From Bacillota bacterium (lineage in GTDB: Bacteria > Bacillota > Bacilli > Alicyclobacillales > SLC66), in the NCBI GenBank assembly GCA_026627345.1, contig JAPNUP010000124.1:1-64000 (forward strand): DNA of 64,000 nucleotides. The letters are read 5' to 3'. The notes under the pieces are model-generated. The model was not told where the DNA came from, made no database searches, and saw nothing but the letters and a program-made list of their open reading frames with translations. The stretch's first letter is position 1. Each line of letters opens with the position of its first letter. Below are positions 1 through 64,000 of this stretch, piece by piece. The translations under genes and the position numbers were made by a program.

Positions 1-1
1 T

Positions 2-1867
2 CAAGAAGATGAAATCGTCCAGGAGCGACAAGATCGCTTTAAGTTCATCCAGCGTGGTTTAGCTGTCTGCGTCGCTTTGTTGACCCTTCGACTAGCCTAT
101 ATGCAATTGGTCTTGCATGAGCACTATATGGCTGTGGCAGACCGTAATCAGGTGGACGCTTTTGCGATTGCGGCTCCACGTGGTGCCATTTTGGATGCGC
201 GGGGGAAGCCTTTGGCGGTGGATCATTCATCTTCCAGTCTCTTGTATGCATTTTCCGCTGATACCGCACGCACGGTCGCAACGCGGTTGGCGCCACACCT
301 GAGCACCACACCTGAGGCGTTGTACGATCGTATGACAAAAGGGCTGGCGGGCGTGCATGTGCTCGTGGCGAGCCACATATCACCGCGAACGCTGGCGTAC
401 GTGCGAGAGCATCAGTCCGAGTTGCCAGGTATTCGCGTTCTTCCTGACTCTGTTCGCGTCTACCCGCAAGGTGACAATGCCAGTCATATCATTGGCTATA
501 TGAATTCCATTCCGGATGAGCTTGTCGGCAAGTATGTGCAACAGCTTGGGTTTCCCCCATCTACGAAAGTTGGCTGGAGCGGGGTTGAACGGTTTTATGA
601 CGATGCTTTGCGAGGTCGACCGGGCAGAATCGCGGTGGAGCTGAGCAGTCGCGGTATTCCGATGCGCACGTTGCCGCAGTCAGATGCCCCCACGCGCGGT
701 CGTGATATCCGCCTGACCATCGATTCGAGTTACCAGTCTTATGTACAGTCTGTCCTCGCCCATCAAGTCACCCTGCTAGGCAGACAAGGACATCAGTCTG
801 TGCGACACGCTATGGCAGTGGCTATTGACCCGCGCACAGGCGCGGTCTTGGCGATGGCCAGCTACCCGACCTATCAACCTGCCTGGTTCGTGCACGGAAT
901 CAGTTATAAAACCTACCAAGAAAAGTTTGCACCCGCTGAGCGAAACTGGGTCACGCAAGCGCCGATTGCGCCAGGGTCCACCATGAAGCCATTGACAGCC
1001 CTATTAGCTATGGCGCAAGGTAAGATCACTGCGCAGACGACATTTGATTGCGATGGAGGATTGCGCCTGCCTTTAACGGACGGCACCGTCATCCATTGTT
1101 GGACACGCCATGGCAAAGTAGATTTGGCGGCTGCACTCGCTCAGTCATGTGACGTGTATTTCTACCAGGCCAGCTTGCTATATGGTCACTGGCCGCCCCC
1201 TGGCAAAGAGACCTCGAGTCACTGGCTCGCCGTCACGCGCATTGCAACGCTTCGCAAACTGGAACAACTGCAGCGAGCCTTCGGGTTAGGTGTGCCGACC
1301 GGCATTGATTTGCCAGCGCAGGCCTCCGGGTACGTCAATGAGTCGGGGGGGCAGGTCACGGACATCCCGTATACTGCGATTGGCCAAAATGAAGTGTTTA
1401 CACCGATGGAGCTTGGCGTCTACGCGGCAACCTTGGCCAATCGCGGACACCGTGTCACGCCTTACGTCGTACAAAGTGTAGGTGGACAACAAGTGCGCAA
1501 GCGACCGCCTGCGAGTCTTGCGCCGCTGCACCGTCTCGGAGTGACAGATGAGGACATCAGCGCTGTTTTACATGGGATGTATTTGACGTGTAATGACCCA
1601 TTAGGGACTGCTTACAGCACCTTTCACTGGCCCAAGAAAGCGACCTATGTTGCGGCGGGTAAAACGGGGACAGCGGAGACAGGGGTTCAGGGATTCGATA
1701 ATGCGGTTTTTATCGGATTTGCTCCCTATGACCATCCGCGAATCGCTATTGCAGTCGTGGTGCCTGGTGGCGGTCATGGCGCAGACTCTTCAGGTCCGAT
1801 CGCCAGAGCCATGTTTGATCGATTCTTTGACCATCCTAGCAGGAAAATGAACGCTCGCGTTGAATAA
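2..1867 (+). CDS. mrdA: Class B penicillin-binding protein (PBP2/MrdA type), 5' end outside window
   Basis: Peptidoglycan DD-transpeptidase that cross-links cell wall, probably in the elongation machinery. The reading frame is open from the first bases of the window, so the true start lies upstream. A membrane anchor (around GLAVCVALLTLRLAYMQLVL) is followed by the PBP dimerisation region and the transpeptidase domain. All three active-site motifs are visible: STMK at about 977-988, SCD at 1145-1153 and KTG at 1661-1669. SCD rather than SxN favours the MrdA/PBP2 class over SpoVD. Position directly before minCD fits the mreBCD-mrdA-minCD order known in many Firmicutes; mreD may lie just outside the window, but this cannot be seen. 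The stop is 36 bases before the chosen minC start. Confidence 0.9.
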   Translation, partial: QEDEIVQERQDRFKFIQRGLAVCVALLTLRLAYMQLVLHEHYMAVADRNQVDAFAIAAPRGAILDARGKPLAVDHSSSSLLYAFSADTARTVATRLAPHLSTTPEALYDRMTKGLAGVHVLVASHISPRTLAYVREHQSELPGIRVLPDSVRVYPQGDNASHIIGYMNSIPDELVGKYVQQLGFPPSTKVGWSGVERFYDDALRGRPGRIAVELSSRGIPMRTLPQSDAPTRGRDIRLTIDSSYQSYVQSVLAHQVTLLGRQGHQSVRHAMAVAIDPRTGAVLAMASYPTYQPAWFVHGISYKTYQEKFAPAERNWVTQAPIAPGSTMKPLTALLAMAQGKITAQTTFDCDGGLRLPLTDGTVIHCWTRHGKVDLAAALAQSCDVYFYQASLLYGHWPPPGKETSSHWLAVTRIATLRKLEQLQRAFGLGVPTGIDLPAQASGYVNESGGQVTDIPYTAIGQNEVFTPMELGVYAATLANRGHRVTPYVVQSVGGQQVRKRPPASLAPLHRLGVTDEDISAVLHGMYLTCNDPLGTAYSTFHWPKKATYVAAGKTGTAETGVQGFDNAVFIGFAPYDHPRIAIAVVVPGGGHGADSSGPIARAMFDRFFDHPSRKMNARVE

Positions 1868-1903
1868 GTCGAGATGGTAATGCCTTTGTTTAGGGGGACG
1901 GGT

Positions 1904-2593
1904 ATGTCGTCGTTCGCAAATTCGCCTTCAAAAGGCGCGCGTGGAAATTCCATTGCGGTGAAGGGCATCCGCAATGGATTGCTCTTTTCCATCGCTGACG
2001 ATGTTAGTTTTGCGGACGCTTTCGCTGAATTGACGGAGAAGCTACAGGGCGAGAAGCGGCCCGGTGAAAAGGATTCGCCTGCAGTTGCGGTCTATCTCGA
2101 TTTTGGAGATCGCGAACTATCCGAAGAAGATGACAGTGCGGTGCGTGAGTTGTTTGCTGGGAATGAAGATTTTACCCTAGAGAGTATGGAGGGTGCGCCG
2201 CAGGTGCGGGATTTGCGGCACAAGGACCCCTATGTGTTGAAAAGCACAGTGCGCTCTGGGCAAGTGATCGAACACGATGGGGACATTGTCGTGATCGGAG
2301 ATGTGAATCCCGGCGCGCAACTCATTGCCACAGGTGACGTGTATATCATGGGGTACTTGCGCGGTTCAGCACATGCAGGTGCGTCTGGAGACCATCGTGC
2401 GATTGTCGCCGCTACCTACTTTGATCCGATCCAGGTGCGCATCGCCGGAGTGATCCGTCGCGCGCCAGAACGACGAGTGCAGGCCGCAGAGATGGAGTTC
2501 GCTTATCTCGATGGCGAGCATATGGCCATCGAGAAGATGGAAGCGCTCGGCCAGTACAGGGCGCGTGGGCGAACTTCACGTGTCGTAGTGTAG
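1904..2593 (+). CDS. minC: Septum site-determining protein MinC
   Basis: FtsZ assembly inhibitor that acts with MinD to block division at the poles. The C-terminal half carries the MinC beta-helix signature (GDVNPGAQL, then GYLRGSAHAG), which binds MinD. The frame is open from an ATG at 1874, but the ATG at 1904 has a GGGGGA ribosome binding site seven bases upstream and gives 229 aa, close to the family norm. minD follows after 14 bases, so the pair is co-transcribed. Confidence 0.95.
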   Translation: MSSFANSPSKGARGNSIAVKGIRNGLLFSIADDVSFADAFAELTEKLQGEKRPGEKDSPAVAVYLDFGDRELSEEDDSAVRELFAGNEDFTLESMEGAPQVRDLRHKDPYVLKSTVRSGQVIEHDGDIVVIGDVNPGAQLIATGDVYIMGYLRGSAHAGASGDHRAIVAATYFDPIQVRIAGVIRRAPERRVQAAEMEFAYLDGEHMAIEKMEALGQYRARGRTSRVVV

Positions 2594-2607
2594 AAGGGGG
2601 TTATCTT

Positions 2608-3405
2608 ATGGGAGAAGCAATCGTTGTGACCTCCGGTAAAGGTGGGGTTGGCAAGACGACATCCTCAGCCAATATTGGCACTGCGTTAGCTTTGTTGGGT
2701 AAAAAAGTTTGTTTGATGGATACGGACATCGGACTGCGCAATCTGGACGTGGTGATGGGTCTCGAAAATCGGATCATTTTTGACATTGTGGATGTCGCCA
2801 CTGGCGGCTGTCGCTTGGAACAGGCACTCATCAAAGACAAGCGGTTCGACCATTTGTTCCTTCTTCCGGCTGCTCAGACCAAAGATAAGTTGGCGCTCAG
2901 TGTGGATGCAGCGCGTGCCATCGTTGGCAAGCTCAAGTCACAATTCGATTATGTGATTATCGACTGTCCGGCCGGTATTGAACACGGCTTTCGAGTTGCG
3001 ATTACAGGCGCTGATCAGGCGATTGTCGTCACGACGCCAGAGCAGGCGGCTGTTCGCGATGCAGATCGGGTAATAGGCCTTCTCGAGGCGGAGCATATGC
3101 CGTCTCCGAAACTGATCATCAACCGCATCAAGGCGCATATGGTGAGAAACGGAGATATGCTAGATATCGATGATATTATTGGCATTCTATCATTAGATTT
3201 GCTAGGCGTAGTACCGGATGATGAACACGTGATTAAAGCAGCGAACCAGGGAGAACCTACTGTACTGCGCCCGGATTCGCGGGCGTCGATTGCCTATCGC
3301 AACATCGCACGGCGAATTCTGGGCGATCCTGTGCCTTTGATGACACTCCAAGAGGAACAGTCTGGTTTCTTGTCCCGGATGAAAAAGATGATCGGCTTGC
3401 GCTAA
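2608..3405 (+). CDS. minD: Septum site-determining protein MinD, ATPase
   Basis: Membrane-associated ParA/MinD-family ATPase that recruits MinC. The deviant Walker A motif GKGGVGKT lies near the N terminus, and the protein ends in a short basic amphipathic helix (SRMKKMIGLR) typical of the MinD membrane-targeting sequence. It is 265 aa, the usual length. A good ribosome binding site (AAGGGGG) precedes the ATG. No minE is present; Bacilli normally use DivIVA/MinJ instead. Confidence 0.96.
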   Translation: MGEAIVVTSGKGGVGKTTSSANIGTALALLGKKVCLMDTDIGLRNLDVVMGLENRIIFDIVDVATGGCRLEQALIKDKRFDHLFLLPAAQTKDKLALSVDAARAIVGKLKSQFDYVIIDCPAGIEHGFRVAITGADQAIVVTTPEQAAVRDADRVIGLLEAEHMPSPKLIINRIKAHMVRNGDMLDIDDIIGILSLDLLGVVPDDEHVIKAANQGEPTVLRPDSRASIAYRNIARRILGDPVPLMTLQEEQSGFLSRMKKMIGLR

Positions 3406-3426
3406 GCACTGCGCAGGGCTGTACAG

Positions 3427-3454
3427 TCATAAGCGACCGTGGGACGCATAGGAT
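3427..3454 (+). promoter_or_regulatory. Putative sigma-E-type promoter for spoIVFA-spoIVFB
   Basis: TCATAAG at 3427-3433 is separated by 13 bases from CATAGGAT at 3447-3454. This resembles the Bacillus sigma-E consensus (KMATATT, about 14 bases, CATACAnT) and sits before an operon that is sigma-E controlled in B. subtilis. Transcription would begin near 3461, downstream of the GTG at 3458. Motif match only. Confidence 0.5.
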
Positions 3455-3499
3455 AGGGTGGACGAGGATTCGTCACTATGCGATGGGGGGCGGGCGGTC

Positions 3500-4348
3500 G
3501 TGAAAAGAAGACAACGACTTTCTTCTACACGAGATAGTAGCTACACGGAAGTGCGTCCTGCTTATACCGTTTATCCCGATGATGATATGTACGGCTCACC
3601 GCGCTCTTGGTCGGGCGCGATACTCAGTCCTTCTGAGAAGGACGCCTCGTCTTTTGAGTCACGCCCAGCCGCGGCTCCCGACTCCCCTCTTGGTACGGGC
3701 ACCTATCCCAGCAGGAATGGCGGTCGCAGACCGTCACGACCGCCATTCCCTGACTCCGGTCGTCATGAACGGACGTCGCCTTTTGTCACTCAGTTGATCG
3801 GTTCGATTTTCTTGCTGGGTGCTTGCTTTTTGTTCTTTCATAGCGACAAACCAGTTGCTGTCATGGCGCAAAAAGATATCACGTCTGCCTATGAGCAGGA
3901 TTTTACGTACGTAGCCTTGCCACCAGCGGTGGCACGCTCATTTGGGACGCTTCCGTCATCCGGGATCGCGACCCCTGCTGTCGCATTGCCCCCACTAGAC
4001 GTGGTTGCCCCACTCAAAGGGAAAGTCGTTCAGGCTTACACGAAGTTTTCTCCGGACGTGATCATCGACGGCCGGCCAGGTTCGCCTGTGGTCGCCGCGA
4101 CGGATGGTCTTGTGGATAGTGCCGGTGAGAGTCAGGCGAATGGCTTTTATGTATCGATCGATCACGGCACATTCGGACAGACAGTTTACGCGCATCTCGG
4201 GCAGTTGCGGGTGCATGCGCACGAATATGTAACAGCTGGCCAAATCATCGGGTATCTTCCATCTTCAAGTGGTAAACTGACGTTTGGTTATATACGCGGC
4301 GGTTCCTATCAAAACCCTGGGCTACTCTTGCACTCTGCTCGTCCGTGA
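3500..4348 (+). CDS. spoIVFA: SpoIVFA, LytM/M23-like regulator of SpoIVFB
   Basis: Mother-cell sporulation protein that holds the intramembrane protease SpoIVFB inactive until engulfment is complete. A basic, low-complexity N-terminal region is followed by one membrane segment (around QLIGSIFLLGACFLFF) and a C-terminal LytM/M23-like domain. The metallopeptidase HxxxD ligands are replaced (VIIDGRPGS), so it is probably non-catalytic, as expected for SpoIVFA. The frame is also open from a GTG at 3458, but the GTG at 3500 has a G-rich Shine-Dalgarno at 3485-3490 and lies downstream of the promoter-like element; this gives 282 aa. It overlaps spoIVFB by four bases. Confidence 0.85.
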   Translation: MKRRQRLSSTRDSSYTEVRPAYTVYPDDDMYGSPRSWSGAILSPSEKDASSFESRPAAAPDSPLGTGTYPSRNGGRRPSRPPFPDSGRHERTSPFVTQLIGSIFLLGACFLFFHSDKPVAVMAQKDITSAYEQDFTYVALPPAVARSFGTLPSSGIATPAVALPPLDVVAPLKGKVVQAYTKFSPDVIIDGRPGSPVVAATDGLVDSAGESQANGFYVSIDHGTFGQTVYAHLGQLRVHAHEYVTAGQIIGYLPSSSGKLTFGYIRGGSYQNPGLLLHSARP

Positions 4349-5256
4349 AGATACGAGGGATCGCGATTCGCATTAACCCTCTGTTTCTGGTGGTGGCAGC
4401 AGTCGCCGCGTATGGTCACGCGCTGCCAGAAGTCATGGGGTTATTTTTTGTCGTCATTTTGCACGAGCTTGGTCACGTACTCGCCGCCGCAAAGCTGGGT
4501 TACCAAACGGAAACGATCGAATTATTGCCGTTTGGAGGTGTGGCGCGGCTTCGCTCTGGGCATTTCGGTTTTACCCCAAGCCATGAAACCATCATCGCGA
4601 TCTGTGGACCATTGGTGAACCTCGCGCTAGCTCTTGGCGGGGCGTTGCTTCATTTGTGCGGTTTGCTGAGTGGGCCTTCAACACAGGCGTTTGTTACCTT
4701 AAACCTCACATTGCTTTTCTTCAACCTTCTCCCAGGCTTGCCGCTCGACGGAGGGCGAATCGCTCGAGCCGGACTCGCTAGGTCTAAAGGGTATTTTGAA
4801 GCGACGAAAGTGGTGACGCGCATGTCATTTCTCCTGTCGGCTGCTTTGATGACTGTGGGGTTTGCTTCGTTGTGGCTCGGCTATGCGGATGCCGGATTAT
4901 TATTACTTGGCTTCTTTTTACTGGTTTCTGCTTATACAGCGAGTAAACAAACAAGGTACGATCTCTTGCGTTTTCTCGATACGAAGCGTCGGGAAAGAGG
5001 AGATCAGGCGCAACCGATTCAGGCGTTCGCGGTGGGTGCCGACACATCGATCGCAGATGTCGCAGCCCGACTGAGCCCGGGGTCTTATCATGTGATCTAC
5101 GTGCGCACAGATCACGCACAGGCGGACGCAATTCATAGACTGCGACCTTCTGCGTGGCCCGGACAGATAGGGGTCGTGAGTGAGACTCAACTGCTAGATG
5201 CTGTTTTTTTAGACAGCAAGTGGACTGAGCCTGTCGCTGATTTGGTACAGACGTAA
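4345..5256 (+). CDS. spoIVFB: SpoIVFB, intramembrane site-2 metalloprotease (M50)
   Basis: Rhomboid-unrelated intramembrane zinc protease that processes pro-sigma-K in the mother cell. HELGH (residues 40-44) gives two zinc ligands, and LPLDGG carries the third-ligand aspartate at residue 135. Several membrane segments surround these motifs and a soluble C-terminal domain follows (about residues 210-303), as in family members with a CBS-like tail. GTG start overlapping the spoIVFA stop shows translational coupling with its regulator. Confidence 0.93.
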   Translation: MKIRGIAIRINPLFLVVAAVAAYGHALPEVMGLFFVVILHELGHVLAAAKLGYQTETIELLPFGGVARLRSGHFGFTPSHETIIAICGPLVNLALALGGALLHLCGLLSGPSTQAFVTLNLTLLFFNLLPGLPLDGGRIARAGLARSKGYFEATKVVTRMSFLLSAALMTVGFASLWLGYADAGLLLLGFFLLVSAYTASKQTRYDLLRFLDTKRRERGDQAQPIQAFAVGADTSIADVAARLSPGSYHVIYVRTDHAQADAIHRLRPSAWPGQIGVVSETQLLDAVFLDSKWTEPVADLVQT

Positions 5257-5277
5257 TGTGACACAATCGCGGCTCAG

Positions 5278-5306
5278 TTGCGCTAGCGGATGCACTGTGG
5301 TATATT
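5278..5306 (+). promoter_or_regulatory. Sigma-A-type promoter of the rplU operon
   Basis: TTGCGC at 5278-5283, a 17-base spacer and TATATT at 5301-5306. It lies just after the spoIVFB stop and would start a transcript near 5313, leaving a leader of about 120 bases before rplU. Confidence 0.65.
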
Positions 5307-5312
5307 GTTTCG

Positions 5313-5432
5313 GTGCCTTTACAGGCATTTATGTGTTGAACATGGCAACCGCATGCAACAGGTTTTAAAACAGTCTGGAATGTTGACTGTACCTGCAGGC
5401 CAGCGAGTCCTACATGGTGGAGGTGTGCGTAT
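5313..5432 (+). ncRNA. Structured leader of rplU (L21-leader-like)
   Basis: The leader can form a short hairpin GTGCC/GGCAT near 5313-5328 and a second one in which TGTTG (5334-5338) pairs with CAACA (5356-5360) and CATG (5341-5344) with CATG (5352-5355). A CTGG/CCAG pair follows before the ribosome binding site. Firmicutes have a known L21 leader RNA at this place that is thought to autoregulate L21. Assignment is by position and pairing, not by a covariance search. Confidence 0.55.
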
Positions 5433-5433
5433 A

Positions 5434-5745
5434 GTGTACGCAATTGTTGAAACAGGTGGCAAACAGTTTAAGGTGACCGAAGGCGGCACGATCTTCGTAG
5501 AGAAGTTGAATGTCGCGCAAGGCGATACAGTGACTTTGGACAAGGTTCTGCTGATTGAGCAAGACGGTTCTGTGAAAGTGGGATCGCCGCTTCTGGCAGG
5601 TGCAACAGTCACAGCGTCAGTCATTGAACATGGCAAAGACAAGAAGATCATCGTCTACAAGTACAAATCCAAGAAAAACTACCGCCGCAAGCAAGGTCAT
5701 CGCCAACCGTTTACCAGGTTGCGGATTGATTCCATCAAGGCGTAA
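5434..5745 (+). CDS. rplU: 50S ribosomal protein L21
   Basis: Large-subunit protein that binds 23S rRNA. The GTG at 5434 gives the standard N terminus ([14 protein letters not shown]) and 103 aa. The frame stays open upstream to 5290, but that extension is leader RNA. The conserved C terminus ([18 protein letters not shown]) is intact. First gene of the rplU-prp-rpmA operon. Confidence 0.97.
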
Positions 5746-5750
5746 CTGTA

Positions 5751-6086
5751 GTGATTGTCACAAAGGTGAAAGGCTTTGGACTTGCTGATTTGCGTACTGC
5801 TTTGCTTACACACATCGTGATCAGCGGGCATGCGGGATCAGCTAAGCACGGCCGCGATTTGGTATGTGCCGCAGTTTCTGCGCTATCGATTAATTTCGTC
5901 AATGGTGTAGAAGTGCTGTGCGGTCAGGATTTGCATGCCGAGGTGAGTAGTGGATGGCTGTCTGTCAGCGTCCCTTCGAACGAGTGTGTTCAGCAACTCG
6001 CGCGCAGTCTTGTGTTCGGCATGAGTAGTCTTTCGCAGGAATATAAGCGTTTTGTGAAAATGGTTCTAGAGGAGGAAGTCTCGTGA
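5751..6086 (+). CDS. prp: Prp, ribosomal-processing cysteine protease
   Basis: Cysteine protease (YsxB family) that removes the N-terminal extension of L27 in Firmicutes. The catalytic pair is visible as SGHAG with His27 and DLVCAAVS with Cys39, twelve residues apart as in characterised Prp. GTG start five bases after rplU; the stop overlaps the GTG start of rpmA. Length 111 aa is normal. Its substrate is the next gene. Confidence 0.92.
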
Positions 6087-6397
6087 TTCGTTTTGATCTT
6101 CAGCTGTTTGCTCATAAAAAAGGGGTTTCATCTACCCGCAATGGTCGTGACAGTCAAGCGAAGCGTTTGGGTGTTAAACGTGCGGATGGCCAAGTGGTCA
6201 CCGGCGGAAGTATCTTGGTCCGCCAGCGTGGCACGAGAATTTATCCAGGGCTAAACGTTGGCTTGGGTTCGGATGATACGTTGTTCGCCAAAGTGGACGG
6301 TCGCGTGAAATTTGAGCGCTATGGTCGCGATCGCAAAAAAGTGAGCGTATACCCTGTGGCAATGGAAGAAGCGGCGGTTACAGTCGCGAATGCGTAA
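6083..6397 (+). CDS. rpmA: 50S ribosomal protein L27 with cleavable N-terminal extension
   Basis: Large-subunit protein near the peptidyl-transferase centre. The protein begins [14 protein letters not shown]; in Firmicutes Prp cuts after the Phe, so that mature L27 starts AHKKG. The rest ([19 protein letters not shown]) is standard L27. Start GTG overlaps the prp stop. A strong hairpin lies downstream before obgE. Confidence 0.97.
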
Positions 6398-6420
6398 CAC
6401 TTGATGTAGCGAGGAACAAA

Positions 6421-6459
6421 GATAAGCCCAGTTGCGCTCGCAGCGCGACTGGGCTTATC
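6421..6459 (+). terminator. 17-bp hairpin after rpmA
   Basis: Bases 6421-6437 pair with 6443-6459 (one G-T pair) around a five-base loop. The stem is GC-rich and very stable, but only a weak pyrimidine stretch (CTCTATCTT) follows, so it may terminate partially or stabilise the mRNA end. Confidence 0.6.
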
Positions 6460-6499
6460 CTCTATCTTACGTGTGCAGTCAGTATAAAGGGTTAGGTGA

Positions 6500-7783
<1,284 letters not shown>

Positions 7784-7795
7784 GGAGAGATCTGC

Positions 7796-8269
7796 TTGTA
7801 TCGTGGAAATGAAGGCGTGACGCGGGACTTTGTCGCGACAGCTTTGGTTGTACATGAACAGCGGGTGGTGCTCTTGCATCATCGAAAACTCGGCCGCTGG
7901 TTGCCACCAGGGGGCCACATCGATGCGCCCGAACTACCGGACGCGGCGGCTATTCGGGAAGTTCGTGAGGAAAGCGGACTTGATGTGGAGTTGTTAGCCG
8001 ACTATGAGCCAGCGGGTTTTGATCACGCCTTGGCCCGGCCAGCGGGTATTCAGCTAGAAGATATCGAACCGGGGCACCAACACATCGATCTGATTTATTT
8101 TGCTAGACCTGTTGGTTCCACCGAACTGAGCGGGAATGATGAGTCACTGGATATTCGCTGGTTTACAATCGAAGAGATGCGAGCTACCGGTGTCAGTGAT
8201 GAAGTGATTGCCTGGAGCCAAAAGGCAATCGCGGCAGTCGGGACGCACAACGCTCATAAGGACGTATGA
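7796..8269 (+). CDS. NUDIX hydrolase
   Basis: Predicted Mg-dependent hydrolase of a nucleoside-diphosphate-linked substrate. The complete Nudix box is present: GHIDAPE, seven residues, then REVREESGL, matching Gx5Ex7REUxEExGU. TTG start with a GGAG site just after the obgE stop; 157 aa. The substrate cannot be inferred. It overlaps the next gene by four bases (ATGA), so the two are translated together. Confidence 0.88.
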   Translation: MYRGNEGVTRDFVATALVVHEQRVVLLHHRKLGRWLPPGGHIDAPELPDAAAIREVREESGLDVELLADYEPAGFDHALARPAGIQLEDIEPGHQHIDLIYFARPVGSTELSGNDESLDIRWFTIEEMRATGVSDEVIAWSQKAIAAVGTHNAHKDV

Positions 8270-8724
8270 ACCAGGAATCGACCGCAACTTTAAGGATCCC
8301 GCTCACGGTTTTACAAGATAGTACAGCCTACTGCCATCGCCGCCTCCCATACGAGAGTGGCGGTTTTCTTGTGGGTCGTAACGATGGCGACGGAGTCGGG
8401 ACCGCGACGCGGTTTATGGGTGTCGAGACTGCCATCATGCGTACGAATGGGTTTATGTTTCGTGCATGCGATGTCTTTGAGGCGTTGTTGACATGCGATC
8501 AGCAAGGTGAGGTACTATTGGCCACTGTCCACAGTCATCCCTATAGTGCCCCCATTCCTTCCGTAACAGATTTGACCGTTGCATGCGGGCATGCGTCGCT
8601 GCTGCATTTGATTATTGGCTTTTCCTCGCACCCCCCTGAGTATGCGCTATACGCGTATATGCTTGCGAAAGACAAAACCCCACAGCCAAAACGGTTGGCG
8701 ATGAATATCACGCTTTCTTCATAA
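8266..8724 (+). CDS. JAMM/MPN+ (JAB domain) metallopeptidase
   Basis: Predicted zinc isopeptidase-type enzyme of 152 aa, essentially one JAB domain. The motif is complete: ESGGFLVG with the upstream Glu, then HSHPYSAPIPSVTD, which matches HxHx7Sx2D. Bacterial relatives cleave C-terminal tails from ubiquitin-like sulphur carriers or other adducts. No ThiS/MoaD-like carrier or E1-like enzyme is nearby, so the substrate is unknown. Its start codon overlaps the stop of the NUDIX gene. Confidence 0.82.
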   Translation: MNQESTATLRIPLTVLQDSTAYCHRRLPYESGGFLVGRNDGDGVGTATRFMGVETAIMRTNGFMFRACDVFEALLTCDQQGEVLLATVHSHPYSAPIPSVTDLTVACGHASLLHLIIGFSSHPPEYALYAYMLAKDKTPQPKRLAMNITLSS

Positions 8725-8804
8725 TCATGTTCCATTCTCCAATAGCGAAAAGGGTTCTGCCAGCGCTTCCCGAACGGTCTATAGCAATGACCTGAGGGGA
8801 GTGC

Positions 8805-9953
8805 TTGGCTTTGCGCGAAGGGTTACTTGAGGAACTCGTGTCGACCGGTATCTGGTTGCAGGCTTCGGACATACACTTCGACCCGACGGGAGAAGCGATA
8901 CGGCTCATCTATCGGATCCATGGCAGACTCATCGCGGCGGACGCTGTCTCGCATCTGCCGCACGAGACAAGTCGGGCTATCGTTTCGCGGCTCAAGGTAC
9001 TCGCTCGCATGCAGTTGGGAGAGCAGCGCCGCGGACAAGACGGTCACGTGCGCTTGGAAACGGCACGTGGGATCTGTGATTTACGAGTCGCCACTGTGCC
9101 TACACTCGCAGGCGAGCGAGCGGTTGTACGCCTGTTTCCTGAGGAACACGCCTCGCTTCAGTTGCACGAACTCGGTATGCCCCATGCCATGCTTTCTTCG
9201 TTACAGCGCATCGTACAAGAGGGGGCAGGAGGCATCGTGCTCGTCGCTGGTAAGATTGGAGCCGGCAAGAGTACGACTTTGCACGCCTTGATGCGTGAGC
9301 ACGTTACGCAAGGCGCCTCTGTGATCACGATAGAAGATCCTGTGGAAAGGCGCGTTTATGCTTTTCATCAGATGGCGGTAGATGATCGACTCGGGTGGTC
9401 TTTCTCCGAATGCTTACGTGCGGCACTACGCCAAGATCCCGATTGGCTGATGATCGGCGAGATTCGCGACGCGGAAACTGCGCACATCGCCGTGCGAGCG
9501 GGTCTGACAGGGCACTTGATCGCAGCGACCGTACACGCAGACGACGCGCGACAGGCACTGTTACGGCTTGTGGAACTTGGCGTTGCGCCAAGTCTCGTGG
9601 CGCAGTCAGTGCGTTTGGTCGTTTGGCAGCGGTTAGCCGAGGTGTTGTGTGATCACTGTCAAGGAAGCGGTTGTGAACAGTGCGCCGGAGTCGGTGTGAC
9701 TGGTCGAAAAGCTGAGTTTCAAGTCCTGGATCGCATGGAGGCACAGCGGTTTCTTCTCTCTCCTGAGCGTGTAGACAAGCACGATCCTCGCAAACCAAAA
9801 TGGTCAGATGAGCGTACAGAAGTGCGCCATTTCGTCAGTGCTTCGCGCCTGCCACGAAGGGTGAAGCGAGGTGTAGCCGATGAAGGTCTGGTCGTCGCCG
9901 AGAGCCCGGGTGTCTTCACGAACGATCGAAGGCGTTCTGGGCGACTTGAGTGA
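8805..9953 (+). CDS. comGA: ComGA, competence/type IV pilus assembly ATPase
   Basis: Hexameric secretion ATPase (GspE/PilB family) that drives assembly of the DNA-uptake pseudopilus. Visible are an N-terminal region (QASDIHFDP), Walker A (GKIGAGKST), the Asp/His boxes (EDPVERR) and Walker B (MIGEIRDAETA). A zinc-binding four-cysteine cluster follows (CDHCQGSGCEQC). TTG start with GAGGGGA upstream. The last 74 bases overlap comGB in another frame, an unusually long overlap. Confidence 0.9.
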   Translation: MALREGLLEELVSTGIWLQASDIHFDPTGEAIRLIYRIHGRLIAADAVSHLPHETSRAIVSRLKVLARMQLGEQRRGQDGHVRLETARGICDLRVATVPTLAGERAVVRLFPEEHASLQLHELGMPHAMLSSLQRIVQEGAGGIVLVAGKIGAGKSTTLHALMREHVTQGASVITIEDPVERRVYAFHQMAVDDRLGWSFSECLRAALRQDPDWLMIGEIRDAETAHIAVRAGLTGHLIAATVHADDARQALLRLVELGVAPSLVAQSVRLVVWQRLAEVLCDHCQGSGCEQCAGVGVTGRKAEFQVLDRMEAQRFLLSPERVDKHDPRKPKWSDERTEVRHFVSASRLPRRVKRGVADEGLVVAESPGVFTNDRRRSGRLE

Positions 9954-10917
9954 TTTGTTGCGCGCTGGCGTCGACCTCGATGTCGCCTTGCAGTTGTTGT
10001 CCGAGAACGCCAGATATCGACGAGTCGTGGACCATCTGCGCAAAGGCGTTCTCGAAGGCACTTCACTAGCGACGTCGCTGCGTGATGCAGGTGTTCAGGG
10101 CGAGGTGCAAGCTTTTATCGAAGCCGGGGAGGTGACCGGTGCGTTGGCCCAAGCATTGGCCCTCGCGGCGCACTACCTCGAAAGACGGCGAATGGTGTGG
10201 GAGCAGGTGATGAAGCTCGGTTCCTACCCTGCGTTGCTAGTCATTTTGACTAGCTTAGTCATGTATTTGCTAGCGGCCATCGTCATTCCCTCTTTTGCCA
10301 AAATGTATACGGCGATGGGAATACAGGAAGGCACTTCATTGCAATGGTTGTTCTTGTTTTCACGGGTAGTTACAGTGTCTGCGCTGCCCGTGCTTGGATT
10401 CGTGCTTGTTGCGGGGAGCGGTCTTTACCTGGCTCGGCAGCGGGTACGAGGGGCACTTCGCGCTGCTTGTATGAAGGTCGGCTATCTGCGCAGTTTCTTA
10501 CAACTGGTGTATAGCCATCGTATCTTTCACTTGTTGGCCTTTTTGCTTCAAGGCGGCGTGGACGTACTTCGGGCAGTCACGTGGTTACAGCATCTTGACA
10601 TTGCCTCGTTAGGTCATCGTTTCCAGAAAGTTCGCGCAAGCATGGAGCAAGGGGACTCGCTTGTCAGTGCGTTCCAACATATCTCCGAACTGACGCCAGT
10701 GGTGTTTCAGATGCTGTCACTGGCTGAAACGACTGGGGACGTTGTCACTGCGACGAAACAAATATACGAATATCTGGAGCGGGCACGGGTACGGCGCCAG
10801 GAACAGATCGCGCGGATCGCAGAACCTATGATCACCTTGGTCCTAGGCGGAGCGGTCGGTCTAGCCACCTTGTTGTTGATGATGCCGATGATGCAACTGA
10901 TCTCCCAACTTTCGTGA
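9880..10917 (+). CDS. comGB: ComGB, GspF/PilC-family inner-membrane platform protein
   Basis: Polytopic membrane protein that anchors the pilus assembly ATPase. Two GspF domains are separated by membrane segments (around VILTSLVMYLLAAIVIPSF and VVTVSALPVLGFVLVAGSG), with a last segment near the C terminus (GGAVGLATLLLMMPMMQL). The ATG at 9880 has a GAGGTG site seven bases upstream and starts inside comGA. 345 aa, usual length. Confidence 0.9.
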   Translation: MKVWSSPRARVSSRTIEGVLGDLSDLLRAGVDLDVALQLLSENARYRRVVDHLRKGVLEGTSLATSLRDAGVQGEVQAFIEAGEVTGALAQALALAAHYLERRRMVWEQVMKLGSYPALLVILTSLVMYLLAAIVIPSFAKMYTAMGIQEGTSLQWLFLFSRVVTVSALPVLGFVLVAGSGLYLARQRVRGALRAACMKVGYLRSFLQLVYSHRIFHLLAFLLQGGVDVLRAVTWLQHLDIASLGHRFQKVRASMEQGDSLVSAFQHISELTPVVFQMLSLAETTGDVVTATKQIYEYLERARVRRQEQIARIAEPMITLVLGGAVGLATLLLMMPMMQLISQLS

Positions 10918-10934
10918 GAAGGAGCACCATAGCG

Positions 10935-11300
10935 ATGAAAAAAGTGCGTAAAGAGGACGGCTTTACACTGATAGAAATGATTGTTGCATTGTTCGTCGTA
11001 TCCGTGGTGATGGCGATTGCCCTGCCGAATCTCCAGGCGGCTGGGACGCGCGCGGCCACGACATCGTGTGAAGGTAATGAGCGTATGATTCGTGCTGCTT
11101 TAGCGGAGTATTACCTGGACAATCACCACTATCCACAGGAGGCCACGGTTACTGCACAGCTGGCAGATCTGAAAGCAGGTGGATACTTGGCGACAACGCC
11201 TGTCTGCCCCAGTTCTGGGTCATATGTGATTACAGTGTCCCCTGACGGCACCAACGTGACCGTATCTTGCACGGTTCACGGGGAACTTGGAGATGCGTGA
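10935..11300 (+). CDS. comGC: ComGC, major competence pseudopilin
   Basis: Type IV pilin-like structural subunit. Short basic leader, prepilin peptidase site G|FTLIE with Glu at mature position 5, and a hydrophobic helix (MIVALFVVSVVMAIALPN). 121 aa from the ATG at 10935, which has a GGAG upstream; an earlier in-frame GTG at 10914 is less likely. Two cysteines in the C-terminal part may form a disulphide. Overlaps the next gene slightly. Confidence 0.92.
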   Translation: MKKVRKEDGFTLIEMIVALFVVSVVMAIALPNLQAAGTRAATTSCEGNERMIRAALAEYYLDNHHYPQEATVTAQLADLKAGGYLATTPVCPSSGSYVITVSPDGTNVTVSCTVHGELGDA

Positions 11301-11760
11301 GCAAACTGCAGAGCAGGGCTTTTCCCTCATCGAGGTGATGGTCGCTCTAGCCGTCTCGACACTACTCATGGCGATTGCCCTACCAGACTTCTCAGCTTTG
11401 GTCGATCGGGCTTTTCTTTTTAACACCACTTGTGAAATCGTGGGCGACCTGCGCGATCAGCAGGCTTTGGCGCGTGCGCAGCAAGCTTATCAGGAAGTCA
11501 GGTTTGCGCCATTTGCGCCGTACTACCAATTGTACAGTGACGGCATCGGCTATACGCGATATACAGGGTTTGATCCTGGGGTGATGTATGAAGATGGGTA
11601 TTTGCACCTTCCCCAACCGACAGTTCGCTATAACCTTGCGGGGAACGTCAATGAGAGTGGAAAAATCGGTCTAGCAGATCGTGAGGGGGATAAACAGACG
11701 ATCGTTGTTTGCCTAGATTCCGGTGAACTGCGTTTTACTCACGGCTTACTCGGGTCTTGA
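11293..11760 (+). CDS. comGD: ComGD-like minor pseudopilin
   Basis: Second pilin-like protein: leader ending in G, then FSLIEVMVALAVS, so a class III signal with Glu5 is clear. The rest is a 100-residue globular part without a recognised family. Position after comGC suggests ComGD, by order rather than similarity. An in-frame TTG at 11287 is an alternative start. 155 aa. Confidence 0.75.
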   Translation: MREQTAEQGFSLIEVMVALAVSTLLMAIALPDFSALVDRAFLFNTTCEIVGDLRDQQALARAQQAYQEVRFAPFAPYYQLYSDGIGYTRYTGFDPGVMYEDGYLHLPQPTVRYNLAGNVNESGKIGLADREGDKQTIVVCLDSGELRFTHGLLGS

Positions 11761-11800
11761 ATGGCAGCGTTTGTGTGTTCGATGTCTGGGGGTGGCTGCA

Positions 11801-12151
11801 GTGAGTATTGCTGAGAGTATCATTGCCGTCTGGATATTTTCACTCTTGACAGTTTTAGTCTATGCCAGTTCACAATCAGAAGCGCTACTTTTGGTGCGGA
11901 CTGCCGCACATGAACAAGGGACTGCGCTTGGTCAAGGTACTTTACAGCGTGATGGACGCCTACTCGCACAAGGGAAAGCTGTACTCGGGGCGGGTGTGGT
12001 CACGATCAGTGGACAGCCGTTTCTTGTATCGGGTCAGACAGTTCGCGTAGCGACGTATCTGAGAAAGGTGACAGTTACGGTACGCACCACGACTTTACGT
12101 CCGCCGCTTATTTTGTCACTCAGTACCTTGCAAGCGGTATATGGACAGTGA
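11801..12151 (+). CDS. ComGE-like minor pseudopilin
   Basis: Small protein (116 aa from GTG 11801) that begins with a hydrophobic helix (SIAESIIAVWIFSLLTVLVY) and a Glu like position 5 of pilins, but it lacks the usual Gly-Phe cleavage context. A GGGGGTGG site lies five bases before the GTG. The frame is open upstream to 11723, overlapping comGD. Fourth pilin slot of the operon, so ComGE is likely by position. Confidence 0.6.
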   Translation: MSIAESIIAVWIFSLLTVLVYASSQSEALLLVRTAAHEQGTALGQGTLQRDGRLLAQGKAVLGAGVVTISGQPFLVSGQTVRVATYLRKVTVTVRTTTLRPPLILSLSTLQAVYGQ

Positions 12152-12603
12152 ATAAACAAGAAGGGTTTACGCTCGTTGAGACTGTTTTTGCCATGTTCAT
12201 CGCCGCTATCGCTATTTTTGGTGCGGTCGCAGCTTTGTTAGCTGCCGTTTCTCTCAGCCATCGCGTATTTACGTTTTCTCAGGAGGCAGATGACGCCAAT
12301 TTGTTGGCCACCTTTATCGAGCGAGATATGAAGATGGCAAGCCATTTCACGTTTCGCGCGCAACGACTTTGGATTACGGAAGATGATGGAGTCGTGAATT
12401 CGTACTGGATGGATGCGCAAAGTACGGACATTGATCGCGCGGTGAATGGTCGCGGTGTGATCGTCGTGTCCACGCATGTTGACTCCGTCACTTTCTCCGT
12501 CTTGCCAGAAGGGGGACTCGAAACGGATGTGTCCTATCTCTATGAGGGTGTCTCGTATATGGAGCAGTTACAAGTGGATTTTGGTGAAGGGACGCTTGGG
12601 TAA
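12148..12603 (+). CDS. ComGF-like minor pseudopilin
   Basis: Pilin-like protein with a clear prepilin site (NKQEG|FTLVE) and hydrophobic helix (TVFAMFIAAIAIFGAVAALL). GTG start overlaps the previous stop by four bases. The globular part contains an ERDMKMASHF segment; minor pilins of this kind often have an ERD motif. 151 aa. Order in the operon suggests ComGF. Confidence 0.7.
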   Translation: MNKQEGFTLVETVFAMFIAAIAIFGAVAALLAAVSLSHRVFTFSQEADDANLLATFIERDMKMASHFTFRAQRLWITEDDGVVNSYWMDAQSTDIDRAVNGRGVIVVSTHVDSVTFSVLPEGGLETDVSYLYEGVSYMEQLQVDFGEGTLG

Positions 12604-12991
12604 AGGTGAGAAGGACGGTTTTGCTGTGCCCATCGTGTTGCTATCACTGACAGTGGCCAGCATCGCGATCGGGTCGGCGACGCTGCTGCTTCAGGACGAA
12701 CTGGACCGGCAGAGTCAAACTGACGCATCGACCAAAGCGCATAATGTTGCCGTTGCAGGACTTGCAGTGAGTATCGCACAGTTGAAAGACGAGGGCAGTT
12801 CGACGCCAGCCCAAGCCCAACAGATCAGTGGCCATTTTCAAGAAGGTGACTATGTAGCGACCATTACCCCTAATCAGTCGAAGTACGACATCGCGATAAA
12901 AGCTCACTTACAAGACGGGACACAAGCTAGCGTCCAAGTGGTGTTCGACCTCCAAAAGCAGTCAGTCAGTGACTGGCGCGAGCAACCATGA
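12596..12991 (+). CDS. ComGG/PilX-like minor pilin component
   Basis: Last small gene of the pilus operon. A short basic leader (GKGEKDG) precedes a hydrophobic helix (FAVPIVLLSLTVASIAIG), but Glu5 is absent, as in the pilin-like GspK/PilX type that can cap the filament. I chose TTG 12596, with GAAGG upstream, which overlaps the previous stop; the frame is open to 12476. 131 aa. Function by position only. Confidence 0.6.
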   Translation: MGKGEKDGFAVPIVLLSLTVASIAIGSATLLLQDELDRQSQTDASTKAHNVAVAGLAVSIAQLKDEGSSTPAQAQQISGHFQEGDYVATITPNQSKYDIAIKAHLQDGTQASVQVVFDLQKQSVSDWREQP

Positions 12992-13076
12992 TTTTTCGCT
13001 GGTGAGAAATGGGTGGGTGTGAGGTGTGCCTTTCTAGGGCGAGTATGCTACCATGAGCTTATGGAGGGATGCTGTA

Positions 13077-13607
13077 TTGCTGATCGCTCTGATAGGCTTC
13101 ACAGGGTCTGGAAAGTCGACTTTAGGGCGCGCACTCGCCATGGATTATGGATTGCCTTGTTACGATTCGGACAAGTGGATTGAACAGCAATCAGGCTCAT
13201 CCATTGCGCATTTGTTTGCGCTAGAAGGGGAAGCTTCTTTTCGTGAACGCGAGGCAGACTGTATCCTCCAGTGCATTCGTTCGCGCAGTACGGGAGTCTT
13301 AGTCACAGGCGGAGGCGCAGTGCTCAAGGCGCAAACCCGGGAACTGCTTCGTACGCGGTGTTTTACCGTGCATGTGCAGGCGCCATTAGATGTGATTTGG
13401 CAGCGACTGCAAGGGCAGACAGATCGACCGCTGCTTCAGGGATCCGATCCATACAGTAAACTTTCGAGTCTTTATGACAGTCGATCTGGACTTTATGACT
13501 TTGCGCACACAGTGGTCTCCTCGCTCGATATGAAACGGGCGGCGAGCCAGATTGTCGCTGGGTGGTTGCAGTTTACGCGTGATGAAGGTAGAGTGGATGG
13601 ACAGTAA
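13077..13607 (+). CDS. aroK: Shikimate kinase
   Basis: ATP-dependent phosphorylation of shikimate in aromatic amino acid synthesis. P-loop GFTGSGKST near the N terminus, the DSDKWIE region that binds substrate, GGGAV (shikimate-binding) and the lid Arg segment (QTDRPLLQG). TTG 13077 has GGAGGG eight bases upstream and gives the normal 176 aa; ATG 13053 is an in-frame alternative. Located after comG as in Geobacillus-like genomes. aroQ lies 10 kb downstream. Confidence 0.92.
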   Translation: MLIALIGFTGSGKSTLGRALAMDYGLPCYDSDKWIEQQSGSSIAHLFALEGEASFREREADCILQCIRSRSTGVLVTGGGAVLKAQTRELLRTRCFTVHVQAPLDVIWQRLQGQTDRPLLQGSDPYSKLSSLYDSRSGLYDFAHTVVSSLDMKRAASQIVAGWLQFTRDEGRVDGQ

Positions 13608-13635
13608 ACAAGGGGCTTGTCCCCATCATTGACGC

Positions 13636-13647
13636 GAAGAATAAGCG
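13636..13647 (+). repeat. 12-base repeat, copy 1 (before asnB)
   Basis: The sequence GAAGAATAAGCG occurs here and again at 20965-20976, both times in an intergenic leader. Copy 1 continues ACTACG, copy 2 GCTTACG. Function unknown. Confidence 0.5.
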
Positions 13648-13708
13648 ACTACGTTGTTATGGTGCAATCGATCTAGTCTGCAATCGGGATAGTTACTAAA
13701 TGGTTCTT

Positions 13709-13737
13709 CTGACATGTGACAAGCTAATTTTTATGGT
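13709..13737 (+). promoter_or_regulatory. Putative promoter of asnB
   Basis: CTGACA at 13709-13714, a 17-base spacer and TATGGT at 13732-13737. A transcript would start near 13744, very close to the GTG at 13758. Moderate match to sigma-A consensus. Confidence 0.4.
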
Positions 13738-13757
13738 AGAGAGCGGTGGATATTGAC

Positions 13758-15692
13758 GTGTGTGGTATTGTGGGTTTTGTTGGCAGGCGCGGCCAAGAAG
13801 GGGATTTGGATACGGTGCAGGCAATGAATGCCGCCATCATACACAGAGGGCCGGATGACGACGGCTATCTGGTGGATGGGCCTGTTTGTTTTGGTTTTCG
13901 CAGGCTCTCCATTATCGATGTATATGGTGGTCATCAACCGTTAGCCAATGAAGATGAGACTGTGTGGATTGTGTTTAATGGAGAAATCTACAATTACAAG
14001 GAACTGCGCAAGCGTCTACAAGAACTGGGTCATCGATTCAAGACGGACACCGATACAGAGGTGATCGTGCACCTCTATGAGGAATACGGAGAGCAGTGTG
14101 TCACGCATCTCAGAGGCATGTTTGCTTTCGCCATTTGGGATTCCGTGCGCGATCAGGTGTTCATCGCTCGTGATCTGTTTGGGATCAAACCCTTGTATTA
14201 TACCTTGGATGATAACCGCTTGGCATTCGCCTCTGAAATCAAGAGTTTGCTGCAGGTGCCAGGTGTCTCGCGGGAGATCGATCGCGAGTCTTTCTGGCAT
14301 TACCTTACTTTTCAATATGTACCGGAGCCGCGAACGATGTTTGTCGACGTGGCGAAATTGCCGCCGGCTCATTATCTCCTGATTCAAGGCGATAAAGTGG
14401 TCCTCGAACGGTACGAGCAGTTGCAGTTTGCGCCGACGGATCAACCGTTGATTCACTACGTGGAAGGCACGCTCACGCGACTGCGTGACTCCGTGCGCGT
14501 CCATATGAACAGCGATGTGCCGCGCGGGGCCTTTTTGTCGTCAGGGGTGGACTCGAGTGCCATCGTGGCTCTGTTAAAGGAATTGGAGGAAGTACAGACC
14601 TTCACGGTTGGGTTTGAGGGCGCAGGTGGAATGAGTGAGATCGGCTTTGCCCGTGAGACGGCGCGCCTCTTGAAAACCGTTCATCGCGATACCATTATCA
14701 GCGCGCAAACCTATTTAGACGAACTTCCGCGGCTGGTCTATCATCAAGATGAGCCTTTGGCCGACCCCTCAGCGATTGCCCTGTATTTTGTCTCTCAGTT
14801 AGCCAGTCAATATGTCACCGTAGTATTGTCGGGTGAAGGCGCAGATGAGATATTCGGTGGCTACACCATTTATCGGGAGCCGCTGTCGCTAAAAATGTTT
14901 GATTTCATTCCACCGAGTTTTAGACGTCGTTTGGGCGATGTGGCTCAACTTTTTCCGGTAGGAATGAAAGGCCGGAGTTTTCTGATGCGCGGATCGAAAC
15001 CTCTGGAAGAGCGCTTTTTCGGCAATGCCTATCTTTTTTCGGAAAAGGACAAGAAACAGTTTGTCCACGCTTCTGTACAAGGCGCAAAATCTCTTCAATC
15101 GACGGATGTCACGCGTCCCATCTATGAACGGGCAGGTGACACGGATGATGTGACGCGTATGCAGTTTCTCGATTTGCACACATGGTTGCCCGGTGACATT
15201 CTGATGAAAGCAGATAAGATGACCATGGCCAACAGCCTCGAGCTGCGCGTTCCGTTTCTCGATCGCGAAGTCTTCCGCTTTGCCGCTCAGATTCCGGCCA
15301 AGTACCGTTTAGCTGGGGGCACGACTAAGTACGTGTTACGCGAAGCTGTGCGGGGGCTTTTGCCTAAGGAAGTCACTGAGCGCAAAAAGCTTGGATTCCC
15401 GGTTCCGACGCGCAAGTGGTTGCGCGATGAGCACTATGAATTTGCGCGGGAGATGATAGGGTCTGGGGCGTGCGATGATTTGTTTGATCGCACTTACGCG
15501 CTGACGCTCTTGCGCGAGCATAAAGAAGGCGTACGCGATCACGCACGCAAGATTTGGGCTCTGGTTATTTTTCTGCTTTGGCGCCAGATTTATGTGGAGC
15601 AGTCACGGACATTTGTCTCGAAGGCGCCTGAGTCTGTGATCATCAGACGTCGCAAAAACCAGGATCAGACGTTAGCAGGGGTGTCCGGATGA
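13758..15692 (+). CDS. asnB: Asparagine synthetase, glutamine-hydrolysing
   Basis: Converts aspartate to asparagine using glutamine and ATP. The start is decided by chemistry: the glutaminase domain needs Cys2, and GTG 13758 gives MCGIVGFVGR, with GGTGGA seven bases upstream; GTG 13746 would bury the Cys. The N-terminal Ntn-hydrolase domain (RGPDDDG, NGEIYNY) is followed by the synthetase domain with the PP-loop-like LSSGVDSSAIVALL. 644 aa. Four-base overlap with the downstream helicase-loader gene. Confidence 0.95.
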   Translation: MCGIVGFVGRRGQEGDLDTVQAMNAAIIHRGPDDDGYLVDGPVCFGFRRLSIIDVYGGHQPLANEDETVWIVFNGEIYNYKELRKRLQELGHRFKTDTDTEVIVHLYEEYGEQCVTHLRGMFAFAIWDSVRDQVFIARDLFGIKPLYYTLDDNRLAFASEIKSLLQVPGVSREIDRESFWHYLTFQYVPEPRTMFVDVAKLPPAHYLLIQGDKVVLERYEQLQFAPTDQPLIHYVEGTLTRLRDSVRVHMNSDVPRGAFLSSGVDSSAIVALLKELEEVQTFTVGFEGAGGMSEIGFARETARLLKTVHRDTIISAQTYLDELPRLVYHQDEPLADPSAIALYFVSQLASQYVTVVLSGEGADEIFGGYTIYREPLSLKMFDFIPPSFRRRLGDVAQLFPVGMKGRSFLMRGSKPLEERFFGNAYLFSEKDKKQFVHASVQGAKSLQSTDVTRPIYERAGDTDDVTRMQFLDLHTWLPGDILMKADKMTMANSLELRVPFLDREVFRFAAQIPAKYRLAGGTTKYVLREAVRGLLPKEVTERKKLGFPVPTRKWLRDEHYEFAREMIGSGACDDLFDRTYALTLLREHKEGVRDHARKIWALVIFLLWRQIYVEQSRTFVSKAPESVIIRRRKNQDQTLAGVSG

Positions 15693-16633
15693 CACTAGAA
15701 CGCATAGGGGACGCATTGCCTGAAAAACTGCGCGGACAGGCGTCTGGACTACGTCGGACGCTCGCGCAGTGGCGCGAGGTGATCCCAGCGCTCGCTTCTC
15801 TCGATGTGAAGGAAGATTCTGTACGTCGTGCGGAACCGTTGCTTGTACATTTATTGCAACAAGAGCGAGTGTGTTCGCGCTGTACAGGGTATGAATCCTG
15901 TGGAAAGCTGGGAGACGAGCAAGGGATGTATGACCATCTGATGGAGTATGGTGGGGAACTCTGGAGCCAGACAGCCTACTGCGAGCCTTATCTCGAGTAC
16001 CAGGCGCGTGCCCGTTTAACGCGTTATCAGGCGTTCTCATCGCGTTCCGCTTACGAGCAGACACTGTCTTTTGAGAATTTTCCAGCGGTGCAGCGCAAAC
16101 GCAGGCCCCAGCTAGTGTCCACCGCTGAGCATTTTGCAGACAAATATCAGATAGGCGAGCAAAGTAAAGGCATTTACGTTTTTGGACCGGCAGGCGTTGG
16201 TAAAACTCACTTACTACAAGCCATGATCAAGCGTCTTGAGGAACGTCGTATCCCAGCCATTCTAATTCGCGCAGAGGCGTTATTTGACCGATTGCGCAGC
16301 GTGATTTCCGAAGGCGGCGATATCGAACCCGTCCTGGAAGCTTTCTCGCTGGTGCCGGTTTTGGCCATCGATGAGATCGGTCAGGAACGAGCCAATGAAT
16401 TCACGCTCGAAAAGCTGTTTCGGGTGATTAACTATCGTTTCTCCGCCAAACTACCCACGCTGTTCGCCAGTAACTATGCGCCGCCTGACCTCTACCAACG
16501 CCTGGCCACTGATTTGATGCCGATTATCGATCCGCTGCGCAGTCGCCTCATCGGCATGAGCCGTGTAGGCGATCTGACGGGCGAAGATCACCGCATTGCA
16601 AGCATGGAATTGCTCGACGTTCAGGAGCGCTAA
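15689..16633 (+). CDS. dnaI: DnaI-like helicase loader, AAA+ ATPase
   Basis: Predicted loader of the replicative helicase. The N-terminal part holds a cysteine cluster (CSRCTGYESC and later YCEPY), as in the zinc-binding domain of DnaI; the C-terminal AAA+ domain has Walker A GPAGVGKTH, Walker B VLAIDEIGQE and a sensor-type SNYAP. 314 aa, close to B. subtilis DnaI (311). Unlike B. subtilis it is coupled to asnB, not to dnaB. An IstB/DnaC-type relative is the alternative, but the cysteine domain favours DnaI. Confidence 0.8.
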   Translation: MTLERIGDALPEKLRGQASGLRRTLAQWREVIPALASLDVKEDSVRRAEPLLVHLLQQERVCSRCTGYESCGKLGDEQGMYDHLMEYGGELWSQTAYCEPYLEYQARARLTRYQAFSSRSAYEQTLSFENFPAVQRKRRPQLVSTAEHFADKYQIGEQSKGIYVFGPAGVGKTHLLQAMIKRLEERRIPAILIRAEALFDRLRSVISEGGDIEPVLEAFSLVPVLAIDEIGQERANEFTLEKLFRVINYRFSAKLPTLFASNYAPPDLYQRLATDLMPIIDPLRSRLIGMSRVGDLTGEDHRIASMELLDVQER

Positions 16634-16673
16634 TTAGTCAGACGGGGCAGTGCTGATCCCCGCCTGACTAGCC

Positions 16674-17672
16674 TTAGCTCGATACCGCGTCTCCGCGGGG
16701 CGCCTGCGCGAGATACACCATGGCGCACTGCATAGGTCTGACTTCGACGCGCGGTTCTGTACGCCAAATCATCTCAGCACGCCTGAGTTCTTGTTCAGCT
16801 GCACGCGTCAGTGGGGACACGACTGGCTCTTCGAGCGGTTTTGCAACGCCTCCGTTTTTTTGTTGCGCAAAGTCCTGTAGCTGCACCACTTTGGCATGGC
16901 CCGCAACTCCAGCCACCTCTGTCGGTGTTGGTTCGCTCACAACCGTCTCAGCGCCCTCTGTCGCAAGAGATGCGTAGTACTGATCGAGAGCGGCAAGCTC
17001 CCCTTGCAGTTTTTTGGTGGCTTCCTTAGCCCAGGTATGGTCGCTGTTTTTTACTCGCTCTTGCACGCAGTTCATGACCAAAGAGAAGACTTGGTCAAAA
17101 TCCACAGGGACCGGCAATATTTTGGTGGCCAGCGGCCGATCATCATGCAACTGGCGAGCAAGCAAATCCGGCATCACATTAGCGGTGATCTGATAGTCGC
17201 GCAGATCCACAGCAAACGCTTCGAGTACATCTTTTCGGCGATCGGACATGTACGAGATCTTCACTGTTAGAACAGCGTACGGCGTAACGACAGGAGCCGA
17301 TTCATACGCGGCGGCGAAGGCGCCGTGGTTTTTAGCGCTTGTCATGATCCGGAGCATCCGGTAACACCCTGGCGTGATGCGTTCGACCTTGGCACCCGCG
17401 GGTGCGACATCGGTCACTGCGTCCTCAGTAAAAGTCAGGTACAGCACCGTGTTTGGCGGGTTCTCATTCATCGCTTCCGCCCACATCCAAAAAAAAGGGC
17501 GATCGGTCAACTCTTTGTCTACTTCTCTTGGCAATTCCACGCAAAGAGTGCCAGGTGGGCTTGGATAGATCGTGGCGCCGACACCTGTAAAGTAACGAAG
17601 ACAGAAGCTTTCAAGGTACTGTGGGGTCAGGCCAGATGCTTCGCTGACAGGCTCATCGATTTGAGAGTCCAC
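16674..17672 (-). CDS. yqhG: YqhG family protein
   Basis: Conserved Bacilli protein without known function. I assign it by its neighbours (SNF2-type helicase and gcvT, as in B. subtilis yqhG-yqhH-gcvT) and overall character: soluble, no signal peptide, no obvious enzyme motif. The C-terminal 100 residues are charged and alanine-rich (LTRAAEQELRRAEMIW). GTG at 17672 has GAGGAG seven bases upstream and gives 332 aa; the frame remains open to 17717. It follows the helicase gene on the same strand. Confidence 0.7.
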   Translation of the reverse strand: MDSQIDEPVSEASGLTPQYLESFCLRYFTGVGATIYPSPPGTLCVELPREVDKELTDRPFFWMWAEAMNENPPNTVLYLTFTEDAVTDVAPAGAKVERITPGCYRMLRIMTSAKNHGAFAAAYESAPVVTPYAVLTVKISYMSDRRKDVLEAFAVDLRDYQITANVMPDLLARQLHDDRPLATKILPVPVDFDQVFSLVMNCVQERVKNSDHTWAKEATKKLQGELAALDQYYASLATEGAETVVSEPTPTEVAGVAGHAKVVQLQDFAQQKNGGVAKPLEEPVVSPLTRAAEQELRRAEMIWRTEPRVEVRPMQCAMVYLAQAPRGDAVSS

Positions 17673-17717
17673 TGATATTCTCCTCTGGTTGCAAGATGGT
17701 TGGCTAAAATCACGCAA

Positions 17718-19385
17718 TCAACTGATCGGCGCACCACTGACAAGGTCCTGGTCGCGAATCTGTACGCGCTTTGATAGGGCTGACAACCTCGCCTTGACTT
17801 CTAGCGGATCATTGCTCTCCATGAATGTGGACATCAGGTCCTGCTCAAACGCCTTTGGACCTAAGATCACATCGAGTTCTCCGATGATCATTTCAAACAT
17901 GCGGATCTTGTCTTGTAGAAGCGACACCATGTGTTCCTCGATTGTCCCTGTCGTGGCGAAGTTGCGGATGTATACAGGGCGAGTCTGACCAAGACGATGT
18001 ACGCGACCAATGCGCTGCTCGATGCGCATAGGGTTCCACGGCAAGTCGTAGTTGATGACTTGGTTGCAAAACTGTAGATTGATCCCTTCGCCGCCTGCCT
18101 CCGTGGCAATCAGCACTTGGGCTTTGTGTTCAAATAGGTCTTTCATCCAGTCTTTTTTCCCGCGCTTGTAGCCGCCTCGATATAAGACGGCTTTGATGTT
18201 GGATTGTTGTAGCATATACAACAAAAAGTCTTGGGTCGCGCGATACTCCGTAAAAATGATTACCTTATCGTTGATCTGCTTGACCAAATCCACCACTTTG
18301 TTGACTTTCGTATAGCTAGGCACGGATTCAGCCATGTGATAAAGCTCCTGCATACGCACCTTTTCTTCAGAAGTGATGCGCTTATCTTTCATCATGGTCT
18401 CAAGGGTACACATAGCAGCGTAGGAACTGCTGCAAATCTCACGTTGTAAGGTGATGAGTGAGAGGATGCTACGCTTCTTTTCCTTGCGCCTGGTGTACTC
18501 TTCGCGAATAAAGGCGGTGACCTGATCGTAGAGCTGTCGTTCTGCGTCCGATAGCGCCAGTGGGATCGGTTCGACGATTCTTTCCGTAAATTCGACATCG
18601 CTCGTCTGTCGTCTGTTGCGTACCATCACTTCGCTAATAGCCGATCTTAGCGCGACTGGATTTTTAGGGGTTCGCTTGCGATCGACGTGTTCTGCACGGA
18701 AACTCGCGGCATTGCCTAATTGCCCGGGTTTCAGTAAATTGATCAGGTTGAATAGTTCCCGCATATCGTTTTGTACAGGTGTGGCTGTAACCAGAAGTAA
18801 ATATTTTTTACGGATCTCATTGACGATTTGCCAGTTGCGCGTCTTGCTATTCTTCAATTTGTGCGCTTCGTCTATAATCACGAGATCGTAATCTTGAGCG
18901 AGTACTTGACTGCGGTGAGGTTCGCGTTTGGTCGTGTCCATGGACGCGACCAGTACATCATAAGTCGCCCATGACCACTCGTTGCGCTGAGCAAAAGCGT
19001 GAATCGAGAATTTTTCATTGAGTTCCCTTGTCCACTGCAAGACCAGCGACGCTGGAACCAAGATGAGCGCTTTTTTGACCAGACCGCGCACGATGTATTC
19101 CTTGAGAATGAGTCCGGCTTCAATGGTTTTGCCAAGGCCCACTTCGTCAGCAAGCAAGGCTCGTCCGCGCAATTCATTGATGACCCGTTTGGCGGTTTCG
19201 ATTTGGTGTGGGAAAGGCACCACGTTGGGTAAGACGCCAAGACAGGACAATTCGTCGAATGACGTGGAGAGCAGGCGCTGTTCAGCTTCATAAGCGAGTT
19301 GAAAGAGAATCCACTTTCCGGACGGCATTTCACCGCGCGAGGATAGCAGTTTGCGCAAATCGTCTTGAGGTAGGTAGCTATACAT
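17718..19385 (-). CDS. yqhH: SNF2-family DEAD/DEAH helicase (YqhH-like)
   Basis: Predicted DNA translocase of the SNF2 superfamily, 555 aa. Motif I (DEVGLGKT), motif II (DEAH), motif III (TATPVQND) and the C-terminal helicase motifs (EAGGEGINLQ, RIGRVHRLGQT) are all present. No additional domain beyond the helicase core, so a target cannot be named. Faces away from gcvT; the space between holds the gcvT promoter and riboswitch. Confidence 0.9.
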   Translation of the reverse strand: MYSYLPQDDLRKLLSSRGEMPSGKWILFQLAYEAEQRLLSTSFDELSCLGVLPNVVPFPHQIETAKRVINELRGRALLADEVGLGKTIEAGLILKEYIVRGLVKKALILVPASLVLQWTRELNEKFSIHAFAQRNEWSWATYDVLVASMDTTKREPHRSQVLAQDYDLVIIDEAHKLKNSKTRNWQIVNEIRKKYLLLVTATPVQNDMRELFNLINLLKPGQLGNAASFRAEHVDRKRTPKNPVALRSAISEVMVRNRRQTSDVEFTERIVEPIPLALSDAERQLYDQVTAFIREEYTRRKEKKRSILSLITLQREICSSSYAAMCTLETMMKDKRITSEEKVRMQELYHMAESVPSYTKVNKVVDLVKQINDKVIIFTEYRATQDFLLYMLQQSNIKAVLYRGGYKRGKKDWMKDLFEHKAQVLIATEAGGEGINLQFCNQVINYDLPWNPMRIEQRIGRVHRLGQTRPVYIRNFATTGTIEEHMVSLLQDKIRMFEMIIGELDVILGPKAFEQDLMSTFMESNDPLEVKARLSALSKRVQIRDQDLVSGAPIS

Positions 19386-19449
19386 GGCGCAGTTCCAACT
19401 TTCTTTTGAATTTGCTCACTAATATACGCAGTATGTCCGCGAAACCGGA

Positions 19450-19479
19450 TTGGCAATCCCCGCAAACCTTTTGTATACT
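19450..19479 (+). promoter_or_regulatory. Promoter of the gcvT operon
   Basis: TTGGCA at 19450-19455, an 18-base spacer and TATACT at 19474-19479. It lies about 30 bases before the glycine riboswitch, so transcription would begin near 19486. Confidence 0.7.
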
Positions 19480-19510
19480 GAGAAGCAAATGATACTTATG
19501 CGGATGAACA

Positions 19511-19769
19511 CCGTGGGAGAGTGTGTCGAACCTGCGATCGTCGAGCGGTTTTCGTTCGTCAACGCGCGCTAGACACCGCCGAAGGAGCAAACAGAGGGAG
19601 CGGTCCCGCCTGTGAATCTCTCAGGCTACCTGACTGCGGTTGGACGCATCTCTGGAGAGCGCCTCCACTTCGAGGCCACCAACGGGGCAAACGACACATA
19701 GATCGTAAAGCTGCACTTGGCTTTGCTTTGGTGTGTACGCGCGAACTCTCAGGTGAAAAGGACAGAGGA
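19511..19769 (+). promoter_or_regulatory. Tandem glycine riboswitch
   Basis: Two glycine aptamers in series. The first shows GGGAGAG (19515-19521), CACCGCCGAAGGAGCAA (about 19575-19590) and the closing CTCTCAGGC (19618-19626). The second shows GGAGAG (about 19654-19659), CACCAACGGGGCAAACG and closing ACTCTCAGGTGAAAAGGAC (about 19745-19763). The second aptamer abuts a terminator. In B. subtilis the same arrangement turns on gcvT expression when glycine binds. Confidence 0.95.
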
Positions 19770-19798
19770 TACCGAACTCCATTTCGGTGTCCTTTTTT
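19767..19798 (+). terminator. Riboswitch-controlled terminator before gcvT
   Basis: GGATACCGAA (19767-19776) pairs with TTCGGTGTCC (19783-19792), followed by six T. The 5' arm touches the end of the second aptamer, so ligand binding can decide between termination and read-through. Confidence 0.85.
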
Positions 19799-19822
19799 AT
19801 TTGCAAAACGGGAGGTTACAAG

Positions 19823-20926
19823 GTGGCAGATGATCAGTTGCGGCGAACGCCGCTGTATCCGCTGTACGAAGTATGGGGCGGCAAGACGATCGACTTTGGT
19901 GGATGGGAGCTTCCAGTACAGTATTCGGGCATTCTCGCGGAGCACCTAGCCGTTCGCACCAAAGTGGGTTTGTTTGACGTCTCGCACATGGGAGAAATTG
20001 AAGTATCCGGTCCGAGCGCGTTGCAATGCCTTCAACAGATCGTGACTAACAACGTCGCGCGTCTGGAGATTGGTCAGGCGCTGTATTCTCCCTTTTGCCA
20101 AGAAGACGGCGGCACGATCGATGACGTGCTGATCTATCGCTTAGAGAATGAACGCTATCTAGTGGTGGTCAACGCCAGCAATATCGAAAAGGACTTTGCC
20201 TGGTTTCTCGATCATGCCCAAGGTGCACAGGTGGTCAATCAATCTGCGCAAACCGTGCAGTTGGCGCTACAAGGCCCAGAGGCGCTGTCTGTGCTGCAGG
20301 CTTTGACCGCTGAAGACGTCTCGCAGATTGCGTACTATACGTTTCGGAATAACATCTTGGTCGCGGGTGTCTCTTGCCTAGTGTCGCGTACTGGGTATAC
20401 AGGAGAGGACGGATTCGAACTCTATACAGATAGCGTGAATGGCCCGGCGCTTTTTTCGGCTATTCTAGAGGCCGGAAAAGAGCATGGTATTATGCCCATC
20501 GGACTCGGGGCACGCGATACGTTACGCCTAGAAGCGCGGCTTCCGCTGTACGGACATGAACTGACGAACGAGATTACGCCTCTCGAAGCCGGTTTGTCTA
20601 TGTTCGTCAAGTTTGACAAGGGTCCATTTATTGGGCGAGAAGCTCTCTTGCAGCAAAAGGAAAAGGGCCTGGCGCGAAAAATCGTCGGATTCGAGTTGAC
20701 AGGTCGCGGAATCGCTCGAGCAGGTTTTGAAGTCTGGGTAGATGGCCGTCTAGTGGGGCATGTCACAAGTGGCACCATGGGGCCGTCCCTGCAAAAAAGT
20801 ATCGGTCTGGCGCTTCTATCCACAGAAGTAGCGGAGGTCGGCCGCGCGATTGAGGTCGACGTGCGTGGGAAGAAAGTGGCCGGTGTCATTGTGAAAACAC
20901 CGTTTTATAAGCGTCCTGCTCGATGA
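19823..20926 (+). CDS. gcvT: Glycine cleavage system T protein (aminomethyltransferase)
   Basis: Transfers the methylene group from the aminomethyl-lipoyl H protein to tetrahydrofolate. The N terminus (RTPLYPLYEVWGGKTIDFGGWELPVQY) and the later GYTGEDGFE and GLGARDTLRLEA motifs are characteristic. GTG 19823 has GGGAGG seven bases upstream and gives 367 aa; upstream in-frame codons fall in the terminator. First gene of gcvT-gcvPA-gcvPB; the H protein gene is not in this window. Confidence 0.96.
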   Translation: MADDQLRRTPLYPLYEVWGGKTIDFGGWELPVQYSGILAEHLAVRTKVGLFDVSHMGEIEVSGPSALQCLQQIVTNNVARLEIGQALYSPFCQEDGGTIDDVLIYRLENERYLVVVNASNIEKDFAWFLDHAQGAQVVNQSAQTVQLALQGPEALSVLQALTAEDVSQIAYYTFRNNILVAGVSCLVSRTGYTGEDGFELYTDSVNGPALFSAILEAGKEHGIMPIGLGARDTLRLEARLPLYGHELTNEITPLEAGLSMFVKFDKGPFIGREALLQQKEKGLARKIVGFELTGRGIARAGFEVWVDGRLVGHVTSGTMGPSLQKSIGLALLSTEVAEVGRAIEVDVRGKKVAGVIVKTPFYKRPAR

Positions 20927-20961
20927 TAGACGTAAACATGGTGCTGTCGCACCACCGTCTA
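20927..20961 (+). other. Imperfect hairpin between gcvT and gcvPA
   Basis: TAGACG (20927-20932) pairs with CGTCTA (20956-20961) and TGGTGC (20939-20944) with GCACCA (20949-20954), separated by an internal loop. No T-run follows, so it is more likely a processing or stability element than a terminator. Confidence 0.4.
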
Positions 20962-20964
20962 CGG

Positions 20965-20976
20965 GAAGAATAAGCG
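20965..20976 (+). repeat. 12-base repeat, copy 2 (before gcvPA)
   Basis: Same GAAGAATAAGCG as at 13636-13647, placed between the intergenic hairpin and the gcvPA ribosome binding site. Confidence 0.5.
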
Positions 20977-21000
20977 GCTTACGCCAAGGAGTGAGTGGAT

Positions 21001-22347
21001 TTGAAAACGTGGAGTTACCTGCCGCATACCGAAGAGGACCGGGCTGAAATGCTGCAGACAGTCGGTTTATCTAGCATTGACGAACTATTTTCCGATATCC
21101 CAGTCGCTGTTCGTTTAGGACGCGCTTTAGATTTGCCACAAGGAGTCTCAGAATGGTCCTTAATGCGTGAGTTGCAGGCTTTGGCCAATCGCAACACGCA
21201 CGTCGAAGAGGCCATTTCCTTCCTTGGGGCAGGCGCTTATCACCATCACATCCCGAGTGTGGTGGATGCTATTATCGGTCGCTCTGAATTCTATACCGCC
21301 TATACTCCTTATCAACCGGAAATCAGCCAAGGCGTATTACAAGCTATTTTCGAGTATCAGAGCCTAGTCGCTTCTTTGTTGGGCATGGATGTGGCTAACG
21401 CATCTTTGTACGACGGCGCGACGGCCCTTGGTGAAGCGGCTATGATGGCTTGTTCACATACCCGTCGTAATCGCGTACTCGTCGCCCGAACGGTTCATCC
21501 GGAACACCGCCAAGTGCTTGGAACCTATGCGCGCGGCCAAAGTGTTGACGTAGTACAGATCGCCATGGAAGATGGCATGGTGGATCTAGAAGCACTCGAG
21601 ACGATGCTCGGCTCGGACGTGGCGGCCGTGATGGTGCAGTATCCCAACTTTTTTGGTGGGATCGAAGATATTCGACGCATTGCAGACATGGCACATGCGC
21701 ATGGCGCGCTGCTGGTGGTCAGTGCCTATCCGATCGCGCTGGGCTTACTCGAGTCGCCTGGAGCGCTTGGCGCAGATATCGCGGTGGCGGAAGGGCAGTC
21801 GCTTGGCAACGCATTAAACTTCGGTGGACCGTATTTAGGCGTGATGGCCGTACGCTCTGATCTCACCCGCAAACTCCCCGGACGCATCGCGGGTCAAACC
21901 AAGGATCGCGAGGGCCGCAGAGGCTTTGTTTTGACGCTTCAAGCGCGAGAACAGCACATCAGACGTGAAAAGGCATCGTCCAATATCTGTTCGAACCAGG
22001 CGCTAAATGCACTGGCCGCCTCGGTGTACCTCGCCAATATGGGGCCACAAGGGCTTCATGAAGTGGCTTACCAGTGTCTTGCCAAAGCACATTATGCGCA
22101 AGAGCGGTTCGCCGCGGCAGGGTACAAGCGGGTATTTCAGAGTTCCTATTTCAATGAATTTGTTCTTGACTTGGGGGACAATGCGCATGAAAAATATACG
22201 GAGTTGTCCAGAGATGGCATTTTCTTTGGCTATCCACTGGGTAAAGCGTACGAAGAACTCTCTTCGCACGTCCTACTCGCTGTGACAGAAACGACAAGTA
22301 AAGAGCAAATTGACTATGTAGCGGCTCGACTGGAGGCTCTCGCATGA
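21001..22347 (+). CDS. gcvPA: Glycine dehydrogenase (decarboxylating) subunit 1
   Basis: N-terminal half of the split P protein, which decarboxylates glycine on PLP together with subunit 2. It shows the fold type I aminotransferase-like core ([32 protein letters not shown]). TTG 21001 has AAGGAG nine bases upstream and gives 448 aa, the family length; GTG 20995 is too close to that site. Overlaps gcvPB by four bases. Confidence 0.95.
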
Positions 22348-23819
22348 GTAGGCAAACGATCGATTATCCACTTATTTTCGAACGCAGCACCAAAGGTCGT
22401 GCAGCCTATAGCCTGCCTGACCGCGATGTGCCAGACGTGGCGGTAGATCAGCTGATTCCGGCTGGCTATATGCGTCAGACAGCGCCCGCTTTGCCAGAAG
22501 TCAGCGAAGTCGATTTAATCCGGCATTATACTGGACTTTCTACGCGCAATCACGGTGTCGACACCGGTTTTTATCCACTCGGGTCGTGCACTATGAAATA
22601 CAACCCGAAGCGGCATGAACAAGCCGCCCGCTTGCCTGGCTTCGCACTCTTGCATCCGTATCAGCCGGAGGAAACTGTGCAAGGCGCGCTCGAGATGATG
22701 CATCGGTTACAGAATCATCTTGCTGAGATCACTGGGATGGATGCTGTAAGCCTCCAGCCTGCGGCCGGTGCTGCAGGTGAGTGGACAGGGCTGATGATGA
22801 TCCGCGCCTACCACGAACAACGCGGCGAGCGACGGACGAAAGTCATCGTGCCGGACTCGGCGCACGGGACCAATCCGGCAAGCGCCGCGATCGCGGGCTT
22901 CACGACGATCACAGTGCCGTCCGATGCCACAGGCGGTGTGGACCTAGCCGCGCTGCGCGACGCTGTAGGACCAGATACTGCCGCGCTCATGCTGACGAAT
23001 CCAAGTACCCTCGGGTTATTCGAAGGCCAGATTGTAGAGATTGCTCGCATCGTACATGACGCGGGCGGACTGCTCTACTACGACGGAGCGAACGCCAATG
23101 CGATTTTGGGCTATGCGCGCCCGGGCGACATGGGTTTTGACGTAGTTCATCTCAATTTACACAAGACGTTTACCACGCCACACGGCGGAGGCGGTCCAGG
23201 AGCAGGCCCAGTAGGTGTCAAGGCTGCGCTTGAACCTTTTCTCCCGGTTCCAGTAGTGACGCAAACTGAACAAGGCACCTACACGCTACAAAGTGATCGG
23301 CCGTACTCGATTGGCAAAGTGAAAGGGTTCTACGGCAATTTCGGTATTTTACTGCGCGCTTACGCGTATATCCGCACGATGGGGCCGGATGGTCTCAAAC
23401 GCGTCGCGCAAGACGCCGTACTCAATGCGAATTATCTGCGGGTGCGCCTGGCCGACAAGTACATGGTCGCGTATGATGTTTTGTGCAAGCATGAGTTTGT
23501 TTTGTCAGCCAAGCCGTTCAAAGTGCATGGTGTGCGAACCCTAGACATTGCGAAGCGGCTTCTTGACTTCGGGTATCATCCGCCGACGATCTACTTTCCG
23601 CTCAATGTGGAAGAAGCGATGATGATCGAGCCAACGGAGACAGAGAGCAAGGAAACACTAGATGCTTTTGCTGACGCACTGTTATCGATCGCAGATGAAG
23701 CGCTGAGCGACCCCGATCTCGTCAAACGTGCACCACACACTACTGTGATTGACCGTTTGGATGAGACGCTCGCTGCGCGCTCACCGGTGCTCACTTACCA
23801 GGCAAGTGTCAACAAATAA
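22344..23819 (+). CDS. gcvPB: Glycine dehydrogenase (decarboxylating) subunit 2
   Basis: C-terminal half of the split P protein and carrier of PLP: the lysine in [16 protein letters not shown] (about residue 274) forms the Schiff base. [13 protein letters not shown] is the other family signature. 491 aa, usual length. ATG overlaps the gcvPA stop, consistent with a heterotetramer made in equal amounts. Confidence 0.96.
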
Positions 23820-23886
23820 CCCGTTAGCGCAATAGGTTGTCCTTATGGTAGTATAGGACGGTATGTGCTTGGAGGATTGATCAGGT

Positions 23887-24372
23887 GTGAACATCTTGCT
23901 GTTGAATGGCCCGAATTTGAACCTGCTAGGGGTTCGCGAACCGGGGATCTACGGGACGCTCACCTTGTCGGTGATCGAAGAGCGCGTTCGCACACTCGCA
24001 GAACAACTCGGCGTCCAGTTGCGCGCTTTTCAGTCTAACCATGAAGGGGCGCTGATTGATCGCCTTCATGAAAGCAGCGAGCGTGAGCACGGCGTCATCT
24101 TCAACCCGGGGGCCTACACGCATTACAGCATCGCTTTGCGCGACGCTGTTGCGGCCATCAAGGTGCCAGTGATAGAGGTGCATCTGTCCAATGTCCATGC
24201 GCGCGAATCTTTTCGCCACCAGTCTATGATTGCCCCTGTCGCACGAGGTCAGATCAGTGGTCTGGGTGCGATCGGGTATGAACTTGCTTTGCGCGCTCTG
24301 ATCGATGAATTGCAACCCCAGTTGGGATCCGCAAACCATGCATCAGTTGCACGTACGAATGACACGTTATGA
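23887..24372 (+). CDS. aroQ: 3-dehydroquinate dehydratase, type II
   Basis: Third step of the shikimate pathway. [18 protein letters not shown] contains the catalytic Arg/Tyr loop; [28 protein letters not shown] and [17 protein letters not shown] supply the rest of the active site. 161 aa. GTG start with TTGGAGG upstream. B. subtilis has an M24 peptidase gene between aroQ and efp; here efp follows after 25 bases. Confidence 0.96.
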
Positions 24373-24397
24373 ATGATAAGGAGGCGGGTGCAAACCG

Positions 24398-24955
24398 ATG
24401 ATCTCGAGCAACGATTTTCGTACAGGCACGACGATTGAATATGACGGTCAGATTTGGCGCGTGATGGAATTTATGCACGTCAAACCTGGTAAAGGTGCCG
24501 CATTTGTACGCACTAAGCTGAAAAATATCCGTACCGGGGCTGTGCGTGAGATGACTTTTCGCGCAGGCGAAAAAATGCCCCGTGCACGCATTGAGAATCG
24601 CCAGATGCAGTATCTGTATAATGACGGCGATAACTTTACGTTTATGGATTCCGAGACGTTTGAGCAGATGATCATCTCGCGCGATATGCTGGAGTATGAG
24701 TTGAACTTCCTCAAGGAAAACATGAACTGCGTGGTGATCTTGTACGAAGGACAGGCGATCGGTGTCGATCTGCCGAATACAGTGGAGCTTGAAGTGGTGG
24801 AAACAGAGCCAGGTATCCGTGGTGACACTGCGCAAGGCGGCAGTAAACCGGCGAAACTTGAGACAGGTTACTCAGTGCAAGTTCCGTTTTTTGTAAATCA
24901 AGGTGAGAAGTTGATTATCGATACGCGATCCGGTTTATACGTTTCGCGTGCCTGA
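24398..24955 (+). CDS. efp: Translation elongation factor P
   Basis: Relieves ribosome stalling at polyproline. Three-domain KOW/OB protein of 185 aa. The tip loop of domain I reads [10 protein letters not shown] with Lys32, the residue that is modified in Bacilli (5-aminopentanol in B. subtilis). AAGGAGG lies upstream of the ATG. A terminator follows. Confidence 0.97.
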
Positions 24956-24973
24956 TTCATTCGGCTTGGCACG

Positions 24974-25013
24974 AAAGGCGCACGCTCTGTTGAAGGGCGT
25001 GTCGCCTTTTTTT
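24974..25013 (+). terminator. Rho-independent terminator after efp
   Basis: AAAGGCGCACGC (24974-24985) pairs with GCGTG and CGCCTTT (24997-25009) with one bulged T, followed by a T-run to 25013. Confidence 0.85.
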
Positions 25014-25026
25014 GCTTTCACATCTT

Positions 25027-25164
25027 TCACCTCGCAGTGCCAAGCGCTCGTTCTGAAGGCGCCGTCGGTTTTTTCAACATCGAGAACACGAACACCATAC
25101 ATAGTAAGAAAATGACCAAAAATGCCACGATCCATCTCATTAACAGGCTGGTTGCGTCACCCAC
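25027..25164 (-). CDS. Small single-pass membrane protein (45 aa)
   Basis: A 45-residue ORF on the minus strand that lies in an otherwise empty gap of about 400 bases between efp and spoIIIAA. GTG start at 25164 has GAGGAG nine bases upstream. The product is a short polar N terminus, one strongly hydrophobic segment (IVAFLVIFLLCMVFVFSML) and a basic tail (KKPTAPSERALGTAR), i.e. N-out/C-in by the positive-inside rule. I do not recognise a family. Evidence is coding-like composition plus the ribosome binding site, so it needs comparison in relatives. Confidence 0.55.
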   Translation of the reverse strand: MGDATSLLMRWIVAFLVIFLLCMVFVFSMLKKPTAPSERALGTAR

Positions 25165-25288
25165 TCGTCCACACTCCTCGAGTCGCCACTTGCGTCTTCC
25201 CATACTATGGTCTCTTTGCTTGGCAGGTTCTGATATATGCCTGTTCTCGGCGAATCTAGCGATTGTCTATTTTGCGCAGAGGCAAATG

Positions 25289-25317
25289 GTATAAACGAAC
25301 GTCTCGTCCCATATATA
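25289..25317 (+). promoter_or_regulatory. Putative sigma-E-type promoter of spoIIIAA-AH
   Basis: GTATAAA (25289-25295), 14 bases, then CATATATA (25310-25317). The match to the sigma-E consensus is partial, but spacing and position fit a mother-cell promoter; transcription would begin near 25325. Confidence 0.4.
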
Positions 25318-25352
25318 TGGACTACGTGTTAAGGGGACGAGGGGTGGCGCAC

Positions 25353-26297
25353 ATGACCACAGGGACGATCGCTTTGCCACAGAGCTTGTTACGTCTTTTA
25401 CCCGATGAAATCACGGATGTTCTGGCGCGACTTCCCGCGGATATATGCGCGGGGTTAACAGAAATTCGGTTGCGCGTAGAACGACCGCTTGAGTTGGTGG
25501 GCGTAACCGGTTATCTGCGGCCGACGGTGCGACCTGAGCACGTGCGCCATGTGATCGCTACCGTCACGGGGTCGTCTTTGCACGCTGTCGAAGCAGATGT
25601 AAGAGCGGGTTTTTTGACAGCGCCAGGCGGCCATCGCATCGGACTCGCTGGTCGCATGGTGCTAGACGCTGAGGGGCGCGTAAAGACGATGCGCGATATC
25701 GCCTCGTTGAACATCCGCATGGCTACTGCAGCGACAGACTGTGCGAAAAAGTTGTCGCCCTACCTTGTCGATGAACACGGACGCTTGCGCTCCTCTGTAT
25801 TTGTCGGGCCGCCGCTATCGGGTAAGACGACACTTTTACGGGATGCGTGTCGCTTGCTCGCGTCTGGTCAGTTTCACCAAAGGCTCGCGGCTATGCGCGT
25901 CGTGATTGTGGATGAGCGTTCCGAGATCGCTGCTTGTGTGCACGGTATCCCACAGTTCGATGTCGGAGCCTCAACTGACGTGCTCGATGGTTGCCCAAAA
26001 GCCGAAGGGATGATGATGGCACTGCGGGCGCTTGCACCGCAGGTGCTGGTTACTGACGAACTCGGTAGTGAAGCCGAAGCCGATGCTGTGGTGGCCGCTG
26101 CGCACACGGGCGTATCGTTTCTCGGAACGCTGCATGGCGCACCGTCCGCCTCTAGCGGCAGTCGTCCTTTGCTCGCCCGGCTGCTTCAAGCAGGCGCAGT
26201 CACCCGTGTGATCTTCCTTGACCCGAAAAATGGGCCTGGTCACATTGGACGAGTACTGGACGGTGCTGGTCGAGAGGTGGCGCGCGGATGGGTGTGA
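25353..26297 (+). CDS. spoIIIAA: Stage III sporulation protein AA, ATPase
   Basis: Secretion-type ATPase of the SpoIIIA-SpoIIQ channel that links mother cell and forespore. Family start (LLRLLPDEITDVLARLP), EIRLRVERPLEL, Walker A GPPLSGKTT and a Walker B-like VVIVDERSE. ATG 25353 has GAGGGG upstream; GTG 25344 in the same frame is equally possible. First of eight ordered spoIIIA genes; overlaps spoIIIAB. Confidence 0.93.
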   Translation: MTTGTIALPQSLLRLLPDEITDVLARLPADICAGLTEIRLRVERPLELVGVTGYLRPTVRPEHVRHVIATVTGSSLHAVEADVRAGFLTAPGGHRIGLAGRMVLDAEGRVKTMRDIASLNIRMATAATDCAKKLSPYLVDEHGRLRSSVFVGPPLSGKTTLLRDACRLLASGQFHQRLAAMRVVIVDERSEIAACVHGIPQFDVGASTDVLDGCPKAEGMMMALRALAPQVLVTDELGSEAEADAVVAAAHTGVSFLGTLHGAPSASSGSRPLLARLLQAGAVTRVIFLDPKNGPGHIGRVLDGAGREVARGWV

Positions 26298-26821
26298 GTC
26301 TCTTGCAGTGGTTGGGCAGCGGCACAGTGGTTGCCGGCACCGCCTCACTAGGCGGCAAAATGGCGGAGCGCTTTCACAAACGCCCGCAGGAATTGCGAGA
26401 ACTCGCCGGATTGTTACGCCAGCTTGCCGCTGAAATCAGTTATGCGCGCGTTCCACTGACTGAGGCGCTGGAACGGATAGGGCGATTCGCACCGCGCGCG
26501 AGCCCTGTGCGAGCGGTATTGGCGGAAGCGGGCGAGCGCTTGCAGACTCCAGGGATCACACTGGAAGAAGCCTGGAATGGCGCCTTACAGTCGAGATTTG
26601 CGAATACTTCGCTCAGTGCAGAAGACCGTTTGATCTTGGCTGCGCTCGGCGAAACGCTCGGACAAAGTGGGGCAGCAGAACAAGCGGGGCTCCTTGCCGC
26701 CGCAGTCGCTCAACTGGTAGATCGCGAAAGAGAAGCGGTGCGCGATCGCGATCGCTACGCACGCGTGTATCTCACAGTCGGCGTTCTTGTCGGGGCTTTG
26801 ATCGTAGTGTTACTGATTTAG
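26288..26821 (+). CDS. spoIIIAB: Stage III sporulation protein AB
   Basis: Membrane protein of the SpoIIIA complex, related to GspF platform proteins. A hydrophobic N terminus, helical middle (RELAGLLRQLAAEISYARVPLTEAL) and C-terminal membrane segment (YLTVGVLVGALIVVLLI). 177 aa, near the usual 171. Overlaps spoIIIAA by ten bases. Confidence 0.9.
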   Translation: MGVSLLQWLGSGTVVAGTASLGGKMAERFHKRPQELRELAGLLRQLAAEISYARVPLTEALERIGRFAPRASPVRAVLAEAGERLQTPGITLEEAWNGALQSRFANTSLSAEDRLILAALGETLGQSGAAEQAGLLAAAVAQLVDREREAVRDRDRYARVYLTVGVLVGALIVVLLI

Positions 26822-26862
26822 TCGAAGGGATGCGCTTGTTCCCGGTTGAGGGAGGACTCCTT

Positions 26863-27066
26863 ATGAGTCTCGAGTTACACGTGTTGTTTCAAATCGCCAT
26901 CGTCGGGATCGCCGCTGCAATCTTGGCGAGCGTGCTCAAAACCGCAGGGCGAGATGAGATTGCCAGTCTTGTGACCATCACCGCATTTGTTTTAGTCACA
27001 GCAGTCGTGGTGACCAATATCAGTCAACTATTTTTACAAATCAAAGAAGTCTTTTCTATCCAATAG
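26863..27066 (+). CDS. spoIIIAC: Stage III sporulation protein AC
   Basis: Small membrane protein with two hydrophobic segments (LFQIAIVGIAAAILASVL and ASLVTITAFVLVTAVVV). ATG 26863 has GGAGGA upstream and gives 67 aa, the family length; the frame is open to 26830. Part of the SpoIIIA channel assembly. Confidence 0.93.
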   Translation: MSLELHVLFQIAIVGIAAAILASVLKTAGRDEIASLVTITAFVLVTAVVVTNISQLFLQIKEVFSIQ

Positions 27067-27073
27067 GTGAAAC

Positions 27074-27460
27074 ATGGCGATTGCCCAGATTATCCTCTTT
27101 GCTGTCGTCGGCGCCATGTTGATCATGGTGATTAGAGAGCTTGCGCCGCAGATCGCTTTTTTGCTCACTTTGGTCGTGGCGATTGCACTTTTTGCCATCG
27201 CGATGCAACGCGTCACGGGGATCCTTATTCCGATCGAGAGGCTGGCGGGTGAAGCGGACGTCAACTCGCTGTTTTTTGCCACCGTGATCAAGATCATTGG
27301 GATCGCCTACCTCGTGGAGTTTGGTGCCCAAATCGCGCGCGATGCGGGCGTAGGCTCGATTGCTGCGAAGCTGGAGTTGACCGGGAAGCTATTTATTCTA
27401 GTCCTGGCAATCCCTATTATCACAGCTGTGGTGGACGCTATCGCTCATCTGTTGCCGTGA
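27074..27460 (+). CDS. spoIIIAD: Stage III sporulation protein AD
   Basis: Membrane protein related to SpoIIIAC, 128 aa, with three or four hydrophobic segments. Starts seven bases after spoIIIAC. Identified by size, hydrophobic pattern, family-like sequence (FFATVIKIIGIAYLVEFGAQI) and position. Confidence 0.92.
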   Translation: MAIAQIILFAVVGAMLIMVIRELAPQIAFLLTLVVAIALFAIAMQRVTGILIPIERLAGEADVNSLFFATVIKIIGIAYLVEFGAQIARDAGVGSIAAKLELTGKLFILVLAIPIITAVVDAIAHLLP

Positions 27461-27493
27461 CGCAAAAAGACGCCATAGGTAGGGGGTAGTTGA

Positions 27494-28798
27494 ATGGGGA
27501 CAGGGCCTGTGTTTCGCCGTAAGGCGCAGTGGCAGCGCATGTGGTGGATGTCAGTGAGCCTTGCTTGTCTCCTGATCTGCCTACTTTGGCCGTCGCGTCC
27601 GGTTATGGCGCAAACCGATTCGCCGCCTGCATCCGGGCTTCCTCCGCCTGTTGCCGCTGTCGACCACCAAGCCGCGGCCCAGGCGCCAGTGCCGAGCGTC
27701 CCAACCCCTGTGCAGTTGGCGAAGGCGCAAACGGCGACACTGTCGCAAGGCGCGATCGAACAGGCCTGGAATCAGGTGGCGACGCAGTACGGCGGGTTTA
27801 TTCCCACGAGCCTCGACGGCTCCTGGGTCAGTCAGTTCTTGCCTGGCGGCGAAGGATTGTCTGCCTCTAGTGTCGTTCATGGTTTTGTGCAGTATCTGAT
27901 TTCTATGCTCCTTGACAACGGAAAACTGCTGGGCATGATTCTCATACTCGCGGTCCTTGCTGCGGTGTTGGAAGCCATGCAAACCGCGTTTGAATCACCG
28001 CTGGTCAGTAAAACCGCATTTTTCATCGTCTATCTAGTCATCGTTGCGCTGGCCATTACGTCGTTTCGCACAGCTACGCAGTTCGCCGGCGTTGCGATCG
28101 ATGACATGACGTCGCTGATGTTTGGATCCCTTCCGGTGGTTCTGGCACTCATCACCGCATCGGGTGGACTCACGTCTGCAGCGGCCTTTCACCCGCTCAT
28201 TGTCTTTATGGTCAATGCGATGGGCGCTTTAGTACACAACTGGGTCTTTCCGATGATCTTCTTTGCAGCCGTACTTTCACTTGTCAGCGTCATTTCCGAC
28301 CGTTTCAAAGTGACAGAACTGGCTGAGTTTATACGCAATGTGACCCTTGCCGTACTCGGGGGTGGCATGAGTATTTTTCTTGGCGTCATGTCTGTGCAGG
28401 GATCTTTAACCAGTGTGGCAGATGGCGTGACCTTACGCAGCGCAAAATTCGTAGCCAGCACTTTCGTGCCGTTCATAGGAAAGGCCTTGTCAGACGCGAG
28501 TGAATCGATCGCAGGTGCCTCGCTACTCGTAAAAAATGCGACAGGCATGGCTAGTGCCGTTTTGCTCTTGCTGATTTGTGCCTTTCCAGCTTTAAAGATT
28601 CTGGCCTTATCCCTCGTCTATAGCGGTGCCGCAGCAATTTTGCAACCGCTTGGAGACACGCCTGTGATCCTGGCACTGAGCACCGTCGGCAAAAGTTTGT
28701 CGCTTGTGTTCGCGGCGCTCGCGGCAGTGGGATTGATGTTTTTTTTCTCGCTTGTGATTACGGTTGCGGCGACTAACATCACCGCGTTTGTGAGGTGA
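27494..28798 (+). CDS. spoIIIAE: Stage III sporulation protein AE
   Basis: Large polytopic membrane protein of the SpoIIIA complex (434 aa). An N-terminal signal-like segment (WWMSVSLACLLICLLWPS) and a Pro/Ala-rich linker precede about eight membrane segments; AFHPLIVFMVNAMGALV and LTSVADGVTLRSAKF are family-like. RBS GTAGGGGG upstream of ATG. Confidence 0.92.
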   Translation: MGTGPVFRRKAQWQRMWWMSVSLACLLICLLWPSRPVMAQTDSPPASGLPPPVAAVDHQAAAQAPVPSVPTPVQLAKAQTATLSQGAIEQAWNQVATQYGGFIPTSLDGSWVSQFLPGGEGLSASSVVHGFVQYLISMLLDNGKLLGMILILAVLAAVLEAMQTAFESPLVSKTAFFIVYLVIVALAITSFRTATQFAGVAIDDMTSLMFGSLPVVLALITASGGLTSAAAFHPLIVFMVNAMGALVHNWVFPMIFFAAVLSLVSVISDRFKVTELAEFIRNVTLAVLGGGMSIFLGVMSVQGSLTSVADGVTLRSAKFVASTFVPFIGKALSDASESIAGASLLVKNATGMASAVLLLLICAFPALKILALSLVYSGAAAILQPLGDTPVILALSTVGKSLSLVFAALAAVGLMFFFSLVITVAATNITAFVR

Positions 28799-28804
28799 TG
28801 ATAC

Positions 28805-29299
28805 GTGTTCGCAGCTGTATCTGACTGGGTTAGGCACCTAGTGTTCCTGATTCTTCTGGCAGTCATGGTCGAACTCGTGTTGCCGCAAAGCGGTTTGCAA
28901 AAATATGTGCGCGCCGTGTTTGGACTGTTGATCGTCCTGACCATGCTCGATCCTTTGCGAGCTTTGCTGACGGCCAACTATTCGGCTCAAGCATTTGATC
29001 AAAATTTGCAAGGGCCGCTGATGCAAACGGTGGGCAGTAGTCAGTCTGAAGCGAGCACGGCGTATGCACAAGACCTCGCAAACTCGCTTACCAGCGACAT
29101 TTCTGCAAGTTTTGGCGTCAGGTTGCAAGGTGTGCAGGTGATCACGAGTGTGGCAGGCGATGGTGCTAGCACAGTGACGGGTGTCTATGCATCACTGCCA
29201 GGGGCACAAGGCGATCGTGGGCCACTTCTTGCACGTGAGATTCAGGCGCAGATCTCAGAGCTTCTGGGGCTGCCGACGGGAGCCATTCACGTGCAGTGA
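28805..29299 (+). CDS. spoIIIAF: Stage III sporulation protein AF
   Basis: Two N-terminal membrane segments (HLVFLILLAVMVELVLP, YVRAVFGLLIVLTMLDPL) then a soluble domain of the ring-building type found in SpoIIIAF/AG. 164 aa. GTG start seven bases after spoIIIAE. Confidence 0.9.
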   Translation: MFAAVSDWVRHLVFLILLAVMVELVLPQSGLQKYVRAVFGLLIVLTMLDPLRALLTANYSAQAFDQNLQGPLMQTVGSSQSEASTAYAQDLANSLTSDISASFGVRLQGVQVITSVAGDGASTVTGVYASLPGAQGDRGPLLAREIQAQISELLGLPTGAIHVQ

Positions 29300-29339
29300 A
29301 GAGAGGGCGGGAAGGGGGAGATGGGATGGGATAAATGAG

Positions 29340-29918
29340 GTGGTGCAAAAGTTACTGAAGAGCAAGTGGTTGCTTGGATTGACGGCGATCGGTATCTTGC
29401 TCCTTGTGTTTGGCGCAGGTGGTGGATTGTCGGGGACTTCCGGTAACACAGGTCCTCCTGCAGGAGCCACTCCTGTAGCAGCGACGCCAGTACAGACCAA
29501 TCACCAGTCTGCCGCCGTAGAAGCGGCCGATGCCTATGAAACACAACTCGATCAGCAACTCGAGCACATGCTCGATCAGATTGCCGGTATCAGCGGAGCC
29601 CTGGTCATGGTCCGTGTAGATTCGACGACGAAGGAAGACTTCGGTCAAAATCTGACGACGTCCCGCTCTACGTCGAGTGACAGTGGCTCCAAAGCAACGA
29701 CCGTAACGACTTCTGCGCAGTCGCAAGTCGTCACTGTATCTGGGGCAAACGGAACGCAAAGTCCCCTTGTCACTGAACAAGAACTGCCACATATCACCGG
29801 CGTCCTGGTGGTCGCAAGTGCACAAGACGACGTACAGATGGAAGCGGAAGTAACCAGTGCTGTACAAGACGTACTGGGCATTCCCGCCTATAAAATCACA
29901 GTGTTGCCGCGTCGCTAA
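29340..29918 (+). CDS. spoIIIAG: Stage III sporulation protein AG
   Basis: Ring-forming protein of the SpoIIIA channel. One N-terminal membrane segment (WLLGLTAIGILLLVFG), a low-complexity Gly/Pro/Ala stretch and a C-terminal ring-building motif domain. I start at GTG 29340 (VVQKLLKSKW); GTG 29343 is an alternative and the frame is open to 29181. 192 aa, shorter than B. subtilis (229). Confidence 0.87.
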   Translation: MVQKLLKSKWLLGLTAIGILLLVFGAGGGLSGTSGNTGPPAGATPVAATPVQTNHQSAAVEAADAYETQLDQQLEHMLDQIAGISGALVMVRVDSTTKEDFGQNLTTSRSTSSDSGSKATTVTTSAQSQVVTVSGANGTQSPLVTEQELPHITGVLVVASAQDDVQMEAEVTSAVQDVLGIPAYKITVLPRR

Positions 29919-30025
29919 GGCCCGCATGATAATCGGAACCACGGTGTAGGCGCTCATGACTATGGTCGACCGTGGCCAATGGCGCCAAGTACCCAAATAA
30001 CGATGACAAAGGAGAAGGATCGATT

Positions 30026-30601
30026 ATGGTAAAACGGCAAACAGTATGGCTCTCCACAATGATGGTGCTCTCTTTAATGCTCATTGGCTACTACACGCTT
30101 GGCACGCCGCCGCAATCCAACACCAAGAGCACGACGACTGGCGCGGGCATTACGACGGGGGTGGTGGGCCAAAGTACTGGAGGTACACCCGCAGTACCGA
30201 CGACTACCAATAGTGGTCAAGCGCTGAGCGGCACCAGCGACTCCGCACAAGGCAGTGACTGGTACGCGCTAATGTCGATGGATCAACAAAAACACGAGTC
30301 GGCCCTGATTACGACCCTACAAAACACGATGGCTAGCAGCCGCGCCAGCAGCGCCGAAGTCAATCGTGCCTATCAGGAACTGACAGCCATTCAAACGCAA
30401 ACGATGGAAGCCAACCGCGTGCACGACCTACTTCTCGGTCAATACCCGGATTCGTTGACGATTTTCAATCCGTCAGGTAGCGTACAGGTATACGTGGAAG
30501 CCAAGAGTTTGACACCTGAGGCAGCGGTGGAAGTGATTAACCTGGTGTCGCAGACCCTCGGAATCTCGTCCAATCAGGTGACCGTCGCCCCTCATGCGTA
30601 A
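30026..30601 (+). CDS. spoIIIAH: Stage III sporulation protein AH
   Basis: Mother-cell partner of forespore SpoIIQ. One N-terminal membrane segment (VWLSTMMVLSLMLIGYYTL), Thr/Gly-rich linker, and C-terminal YscJ/FliF-like domain. ATG 30026 has AAGGAGAAGG upstream; an upstream in-frame start at 29972 is not needed. 191 aa. Ends before a strong terminator, closing the operon. Confidence 0.92.
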   Translation: MVKRQTVWLSTMMVLSLMLIGYYTLGTPPQSNTKSTTTGAGITTGVVGQSTGGTPAVPTTTNSGQALSGTSDSAQGSDWYALMSMDQQKHESALITTLQNTMASSRASSAEVNRAYQELTAIQTQTMEANRVHDLLLGQYPDSLTIFNPSGSVQVYVEAKSLTPEAAVEVINLVSQTLGISSNQVTVAPHA

Positions 30602-30630
30602 ACGAGGAGAGGCAGTGGGCATACAGTGCG

Positions 30631-30657
30631 AAGAGGCCGGTGACCCCGGCCTCTTTT
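30631..30657 (+). terminator. Terminator of the spoIIIA operon
   Basis: AAGAGGCCGG (30631-30640) pairs perfectly with CCGGCCTCTT (30646-30655) around a five-base loop, followed by TT. Confidence 0.8.
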
Positions 30658-30686
30658 GCATTGGACACTCTTGGTCCAACCTGTGC

Positions 30687-30692
30687 TATACT
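30687..30692 (+). promoter_or_regulatory. Extended -10 promoter of accB
   Basis: TATACT preceded by TGC (extended -10). A TTGGAC further upstream (30661) is 20 bases away, longer than usual, so the extended element probably carries the promoter. Confidence 0.5.
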
Positions 30693-30761
30693 ACGAGTAT
30701 CATGCCCGTGATGACTTCAGACGGGTTTTCGTTATGCATAGTGGCAAGGGAGTGATCGGAT

Positions 30762-31268
30762 TTGTTTAAAGTCAGTGATCTTCGTGAACTGATCCGCTTA
30801 GTTGATGAGACAAGCATTCACGAATTGCACATCGAGTCTGGGGAGTTGACCTTTCATATCGCGAAAGCGCCGGTTGTTACGACGCAAGTCGTCAGCAAGG
30901 TCCCGACAGTACCAGTAGAGTTGGCTACAGCGTCGGCTCCTGCAGCAAGCGTAGCTGTCGCGGCCTCACCGACAGCTACGGCTGCACAGCCGTCCACCGT
31001 GTCAGACGATGACGCAGCGCATGTAGGCACTGCGTTGATCACATCGCCGATGGTTGGCACGTTCTACCGCTCTCCGTCTCCAACGGCTGCGAGTTACGTG
31101 GAACTAGGGTCCAAGGTCACGGAGAAATCGGTCGTATGCATCGTCGAGGCGATGAAGCTCATGAATGAGATTGAAGCGGATGTACGCGGAGAGATCGTCG
31201 AGATTCTCGCGGAAAATGGAAATCTCGTGGAATACGGGCAGCCCCTATTTCGAGTGAAACTGGCGTAA
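30762..31268 (+). CDS. accB: Acetyl-CoA carboxylase biotin carboxyl carrier protein
   Basis: Carries biotin between carboxylase and transferase in fatty acid synthesis. The C-terminal biotinyl domain has EAMKLMNEI with biotin lysine at about residue 132; an Ala/Pro/Thr/Val-rich linker joins it to an N-terminal helical segment. TTG start with AAGGGAG upstream. 168 aa. Pairs with accC downstream. Confidence 0.96.
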
Positions 31269-31283
31269 TTATCGGAGGTTCTC

Positions 31284-32624
31284 ATGTTCAAGAAGATTCT
31301 GATAGCCAACCGCGGAGAAATCGCGGTACGGGTAATCCGAGCTTGCCGTGAGCTTGGCATCCAAAGTGTAGCCATCTATTCTGAGGCTGATCGTGACGCC
31401 TTGCATGTAGAGCTGGCTGATGAGGCGTATTGTGTTGGCCCTACGGCTAGCAAGCAAAGTTACTTGCACATTGCCAATATCATTTCCGTCGCGACGGCGG
31501 TGGGTGCAGAAGCGATTCACCCGGGATATGGTTTTCTCTCGGAGAATAGCGATTTTGCACAGGTCTGTGACGCGGTGGGCGTCACGTTCATCGGTCCGAG
31601 CCCTGACGCGATAGAGCGTATGGGCGACAAGTCTACGGCTAAGGCGACCATGAAGCAGGCAGGTGTTCCTACTGTGCCGGGAACAGACGGTCTAGTAGAG
31701 AGTATGGACGAAGCCATGTCTGTCGCCCGCAAGATCGGCTTTCCAGTGATCATTAAAGCGACGGCGGGGGGAGGCGGTAAAGGAATCCGGGTGGTACATA
31801 CCGAATCCGAGCTACAGGCTGCTTTGACACTTGCGCAGTCTGAAGCTGGTTCCGCTTTCGGCAATGCCGGAGTCTACCTAGAGAAGTACCTGGAGCGTCC
31901 ACGTCATGTCGAGATCCAGATTCTTGGGGATGCGCATGGCAATGTCATTCATCTCGGCGAGCGAGACTGTTCGGTTCAAAGACGCCTTCAGAAATTGGTT
32001 GAGGAGTCACCATCGCCTGCCTTGACTGATGATTTGCGTGAGCGTATGGGTGCGGCAGCTGTGGCTGCAGCCAAAGCTGTGCATTATCAGGGTGCGGGGA
32101 CGCTCGAGTTTCTCCTGGATGAGGACGGGTCTTTTTATTTCATGGAGATGAACACGCGTGTCCAGGTGGAGCACCCTGTCACAGAAATGGTGACGAGCAT
32201 TGACATTGTTCAAGAGCAGATTCGCGTAGCAGCGGGCTTGCCGCTATCGGTGACGCAAGAGCAAGTTCGCCAACGCGGTCATGCGATTGAGTGCCGCATT
32301 AATGCGGAGGATCCAGATAAAGGATTTATGCCGTCACCGGGTCATATCACAGCTTATCTGCCGCCTGGCGGATTTGGCGTGCGCGTGGACAGCGCCGCAT
32401 ATACTGGTTATACCGTGTCCCCGTTTTACGATTCAATGATTGCCAAACTCATTGTTTGGGCGCCAACGCGGATGGAGGCCATTGACCGCATGAAGCGTGC
32501 GCTCAGTGAGTATCAGATCGAAGGGGTCAAGACGACAATGGAATTTCACGAGCGCCTGTTGTCTCATCCCGTTTTTGTTTCTGGTGACGTAAACACACGT
32601 TTTCTTGAAATGTACTCCGTTTGA
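31284..32624 (+). CDS. accC: Biotin carboxylase
   Basis: ATP-grasp enzyme that carboxylates the biotin of Acc[19 protein letters not shown], the glycine-rich ATP loop ([14 protein letters not shown]), [12 protein letters not shown] and [14 protein letters not shown] are textbook signatures. 446 aa. Starts 15 bases after accB with GGAGG. Confidence 0.98.
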
Positions 32625-32657
32625 CTCAGTTTTACCATTTGAAAGGAGGTCTGTACC

Positions 32658-33077
32658 ATGTCGACGTCAGGAGTTGTGCGTGCAGAAGTTGGAACCGGGG
32701 AACTCGGAACGACACAGATTGCCAATGAAGTGATCGCTGTTATTGCAGGTCTCGCAGCGACCGATGTGCGCGGCGTGGCCGATATGAGCGGCGGTGTTGT
32801 CGGCGGCATCGCAGAACGTCTCGGTCGCAAGAATTTGAGTAAGGGCGTGAAGGTGGATGTTTCGCCGGATGAGCGTCAGTGCACAGTCGAATTGTCCATT
32901 ATCGCCGAATATGGTGTGCGTATTCCGGAAGTCGCCGCAGAGATTCAAGACACCGTGAAACGAGCGATTGAAGGCATGACTGGCCTCGAAGTGACGGCAG
33001 TCAATGTCAGTGTTCTCGGAATTGCTTTTCGCACTGAAGACCGTGAGGATGAGAATAAAGAGCGCGTTCGTGCGTAG
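32658..33077 (+). CDS. Asp23/Gls24 family envelope stress protein
   Basis: 139-aa alkaline-shock family protein, YqhY-like by position (accB-accC-yqhY in B. subtilis). The core EVIAVIAGLAATDVRGVADM and the C-terminal EVTAVNVSVLGI are family signatures. AAAGGAGG site upstream. Likely membrane-associated through an AmaP-type anchor, and the next gene encodes one. Confidence 0.88.
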   Translation: MSTSGVVRAEVGTGELGTTQIANEVIAVIAGLAATDVRGVADMSGGVVGGIAERLGRKNLSKGVKVDVSPDERQCTVELSIIAEYGVRIPEVAAEIQDTVKRAIEGMTGLEVTAVNVSVLGIAFRTEDREDENKERVRA

Positions 33078-33157
33078 AGCTGACAAACGGCACAGGGTCT
33101 CCCTGTGCCTTTCGTCGTACATAATGTGTGAGGTTGAAAAAGGGGTGAACAGCGCAT

Positions 33158-33670
33158 ATGATCGGTCGATGGATGTTGCGCGTCTATAGCTTTATCATCG
33201 CTTTTATATCGCTGTGGGCCACTTTTTGGCTGCTTGGTTATGGGCCTGTGCAAGAGGTAACGCGTTTTTTGATTGCCAATAATGTGATGTTCCTCGTCGT
33301 TGCGGTGATGTTTCTGTGGTCCCTTCGCTATCTACTCTTTCCTATGCAGAAACGCGAGATCCACTCTTTCGTCAAAACAACTGAGTCCGGTGACATTCGC
33401 ATTGGCTTCGCAGCTGTCAACGAGTTGGCGCGAAGGGCTGCCAGCCAACTCAAAGGGGTCGCTCGACTCCATTCACACGTGCAAGAGCGCCCAGAGGGGC
33501 TCGTCGTGTGGATAAAGGTACGGGCGGATGCGGGCGTCGATCTGACAGCGCTGAGTGAACAGATGCAACAGGCGGTGTCAGAGGCTATTCGCTCTGCCAC
33601 GTCGTTAACGGTTCAAGCCGTACACGTCCAGATTGCGGAATTGGCGCCAGCGACTTTGCAAAAGTCGTAA
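33158..33670 (+). CDS. amaP: AmaP-like alkaline shock response membrane anchor
   Basis: 170 aa: two N-terminal membrane segments (YSFIIAFISLWATFWLLGYG; VMFLVVAVMFLWSLRYLLF) then an Asp23-related cytoplasmic domain. AmaP-type proteins tether Asp23 to the membrane. With the preceding Asp23 gene and following DUF2273-type gene it forms the known three-gene envelope set. Confidence 0.82.
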   Translation: MIGRWMLRVYSFIIAFISLWATFWLLGYGPVQEVTRFLIANNVMFLVVAVMFLWSLRYLLFPMQKREIHSFVKTTESGDIRIGFAAVNELARRAASQLKGVARLHSHVQERPEGLVVWIKVRADAGVDLTALSEQMQQAVSEAIRSATSLTVQAVHVQIAELAPATLQKS

Positions 33671-33697
33671 GTGGGTAGCGTGAAGGGTGAGCGAAAC

Positions 33698-33931
33698 GTG
33701 GACAGACTAGGGGAGTGGGTACGCGCGTTGCAGTCGATCCCAAGGCGGTATATTGGGGCGGGCGCCGGTTTCTTCTTATGGGTGTTGTTTGAGTGGATGG
33801 GCTTTTTTCCTGTATTGTTGCTATGTGCGCTGATGGCGATCGGGTACGCCGTGGGCAGATTCGCTGATGGACGCGATCACTGGCAGCAGGTCATTGAGCG
33901 CATCTGGCAAACGGATCGATTCGACCGTTAG
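33698..33931 (+). CDS. DUF2273-like small membrane protein
   Basis: 77 aa from GTG 33698, which has AAGGGTGA seven bases upstream; the frame is open to 33671. Hydrophobic core (GAGAGFFLWVLFEWMGFFPVLLLCALMAIGY, split here as two segments) with charged ends. Companion of the Asp23/AmaP pair; function unknown. Confidence 0.75.
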   Translation: MDRLGEWVRALQSIPRRYIGAGAGFFLWVLFEWMGFFPVLLLCALMAIGYAVGRFADGRDHWQQVIERIWQTDRFDR

Positions 33932-33970
33932 GTAGAGAATATGAGGGTAAGTGGAGGGAGTCAAGCAAAC

Positions 33971-34405
33971 GTGAGTCGGCATGTAGCCCGAGAGCGGGCT
34001 TTGCAGACGCTTTTTCAAATGGATGTCAACCATATGGGTGTCGATGAGGCAGCCAAGGCCGCGCAAGGCATGTTGGAAGACAGCGTTTTTGATTTGGCGT
34101 TTTATCGAGAACTGCTACAAGGCGTGCAAGAGCATCAAACTGCGATCGATCAGATTTTGGCCCAGTACAGCGAAGATTGGCAAGTCGAACGGATGCCGGG
34201 AGTCGACCGCAACATTCTACGCATTGCAGTGCAAGAGATGGTATACATGGAAGACATTCCTCATGCCGTGGTCATGGACGAGGCTGTGTTACTCTGCAAA
34301 GAATTCGGTACTGAACGCTCTTCTGTGTTTGTCAACGGCGTTCTTGCAGCGGTGTTGACTGACCTGCAGTCACTGCGTCTGAATGCCCGTAAAGAGGAGT
34401 CATGA
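33971..34405 (+). CDS. nusB: Transcription antitermination protein NusB
   Basis: RNA-binding factor for rRNA antitermination. N terminus MSRHVARERALQTLFQMDV matches the family start and follows GGAGGGAG; the frame is open to ATG 33941. PGVDRNILRIAVQEM and DEAVLLCKEFG are conserved. 144 aa. Four-base overlap with the next gene. Confidence 0.93.
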   Translation: MSRHVARERALQTLFQMDVNHMGVDEAAKAAQGMLEDSVFDLAFYRELLQGVQEHQTAIDQILAQYSEDWQVERMPGVDRNILRIAVQEMVYMEDIPHAVVMDEAVLLCKEFGTERSSVFVNGVLAAVLTDLQSLRLNARKEES

Positions 34406-35391
34406 GCGAGATGACGCCGGTGATCGTAGGCGTCGACACCAGTAATTACACAACGTCACTGTGCGCGATTGATAGCACAGGTGTAATTGTTTGGGAAGGC
34501 CGACGCGTCCTGGCTGTTAAAGCAGGTGAACAAGGTCTGATGCAGTCGGCAGCGCTGTTTCAACACGTGGCTCATCTACCGGAGTTACTCAGCTCTTTGC
34601 AAGAAGCGACTTTGCAGCGTCCGGTTGTCGGCGTCGGTGTGAGTACGCGCCCTCGTCATGTAGAAAAATCCTATATGCCTGTGTTTTTGGCAGGTGCGAT
34701 GTGTGCGCGTGCGCTTGCGACTGGAGCCGGCCACTTCCTGCCCGTCGTGGAAACCTCCCACCAATCTGGGCATATTGCTGCAGGACTTTTCACCGCTCAC
34801 CTTGAACTTGCACAAGGTGAGACCATTGTCGTTTTGCACTTGTCGGGTGGTACGACGGATCTCTTGCAGGTGACGCGAGCGAATCACGATTTTGTGTCGG
34901 TGCCGCTCGCACAAAGTTTGGACTTGCATGCCGGTCAGTTTGTGGACCGAGTTGGTGTGATGCTGGGATTGCCCTTTCCCTGTGGTCCGCACTTGGAGAA
35001 ACTAGCCGCCACGTATACCGGTGTCTTGCCGAACTTGCCATCTGCCATACGTAACGGATCGCCGAGCTTTGCAGGGCCATTTAGTGCGGCACAGAGGCTT
35101 TTTGCGAATCGAGAGGAGCCTGCGGCGATCGCGGCGGCGGCACTTCGAGTAGTGGCCAACACCGTGGAAAAGATGATTCGTAGTGCCTGGGAGCGCGTCG
35201 GATCTTGTAGAGTGCTTCTCGTCGGAGGGGTGGCCTCCAACCAGATCATTCACGCGCGTTTGCAAGAGCGTTTGGGACCGCGCAAGCAGCAGTTGTTCGT
35301 TTGTCAACCGAGGTACGCATCTGACAATGCCTTTGGCGTTGCATTGATCGCGCGCGACTGGATGAAACAGGATGTCAAGAAAGTGACATGA
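34402..35391 (+). CDS. TsaD/Kae1-like ASKHA protein (paralogue of TsaD)
   Basis: 329 aa ASKHA-fold protein related to TsaD, the tRNA threonylcarbamoyl transferase, and often mislabelled O-sialoglycoprotein endopeptidase. Retains two histidines (SHQSGHIAAG, HxxxH) and a late Asp (SDNAFGVA), which correspond to the metal ligands of TsaD, but has SGGTTDLL where TsaD has SGGHTQL. It is translationally coupled to nusB. The canonical tsaD is usually elsewhere, so a distinct function is possible. Confidence 0.78.
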   Translation: MSEMTPVIVGVDTSNYTTSLCAIDSTGVIVWEGRRVLAVKAGEQGLMQSAALFQHVAHLPELLSSLQEATLQRPVVGVGVSTRPRHVEKSYMPVFLAGAMCARALATGAGHFLPVVETSHQSGHIAAGLFTAHLELAQGETIVVLHLSGGTTDLLQVTRANHDFVSVPLAQSLDLHAGQFVDRVGVMLGLPFPCGPHLEKLAATYTGVLPNLPSAIRNGSPSFAGPFSAAQRLFANREEPAAIAAAALRVVANTVEKMIRSAWERVGSCRVLLVGGVASNQIIHARLQERLGPRKQQLFVCQPRYASDNAFGVALIARDWMKQDVKKVT

Positions 35392-35439
35392 TTGGCTGTC
35401 CTATCTCGCGTCGTTGTCGCCGGTTGTCAGATATAGTAG

Positions 35440-35460
35440 AAACGATTGTGTAAATCGTTT
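35440..35460 (+). promoter_or_regulatory. Perfect 8-bp inverted repeat, possible operator
   Basis: AAACGATT (35440-35447) and AATCGTTT (35453-35460) are exact inverted repeats with a five-base spacer. They sit between the TsaD-like gene and the AAGGAGG site of the reductase. No T-run follows, so an operator or short leader hairpin is more likely than a terminator. Confidence 0.5.
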
Positions 35461-35483
35461 CATATTTTAAGGAGGACTCTTAT

Positions 35484-36497
35484 ATGGCCAGTAACACTGA
35501 ACTACCGAAAGACGAGAAAGTATTTGACATCACTATTATTGGCGGCGGTCCGACAGGACTCTTTACTGCCTTTTACGCCGGGATTCGCGATGCATCGACA
35601 AAAATTATCGACAGTCTGCCAGCTCTCGGCGGTCAACTGACTGAACTGTATCCAGAGAAGTATATTTATGATGTCGCGGGTTTTCCGAAGATCAAGGCGA
35701 TGGACCTTGTGGACCAACTTGTCGAACAGGCAAACACCTATAAACAAACGGTTTGCTTGAACGAAAAAGTGCTGCGACTGATCAAGCGGGAAGAAGACGG
35801 TGTGTTTGAGTTGCACACGGACAAGATGATTCACTTGTCACATGCTGTCATTATCACAGCCGGAATTGGCGCTTTCACACCCAAATCCTTGCCAGCGGAG
35901 AATGTCAGCAAGTTTGAAGGAAACGGTATTCACTACTATATTGACGACTTGAAAAAATACACTGGCAAGCGCGTACTCGTAGTCGGCGGCGGGGATTCTG
36001 CTGTGGACTTCTCACTCATGCTCCAAACGGTTGCCTCTGAGGTGACATTGATTCACCGCCGTGATCAATTCCGGGCGCACGAAGAGAATGTGAAGACCCT
36101 CTACCAATCCAAAGTCAATGTCAAGACGTTCTTCGAACTGAAGGCAGTTCATGGTGAGGATCACATCACCAGCGTGACGCTCCAAGATAATCGCAGCAAA
36201 GAAAACGAGCAGTTGGAAGTGGATGCTATCATCGGTAGTCTCGGCTTTTCAGCTTCCCTCGGTCCGATCTTGGAATGGGGTCTTGAGATTCAAGACAATG
36301 GGATCGTGGTCGACACGCGGATGGGCACCAATATTCCAGGCGTCTATGCTGCAGGTGATATCGTTTCCTATCCTGGGAAAATTAAACTGATTGCTACAGG
36401 CTTCGGTGAAGCCCCAACGGCTGTCAACAATGCGAAAATCTATCTCGATCCGAAATCCAAGCTCTTCCCGGGACACAGCAGTAGTCGCAAAGAGTAG
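35484..36497 (+). CDS. Ferredoxin-NADP reductase type 2 (YumC family)
   Basis: Thioredoxin-reductase-like flavoenzyme, 337 aa. FAD-binding GGGPTGLFTAFYAG, NADP-binding VVGGGDSAVDF and C-terminal AAGDIVSYPGKIKLIATGFGE; it has no redox-active CxxC, which separates it from true thioredoxin reductase. Own ribosome binding site AAGGAGG and leader with an inverted repeat. Confidence 0.9.
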   Translation: MASNTELPKDEKVFDITIIGGGPTGLFTAFYAGIRDASTKIIDSLPALGGQLTELYPEKYIYDVAGFPKIKAMDLVDQLVEQANTYKQTVCLNEKVLRLIKREEDGVFELHTDKMIHLSHAVIITAGIGAFTPKSLPAENVSKFEGNGIHYYIDDLKKYTGKRVLVVGGGDSAVDFSLMLQTVASEVTLIHRRDQFRAHEENVKTLYQSKVNVKTFFELKAVHGEDHITSVTLQDNRSKENEQLEVDAIIGSLGFSASLGPILEWGLEIQDNGIVVDTRMGTNIPGVYAAGDIVSYPGKIKLIATGFGEAPTAVNNAKIYLDPKSKLFPGHSSSRKE

Positions 36498-36563
36498 TGA
36501 CAAATTCTGTAATGCCTCCGCATCGTGCTATGAAGGTGCGGAGGCCAGAGAGGGGACAAGCCT

Positions 36564-37403
36564 ATGGCTCAGTTGATCGATGGACGCAAGTGGGCAGCCG
36601 TGAGTCGCGCAGAGACTGCGCAATCCGTTGCCATGCTCGTTCAAAAAGGCATCACTCCGGGACTCGCGGTCATTTTGGTCGGTGACAACCCGGCCTCTGA
36701 AAGCTATGTGCGTGGGAAGGAGAAGGCGGCGCGCGAGGTGGGGATCACTTCGCAGCTGATTCGTCTACCTGTAGAGACCACGGAGACAGAACTGCTACAT
36801 TGGATCGACCTGCTGAACCGTGACCCTTTGTGTCACGGTATATTGGTACAATTACCACTGCCTGACCATATAGCGGCAGAACGAGTGATTGAAGCGATCT
36901 CACCGGCCAAAGACGTCGACGGTTTCCACACACAAAATATAGGTGCACTGTCTGTTGGTCTGCCGGCGATCGTACCATGCACACCGCTAGGTGTGATGAA
37001 GCTGCTCGCATACGAAAGTGTCCCTATTGCCGGTGCTCATGCTGTCATCATTGGTCGTTCCAACATCGTGGGCAAACCAATGGCCTCGCTACTGCTGGCG
37101 CAAAGTGCCACGGTCACCATTTGTCATTCCAAAACTCATGATTTAGCAAGCATCACGCGCCAAGCTGACATTCTCGTTGCAGCAGTTGGACGCCCGAAGA
37201 TGGTGACCGGCGATATGATCAAACCCGGCGCTGTGGTCATCGATGTGGGGATCAACAGAACGGATGAAGGGCTCGTCGGTGACGTGGACTTTGCGTCTGC
37301 ATCAACAGTCGCCGCAGCGATCACGCCTGTACCGCGGGGCGTCGGACCGATGACCATCGCGATGCTCTTACACAATACGGTGACTGCCGCGCTGCGTACC
37401 TGA
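36564..37403 (+). CDS. folD: Bifunctional methylenetetrahydrofolate dehydrogenase/cyclohydrolase
   Basis: Interconverts methylene- and formyl-tetrahydrofolate. Signatures: [15 protein letters not shown] with catalytic Lys, [19 protein letters not shown], and [17 protein letters not shown]. 279 aa. Links to the upstream gcv operon metabolically through one-carbon units. RBS GAGAGGGG. Confidence 0.97.
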
Positions 37404-37433
37404 TCGTAGATCTGCCAGTCAGGAGGTAGTCCC

Positions 37434-38792
37434 ATGCGGCCAATATACTCCGTATCCGAGCTGACACAACTTCTCAAACAACACATTCAGAGTGCGGAAC
37501 CTTTCTCGCAGACGGCGGTGACAGGTGAGATTTCCAACCTCAGTCGACCGGCCAGCGGACATCTCTACTTCACGCTCAAAGACGACCGTGCCCGGCTTCG
37601 GGTTGTGATGTTTGCCAGTAAAGCCCGCTTTTTGCGATTTCAACCGCGTGATGGCATGCGCGTGGTCGCATATGGCGGGCTAAGTGTATATGAAAGCACC
37701 GGTGACTACCAATTATATGCAGAATCTATGCAACCGGATGGTGTAGGCGAGCTTTACCTAGCCTATGAACAGCTGCGTCAACGCCTGGAATCTGAGGGCC
37801 TGTTTGGTCGAGAGCGCAAACAGGCTCTACCTGCCTTTCCTCGTAGAATCGCGCTAGTGACATCGGCTACTGGGGCGGCTGTGCGCGACATGATCATCAC
37901 TTTACAACGGCGCTATCCGCTCGGTGAACTGATCGTGGTACCCGTCACCGTGCAAGGGGACGACGCCGCACGGCAAATCGCACAAGGTATTCGCCTCGTA
38001 TGCACAGAGCGTTTGGCGGACGTGATGATTGTAGGGCGTGGGGGCGGTTCTTTTGAAGAATTGTTCGCGTTCAATGCCGAACTCGTCGCTCGTGCGATCG
38101 CCGCTGCGGATATTCCTGTTGTGTCCGCCGTTGGACACGAGACGGACGTCACGATTGCGGATTTTGTGGCCGATGTGCGCGCGCCGACACCGACCGCGGC
38201 GGCAGAACTTGTCGCTCCCGATCTGGGGGAAGTGGCCGCGTTTCTCGCGCAAGCTGAGCACCGTTTAAAGTCCTCGATTTCTCGCCGATTACAGAGCGAG
38301 CGCGATCGCCTCGAACGCCTGTCCGATAGTCGACCCTTTCGCGATCCGCTGTGGTGGCTCGGCGGCAAGAGTGAACGGGTGGATCGCTTGGAGCGGCAAC
38401 TGCAGTCTTCGCTAGTAGGTGTCGTCCGAAAAGGATTACGTCGACTTGGCGCCTTAGAACTTCGTCTCACGGCGCGTAGCCCAGAAATCCGCATCGTCAG
38501 TGCCAAAGGGCGCTTGCAGGAATTAACGCGTCGTCTAGAGGGCGGCTGTGAAGGTGTGCTCAAGCGGTCACGCACCGACCTAGCGCGCGCTATGGATCGT
38601 CTCGACATGCTGTCCCCGCTCGCGGTGTTAAGGCGCGGATATGCCACTGTGACAGGAGCGCAAGGCGGAAAATTGGCAACATCAGTGGATGCAGTACAAC
38701 CCGGCGATTTTGTTCATGTACAGATGCGTGATGGGTGGCTTGATTGCCAGGTATGGGGTGTCTATCCAGAGGGTGAGGAGGCTGATTCATGA
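37434..38792 (+). CDS. xseA: Exodeoxyribonuclease VII large subunit
   Basis: 452 aa. N-terminal OB fold (EISNLSRPASGHLYFTLKD), central catalytic domain (VGRGGGSFEELFAFN; SAVGHETDVTIADFVAD) and a C-terminal coiled-coil region. AGGAGG before ATG. Overlaps xseB by four bases. Confidence 0.96.
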   Translation: MRPIYSVSELTQLLKQHIQSAEPFSQTAVTGEISNLSRPASGHLYFTLKDDRARLRVVMFASKARFLRFQPRDGMRVVAYGGLSVYESTGDYQLYAESMQPDGVGELYLAYEQLRQRLESEGLFGRERKQALPAFPRRIALVTSATGAAVRDMIITLQRRYPLGELIVVPVTVQGDDAARQIAQGIRLVCTERLADVMIVGRGGGSFEELFAFNAELVARAIAAADIPVVSAVGHETDVTIADFVADVRAPTPTAAAELVAPDLGEVAAFLAQAEHRLKSSISRRLQSERDRLERLSDSRPFRDPLWWLGGKSERVDRLERQLQSSLVGVVRKGLRRLGALELRLTARSPEIRIVSAKGRLQELTRRLEGGCEGVLKRSRTDLARAMDRLDMLSPLAVLRRGYATVTGAQGGKLATSVDAVQPGDFVHVQMRDGWLDCQVWGVYPEGEEADS

Positions 38793-39082
38793 AAGGTGAG
38801 AGTGCAAAGCGCGAGGCGGTCAGCGAAGGAGTAACAGGACCTGTCTCTGGCGACGATACAGTGATCGCGTTTGAAGCGGCCATGACTGCGCTAGAAGGGG
38901 TTGTGCGTGCGCTAGAAAGCGGAGAACTGCCACTGGAAGCAGCTATAGATCAGTTTCAATCTGGCATGCGTTTGGTGAAAATGTGCCGGGATCAACTGGA
39001 GGCAGCTGAGCAGAAAGTGGAAATGGTTCTGGCTTCCGAACAAGGTATCGTACGTAAGCCCTTCGCTTTGGAGGAGTCCTGA
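38789..39082 (+). CDS. xseB: Exodeoxyribonuclease VII small subunit
   Basis: 97 aa, three-helix small subunit: AMTALEGVVRALESGELPLEAAIDQF and GMRLVKMCRDQLEAAEQKV are the family core. An acidic, poorly conserved N-terminal extension of about 30 residues precedes it. Stop overlaps ispA start. Confidence 0.93.
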   Translation: MKGESAKREAVSEGVTGPVSGDDTVIAFEAAMTALEGVVRALESGELPLEAAIDQFQSGMRLVKMCRDQLEAAEQKVEMVLASEQGIVRKPFALEES

Positions 39083-39966
39083 TGGAGGACTTTCAAGCGT
39101 ACTGGCAAGTCGCTGTCTCGCGAGTGGATCAGGCGCTAGACCGTTACATGCCTGCTTCAGATCTGGTGGAAGAGCGCTTACACGAGGCGATGCGCTATAG
39201 TGTATTCGCAGGTGGCAAGCGGCTTCGGCCGCTCTTATGCCTCACCGTCGCGCAGGCTTGCGGCCTGTCTGAAGAAGCGCTCTTACCTGCAGCGTGTGCC
39301 TTGGAAATGGTGCACACGTACTCACTTATCCATGACGACCTACCTGCGATGGATGACGATGACTACCGAAGAGGGAAACTGACGAATCACAAAGTGTTCG
39401 GAGAAGCCACTGCGCTACTTGCGGGTGATGCACTGTTGACCTGTGCCTTTGAAACTTTGCTAGCCTCTGACGTGCCCGCCTCTTCTTTGGTCTTAATGGT
39501 TAAAGAATTGGCACAAGCCAGTGGAGCGGCTGGCATGATCGGTGGTCAAATGGGGGACATGGCAGCTGAGGGACGAGCCGTGACACGCACGGAACTGGAG
39601 TCGATTCACGCTAGGAAGACCGGCGCCTTGCTATTGGCCTCGGCACGAATTCCGGTGATTGCGGCGGGCTGTGATGATGTCACCACGAGAGCTGTCACTG
39701 CATACGCCAAGGCGATTGGGCTGGCTTTTCAAATTCAGGACGACGTACTGGATGTATCTGGCGATCCTGTGAAGATGGGGAAATCTGTGGGGGCGGACGT
39801 TTCGCACGATAAGGCGACATTTCCATCGCTCATCGGGCTTACAGCTTCCCGGCAACTCATCCATGAGCTCACTAAGCAGGCGGTCGAGGTCATTGTACGC
39901 ACCCCCCATTTACAATCTGAACGATTGGTGCAATTAGCCGAGTACTTGCGTTCGCGCGATCGTTAA
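39082..39966 (+). CDS. ispA: Polyprenyl synthetase, farnesyl diphosphate synthase type
   Basis: Makes farnesyl diphosphate. First aspartate-rich motif HDDLPAMDDDDYRRGK and second QIQDDVLDVSGD are intact; GGKRLRPLL is also conserved. 294 aa. In most Bacilli dxs follows; here the next gene is rimP after a promoter. Confidence 0.94.
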   Translation: MEDFQAYWQVAVSRVDQALDRYMPASDLVEERLHEAMRYSVFAGGKRLRPLLCLTVAQACGLSEEALLPAACALEMVHTYSLIHDDLPAMDDDDYRRGKLTNHKVFGEATALLAGDALLTCAFETLLASDVPASSLVLMVKELAQASGAAGMIGGQMGDMAAEGRAVTRTELESIHARKTGALLLASARIPVIAAGCDDVTTRAVTAYAKAIGLAFQIQDDVLDVSGDPVKMGKSVGADVSHDKATFPSLIGLTASRQLIHELTKQAVEVIVRTPHLQSERLVQLAEYLRSRDR

Positions 39967-39975
39967 GCGCGCTCA

Positions 39976-40004
39976 TTGCGTGAATGCGGCAGAGGTGGTA
40001 TAAT
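39976..40004 (+). promoter_or_regulatory. Sigma-A promoter of the rimP-nusA-infB operon
   Basis: TTGCGT (39976-39981), 17-base spacer, perfect TATAAT (39999-40004). Gives a leader of about 145 bases before rimP. Confidence 0.8.
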
Positions 40005-40047
40005 CACGCTATCGGAACGGGAGCGTATCATACGTATGTGTGCTACC

Positions 40048-40071
40048 AGAGTGGGGAATCCCCACTCTTTC
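40048..40071 (+). terminator. Leader hairpin before rimP, possible attenuator
   Basis: AGAGTGGGG (40048-40056) pairs exactly with CCCCACTCT (40060-40068), loop AAT, followed by TTTCGTTT. Looks like an intrinsic terminator inside the rimP leader; it may be read through or controlled (NusA is encoded downstream). Confidence 0.6.
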
Positions 40072-40157
40072 GTTTGTGCGAGTGAGTTCATCCCTCTGCA
40101 AAGCCGCCGATTGTCCTGCGGGCCCTGACCCTGCGACCATATCAGGAGGTCACAAAA

Positions 40158-40619
40158 GTGAAGCCAAAAGTAACGGATCTCGTCGAAGAAATGGTGAACC
40201 CCATTCTCTCTCGATTGGGACTCCTATTGGTGGAAGTCGAGTATAAAAAAGAAGGCGCGAACTGGATGTTGCGCGTCTTCATAGACCGAGCGGATGGCGC
40301 AGTGGATTTGGACGACTGTGCGATTGTCAGCGAGAATCTGTCAGTTGCGCTGGATGAACGTGATCCAATTCCGAACGCCTATTTTTTGGAGGTGTCTTCA
40401 GCGGGTGCGGAACGTCCGCTCAAACGGCCGCAGGACTTTGAACGATCGATCGGTAAACGCGTGAATGTGTCTTTTTACGAGCCGATCGACGGTCATAAGG
40501 TGATTGAGGGGACTCTCTTGTCATACGGAGAAGGTGAGTTGAGCATAGCGGGCGAGAAAGAGGCATTTTCAGTGCCGCTGGACAAGATTGCAGGCGCTCG
40601 CTTGGCGATTGAATGGTAA
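40158..40619 (+). CDS. rimP: Ribosome maturation factor RimP
   Basis: Needed for 30S assembly. N-terminal domain (LVEVEYKKEGANWMLRVFID), DDCAIVSENLSVALDERDP, and SSAGAERPLKRPQDFERSIGK are family signatures. 153 aa. GTG start with AGGAGG. First gene of the classic rimP-nusA-rnpM-ylxQ-infB cluster. Confidence 0.95.
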   Translation: MKPKVTDLVEEMVNPILSRLGLLLVEVEYKKEGANWMLRVFIDRADGAVDLDDCAIVSENLSVALDERDPIPNAYFLEVSSAGAERPLKRPQDFERSIGKRVNVSFYEPIDGHKVIEGTLLSYGEGELSIAGEKEAFSVPLDKIAGARLAIEW

Positions 40620-40646
40620 AAGAGAAAGGAGGCTGTCATCCTTTAT

Positions 40647-41732
40647 ATGAATGCAGACTTTTTAGAGGCGTTAAGCCAACTTGAAAACGAGCGCGGCATC
40701 AGTAGCACTGTCTTGATAGAGGCTATTGAGCAGGCGCTCATTTCCGCATACAAGCGCAATTTTGGTTCCGCGCAAAACGTGCGTGTCGAGATTGACCGCC
40801 AGTCGGGCGTGTTTCGCGTCTTTGCCCGAAAGACGGTAGTAGAAGAGCCGCACGATCATCGACTGGAGATTTCCCTCGATGTCGCAGAACAGATGAGTGG
40901 CAAGTATCAGCTCGGAGACATTGTCGAACAAGAGGTGACTCCTCGTGAGTTCGGCCGCATTGCGGCGCAGACTGCAAAGCAGGTGGTTACGCAGCGAATT
41001 CGGGAAGCTGAACGCGGGATTATTTACACAGCTTATGCGGACCTCGAGGAAGATATCGTCACAGGGATCGTCGCGCGGCAGGATGCCCGCTATTTTTATG
41101 TCGATCTCGACCGTACGGAGGGCTTGCTGCCGATCAACGAAATCATCCCAGGTGAGGTTTTGCGGCTTGGGGATCGGATTAAGGTTTTTATCACGCGAGT
41201 GGAAAAGACAACGAAAGGCCCGCAGATTATGCTGTCTCGCACGCATGCAGGCTTGTTGCGGCGTTTGCTAGAGCTCGAGGTGCCGGAAATCTACGATGGT
41301 GTGGTAGAAGTCAAGGCGGTGGCGCGGGAAGCGGGTTCGCGTAGCAAGGTTGCCGTATATTCGCGCAACAGCGACGTGGACGCCATTGGTGCCTGCGTAG
41401 GGCCCAAGGGGATGCGGATTCAATCGATCGTTTCGGAGCTTTGCGGAGAGAAGATCGATGTGATCGAGTGGAGTAACGACGCTGGCATATTTGCGGCCAT
41501 GAGTTTGTCCCCGGCTAAAGTGGTGGATGTGGAGATCTTTGACGAAGAAAAGCTGGCACGCGTCACAGTGCCAGATAATCAACTCTCACTCGCCATTGGC
41601 AAGGAAGGACAGAACGCCCGATTGGCTGCAAAGCTAACCGGTTGGAAGATCGATATCAAGAGCGAGAGTCAGGTTGGGCGGACGACGTCTTTGTTTGCAG
41701 ATTTCGCCAGTGACGCGCTTTATTCCGAATAA
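40647..41732 (+). CDS. nusA: Transcription termination/antitermination factor NusA
   Basis: 361 aa: N-terminal RNA polymerase-binding domain, S1 (EEDIVTGIVARQDARYFYVD), KH1 (VGPKGMRIQSIVSELCGEKID) and KH2 (NQLSLAIGKEGQNARLAAKLTGWKI, split here). No C-terminal acidic repeats, usual for Bacilli. AAAGGAGG upstream. Confidence 0.97.
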   Translation: MNADFLEALSQLENERGISSTVLIEAIEQALISAYKRNFGSAQNVRVEIDRQSGVFRVFARKTVVEEPHDHRLEISLDVAEQMSGKYQLGDIVEQEVTPREFGRIAAQTAKQVVTQRIREAERGIIYTAYADLEEDIVTGIVARQDARYFYVDLDRTEGLLPINEIIPGEVLRLGDRIKVFITRVEKTTKGPQIMLSRTHAGLLRRLLELEVPEIYDGVVEVKAVAREAGSRSKVAVYSRNSDVDAIGACVGPKGMRIQSIVSELCGEKIDVIEWSNDAGIFAAMSLSPAKVVDVEIFDEEKLARVTVPDNQLSLAIGKEGQNARLAAKLTGWKIDIKSESQVGRTTSLFADFASDALYSE

Positions 41733-41760
41733 AAGAACCTTCAGGTCGAGGTGACGTGTT

Positions 41761-42048
41761 GTGCCGAAGCGGATTCCGGAGCGGCAGTGTGTAGGATGCC
41801 AAGAGCAAAAGCCTAAACGCAGTATGTTGCGTATTGTGCTTACGCCTGAAGGTGACATTTTGATCGACCCGACAGGCAAGAAAGCAGGGCGCGGCGCTTA
41901 CATCTGTCAGAAACGTAGCTGCTTTTTGCAGGCGCAAAAACGCAAGTCGCTCGACCGCGGGTTAAAGACCAGTGTCAAACCCGAAGTGTACGACGCGTTG
42001 GCCAGCCTTCTTGAGGATACGGAGGAAGCCGGTGATCGCAGTGGCTAA
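41761..42048 (+). CDS. rnpM: RnpM (YlxR), RNase P modulator
   Basis: 95 aa RNA-binding protein: RQCVGCQEQKPKRSMLRI and GRGAYICQKRSCF with two Cys pairs are the YlxR signature. Recently named RnpM for its effect on RNase P in B. subtilis (established knowledge). GTG start. Slightly overlaps ylxQ. Confidence 0.93.
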   Translation: MPKRIPERQCVGCQEQKPKRSMLRIVLTPEGDILIDPTGKKAGRGAYICQKRSCFLQAQKRKSLDRGLKTSVKPEVYDALASLLEDTEEAGDRSG

Positions 42049-42403
42049 TTTGTTATCTGCGGTTGGACTCGCGGCGCGTGCGAGGGAAGTGGTGTCTGGT
42101 GAAGATTTTTGCTTTCGGGCGATTCGCCAGGGCCGGGCTCGGGTTGTACTTCTAGCGAGTGATGCGGGTGCCAATGGGGCGAAAAAAGTGCGCGATAAGT
42201 GTGCGTTTTACCACGTTCCTTTGGTTGTGACCTTGAATCGGGATGATTTGGGTCGGGCGATTGGCAAGCCCTCGCGAACGGTGGTCGCTATCACATCTGC
42301 TGCGTTTGCGGATATGGTGTTACAGGCGATCGACGGCCATCCGGATGGAGGACATCCGAGGACTTTGGAGGTGACTGTATTTGACAAAACTCCGCGTGTA
42401 TGA
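42032..42403 (+). CDS. ylxQ: L7Ae/L30e/S12e/Gadd45-family protein YlxQ
   Basis: K-turn RNA-binding fold. [21 protein letters not shown] and [20 protein letters not shown] are family features. GTG 42032, GGAGG at 42021-42025; frame open to 41972. 123 aa. Overlaps infB by 23 bases. Confidence 0.85.
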
Positions 42404-45400
42404 GTACGCCAAGCAATTGAACATGTCGAGCAAGGAAATCATTACAATTTTGAGCCGTCTGAATATTCCGGTGAATAACCACATGAGTGTCATGGAGACA
42501 CCTATGGTGGAAGCGGTGGAGAGTTTTTTTTCGGATGTCAAGTCGCGTGCTGCGACAAGAACGGCCGCTGAGCAAGAGCGTAGGCAGGAACGCGAGCGTG
42601 CGATGGCTGAAGCTCGTGCCGCAAAAGCCGCGCAAGAGAAGGAAAAAGAGGGAACTGTGGAGGGTGAAGGATTGGTACGTACGGTTCGGATCGCAGATGT
42701 GGCAGGGTTAGAAGGGCGCTCCGGGCAAACGGGAGTTTCCACCGTCAGTGAGGTCTCGACAGAAGCGCCGGTGGCACATGCCACCCCAAGCAAGTCAGTG
42801 GCTGAGGAGATTGTCCGTGCTCCGATCGAACACCAAGTAGATGAGTCCGCTACTCAGATCACCGGTGCACGCTCAACGCAGGCGACCGCAGAAGGTCAAC
42901 AGTCGACTCGGCGTCCGGATGGGATGGGCCAAAGAACCGGTCAACCGCGCAGCGGTTCGCAAGAAGGTGGCACTAGTGGGGGCTACAACCGTCCACAAGG
43001 CGACCGTCCCGCAGGTGGGGGCTACAACCGTCCGCAAGGCGACCGTCCCGCAGGTGGCGGCTACAACCGTCCGCAAGGCGACCGTCCCGCAGGCGGCGGC
43101 TACAACCGCCCGCAAGGCGACCGTCCCGCAGGCGGCGGCTACAACCGTCCACAAGGCGACCGCCCGGCAGGTGCTGGCGGCTACAACCGTCCGCAAGGCG
43201 ACCGTCCGGCAGGCGCTGGCGGCTACAACCGTCCACAAGGCGATCGTCCGGCAGGCGCTGGCGGCTACAACCGTCCACAAGGTGATCGTCCGGCAGGTGG
43301 CGGCGGCTACAACCGTCCACAAGGCGACCGTCCGGCAGGTGGCGGCGGCTACAACCGTCCGCAAGGCGACCGTCCGGCAGGTGGCGGCGGCTACAATCGC
43401 CCACAAGGCGACCGTCCGGCAGGTGGCGGCGGCTACAATCGCCCGCAAGGCGGATCATCCGCTGGCAATCGGGCTCCTGGACGCTCAGGCGGCGGCTTTG
43501 GCGGCAACGCTGCAGCGAGTGGCGCGCGAAGCGACAATGGAGCGCGTGGCGGCGCGGGCAGTCGGAATTTCGGAGGCGGCTCGGGAACCGGCTCGCGTTT
43601 TACACCGGCGCAAGGGGATGCAGCGCGCAGCAGCGGTAACGGGGCTGGTAGTCGCAAACGCGGCAGTGGCAACGGCGATCGCGCAGGCGGCAATCGCTTC
43701 GGTTCTGACCGCCGCGAGAACAATCGCAAGTTGCAGGCGCCACGCTCGCGTGGCCGTTCCGAACAGACTGTAAGGGCGCCAGAAGGTCCGCGTCAGGTCA
43801 AAGTCGACGCACCGATGACAGTGAGTGAATTTGCCCATTTGATTCGTCGCGAGGCTTCAGAAGTGATCAAGAGACTGCTGTTTCTTGGTGTCGTAACGAC
43901 GATCAATCAAGAGATCGATACAGACACCATGGTGCTCGTGGGGGCCGAGTTTGGTACGGAAGTCATCGTCGAAGAACCGCGCAACCTAGAAGCTGAGGAA
44001 ATGCTACATGAGGTAGTTGACGAGTCTTTGCTCGAGCATCGCGCACCTGTGGTCACCATCATGGGTCACGTCGATCACGGGAAGACGACCCTGCTCGATG
44101 CTATTCGTCAGACCAATGTTACCGCCTCTGAGGCGGGGGGGATCACCCAACACATCGGCGCGTACCAAGTGGAGATTAACCAGAAGAAAATTACCTTTCT
44201 AGACACGCCTGGTCACGCAGCTTTCACCACGATGCGGGCGCGCGGAGCGCAAGTCACCGATATTACGGTGCTTGTCGTCGCTGCAGACGATGGCGTTATG
44301 CCGCAGACGGTAGAAGCGATCGACCACGCCAAGGCTGCCAATGTGCCGATTATCGTCGCTATCAACAAGATCGATAAGCCGGGTGCGAATCTTGAACGTA
44401 TCAAACAAGAGCTCACTGAACACGGTCTCGTGGCGGAAGAGTGGGGCGGCGACACGATCTTTGTCCCGATCTCGGCACTGCAAAAGCAAGGTATACCTGA
44501 ATTGCTTGAGATGATTTTACTGGTCGCTGAAGTCGCAGATCTGAAGGCCTCGCTTTCCTCTAGAGCGCGCGGCAGTGTGATTGAGGCACAGCTAGATCGT
44601 GGTCGCGGCCCAGTGGCAACGGTCTTGGTGCAAAACGGCACTTTGGCGGTCGGCGATATTGTCGTTGCTGGCAACACCTTTGGGCGGGTTCGCGCCATGG
44701 TCAATGACCGAGGACGCCGTGTCAAAGAGGCACATCCATCCATGCCGGTGGAAATTGTCGGTTTGACAGATGTCCCGAATGCCGGTGATCTCTTTGTCGT
44801 CTACGACGATGAACGGCAAGCCCGTCAGGTCTCTGAGCGGCGTACAACCCGTCAACGCGCTGAAGAACTCGGTGCGAATTCGCGTGTTACCCTCGATGAT
44901 CTGTATAAACAGATCCAAGAAGGAGAGGTCAAAGACCTCAATCTGATCTTGAAGGCCGACGTGCATGGCTCGGCTGAGGCGGTCCTCGGCGCGTTGCAAA
45001 AAATTGAGGTCAGTGGTGTACGTATCCGCGTGATTCACAGTGGGGTTGGTTCCATCACGGAATCCGATATCTTGCTCGCATCAGCTTCCAACGCGATTGT
45101 GCTTGGGTTTAATGTTCGACCTGAACCCAACGCCGCGAAGATGGCCGATTCGGAAAAAGTGGACGTGAGACTGTACCGTGTAATTTACAATCTCGTTGAG
45201 GAGATCGAATCGGCCCTCAAAGGGATGCTAGACCCGGTCTACAAAGAAGTGGTCTTAGGCCGTGCGGAGATCCGTCAGCTATTCAAGGTATCGAAAGTGG
45301 GCACGATCGCAGGCGCGATGGTACAAGAAGGAAAACTTGTGCGCGACGCAGAGGCTCGGCTGATTCGCGGGGGCGTTGTGGTGCATGAAGGGAAACTCGA

Positions 45401-45539
45401 TTCCCTGAAACGCTTCAAGGACGACACGCGTGAAGTGGCGGCTGGTTATGAGTGCGGATTGACCCTCGAGCGCTTCAACGATATCAAAGAAGGGGATATT
45501 GTAGAAGTGTTCAAAATGGAGGCCGTCAAGGCAGAGTAA
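42381..45539 (+). CDS. infB: Translation initiation factor IF-2 with tandem-repeat linker
   Basis: GTPase that positions initiator tRNA. N-terminal IF2N domain ([20 protein letters not shown]), a long disordered linker, a second IF2N-like domain ([21 protein letters not shown]), then G domain with GHVDHGKT at about 562-569, DTPGHAAF and NKID, domains II-III and the C-terminal fMet-tRNA-binding domain. 1052 aa is long for a Bacilli IF-2 because the linker holds twelve Tyr-Asn-Arg-Pro-Gln-Gly-type repeats and further Gly/Ser/Arg-rich sequence. TTG start with GGAGGTGA. An internal start after the linker may give a short IF-2 form, as in E. coli, but I see no clear evidence. Confidence 0.97.
42981..43450 (+). 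repeat. 12-copy in-frame tandem repeat inside infB
   Basis: Units begin [13 protein letters not shown]. Tyr codons lie at 42984, 43023, 43062, 43101, 43140, then 43182, 43224, 43266, 43308, 43350, 43392 and 43434: the first four steps are 39 bases (13 residues), the remaining seven are 42 bases (14 residues) because GAGG or GGGG replaces GGG. Units are nearly identical in DNA, which suggests recent duplication or conversion. Confidence 0.97.
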
Positions 45540-45569
45540 GGCCTCCAATCCAGGGTGGGTGAAGCGTGA

Positions 45570-45959
45570 ATGAAAGTGAGAACAGAGCGCATTGCGCTGC
45601 AAATGCAAAAAGAAATCAGCGAGATTATACAGACGCAAGTGAAAGATCCGCGCGTTGGGTTTGTGACTGTCACTGCCGTAGAGGTATCGAGTGATCACAC
45701 GCACGCAAAGGTGTTCGTGTCTATTCTCGGCAACGAGGAGGAACGCGTTCGTTCGATGCAGGCGCTAGAGCGTGCCAAAGGTTTTATCCGCACGGAAGTG
45801 GGGCGTCGTATTCGCTTGCGCGTGACGCCTGAGTTGCATCTAAAACGCGATGAGTCTATGGACTACAGCTCACGCATAGGGAAAGTTCTTCAGGAGATCG
45901 CAGCGCGCGAAGAGCCGAACGTCCTTGACTCCGCCAAGGAGAACGAAGAGGATGTCTAA
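45570..45959 (+). CDS. rbfA: Ribosome-binding factor A
   Basis: 30S maturation factor. KVRTERIALQMQKEISEIIQ start and DPRVGFVTVTAVEVSSDHTHAKVFVS are classic. 129 aa. Overlaps nrnA by eight bases. Confidence 0.95.
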   Translation: MKVRTERIALQMQKEISEIIQTQVKDPRVGFVTVTAVEVSSDHTHAKVFVSILGNEEERVRSMQALERAKGFIRTEVGRRIRLRVTPELHLKRDESMDYSSRIGKVLQEIAAREEPNVLDSAKENEEDV

Positions 45960-46938
45960 CGATGCTTACGGGGCAATCATGGAGCGGATTCGAGATGGCA
46001 GCGGTCCGCTCCTGATTGTCTGTCATGTCAGTCCTGACGGGGATGCGGTGGGCGCGGCCCTAGCGGTGGCGCATTACTGTGAGTCGGTGGGACGAGCTTT
46101 TGTGCTAGTCAATGATGATCCAGTGCCGTCGCGCTATGATTTTATGCCGCTTGCCGATCGCTTTTTGCGCACGACGGATGTGTCACTGCGTTTTGCGCAG
46201 GTGATCGCTGTAGACTGTGCAGATGCGCGTCGGATGGGACAGACGACACTTTTGTTCGCGCCGGACTATGAGTTGATCAATATCGATCACCACGATACGA
46301 ATGACGGGTATGGCCACTTGAATGTGGTCGATCCGCAGGCTGCCGCGACATGTTTGGTGCTGTATCGGATGATGCACACGTTACATGTACCGATTGGGCG
46401 AGCGATGGCTACGTGTCTGTATACCGGTATCGTCTTTGACACTGGTGGTTTTCGGTATAACAATTCGACACCGGAAATTCATTTGGCGGCGGCGGATTTA
46501 CTGACGCGCGGGATTGAACCGTTTTACATTGCCGATCGCGTTCTTGAAGCGATGACGAAAGAGCAAGTAGAGTTAGTCCGCTTAGGACTTTCGACACTGG
46601 TAGTCGATCCTAGTGGCCGCATGGCGTATGTCGCGGTCGATCAAGCGATGCTGTCAGCATCGGGTGCGACCGACGATGATACGGAGGCGTTGCTGCCGTA
46701 TACGCGGTCACTCTCGGGAGTGGAAGTCGGCATTTTGTTTCGTGAGCGCACAGATCATTCCGTCAAGGTCAGCTTGCGTTCGCGCGAACGCGTCGATGTC
46801 GCGGCGATCGCCGTGTCGTTTGGCGGGGGTGGTCACGTTCGTGCGGCTGGTTGTAACTTGGAAGGCCCGCTCGCAGATGCGATCGCGCAAGTCACGGATC
46901 AGGTGCGTAAAGCTGTATCGGCCGCATTTGCGCAGTGA
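45952..46938 (+). CDS. nrnA: DHH-family nanoRNase/pAp phosphatase
   Basis: Hydrolyses short RNAs and 3'-phosphoadenosine 5'-phosphate. DHH motifs: HVSPDGDAVGAALA, DCADARR and IDHHDTNDGYG; C-terminal DHHA1 GGGGHVRAAGC. ATG 45952 with GGAG upstream; frame open to 45925. 328 aa. Between rbfA and truB, as in many Firmicutes. Confidence 0.93.
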   Translation: MSNDAYGAIMERIRDGSGPLLIVCHVSPDGDAVGAALAVAHYCESVGRAFVLVNDDPVPSRYDFMPLADRFLRTTDVSLRFAQVIAVDCADARRMGQTTLLFAPDYELINIDHHDTNDGYGHLNVVDPQAAATCLVLYRMMHTLHVPIGRAMATCLYTGIVFDTGGFRYNNSTPEIHLAAADLLTRGIEPFYIADRVLEAMTKEQVELVRLGLSTLVVDPSGRMAYVAVDQAMLSASGATDDDTEALLPYTRSLSGVEVGILFRERTDHSVKVSLRSRERVDVAAIAVSFGGGGHVRAAGCNLEGPLADAIAQVTDQVRKAVSAAFAQ

Positions 46939-46980
46939 ATAGCACTTTTGTACCGTCATGAAGCAGGAGGCTTGACAGGA

Positions 46981-47907
46981 GTGGATGAGTTTGGATCCGG
47001 TGTCCTTGTCCTACATAAACCACGAGGCATGACATCACAGCAGGCCGTCACGCGAGTACGGCGTATGCTCGATTATGCCAAGGCCGGTCACAGCGGGATT
47101 CTCGATCCTGAAGTCACAGGTGTCTTGCCTATCTTGTTCGGGTCTGCGACGCGGTTGGCTGAGTACATTATGGATGCGCAAAAGGCCTACGAAGCCGTCG
47201 TGCATTTCGGGAGCGCGACAGATACACAAGATGCGACGGGACAAGTGGTGGCGACAGGCGATCCTAGTGGTCTCGATCGGGCCGTGGTAGACGCCGCACT
47301 GGCCACTTTTGTAGGCGAGATTGAACAGATGCCACCACAGTACTCTGCGCTTAAAATTGCAGGGGTGAGGGCCTATGAGTTGGCGCGCAAAGGCCAGGTG
47401 GCGCCGCTTGTGGCGAGGACTGTGCAGGTATTGTCTTGTTCGCTGATTGACTTTACGCACGTGGAAGGTCTCGTGCAAGCGCGATTCTCGATCACGTGCA
47501 AAAAAGGGACCTATGTGCGCACGATCTGTCATGATCTAGGTGCGTTGGTCGGTGTCCCGGCGCACATGGCACAGCTCGTGCGTACGCGTTCAGGTCCGTT
47601 CACTTTGGCGGATGCCCATTCGATCGATGAGGTGGCGGAAAAGGGACGCCTTCTGGTGCTGACTCCCGAACATGCCGTTACGTCATTGCCTGCTTTTACT
47701 GTCACGCCAGAACAGGCGCAACGCGTCTTTCACGGGGCTCGCCTGCAAGTCCGCGGGGTCGCTCCGCTTCCCGTGGCACAAGATGTACGTCTCCATGGAC
47801 CGAGTGGGCAGCTTTTGGCGATCTACACCGTGCTGCACGCCGTCCCTGGAGAAGGGCTCACATTGGCAGCAAAAAAAGTGCTCGCACTTCAGGAGGTCAC
47901 AGTGTGA
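46981..47907 (+). CDS. truB: tRNA pseudouridine-55 synthase TruB
   Basis: Converts U55 of tRNA to pseudouridine. HKPRGMTSQQAVTRVRR and GHSGILDPEVTGVLP with catalytic Asp (about residue 42). GTG 46981 is ten bases after AGGAGG; the frame is open to 46948. 308 aa. Overlaps ribF by four bases. Confidence 0.94.
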   Translation: MDEFGSGVLVLHKPRGMTSQQAVTRVRRMLDYAKAGHSGILDPEVTGVLPILFGSATRLAEYIMDAQKAYEAVVHFGSATDTQDATGQVVATGDPSGLDRAVVDAALATFVGEIEQMPPQYSALKIAGVRAYELARKGQVAPLVARTVQVLSCSLIDFTHVEGLVQARFSITCKKGTYVRTICHDLGALVGVPAHMAQLVRTRSGPFTLADAHSIDEVAEKGRLLVLTPEHAVTSLPAFTVTPEQAQRVFHGARLQVRGVAPLPVAQDVRLHGPSGQLLAIYTVLHAVPGEGLTLAAKKVLALQEVTV

Positions 47908-48842
47908 ATCACAGCATTTCTCAGCACACACTAGCGACGAAACCGGTCGACATATCGGCCACGGCGCGCGTGATGGCAATAGGCAAATTCGATGGGTTAC
48001 ATATCGCCCACCAATCTGTCCTTAAGCAGGCTGTGCGACGCGCCGAACAAGGGTTGGGAGACCCGTGTCTGTTCGCTTTTACACCGCATCCGCGGTTGGC
48101 GCTCACAGGTGATCAAGCGTATGTTCGTTGGTTGACTCCGCCCTCTGAACGGGCAATTTTGGCGCGTAATTATGGCGTGCAGTGTTCATATGTCGCGGAG
48201 TTTCATCATGCGTTTCAAAGGCAAACGGCACAGGAGTTTGTCGTAGATTACCTCATTCCACTCGGGACTCGGCATATCGTCGTTGGATATGATTTTCGGT
48301 TTGGCAAAGGTGGCGCATACACTACCGCAGATTTGTCTGAGATTGCGCTTGCATACGGCATTAGTTGTGATGTGGTCGATCACATCGACGTGGATGGAGC
48401 GCCCGTTAGCAGTTCACGTATCCGATCGGCGCTTTCGGAGGCTGACATACAGAAGGCTACGCGCCTGCTTGGACGTCCCTATCAGTGGCGTGCTAAAGTC
48501 ATCACAGGTGACCAAAGGGGCCGCACAATCGGATTTCCAACTGCCAATCTCGATTTGCTTGAACCTTTTGTCATTCCGGCAGCAGGTGTCTACGGGGTTG
48601 ACTGTATGCTCGCAGATGGCACAACCCACAGGGGGATGCTGAACATCGGTGTCAGACCGACAGTAAAAGTACAAGGGCAGTTGACGCTCGAAGCTCATCT
48701 GCTGCATTTCAGTGGGGATCTCTATGGGCAGGAGATGGTGGTGCGCTTTTTAGGTCATCTGCGCAATGAACGCAAGTTTGCGTCGTTAGATGAGTTGCGC
48801 AAGCAACTCGCGCAAGACGCCGCGTCTGCCGCCGAGCTGTAA
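47904..48842 (+). CDS. ribF: Bifunctional riboflavin kinase/FAD synthetase
   Basis: Makes FMN and FAD. N-terminal nucleotidyl transferase: AIGKFDGLHIAHQSVL, VVGYDFRFGKGG; C-terminal flavokinase: GRTIGFPTANLDL and GMLNIGVRPTV. 312 aa. GTG start overlaps truB; AGGAGG upstream. Confidence 0.95.
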   Translation: MNHSISQHTLATKPVDISATARVMAIGKFDGLHIAHQSVLKQAVRRAEQGLGDPCLFAFTPHPRLALTGDQAYVRWLTPPSERAILARNYGVQCSYVAEFHHAFQRQTAQEFVVDYLIPLGTRHIVVGYDFRFGKGGAYTTADLSEIALAYGISCDVVDHIDVDGAPVSSSRIRSALSEADIQKATRLLGRPYQWRAKVITGDQRGRTIGFPTANLDLLEPFVIPAAGVYGVDCMLADGTTHRGMLNIGVRPTVKVQGQLTLEAHLLHFSGDLYGQEMVVRFLGHLRNERKFASLDELRKQLAQDAASAAEL

Positions 48843-48858
48843 ATGCGGTTGTTCTCTT

Positions 48859-48886
48859 TACTCTATACCCGGACATGTGTATACTG
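48859..48886 (+). promoter_or_regulatory. Putative promoter of rpsO
   Basis: TTTACT (48859-48864), 16 bases, TATACT (48881-48886). Leader of about 105 bases before rpsO, where S15 autoregulation is common in bacteria; no clear structure assigned. Confidence 0.5.
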
Positions 48887-48996
48887 AGTTAGATTGCGCC
48901 ATACTGATGATACATCGCTTGTGCTCAGTTTCTCGCCTCTCCGTCGGTTACTTGGCACAAAGCATGGTCTGTAGGCAAAACTAGGAGGTTATATTA

Positions 48997-49266
48997 GTGG
49001 CAACTTCGCAAGAACGCAAGACCGAGATTATCGAATCTTTTGCCGTACACGAGAACGATACAGGTTCCCCGGAGGTGCAGGTTGCACTTCTCACGGAGCG
49101 CATCAACTATCTGAATGAGCATTTCCGCACGCACAAGAAAGATCATCATTCACGCCGCGGTTTGTTCAAGATGGTGCACCGTCGGGCACACCTTTTGCGT
49201 TATCTGCGAGAGCAAGATATCAACCGCTATCGGACGCTCATTACTCGTCTGGGACTTCGCAAGTAG
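48997..49266 (+). CDS. rpsO: 30S ribosomal protein S15
   Basis: Early-assembling 30S protein. [19 protein letters not shown] and [20 protein letters not shown] are diagnostic. 89 aa. GTG start with AGGAGG. Confidence 0.98.
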
Positions 49267-49272
49267 GTTAGG

Positions 49273-49294
49273 AGCGGGCTTGCCCGCTTCTTCT
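49273..49294 (+). terminator. Terminator between rpsO and pnp
   Basis: AGCGGG (49273-49278) pairs with CCCGCT (49283-49288), then TCTTCTTC. Short; probably partial, allowing some read-through to pnp. Confidence 0.55.
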
Positions 49295-49358
49295 TCATAT
49301 ACAGGATAATCAGGCATTGGAGTCAAGTAGGTTGACTGGATACAAAGGGGACATGCAC

Positions 49359-51542
49359 GTGGTACATACACAGGAAAGTACCTTGGGCGGACGCAGGATC
49401 ACGCTTGAGACTGGCCGCCTCGCCAAGCAGGCAAACGGCGCCGTACTTGTCACATATGGCGAGACAGTGGTACTTGCGACCGTGACAGCTTCGAAAGAAC
49501 CGAAAGATTTAGACTTTTTTCCGCTCACGGTGAACTACGAGGAGCGGCTGTATGCAGTGGGTAAGATCCCAGGCGGTTTCATCAAACGCGAAGGTCGGCC
49601 GAGTGAAAAAGCGATTTTGTCGAGTAGACTGATCGATCGACCTATTCGACCGCTGTTTGCCGATGGTTTTCGCAATGATGTGCAAGTCGTCGCACTGGTC
49701 ATGTCAGTCGATCAAGACTGTGCACCGGAGATCGCCGCCATGATTGGCGTTTCCGCTGCCTTGGCAGTGTCAGATGTGCCATTTGACAAACCGATCGCAG
49801 GCGTCATCGTCGGACGAGTGGACGGCCAGTTTGTGATTAATCCGACCACTGCGCAAGTGGAAAAAAGTGATCTGCATTTGGTCGTCGCAGGCACCAAGGA
49901 CGCCATTATGATGGTGGAGGCAGGCGCCCGCGAGATACCCGAATCGGTCATGTTAGAGGCGATCATGTTCGGACATGACGAGATCAAGCGTATGGTTGAC
50001 CAGATCGAACAGTTCGCAGCTCGCGCTGGCAAGCCGAAGATGGTGGTCAGCTTGCACGAGGTAGATGCAGACGTGAATCGCGAAGTGCGTGAATATGCGA
50101 CAGAGCGCATGAAAGCGGCGATCTACACGGCGGAGAAGCACGCTCGTCAAGAGGCGATCTCCGAGGTTGTCCAGATGACGATAGAAGCGCTGTCCGAGAA
50201 ATTTGCGGACAAGCTTTCTGACTTGAAAGAAGTCTTGCACGACATTGAGAAAGAGGTTGTCCGAGGCGCGATTCTGGACGAAGGGATGCGGCCGGACGGA
50301 CGTGGACTCGATGAGATTCGGCCGATTTCTGTCGACGCAGGCGTACTGCCACGCACGCATGGCTCGGGCTTATTCACGCGCGGACAGACACAGGCGCTCT
50401 CGATCTGTACGCTCGGCGCTCTCGGCGACGTACAAATTCTCGATGGTATCAGTACAGAAGAGAGCAAGCGCTTTATGCACCACTACAACTTCCCACCCTT
50501 TTCCACTGGCGAAGCGCGTCCGCTACGTGCCCCGAGTCGTCGCGATATCGGCCATGGAGCGCTTGGAGAACGTGCGCTTGAGCCGATTATTCCATCGGAA
50601 GAGGTGTTTCCGTACACAATTCGTTTGGTGTCAGAAGTGCTTGAATCTAACGGTTCGAGCTCTCAGGCAAGTATATGCGGGTCTACCCTGGCCTTAATGG
50701 ATGCCGGTGTACCGATCAAGGCGCCTGTCGCCGGTGTCGCGATGGGCCTTGTCAAGGAAGGCGAGCGCGTCGCTGTGCTCACTGACATTCAAGGGCTCGA
50801 AGATCATCTCGGCGACATGGACTTCAAAGTCGCAGGTACTGCCGAAGGTGTGACTGCGCTGCAGATGGATATCAAGATCGGCGGAATCGATCGGCGGATT
50901 CTCGAGACTGCCCTCCAAAAGGCGCATGACAGCCGCATGTTTATCCTCAGTCGGATGATGGAGGCCATCTCTGCACCGCGTGCGGAACTCTCTCGTTTTG
51001 CGCCGCGCATCATCACGATGAAGATCAATCCGGATAAGATCCGCGAAGTGATCGGACCAGGCGGTCGAGTCATCAACAAAATCATCGATGATACCGGTGT
51101 CAAAATTGACATTGAGCAAGATGGCCGGATCTTCATCGCGGCGTCTGATGTCACGGCAGGTGATAAGGCCAAAGCCATTATCGAAGGCATCGTGCGCGAC
51201 GTTGAGGTGGGACAGACTTACGAAGGAAAAGTCATGCGCGTAGAGAAGTACGGCGCATTTGTAGAGATCTTGCCAGGGAAGGAAGGTCTCGTGCATGTCT
51301 CGCAACTTGCAGCCGATCGTGTCGACAAGACGGAAGATGTGGTGAAAGTCGGCGATCCGCTACGAGTCAAGGTGACGGAAGTCGATGCGCAAGGCCGTCT
51401 GAACCTTTCGCATAAGGAAGTGCTGCGTGATATGGGCATCCCGGTCACCGACATCCCTGTGCGCTCGGAAGGAGATCGCGGACCACGCCCAGATCGTGGT
51501 CCAAGGCCCAGTGGAGCCGGCGACCGTCGCCCCCGCAGTTGA
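49359..51542 (+). CDS. pnp: Polyribonucleotide nucleotidyltransferase (PNPase)
   Basis: 3'-5' exoribonuclease that uses phosphate. Two RNase PH domains ([36 protein letters not shown]), KH ([19 protein letters not shown]) and S1 domain ([20 protein letters not shown]), then a short Arg/Gly/Pro-rich tail. I chose GTG 49359 because AAAGGGG lies eight bases upstream; ATG 49353 is only two bases from it but remains possible. About 727 aa. Confidence 0.97.
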
Positions 51543-51565
51543 TGAATTTGGGACCTGCCGTTTGT

Positions 51566-51609
51566 AAAGGACAAGCCTCCTCGTGTAAGCGCGAGGAGGC
51601 TTGTCCTTT
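51566..51609 (+). terminator. 18-bp perfect hairpin after pnp
   Basis: 51566-51583 pairs without mismatch with 51592-51609 around an eight-base loop. Ends in TTT then C, so the T-run is short, but the stem is very stable. Confidence 0.75.
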
Positions 51610-51637
51610 CATACCTTGTCCTGCCTCTGCATAGGCT
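51609..51637 (+). promoter_or_regulatory. Putative sigma-E-type promoter before ylxY
   Basis: TCATACC (51609-51615), 14 bases, CATAGGCT (51630-51637). Almost the same as the element before spoIVFA. Would start near 51645, ahead of the small membrane protein and ylxY. Confidence 0.45.
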
Positions 51638-51681
51638 TTTCTATCAGTGTCTGTGCGCGGCAGTGGGAAGGTGGGATTTCA

Positions 51682-51915
51682 ATGGGTGGCACAAGAGGTT
51701 CATTAGCTAGAGGAGTAGCGGTTTTCGGCATGACGCTCCTTGTGGTCATGCATTTCTGTACGAGTGTAGGATACCCTTTCTGGGCCAAAGTCGAGAGATT
51801 CACTACAGCTTCCTCGGATGATTCTCGTTGGCTCGCATTGGTGTTGGTTATGAGTGCGTATGTGGGGGGGAACTGGATATGGGCCAAAATCCGCGTCCGT
51901 CCAAGTTCTGGTTGA
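51682..51915 (+). CDS. Small two-pass membrane protein (77 aa)
   Basis: ATG 51682 with GAAGGTGGG upstream. Two hydrophobic segments (GVAVFGMTLLVVMHFCTSVG; WLALVLVMSAYVGGNWIWA) joined by a charged loop. The last 37 bases overlap ylxY, which suggests translational coupling. No family recognised. The frame is open to 51601, inside the terminator. Confidence 0.55.
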   Translation: MGGTRGSLARGVAVFGMTLLVVMHFCTSVGYPFWAKVERFTTASSDDSRWLALVLVMSAYVGGNWIWAKIRVRPSSG

Positions 51916-52922
51916 TCATATCCAGAGACGCCTTATTGCTGTCTGCTTGTGCCATTGTCGTTGCAGTCGTCGGGATCTGGGGCCCCTCATTTACTGGTAC
52001 GACATCGGTCTTTCGTGCTTTGTCAGCTGTCGCAGACGGTGATCTCCCTGTTGCCAATAGCGTGATGGCATCCGGAGCAAACGCAAGCGTGCAAACGCAA
52101 CTAGAGGAAATCGCCAAACGGTTTGATGCACCGCCTGTCAACGCGCGTGCCGATTCTGTCTGGCGTCTGATCCCTGGCGTAAACGGCGTTCGGCTCAATA
52201 TGCAACAAACACTGAAAAATCCTAACGCGACGCCGCTCGTCTTCGACCAGATCCCACCTGCAATCAGTCTCAATGATTTCGTGGCACAACCGATTTATCG
52301 AGGCAATCCACTGAAACGCCAGATGGCGCTGATGATCAACGTTGCCTGGGGCAGTGAGTACCTCAATCCTATTCTCCATATCTTGAAGCAGAATCACGTC
52401 AAAGCGACGTTTTTTCTAGACGGTTCTTGGACGACTAAGAACGCTGCGATGGCGCGCCAAATAGAGAATACAGGAATGGAATTAGGCAATCATGCGTTTA
52501 ATCACCCGAATATGAGTCGATTGTCCCGTACGGCCATGATCAGCCAAATTCAAAAGACCAATGCCGCGATCGAGGCGGCAACCGGGGTAAAGCCTACGCT
52601 GTTTGCGCCACCTTCCGGTGACTTCAACGATATGGTGGTGCGGGTGGCGGCTGGTCTGAACATGCGTACGATTCTGTGGACGCTGGATACAGTAGACTGG
52701 CGTCGACCTAGTCCCCAAGTGATTTTGCGGCGGATCGTCAATAAAAGGACGCCGGGCGCGCTCGTATTGATGCACCCCACAGCGCCGACTGTGGCCGCAC
52801 TGCCTGAACTCATTCAGTCACTTAGGCGTGATGGCTATCAGCTCGTGACCGTATCCACTCTTTTGAGTCCTCTGCGCCCCGTGCCGAAAACGATCGCCGA
52901 GGCACTCTCCACACACCGCTAG
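51879..52922 (+). CDS. ylxY: YlxY-like polysaccharide deacetylase homologue
   Basis: 347 aa: N-terminal membrane segment (ALLLSACAIVVAVVGIWG) then a NodB-homology domain outside the membrane. GNHAFNHPNMSRL keeps both metal histidines and FAPPSGDFND and LMHPT are present, but the first NodB motif (TFDD) is replaced by INVAWG, so the catalytic Asp is missing, as in YlxY proteins. Gene order pnp-ylxY-M16 peptidase matches B. subtilis. ATG 51879 with GGGGGG upstream. Confidence 0.85.
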   Translation: MGQNPRPSKFWLIISRDALLLSACAIVVAVVGIWGPSFTGTTSVFRALSAVADGDLPVANSVMASGANASVQTQLEEIAKRFDAPPVNARADSVWRLIPGVNGVRLNMQQTLKNPNATPLVFDQIPPAISLNDFVAQPIYRGNPLKRQMALMINVAWGSEYLNPILHILKQNHVKATFFLDGSWTTKNAAMARQIENTGMELGNHAFNHPNMSRLSRTAMISQIQKTNAAIEAATGVKPTLFAPPSGDFNDMVVRVAAGLNMRTILWTLDTVDWRRPSPQVILRRIVNKRTPGALVLMHPTAPTVAALPELIQSLRRDGYQLVTVSTLLSPLRPVPKTIAEALSTHR

Positions 52923-52998
52923 TTGTGACCATGAGTCCCACTTTGATATAGTGGAAACTGGTGTCGCATGCTTTACGGAGTGATGGAGGAGGTTGCGT

Positions 52999-54264
52999 TT
53001 GATCTATAGGCATACATTGGCTAATGGACTGAGGGTTGTTTTAGAGGATGTACCGGCCGTGCGCTCAGTGAGTATGGGGATCTGGGTGGGCACGGGATCG
53101 CGCGATGAGCGTCCGGAGCAAAGCGGAATTTCCCACCTGCTGGAGCACATGTTTTTCAAAGGGACCAAGACGATGACCGCCCGCCAACTCGCCGAGGTGT
53201 TTGATGGCATTGGCGGACAGATCAACGCGTTTACAGCAAAGGAATATACGTGTTATCACGCTAAGGTACTCGATGAACACACCGATATCGCCTTGACCAC
53301 GCTTGCCGAGATGCTCTTTACGTCGCTCATGGATGAAGCGGAGTTGGAACGTGAAAAAGGCGTCGTGATGGAAGAAATCACGATGTATGAGGATAATCCT
53401 GAGGAATCTGTCCACGACTTGATCGTAGAGCAGTCCTTTGCAGGACATCCGCTTGGTGCCAATATTCTAGGAACGCGCGAGAGTCTGGAAATGATCGATC
53501 GTGGTCAGTTGATGACCTATATTGAGGAACGTTACACGCCGAGCAATATGGTGATCTCCGTGGCAGGTCACATTGATGCAAGCGCTGTGCTTCGTCGCAT
53601 TGAGGAGCTTTTCGGGCAGTTTTCACGTACCCCACGCACTTACGTGACAGGTGCGCCGAGCTTCTGCACAAGTCAGCTATTTCGGGCCAAACCGGTAGAA
53701 CAGGCGCACGTGTGTCTAGCGTTGCCTGGGTATGCATATGAACACCCGCACACTTATGGCATGATCTTGCTGAACAACATCTTGGGGGCGAGTTCGAGCT
53801 CACGCCTATTTCAAGAGATCCGCGAGAATCGCGGAATGGCTTACAGCGTGTTTACGTACCATAGTGCATTTCGCGATACCGGCCTTTTTGCTATTTACTT
53901 TGGCGCGAATCCTAATCAGGCGCAAAGTGTGCTCGATGTGATCGAAGAGATGGTGCAAGAGTGGATCGCGCAAGGCATCACTGCAGAGGAATTGCAAAAG
54001 GCGAAAAATCAGGTCAAAGGCTCACTGATCTTGAGTCTCGAAAACACATCGAGTCGGATGAGTCGCATCGCTAAGAATGAACTGCTACTCCAAAGGCAAG
54101 TCGATCTAGACGAGATGATCAACGAAGTCGAGCGAGTGACAGTGCACAGCCAACATGATTTGATCCGCGAATTGTTTCAAGGCCCCTTTACCTTTGTTGG
54201 GCTCGGGCCAGACAGTGCCCCGTTGCAATATTCGAGCGACCTACCTCGGAGCGAAGACCGATGA
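52999..54264 (+). CDS. mlpA: M16-family zinc metallopeptidase (MlpA/YmxG)
   Basis: Processing-peptidase-like enzyme of 421 aa. Inverse zinc motif HLLEH (His46, Glu49, His50) with the distal Glu in the region EKGVVMEEITMYED. TTG 52999 is six bases after GGAGGAGG; TTG 52993 is too close. Overlaps dut by four bases. Confidence 0.93.
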   Translation: MIYRHTLANGLRVVLEDVPAVRSVSMGIWVGTGSRDERPEQSGISHLLEHMFFKGTKTMTARQLAEVFDGIGGQINAFTAKEYTCYHAKVLDEHTDIALTTLAEMLFTSLMDEAELEREKGVVMEEITMYEDNPEESVHDLIVEQSFAGHPLGANILGTRESLEMIDRGQLMTYIEERYTPSNMVISVAGHIDASAVLRRIEELFGQFSRTPRTYVTGAPSFCTSQLFRAKPVEQAHVCLALPGYAYEHPHTYGMILLNNILGASSSSRLFQEIRENRGMAYSVFTYHSAFRDTGLFAIYFGANPNQAQSVLDVIEEMVQEWIAQGITAEELQKAKNQVKGSLILSLENTSSRMSRIAKNELLLQRQVDLDEMINEVERVTVHSQHDLIRELFQGPFTFVGLGPDSAPLQYSSDLPRSEDR

Positions 54265-54719
54265 GACGCTTTGAATGGGTGCCCTCTTTTGTTTCGGACG
54301 GTCTCACGTTGCCTCAGCGACAGACCACTGATGCAGCCGGGTATGACCTGGCTGCTGGTGAGACGGTGTATATTGCACCTGGTGGGTTTGCCCTTGTACG
54401 CACTGGTGTTCGCGTGCAACTAGAAGTCGGGGAATTCCTCGCACTGTATGCGCGCAGCAGTCTCGCACTGCGACGCAAGCTCATGCTCGCCAATGGCGTC
54501 GGAGTCATCGATCGGGACTACTACGAAAACCCTGACAATGGTGGCGAAATCATGGTTGCGCTTTGGAATATGGGGACTTCCGTCGCTTTTATCGAGCGGG
54601 GGGATCGGATTGCCCAAGCCGTCATGATGCCTTTCCTTATTACGGAAGATGATCATCCTGTCAAACGCCACAGACATGGTGGTTTTGGCTCCACAAATGC
54701 CTCTCCTATAGGCAGATAG
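54261..54719 (+). CDS. dut: dUTP diphosphatase
   Basis: Trimeric dUTPase, 152 aa, with all five motifs: DAAGYDL, ARSSL, GVIDRDY, GDRIAQ and RHGGFGSTN. Start overlaps the M16 peptidase stop. In B. subtilis a PRC-barrel gene (ymxH) lies here instead. Confidence 0.95.
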   Translation: MRRFEWVPSFVSDGLTLPQRQTTDAAGYDLAAGETVYIAPGGFALVRTGVRVQLEVGEFLALYARSSLALRRKLMLANGVGVIDRDYYENPDNGGEIMVALWNMGTSVAFIERGDRIAQAVMMPFLITEDDHPVKRHRHGGFGSTNASPIGR

Positions 54720-54731
54720 TCCCGTTATTTC

Positions 54732-54759
54732 ACCCATTGAGCTACCATGGCATAGTCTA
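54732..54759 (+). promoter_or_regulatory. Putative sigma-K-type promoter of dpaA-dpaB
   Basis: ACC at 54732-54734, 16 bases, then CATAGTCTA (54751-54759), a perfect CATAnnnTA. In B. subtilis the spoVF operon is sigma-K dependent. The start would be near 54766, about 85 bases before dpaA. Confidence 0.45.
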
Positions 54760-54798
54760 ATGGCATGTAGCTGGCGGCAGACCAGGTGCGAGTTTGTC

Positions 54799-54826
54799 TT
54801 GAATTTTGCGCGACTTGGCGTACAAT
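54799..54826 (+). promoter_or_regulatory. Alternative sigma-A-like promoter before dpaA
   Basis: TTGAAT (54799-54804), 16 bases, TACAAT (54821-54826). Plausible but competes with the sigma-K-like element; only experiment can decide. Confidence 0.35.
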
Positions 54827-54851
54827 GTGGTGAAAGGGGTACCCGGACTCT

Positions 54852-55730
54852 ATGCTGACGGGGATTAAGATGGCGTTTGTGGGCGGAGATGCCCGCATGC
54901 TTGAAGTGGTGCGATACGTAAGCGACTTGGATGCCACGATGAGTCTGTGCGGCTTTGAACACGCGACGATTGAGTACCCGGATACGCGGAAATGTTTGCT
55001 GACTCCAGAGGTGCTGTCCGATGTGGCTGCAGTCGTGTTGCCAGTCGCAGGTATGAGTGATGACGGGGTAGTCGAGGCCAAGTTTGCTGATGCGCATCTC
55101 ACCCTCACTGACGAGCACTTTGCCGCCATCCCGAAGGCGGCCCTCATCTTTACAGGAATTGCAAGGCCGGCTCTGGCCAGTGTCGCTCGCAAGCATGGAT
55201 TGCATCTTGTTCGGTTGATGGAACTCGATGAAGTAGCGATACTCAACTCGATTCCAACAGCCGAAGGTGCTATAGCCTTGGCGATGGAGCATACGCAGAT
55301 CACTTTGCACGGATCGCGTTGCGTCGTGCTTGGTCTTGGACGTTGTGGTGTGACGTTGGCGAGAACACTCGCTGGCATCGGGGCCAAGGTCTCCGTGTGC
55401 GCGCGCAAGCCAGCCGATCTTGCGAGGATTGCAGAGATGGGACTGACTCCTTACGCGTTACAAGACATGGAGACGGCGCTGGAAGATGCGGACGTGATTT
55501 TCAATACGATTCCCGCCCCTATTCTCACATCTGACGTGTTGACGCACATCCCCCGCTCTTCTGTCATCATCGACATCGCTTCTGCTCCTGGCGGGACCGA
55601 TTTTCGTTTTGCAGAAAAACGCGGTATTCAAGCAATTCTCGCACCAAGTCTGCCCGGAATGGTAGCACCTAAGACAGCCGGTAGAATCATTGCGCGCACG
55701 ATTGCGCGCATGCTTCTCGAACAGGCTTGA
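54852..55730 (+). CDS. dpaA: Dipicolinate synthase subunit A (SpoVFA)
   Basis: Oxidises the DapA product to dipicolinic acid, the Ca-chelator of the spore core, together with DpaB. NAD(P)-binding GLGRCGVTLARTLAGIGAKV and C-terminal APKTAGRII. 292 aa. Sits before dpaB, asd, dapG and dapA, so substrate and product enzymes are neighbours. Confidence 0.95.
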   Translation: MLTGIKMAFVGGDARMLEVVRYVSDLDATMSLCGFEHATIEYPDTRKCLLTPEVLSDVAAVVLPVAGMSDDGVVEAKFADAHLTLTDEHFAAIPKAALIFTGIARPALASVARKHGLHLVRLMELDEVAILNSIPTAEGAIALAMEHTQITLHGSRCVVLGLGRCGVTLARTLAGIGAKVSVCARKPADLARIAEMGLTPYALQDMETALEDADVIFNTIPAPILTSDVLTHIPRSSVIIDIASAPGGTDFRFAEKRGIQAILAPSLPGMVAPKTAGRIIARTIARMLLEQA

Positions 55731-55748
55731 TTCCGGGGAGTGAGACGA

Positions 55749-56348
55749 TTGACGGATCTGCGCGGCAAGACGGTCGGATTTGGGATTACGGGTTCACATT
55801 GTACCTATGCTGAAGTATTTCCAGAAATCGAACGCTTAGTCGAAAAAGGCGTTCATGTCGTGCCTATTTTTTCAAATGCTGTGGTGAATACGTCGACACG
55901 CTTCGGCGAAGCAGGTGAGTGGGTGCAAAAAATCGAGTCGCTCACCGGGGAAAAAGGGATTTTTACTATTCCGGATGCCGAACCTCTGGGGCCTTCCAAA
56001 AAGATCGACTGTATGGTGATTGCCCCGTGCACAGGCAGTACGCTCAGCCGCTTCGCCAATGCGCAGACGGACTCACCTGTTTTGATGGCGGCTAAAGCTA
56101 CCCTTCGTAACGATCGTCCGGTAGTCTTGGCCATTTCGACCAACGATGGACTGGGGCTCAATATGGCCAATATCGCGCGTCTGATGGCGACGAAAAATGT
56201 GTTTTTCGTACCGTTTGGGCAGGATGACCCAGTGAATAAAATCAATTCGTTGGTAGCGGATATGTCACGCCTGCAACCTGCCATTGCTGCGGCGCTGGAA
56301 AAGACGCAAACGCAGCCTGTATTGATCGAACGGCATAAGCCCGCGTAA
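55749..56348 (+). CDS. dpaB: Dipicolinate synthase subunit B (SpoVFB)
   Basis: Flavoprotein-like subunit of dipicolinate synthase: GFGITGSHCTYAEVFPEIE, APCTGSTLSRFAN. TTG 55749 with GGGGAG eight bases upstream gives 199 aa, the family length; GTG 55740 is in frame but overlaps the site. Eighteen bases after dpaA. Confidence 0.94.
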   Translation: MTDLRGKTVGFGITGSHCTYAEVFPEIERLVEKGVHVVPIFSNAVVNTSTRFGEAGEWVQKIESLTGEKGIFTIPDAEPLGPSKKIDCMVIAPCTGSTLSRFANAQTDSPVLMAAKATLRNDRPVVLAISTNDGLGLNMANIARLMATKNVFFVPFGQDDPVNKINSLVADMSRLQPAIAAALEKTQTQPVLIERHKPA

Positions 56349-56411
56349 GTGGCGCTCAGGTCATCTAATGGAGTTCACAGGCTGCGCACAGAGATAAAGG
56401 GAGTGGAGAAT

Positions 56412-57455
56412 TTGAGTCGAAACGTGCGCGTAGCCGTCGTGGGCGCAACGGGTGCTGTCGGTAAGGCAATGATCGATACTTTGCTGCGCAGAGAGTTTCC
56501 GTATACGGATTTGCGGTTGTTAGCCTCGAAGCGATCGGCAGGTACTGTCATCAACGTCGCTTCCAGAGCCTATGAAGTGCAGGAAGCAACGCCTGAGTCG
56601 TTTGATGGGGTTGACATCGCACTTTTTAGCGCAGGAGCGGATGTGTCCTTGCGTTTGGCGCCTGAGGCCGTAGCGCGCGGAGCGCTCGTGATCGATAACA
56701 CGAGTGCCTACCGTATGCACGCAGACGTCCCGCTGGTGGTGCCTGAAGTGAATCCGGAAGCGATGTGGGGACATCAAGGGATCATCGCGAACCCCAACTG
56801 CTCCACTATTCAGATGCTCGTTGCGCTGCGCCCACTACAGCTCGCGTACGGTTTGAAACGCATTGTCGTATCTACCTATCAAGCGGCCTCAGGGGCTGGC
56901 GAACGCGCGATTGCAGAACTGCGCGAGCAGACTGTCGCATTCCTTGAAGGCCGTGAGATGAAAGCGTCGGTAATGCCTGTCAGTAAACTGGCAAAGCACT
57001 ATCCGTTAGCGTTTAACGTGCTGGCACAAATTGACGTGTTTGCCGACAATGGATTTACTAAAGAAGAAATGAAGATGGTTCATGAGACGCACAAGATTCT
57101 GGCTGATGATTCGCTGGCTGTGACGCCGACTTGTGTACGCGTGCCTGTGGTATACGGGCACGCGGAGTCTGTGTACGTGGAGACGGAGCGTAGCTTTGAT
57201 ATCGATCAGGTTCGGGCACTGCTCGCTCAGTCGCCAGGCATTGAGGTGCAAGATGACCCGCAAGCACAGCTGTATCCCCAGCCGCTGTTGGCGGCTGGAC
57301 GCTTTGAAGTATTCGTAGGGCGTTTGCGCCAAGACCTTTATACGCCAAACGCCCTGTCTATGTGGGTTGTCTCAGACAACATTTTAAAAGGTGCCGCTTA
57401 CAATGCAGTCCAAATCGCTGAGCTTTGGCTGTCTCGGGAGGCTCATACAGCATGA
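56412..57455 (+). CDS. asd: Aspartate-semialdehyde dehydrogenase
   Basis: Second common step of lysine, threonine and methionine synthesis. VAVVGATGAVGKAMIDTL, NPNCSTIQM with the catalytic Cys, and the YQAASGAGERA segment. TTG 56412 with GGGAG upstream; frame open to 56349. 347 aa. Stop overlaps dapG. Confidence 0.95.
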   Translation: MSRNVRVAVVGATGAVGKAMIDTLLRREFPYTDLRLLASKRSAGTVINVASRAYEVQEATPESFDGVDIALFSAGADVSLRLAPEAVARGALVIDNTSAYRMHADVPLVVPEVNPEAMWGHQGIIANPNCSTIQMLVALRPLQLAYGLKRIVVSTYQAASGAGERAIAELREQTVAFLEGREMKASVMPVSKLAKHYPLAFNVLAQIDVFADNGFTKEEMKMVHETHKILADDSLAVTPTCVRVPVVYGHAESVYVETERSFDIDQVRALLAQSPGIEVQDDPQAQLYPQPLLAAGRFEVFVGRLRQDLYTPNALSMWVVSDNILKGAAYNAVQIAELWLSREAHTA

Positions 57456-58675
57456 AGATTATGGTTCAAAAGTTCGGCGGCACCTCTGTATCGAGCCGTG
57501 CCATGCGCGAACTTGCGATCGAACACATCAGCGAGGCGCGGTCATCCGGGTATGCTGTCGTCGTCGTGGTCTCGGCCATGGGACGCGCAGGAGATCCTTA
57601 TGCGACAGATACGCTGTTATCCTTGGTTCCTTCAGAGGACCAATTGACCGAGCGCGACAGTGATCTTTTGCTTTCGTGTGGAGAAACGATTTCCTCAGTG
57701 GTCTTCGGGGCGATGTTACGGGCGCGCGGTTTTGAGGTGACGGTACTGTCAGGTGGGCAAGCTGGCATCCGTACATCGGATGAGTTTGGCAATGCGCGGA
57801 TTGCCGAGATTGACCCTGGTCGCATGCTCTCTGAACTGCGACATGGTCGAATTGTAGTGGTGTCCGGTTTTCAGGGGATCACAGAGGATGGAGAAGTGAC
57901 GACTCTAGGGCGCGGCGGCAGTGATACGACAGCCACCGCGTTGGGCGTTGCGCTCGATGCCGACTGCATCGACATTTTCACGGATGTTGACGGCATCATG
58001 ACCGCCGACCCACGGCTTGTCGACAAAGCAGTCCGTCTTGACCGCGTCACGTACACTGAAATTTGCAATTTCGCGTATCAGGGGGCGAAAGTCATTCACC
58101 CTCGCGCGGTGGAGCTTGCGATGCAAAAGAATATACCGATTCGCGTGCGCGCCACCCGCTCAAAAGATGTAGGGACGCTAGTCACAAGCGCATCGCATCA
58201 GTGGGAGACGGTACACGCACAAGACCGCATATTGACTGGGGTGACGCACAGCGCGAATCTGACGCAAATTCGCGTGTCGCACCCAGAGCATGCGAGTAAT
58301 TTCCAAAGTCCGGTCTTTACTGCGATGGCTGGGGCGGGCATCTCAGTTGATTTTTTCAATGTCACTCCGGACGAAGTGGTTTTTACAGTGCCGGCAGGTA
58401 AAGCGGGTCGCGCAAAGGCGATTCTAGAACACTTGGGTCTGCAAGTGCGCACGGTGGAACAGGTGGCCAAAGTCGCTGCAGTAGGTGCGGGCATTCATGG
58501 GGTGCCAGGAGTCATGGCGCGCATCGTTTCGGCGCTCACGGAAGAAGGCGTGGAGATCTTGCAGTCAGCTGACTCTAATACAACAATTTGGTGCCTCGTG
58601 CACGAAGTGGATCTCGTCAAGGCTATTCAGGCTATTCATCAAAAGTTTGACCTGCATGCGCTGGGAGGCCAATAA
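57452..58675 (+). CDS. dapG: Aspartate kinase
   Basis: First step of the aspartate pathway. N-terminal KFGGTSVSS, SGGQAGIRT and GRGGSDTTA; two C-terminal ACT domains for feedback. 407 aa. Between asd and dapA, like the diaminopimelate-sensitive aspartokinase I (dapG) of B. subtilis. Confidence 0.94.
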   Translation: MKIMVQKFGGTSVSSRAMRELAIEHISEARSSGYAVVVVVSAMGRAGDPYATDTLLSLVPSEDQLTERDSDLLLSCGETISSVVFGAMLRARGFEVTVLSGGQAGIRTSDEFGNARIAEIDPGRMLSELRHGRIVVVSGFQGITEDGEVTTLGRGGSDTTATALGVALDADCIDIFTDVDGIMTADPRLVDKAVRLDRVTYTEICNFAYQGAKVIHPRAVELAMQKNIPIRVRATRSKDVGTLVTSASHQWETVHAQDRILTGVTHSANLTQIRVSHPEHASNFQSPVFTAMAGAGISVDFFNVTPDEVVFTVPAGKAGRAKAILEHLGLQVRTVEQVAKVAAVGAGIHGVPGVMARIVSALTEEGVEILQSADSNTTIWCLVHEVDLVKAIQAIHQKFDLHALGGQ

Positions 58676-58678
58676 GCC

Positions 58679-59566
58679 ATGTTCGGACGACTCGTAACAG
58701 CGATGGTCACGCCTTTTACAGAAGATTTGTCGGTAGACTTTAGTGGCCTTTCGCCACTGATCGAGCATTTGATCGACACGGGGACTACGGCAATCGTCGT
58801 CAGCGGCACGACAGGCGAATCCCCGACCCTTAGCCATGAGGAAAAGTTGCAACTTTTTACGGAGTGCGTGACGTTGTGTGGGGGGCGGATCCCCGTAATC
58901 GCAGGTACCGGGGGCTATAATACGCAAGAAGTCTGCGCTTTTACACGCGAGGTCGATGCGCTTGGCGTAGACGCCTTCTTGCAAGTCGCTCCGTACTATA
59001 ACAAGCCTTCGCAAGAAGGGCTCTACCAACACTTTGCGCGCGTGGCTGATGTGACGAGCAAACCGTTACTCATCTACAATATTCCCGGCCGCACCGGAGT
59101 CAACGTCGAAGTCGATACAATGGTGCGTCTCGCGCAAATTCCCAATGTGATTGGGGTTAAGGAGTCTTCTGGGGATTTCACACAGATCTCTCGCATGATC
59201 GCCGAAACGCCCGATGACTTTATGCTATACAGCGGTGATGACAAGTTTACCCTCCCTGTACTTGCGTTAGGGGGAGTCGGAGTGATCAGCGTCGCGTCGC
59301 ATGTCGCCGGCGATATGATGAATAACATGATCGAAGCTTTCTTGGCGCATGACACAGTCACGGCCAGGCAGTGGCATCATGAACTCATGCCCCTTTTTGA
59401 AGAGCTGTTTCGCACTTCAAATCCGGTGCTTGTCAAAGCGGCACTCAATATGCTGGAGATTTCGGTAGGCGGTGTCCGTTTGCCTTTAGTGGCGCCGACG
59501 CCCGAGCAACTTCGCAGTTTGCGCAAAGTTTTGAGTCGCTATGCGCAACTTGAACCTCTGCATTAA
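58679..59566 (+). CDS. dapA: 4-hydroxy-tetrahydrodipicolinate synthase
   Basis: Condenses pyruvate with aspartate semialdehyde; the product feeds both lysine/cell wall and dipicolinate. GTTGESPTLSHEEK, IYNIPGRTGVN with Tyr, and Schiff-base Lys161 in GVKESSGD. 295 aa. Follows dapG by three bases. Confidence 0.97.
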   Translation: MFGRLVTAMVTPFTEDLSVDFSGLSPLIEHLIDTGTTAIVVSGTTGESPTLSHEEKLQLFTECVTLCGGRIPVIAGTGGYNTQEVCAFTREVDALGVDAFLQVAPYYNKPSQEGLYQHFARVADVTSKPLLIYNIPGRTGVNVEVDTMVRLAQIPNVIGVKESSGDFTQISRMIAETPDDFMLYSGDDKFTLPVLALGGVGVISVASHVAGDMMNNMIEAFLAHDTVTARQWHHELMPLFEELFRTSNPVLVKAALNMLEISVGGVRLPLVAPTPEQLRSLRKVLSRYAQLEPLH

Positions 59567-59587
59567 ACGTCTGGACATGAGCATTGC

Positions 59588-59622
59588 ACAAGGTGTGCGG
59601 GGAAATAGCTCGCACACCTTGT
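59588..59622 (+). terminator. 12-bp hairpin after dapA
   Basis: ACAAGGTGTGCG (59588-59599) pairs exactly with CGCACACCTTGT (59611-59622), loop of 11 bases. No T-run, so termination may be weak. Confidence 0.5.
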
Positions 59623-59655
59623 CTGTAGGACAAGCAGAAGGATGGCTTCGTCCAT

Positions 59656-59685
59656 TTGTGTGCGGCGCGATATCTCATGTATAAT
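59656..59685 (+). promoter_or_regulatory. Sigma-A promoter of rnjB
   Basis: TTGTGT (59656-59661), 18 bases, perfect TATAAT (59680-59685). Confidence 0.65.
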
Positions 59686-59733
59686 CGTATCGACCAGATG
59701 GGACGGCGTCTTATTATATTCGGAGGTGTACTG

Positions 59734-61404
59734 TTGAGTAAATCCAACGTGAACAAACTGTTGATTATTCCCTTGGGAGGGCTCGGGGAGATCGGCAAGA
59801 ACATGACGGCCTATGTGTATGGCAACGATATGATCGTTGTAGATGCAGGTTTAAAGTTTCCCGATGAAGAAATGCTCGGAATTGATATTGTCATTCCGGA
59901 TATCACGTATTTGACAGAGAATCGTCATAAACTTCGTGGCTTGTTTCTCACGCACGGACACGAAGACCATATCGGTGGTTTGCCCTATGTGCTAAAGAGT
60001 GTGCAGGTCCCGGTCTACGGCACTCGCCTGACTTTGGGCCTTGTCGAAGGGAAACTGCGCGAGCACGGTATTCTCGACCAATCGAAGCTGATCCCGATCA
60101 CTAACGAGAGTGAAGTTGTGCTCGGCAACTTCAAAGTCTCGTGCTTCCATGTCAATCACAGCATCCCTGACTCTGTCGGTTTTGCCATTGATACGCCGGA
60201 AGGTTTGGTCGTGCAAACCGGTGACTTTAAATTTGATCAGACCCCGGTGGACGGTGTCAAAGCAGACTATGCGAAGATGAATGAACTCGGATCGCGTGGG
60301 GTGCTGGCCCTGCTGTCAGACAGTACCAATGCGGAACGCCCTGGGTTCACAAACTCAGAGCGGACAGTCGGCGCAACGATCGACAGTATTTTTCAAGCGG
60401 CGCAAGGCCGCGTCATTCTGGCTACCTTCGCTTCGAATATTCATCGTATTCAACAAGTGATCTACTCAGCCGAGCGCCACAATCGTAAAGTGGCGATTGT
60501 AGGTCGCAGTATGGTGAACAACATCACGATCGCGCGCGATCTGGGCTATCTGGAAGTACAGCCTTCCACGATTATCGACCTCGATGATCTTAACCGATTC
60601 GATCCTAAGGACTTGGCACTGCTCACCACTGGTTCGCAAGGAGAGCCGATGTCTGCACTGACGCGTATGGCCCGTGCTACGCACCGGAAGGTAGAGGTGT
60701 ATCCTGGCGACACGGTGATCGTGGCATCTTCCCCGATCCCTGGTAACGAAAAATCGATATCGCGCACGATCGATCAGTTGATGCGCGTCGGTGCGAAGGT
60801 GATTTATCAGTCAGTCTCAGGGATTCACGTTTCTGGACACGGTAGTCAAGAAGAGCTGAAACTGATGTTGAATTTCATCCGTCCGAAGTACTTCGTGCCT
60901 GTTCACGGTGAATTTCGGATGCTGAATCGACACTCGGAGCTCGCTATTGCTACAGGCGTGAACCCTGACAACATTCACGTTCTGGAACTCGGGGACGTAC
61001 TTGAATTTCAAAATGGCGCGGCGCGCCTCGGGGGTAAAGTCACGGCGGGGGCAGTGCTGATCGATGGCCTCGGCGTTGGAGACGTGGGCAACATCGTCCT
61101 TCGTGATAGGAAGCTGTTGTCGCAAGACGGCATACTCATTGTCGTCGTGACGCTGTCTAAGCAGCGTGGGCAGATTCTCTCCGGTCCCGATATTATTTCA
61201 CGCGGATTTGTCTATGTACGCGAGTCAGAAGATCTGCTCGATGAAGCGAATCGCGTGGTGAGTGCAACCTTGCAAAAGCTCATGACGGAAAATGTGAGCG
61301 ATTGGTCTGGGTTGAAGACTGGTGTCCGCGATGCGTTAAGCCGTTTTCTGTACGAGCAAACACGCAGACGCCCCATGGTCTTGCCGATTATCATGGAAGT
61401 GTAA
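59734..61404 (+). CDS. rnjB: Ribonuclease J
   Basis: Metallo-beta-lactamase RNase with 5'-3' exo- and endonuclease activity. TLTHGHEDHIGG-type motif (LTHGHEDHIGG), then beta-CASP domain (SDSTNAERPGFTNSE; GSQGEPMSAL) and GHGSQEELK. TTG 59734 after GGAGGT; 556 aa. Neighbours dapA and tepA identify it as RnjB rather than RnjA. Confidence 0.93.
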   Translation: MSKSNVNKLLIIPLGGLGEIGKNMTAYVYGNDMIVVDAGLKFPDEEMLGIDIVIPDITYLTENRHKLRGLFLTHGHEDHIGGLPYVLKSVQVPVYGTRLTLGLVEGKLREHGILDQSKLIPITNESEVVLGNFKVSCFHVNHSIPDSVGFAIDTPEGLVVQTGDFKFDQTPVDGVKADYAKMNELGSRGVLALLSDSTNAERPGFTNSERTVGATIDSIFQAAQGRVILATFASNIHRIQQVIYSAERHNRKVAIVGRSMVNNITIARDLGYLEVQPSTIIDLDDLNRFDPKDLALLTTGSQGEPMSALTRMARATHRKVEVYPGDTVIVASSPIPGNEKSISRTIDQLMRVGAKVIYQSVSGIHVSGHGSQEELKLMLNFIRPKYFVPVHGEFRMLNRHSELAIATGVNPDNIHVLELGDVLEFQNGAARLGGKVTAGAVLIDGLGVGDVGNIVLRDRKLLSQDGILIVVVTLSKQRGQILSGPDIISRGFVYVRESEDLLDEANRVVSATLQKLMTENVSDWSGLKTGVRDALSRFLYEQTRRRPMVLPIIMEV

Positions 61405-61491
61405 ATATGGCTTTGGCGTCACATACTACCACCGTTACGCGGTACGCCCTTGCAGGGCGATACTGTGAGCGGACAAGGTGGGGTGACAGGG

Positions 61492-62256
61492 ATGAACAAC
61501 AAGCAAGGGGAGCCATCGCGGCTTGAACCCGAGTATCCAGGTGAATACCCGCCTTCTGGTCCCGAAGGGCCAGAAGGCGGAACTGCGATCGCCGAGAATA
61601 TCGAGCGATTGGGTCAGACAAACCCGGTGGCAGACGAGTCGAACATGTACTGTCTGACGATTGTGGGACAAGTCGAAGGTCACATGATCTTACCGCCGCA
61701 AAATAAGACCACGAAATACGAGCATCTTTTCCCCCAGTTGGTTGCGGCTGAGCAAAGTGACAAGATCGAAGGCGTGTTGATCATTTTGAACACGGTCGGC
61801 GGCGATGTGGAGGCGGGGCTCGCGATTTCGGAAATGATCGCGTCTCTGTCAAAACCCACCGTGACATTGGTGCTCGGTGGCGGTCATTCGATTGGTGTTC
61901 CGATTGCGGTGGCTAGCGATTATTCATTTATCGCTGAATCGGCGACGATGACGATCCATCCGATCAGACTCAATGGCTTGGTCATCGGTGTGCCGCAAAG
62001 TTTCGAATACTTAGAGAAGATGCAAGAACGAGTGACGCGATTCATCACACTTCATTCGCGCATCAGTGAACAGACACTGAGAGACCTGATGCTAAAGACT
62101 GGGGAACTCGCTCGCGATATCGGTACGACAGTGGTAGGTCGCGACGCTGTGCAGTACGGGTTGATTGACGAACTTGGCGGCTTAGGGGCGGCGATGGCCA
62201 AACTGCGCTACTTGATCGAAGAAGCGCGCGGTCGCAAAGGCAGGATACTCCAATGA
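61492..62256 (+). CDS. tepA: TepA, ClpP-like serine peptidase
   Basis: Cytosolic ClpP/SppA-like protein (translocation-enhancing in B. subtilis). [17 protein letters not shown], nucleophile Ser in GGGHSIGVP, His in TIHPIR. An acidic, Pro/Gly-rich N-terminal 40 residues precede it. ATG 61492; 254 aa. Overlaps ylzJ. Confidence 0.9.
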
Positions 62257-62474
62257 TGCATTGGTCCATTTTGCCGCTAGAAGCCGTGATGGAAGGATAT
62301 GATGACCCTTCTATCGCGCCGCAGATCATCGAGATTCATCAAGCTGGTGTGACGCTGCTGGTTGAGCCGGTAGGTAGCGGTCAGGCGAAGATCCATCGCC
62401 TCCTCTCTCCGAATGCAGCCGACTACCTAAAGCCAGAGTGGGCGCCAGGCCAAGTCGTCAATATGCAAGGCTAG
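62253..62474 (+). CDS. ylzJ: YlzJ-like protein
   Basis: 73 aa small conserved protein of Bacilli found between tepA and spo[17 protein letters not shown] and [13 protein letters not shown] are typical. Function unknown. ATG overlaps the tepA stop. Confidence 0.85.
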
Positions 62475-62506
62475 AAGCGGGTGACGCCGTCATTTCGAGA
62501 TGGACC

Positions 62507-62541
62507 TAGCGCGTAGATCTTCGTGTCTACGCGCTATTTCT
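62507..62541 (+). terminator. Terminator before spoIIIE
   Basis: TAGCGCGTAGA (62507-62517) pairs with TCTACGCGCTA (62526-62536), then TTTCT. Separates the tepA-ylzJ unit from the translocase gene. Confidence 0.7.
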
Positions 62542-62622
62542 ATCGCAAAAGCAGGAGATAACGGCGCTTACCTCGAAAAGTAGAAGTAGCTTTTTAGTCA
62601 TGAGTTGGCGGTGGATATCTAC

Positions 62623-64000
62623 ATGGCGAAACTCGATCACACGAGACGCGTATTGAAATATGAGTTGCTGGGGCTATTTTTGCTCGTTCTCGGCATTGTC
62701 ACGTTGGGGGACTTGGGCGCAGTAGGACAAGCGCTTGACGATTTGTGCATCATGGTGGCAGGAAACTGGCACTTTCTTGTCCCTTTATATCTGGTGTGGG
62801 TTGCACTATTTGTGATGATCAAGCGGCATCGTTTTCGTTATACGCAAATGCAGATTGGTCTACTGATTCTTCTGTTTGTGACGGTGACCTGGAGTGAGCT
62901 TGATTTGTATACCCAGGCGGCGGCTCAGCTAGGGCCCGACCCTAATCTCCTACATATCACTCAGGTAGGGATTACGTCATTGACGCAGTCATTGCAAGTG
63001 CTCATCGTGTCACCTTCAGGCAGCACCTTGCCGCCTGCGGATGCAGGGGGTGGGATGTTGGGCTATGCGCTGTTCGCAGGACTGAAATATCTGTTTTCCG
63101 TCGTAGGTACCCTGCTTGTGATGATCGCCTTTTTGTTGGCGGCACTGGTCTTGATGACGCGCAAGTCGCTGGTCGGTTTCATTGAAAATGGATCGCGTTA
63201 CTTTGAACGGAGATTCGACCGCGGTTGGACGGGTCTCATGCGTTCTTTGGCACGCCATGCGCGAGGCTCGGCACCAGGTGGACACGGCGTGGAACCTGGT
63301 AAGGGCCCGCGTAGCAAAGCGCGTAAAGCTGTGCCGGCGCAAGAGTCAGATGATCACGGGGATCGCCAGTGGGAGGAGGGCTCCGAAGCCAGCTTGTTAT
63401 CGGAGGCGTCGTCAGACAAGCCGCAACGCGTGAGTAAACCGTCGCGCCGCAAACGTAAAACGCACATCCCAGATGAGGCGCCGACGTTTGATACTGCGCC
63501 CGTGCAGGTGCAAGAGAATGTATTCCCTTTTCCTGATTTCGGTGTACCTTACGATAGTGAACCTCCTTTTGAAGACTTCTTTGAAGAGGCTAACGGAAAT
63601 AGTGGTGCCGATTCCGAGATGGATGCGCAAGCCACTCGGGAGTCCGACAACGCAAGCGAAACGCAAGTCGATTTTGACGAAAGCAAAGGGCGGATGTCAT
63701 TTCGTCTGCCTAAAGAGGAGGCCAAACCACTCGCGCCCGATCCGCTGCCGGTGGTCTTGGCCCAGGCTACGCGAAACGAGCCGGGGGATGCCACAGAGCA
63801 CCCAACTGCGGTGACTGCTGTGCGCCCTTACCGGGTTCCCGATGTGCGTATTTTGGACCGCGGGGGCGGCCAACGCGGTGATGCGGCAGCAGCGCAAAGG
63901 GAGTTGCAGCAAAACGCGCGTAAACTCGCTGAGACTTTCGCCAGTTTCGGTGTGGAAGTCAAGGTGGTTGGGTATAGCCGTGGACCGGCTGTCACGCGTT
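62623..64000 (+). CDS. spoIIIE: SpoIIIE/FtsK-type DNA translocase, 3' end outside window
   Basis: The frame is open from ATG 62623 to the window end (459 codons) and was easily missed because no stop is inside. GGTGGA lies seven bases before the ATG. Four N-terminal membrane segments (near GLFLLVLGIVTLG, FLVPLYLVWVALFVMI, IGLLILLFVTVTW and VVGTLLVMIAFLLAALV) are followed by a long charged linker and the start of the alpha domain (ELQQNARKLAETFASFGVEV; GYSRGPAVTR). The ATPase and gamma domains lie beyond the window. ylzJ-spoIIIE order matches B. subtilis. Confidence 0.93.
   Translation, partial: MAKLDHTRRVLKYELLGLFLLVLGIVTLGDLGAVGQALDDLCIMVAGNWHFLVPLYLVWVALFVMIKRHRFRYTQMQIGLLILLFVTVTWSELDLYTQAAAQLGPDPNLLHITQVGITSLTQSLQVLIVSPSGSTLPPADAGGGMLGYALFAGLKYLFSVVGTLLVMIAFLLAALVLMTRKSLVGFIENGSRYFERRFDRGWTGLMRSLARHARGSAPGGHGVEPGKGPRSKARKAVPAQESDDHGDRQWEEGSEASLLSEASSDKPQRVSKPSRRKRKTHIPDEAPTFDTAPVQVQENVFPFPDFGVPYDSEPPFEDFFEEANGNSGADSEMDAQATRESDNASETQVDFDESKGRMSFRLPKEEAKPLAPDPLPVVLAQATRNEPGDATEHPTAVTAVRPYRVPDVRILDRGGGQRGDAAAAQRELQQNARKLAETFASFGVEVKVVGYSRGPAVTR

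What the first reader, a model, noticed from the sequence alone, without database searches (positions are those of the whole stretch)
25027..25164. Hidden 45-aa membrane protein between efp and spoIIIAA
Seen: a minus-strand ORF with GAGGAG at ideal distance from GTG, one very hydrophobic segment and basic tail, filling a gap that otherwise has no gene. It is convergent with the efp terminator. Inference: a real small membrane protein, perhaps sporulation-related by position.
Basis: partly seen in the sequence, partly recalled or inferred. Interest (0 to 1): 0.5.

Follow-up and report, generated by a model that had tools for sequence, protein, structure and literature searches.

The report
Late-sporulation membrane microprotein beside spoIIIAA
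The overlooked 45-residue reading frame is almost certainly a real gene: a one-helix membrane microprotein kept beside spoIIIAA across its bacterial order, with the promoter signature of genes switched on late in the mother cell during spore formation; its exact job is unknown.

Summary
Window ORF 25027-25164(-) is the only one of 458 ORFs of 30-70 aa with so hydrophobic a segment. An orthologue lies at this place in 58 of 61 relatives, with spoIIIAA divergent upstream in 57 of 58 and efp convergent downstream within 1.1 kb in 57 of 58; the two exceptions are contig ends. A start codon falls at a fixed distance from a conserved core, and substitutions are those of a coding frame (pS 0.76, pN 0.18). 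Motif search of 45 upstream regions finds the geometry and diagnostic C of sigma-K promoters. The derived matrix also hits upstream of the sigma-K-type gene dpaA (15 of 30), but of 0 of 30 SASP and 0 of 30 spoIVA genes at their own shuffle levels; at a common 10-bit level the counts are 7, 0 and 0. Homologues occur in other families, partly with the same locus and promoter. No Pfam or NCBIfam family convincingly covers it; YjcZ is distinct. Best reading: a new family of sigma-K-driven single-pass mother-cell microproteins. Its role is inference.

The parts
25027..25164 (-). small ORF, 45 aa (GTG start, stop included), single-pass membrane microprotein
   Evidence: orthologues in 58 of 61 relatives; coding pattern
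25081..25134 (-). codons 11-28, hydrophobic core (W11 to S28); helix predicted for residues 3-31
25174..25179 (-). Shine-Dalgarno-like GAGGAG, 9 nt before the GTG
   Evidence: SD-like match of 4 nt or more before the aligned start in 57 of 58 relatives
25201..25230 (-). sigma-K-type promoter: -35 GAACC (25226-25230), 15 nt, -10 CCATAGTATG (25201-25210)
25289..25318 (+). divergent sigma-E-type promoter-like site of spoIIIAA: GTATA, 15 nt, CCATATATAT (read by eye, not scored)
   Evidence: sequence; base rule from PMC517825 section 14
25263..26297 (+). spoIIIAA (mechanical ORF; the true start is probably further in, since this TTG lies before the sigma-E-type site)
   Evidence: Pfam Spore_III_AA 4.6e-69
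24398..24955 (+). efp, elongation factor P, convergent neighbour
   Evidence: Pfam
24980..25010 (+). two overlapping terminator-like hairpins of efp, + strand only

Best explanation
This is a real gene of a so far unnamed family of single-pass membrane microproteins (32-45 aa in its order). It is transcribed late in the mother cell by sigma-K RNA polymerase from a promoter that ends 36 nt before the start codon, back to back with a sigma-E-type promoter of the spoIIIA operon. The peptide most likely inserts as one helix with its basic C-terminus in the mother-cell cytoplasm, in the mother-cell membrane including the outer forespore membrane. There it works as a small accessory that packs, through its conserved I, V, F, L, M and Trp residues, against itself or a partner during late coat or cortex maturation. 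Shown by computation: conservation, coding pattern, start, promoter motif. Inferred: expression time and compartment, topology. Guess (about one in four): the accessory role in coat or cortex maturation.
For: 58 of 61 relatives hold it at the same locus, with spoIIIAA divergent in 57 of 58 and efp convergent in 57 of 58. A start codon lies exactly 9 codons (18 of 18, window's family) or 7 codons (40 of 40, sister family) before the core. pS 0.764 against pN 0.181 over all pairs of 58; entropy by codon position 0.68, 0.23, 1.42. Motif log-likelihood 515.7 against 287.5-304.2 in 8 shuffled sets for 45 upstream regions (60 seeds for the real set, 30 for the shuffles). Sigma-K promoters: 5-nt -35, 14-16 nt gap, 10-nt -10; sigma-E and sigma-K share the -10, and position 4 of the -35 is C for sigma-K, T for sigma-E (PMC517825, section 14). 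In one search position 4 is C in 42 of 45 sites, G in 3, T in none. The matrix exceeds each set's own 95% shuffle level in 34 of 37 own sites held out, 15 of 30 dpaA, 0 of 30 SASP, 0 of 30 spoIVA, 3 of 37 on the spoIIIAA side. At one common level of 10 bits: 46 of 58 (not held out), 7 of 30, 0 of 30, 0 of 30 for tiny ORF, dpaA, SASP, spoIVA. The window's own dpaA has TCACC-N15-GCATAGTCTA. An intact sigma-K gene is in the genome. Outside the order, 9 of 15 homologues tested have a site over the 95% shuffle level, and 7 of 17 stretches have spoIIIAA divergent, 12 of 17 efp convergent. C-side more positive than N-side in 58 of 58; helix 3-31 predicted.
Against: No expression or protein data. The motif is below the 95% shuffle level in 7 of 58 relatives (G003, G005, G008, G012, G036, G049, G050). 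8 of the 45 EM sites were left out of the matrix, and held-out sites had been found by an EM run that included them, so that test is partly circular. The dpaA test is not circular, but only 15 of 30 pass at their own level and 7 of 30 at 10 bits. At a lax 8 bits 4 of 30 spoIVA regions pass too. A promoter read by both sigma-E and sigma-K cannot be excluded (PMC517825 reports such genes). Outside the order 6 of 15 homologues do not reach the level (G147, G177, G197, G207, G216, G226), and of the 9 that do, G070 is not at this locus and has no C at position 4. No evidence on partner or phenotype.
Confidence: 0.7

Rival explanations
1. Accessory of the neighbouring SpoIIIA-SpoIIQ (A-Q) channel: the peptide binds or helps dismantle the complex once sigma-K is on.
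For: Divergent adjacency to spoIIIAA in 57 of 58 relatives and in 7 of 17 stretches from other families.
Against: The promoter type is sigma-K, later than the sigma-E-type spoIIIA operon. In family f37 efp is convergent in 6 of 7 stretches while spoIIIAA is in none of the 7 (0.6-2.6 kb of upstream DNA read), so adjacency to spoIIIAA is not obligatory. Neighbour conservation of a divergent gene is weak evidence of joint action.
Confidence: 0.1
2. Membrane-active toxin or holin-like peptide, for example for mother-cell lysis, or a type I toxin.
For: Tiny, one hydrophobic helix, basic tail; late mother-cell timing would suit lysis.
Against: Kept at a fixed chromosomal site across an order, sporulation promoter, no Rfam match such as a toxin antisense RNA in 23500-27000, strong sequence constraint within the helix.
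Confidence: 0.08
3. Sigma-E or dual sigma-E/sigma-K early mother-cell gene.
For: The two sigma factors share the -10 element and some promoters are read by both (PMC517825, section 14).
Against: Position 4 of the -35 is C in 42 of 45, T in none; spoIVA upstream regions do not reach their shuffle level (0 of 30), though 4 of 30 exceed 8 bits.
Confidence: 0.1
4. Chance ORF, or a by-product of conserved DNA signals in the gap.
For: An antisense frame is also free of stops over the 23-codon core in 58 of 58.
Against: That frame has a weaker pattern (pS 0.54, pN 0.24) than the proposed one (0.76, 0.18); fixed start and SD.
Confidence: 0.01

Closest known systems
A3-type tiny membrane proteins of the same genomes (GGYTRWAVVFLIIFVLFFLLVPxY), unnamed
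   Same: Profile match 97% probability, E 3e-11, over 32 columns; similar size, one helix, RW-x-VVFL-I-F start of the helix.
   Different: Several copies per genome, Gly/Tyr-rich or Cys/Thr/Pro ends and a conserved Pro instead of a basic tail, few matches to the sigma-K matrix.
YjcZ_2 family (PF09680), YjcZ family sporulation proteins; Bacillus subtilis yjcZ is placed in the sigma-K regulon (PMC517825, passage)
   Same: Tiny single-helix sporulation proteins with late mother-cell control.
   Different: Profile comparison 5.9% probability over 8 columns; the A3-type paralogues come closer to YjcZ_2, 71% over 14 columns. PF09680 is in 0 of 58 carriers in the order and 0 of 18 genomes with the stronger matches outside it, against 59 of 200 in the class sample.
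[quoted passage not shown]
   Same: A gene next to spoIIIAA, mother-cell regulon. That YqhV is a small membrane protein (DUF2619) is recalled.
   Different: YqhV transcription reads towards spoIIIA and is sigma-E and GerR controlled (PMC517825); YqhV-like ORFs occur as a separate gene near the new one in some other families (recognised by eye).
SpoVM and SscA of Bacillus subtilis (recalled)
   Same: Peptides of about 26-28 aa made in the mother cell and tied to the coat (recalled).
   Different: No sequence match was tested; named as analogues only.

Membership tests
YjcZ_2 (PF09680) | match to the family profile | tested here: not met
   PF09680 not among the 25 families shown of 34 matched by 31 members, nor for the window protein; no hit in the genome; hhalign 5.9%
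YjcZ_2 (PF09680) | Gly/Tyr-rich N-terminus before FALIVVLFILLIIVG | tested here: not met
   compared by eye, sequences, consensus
sigma-K regulon | promoter with 5-nt -35 having C at position 4, 14-16 nt gap, 10-nt CATA-type -10 | tested here: met
   51 of 58 over the 95% shuffle level, matrix not held out
sigma-K regulon | transcription lost in a sigK mutant | not testable with these tools
   needs an experiment
single-pass membrane microprotein | one hydrophobic helix of about 18-20 residues, under 50 aa | tested here: met
   core hydropathy 2.83-3.28 and length 32-45 in 58 genomes; helix 3-31 in the model of the window protein
single-pass membrane microprotein | membrane localisation | not testable with these tools
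   needs an experiment
type I toxin | antisense RNA regulator at the locus | tested here: inconclusive
   no Rfam match up to E 1; unknown antisense RNAs would be missed

The most novel reading that the evidence does not exclude
A previously unrecognised sigma-K-driven microprotein family, spread over several families of the class and, with its paralogues, seemingly standing in for YjcZ proteins where these are missing, that acts on the outer forespore membrane late in sporulation, for example by closing down the A-Q channel or preparing mother-cell lysis.
Probability: 0.1. Interest if true: 0.75.

Novelty: new member of a known kind. Interest (0 to 1): 0.5.

Why it matters
Genes of 32-45 codons are easily missed by annotation. 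Here one is kept at one spot across an order of spore-formers (Alicyclobacillus, Sulfoacidibacillus, Ferroacidibacillus and relatives), with a developmental promoter. It gives a concrete, small, deletable target next to the best-studied mother-cell operon, and its paralogues suggest a larger set of overlooked tiny spore membrane proteins.

Tried and rejected
Pfam and NCBIfam scans of the ORF and of 31 members: 34 Pfam and 27 NCBIfam families matched at least one member at E <= 0.5, best E about 7e-4 among those shown; for the window protein all lay far below their cut-offs (best Pfam 13.8 bits against 40); cut-offs for the other members were not shown. Taken as chance matches of hydrophobic helices. 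PDB profile search: one antibody chain at E 1.2. Rfam: no match. Generic sigma-70 scan: no promoter. A 58-aa start at 25203 was rejected (overlaps the -10, not conserved).

Counts. One search's tally of 61 of 61 at E <= 10 was not used; only the 58 at the locus (G000-G057) were counted; G058 (62% complete, no spoIIIAA hit), G059 and G060 lack it. For the matrix I dropped 8 of 45 EM sites (G012, G003, G008, G034, G036, G049, G053, G050); their scores are. Only 30 loci each of dpaA, SASP and spoIVA (those handed out, best matches first) were tested, with starts chosen by a simple SD rule; a wrong start would hide a promoter. The class sample gave 74 of 398 at E <= 0.01, 39 of them in the order; 17 of the other 35 are weak (E 7e-4 to 0.01), and at least four of these (G076, G115, G122, G178) hold YjcZ_2, so they are probably YjcZ or chance. 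Of 17 stretches fetched outside the order two (G107, G121, tandem two-helix forms) were left out of the promoter test. A phylum-wide sample gave 1 of 398 at E <= 1e-6, the window's own genome; members of the order would have matched, so it evidently held no other, and it says only that the family is not seen elsewhere. About half of the YjcZ loci were evidently read on the wrong strand and were dropped; 12 sequences were aligned.

Papers. PMC517825: passages and section 14 read. PMC11796252 and PMC8313275: passages. All others: search listings only. No title or abstract start in those listings described this gene; the library holds open-licence papers only, so this is weak evidence of absence from print.

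Full report
Observation. The ORF at 25027-25164 on the minus strand is as described: GTG, GAGGAG nine bases before it, 45 aa, one hydrophobic segment, basic tail, facing the efp terminator. Among 458 ORFs of 30-70 aa in the window it is the only one with an 18-aa stretch of mean hydropathy 2.6 or more. Four other ORFs of the gap have no Pfam match.

Conservation. A protein search of 61 genomes (own genome included) puts the best hit beside spoIIIAA in G000 to G057, that is 58 of 61; G058 is 62% complete and has no spoIIIAA hit either, G059 and G060 belong to other orders of the class. In 57 of 58, spoIIIAA is divergent upstream, and in 57 of 58 efp is convergent 29-1061 bp downstream; the two exceptions end at contig ends. 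Whether another gene lies between where efp is several hundred bases away was not examined.

Coding. A start codon lies exactly nine codons before the [RK]-[WF]-IV-[AV]-FL core in 18 of 18 genomes of the window's family and exactly seven in 40 of 40 of the sister family, with a Shine-Dalgarno match of four or more bases in 57 of 58 (G040 is the exception). Over 23 aligned codons pS is 0.764 and pN 0.181; codon-position entropies are 0.68, 0.23 and 1.42. One antisense frame is also stop-free in 58 of 58, with the weaker pattern 0.54 and 0.24, probably the shadow of a hydrophobic frame. Six columns are invariant in the 31 members aligned: I12, V13, F15, L16, F19, M23.

Promoter. An unbiased 30-base motif search on 45 non-redundant upstream regions found nnAC, 16 bases, then GCATNNNNTA-like or GGATANNNTA-like -10 (log-likelihood 515.7 against 287.5-304.2 in eight shuffled sets). 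In the window it is GAACC-N15-CCATAGTATG at 25230-25201. Eichenberger et al. 2004 (PMC517825, section 14) give for sigma-K a five-base -35, a 14-16 base gap and a ten-base -10, and say that sigma-E sites differ by T instead of C at position 4 of the -35. Position 4 is C in 42 of 45 sites, G in three, T in none. The matrix (37 of the 45 sites) exceeds each set's own 95% shuffle level in 34 of 37 held-out sites, in 15 of 30 upstream regions of dpaA (dipicolinate synthase, a sigma-K gene in Bacillus subtilis: recalled), in 0 of 30 SASP genes (sigma-G: recalled), in 0 of 30 spoIVA genes (sigma-E: recalled) and in 3 of 37 on the spoIIIAA side of the same gap. At one common level of 10 bits the counts are 46 of 58 (tiny ORF, not held out), 7 of 30 (dpaA), 0 of 30 and 0 of 30; at 8 bits 53, 11, 0 and 4. 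The window's own dpaA has TCACC-N15-GCATAGTCTA. Without holding out, 51 of 58 pass their shuffle level; G003, G005, G008, G012, G036, G049 and G050 do not. On the plus strand the window shows GTATA-N15-CCATATATAT at 25289-25318, T at position 4, a fair sigma-E site for spoIIIAA (by eye). So two back-to-back promoters of successive mother-cell sigma factors seem to share the gap. An intact sigma-K gene is present.

Wider family. With a profile of 31 members, 74 of 398 genomes of a class sample match at E <= 0.01, 39 in the order; 17 of the rest are weak. I fetched 17 stretches from other families. spoIIIAA is divergent next to the homologue in 7 of 17 (G147, G091, G216 and four of family f22), efp is convergent downstream in 12 of 17, including six of seven of family f37, where spoIIIAA was not found in the stretch. 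The three f14 genomes have neither. Of 15 tested, nine have a sigma-K-type site over the shuffle level, for example GCACA-N15-GCATGTACTA in G157, G167 and G187; G147, G177, G197, G207, G216 and G226 do not. A phylum-wide sample finds it only in the window's genome, 1 of 398. The same profile brings up paralogues of the type GGYTRWAVVFLIIFVLFFLLVPxY, several per genome, related by profile comparison (97%); the three examples scanned had no convincing Pfam or NCBIfam match. YjcZ_2 is distinct from the new family by profile (5.9%), less clearly so from the paralogues (71% over 14 columns). YjcZ_2 was found in 0 of the 58 carriers in the order and in 0 of 18 genomes with the stronger matches outside it, while 59 of 200 genomes of the class sample have it.

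Mechanism. One long helix (residues 3-31, AlphaFold without alignment, mean pLDDT 80), N-side near neutral and C-side +2.8 on average, C-side more positive in 58 of 58, hence N-out, C-in by the positive-inside rule (recalled). With sigma-K timing this places the peptide in the mother-cell or outer forespore membrane after engulfment. The constrained helix suggests packing against itself or a partner. What it does there is not shown.

Verdict. Real by all computed tests, unnamed, conserved, probably sigma-K controlled; a new member of the known kind of tiny sporulation membrane proteins, not an instance of YjcZ.

Noticed in passing
G000:C110:2570-2941 and G000:C86:52698-53045 (L309, L310): A second sigma-K-like gene lies in two halves on two contigs; the first half is followed by a large serine-recombinase-like ORF (by eye), and both contig ends carry parts of the same membrane-protein-like ORF. 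It looks like a short skin-type element splitting an extra sigma-K-like gene, beside an intact sigma-K at G000:C111:5568-6236.
   Followed up: partly
L121-L123, L258-L270, L273-L277 (G000 and relatives): Multi-copy tiny membrane proteins with the core TRWAVVFLIIFVLFFLLVPxY and Cys/Thr/Pro or Gly/Tyr tails, at least seven in the window's genome; three scanned had no convincing Pfam or NCBIfam match.
   Followed up: partly
genomes: YjcZ_2 (PF09680) is in 0 of 58 carriers of the new family in the order and 0 of 18 genomes with the stronger matches outside it; four genomes with only weak matches (E 0.001-0.01: G076, G115, G122, G178) do hold YjcZ_2.
   Followed up: partly
L116, L120 (G121, G107): Tandem two-helix versions of the same core in one ORF; neither spoIIIAA nor efp in the stretch.
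   Followed up: no
   Followed up: no
window 54730-54759: Strong sigma-K-type site TCACC-N15-GCATAGTCTA upstream of dpaA.
   Followed up: yes
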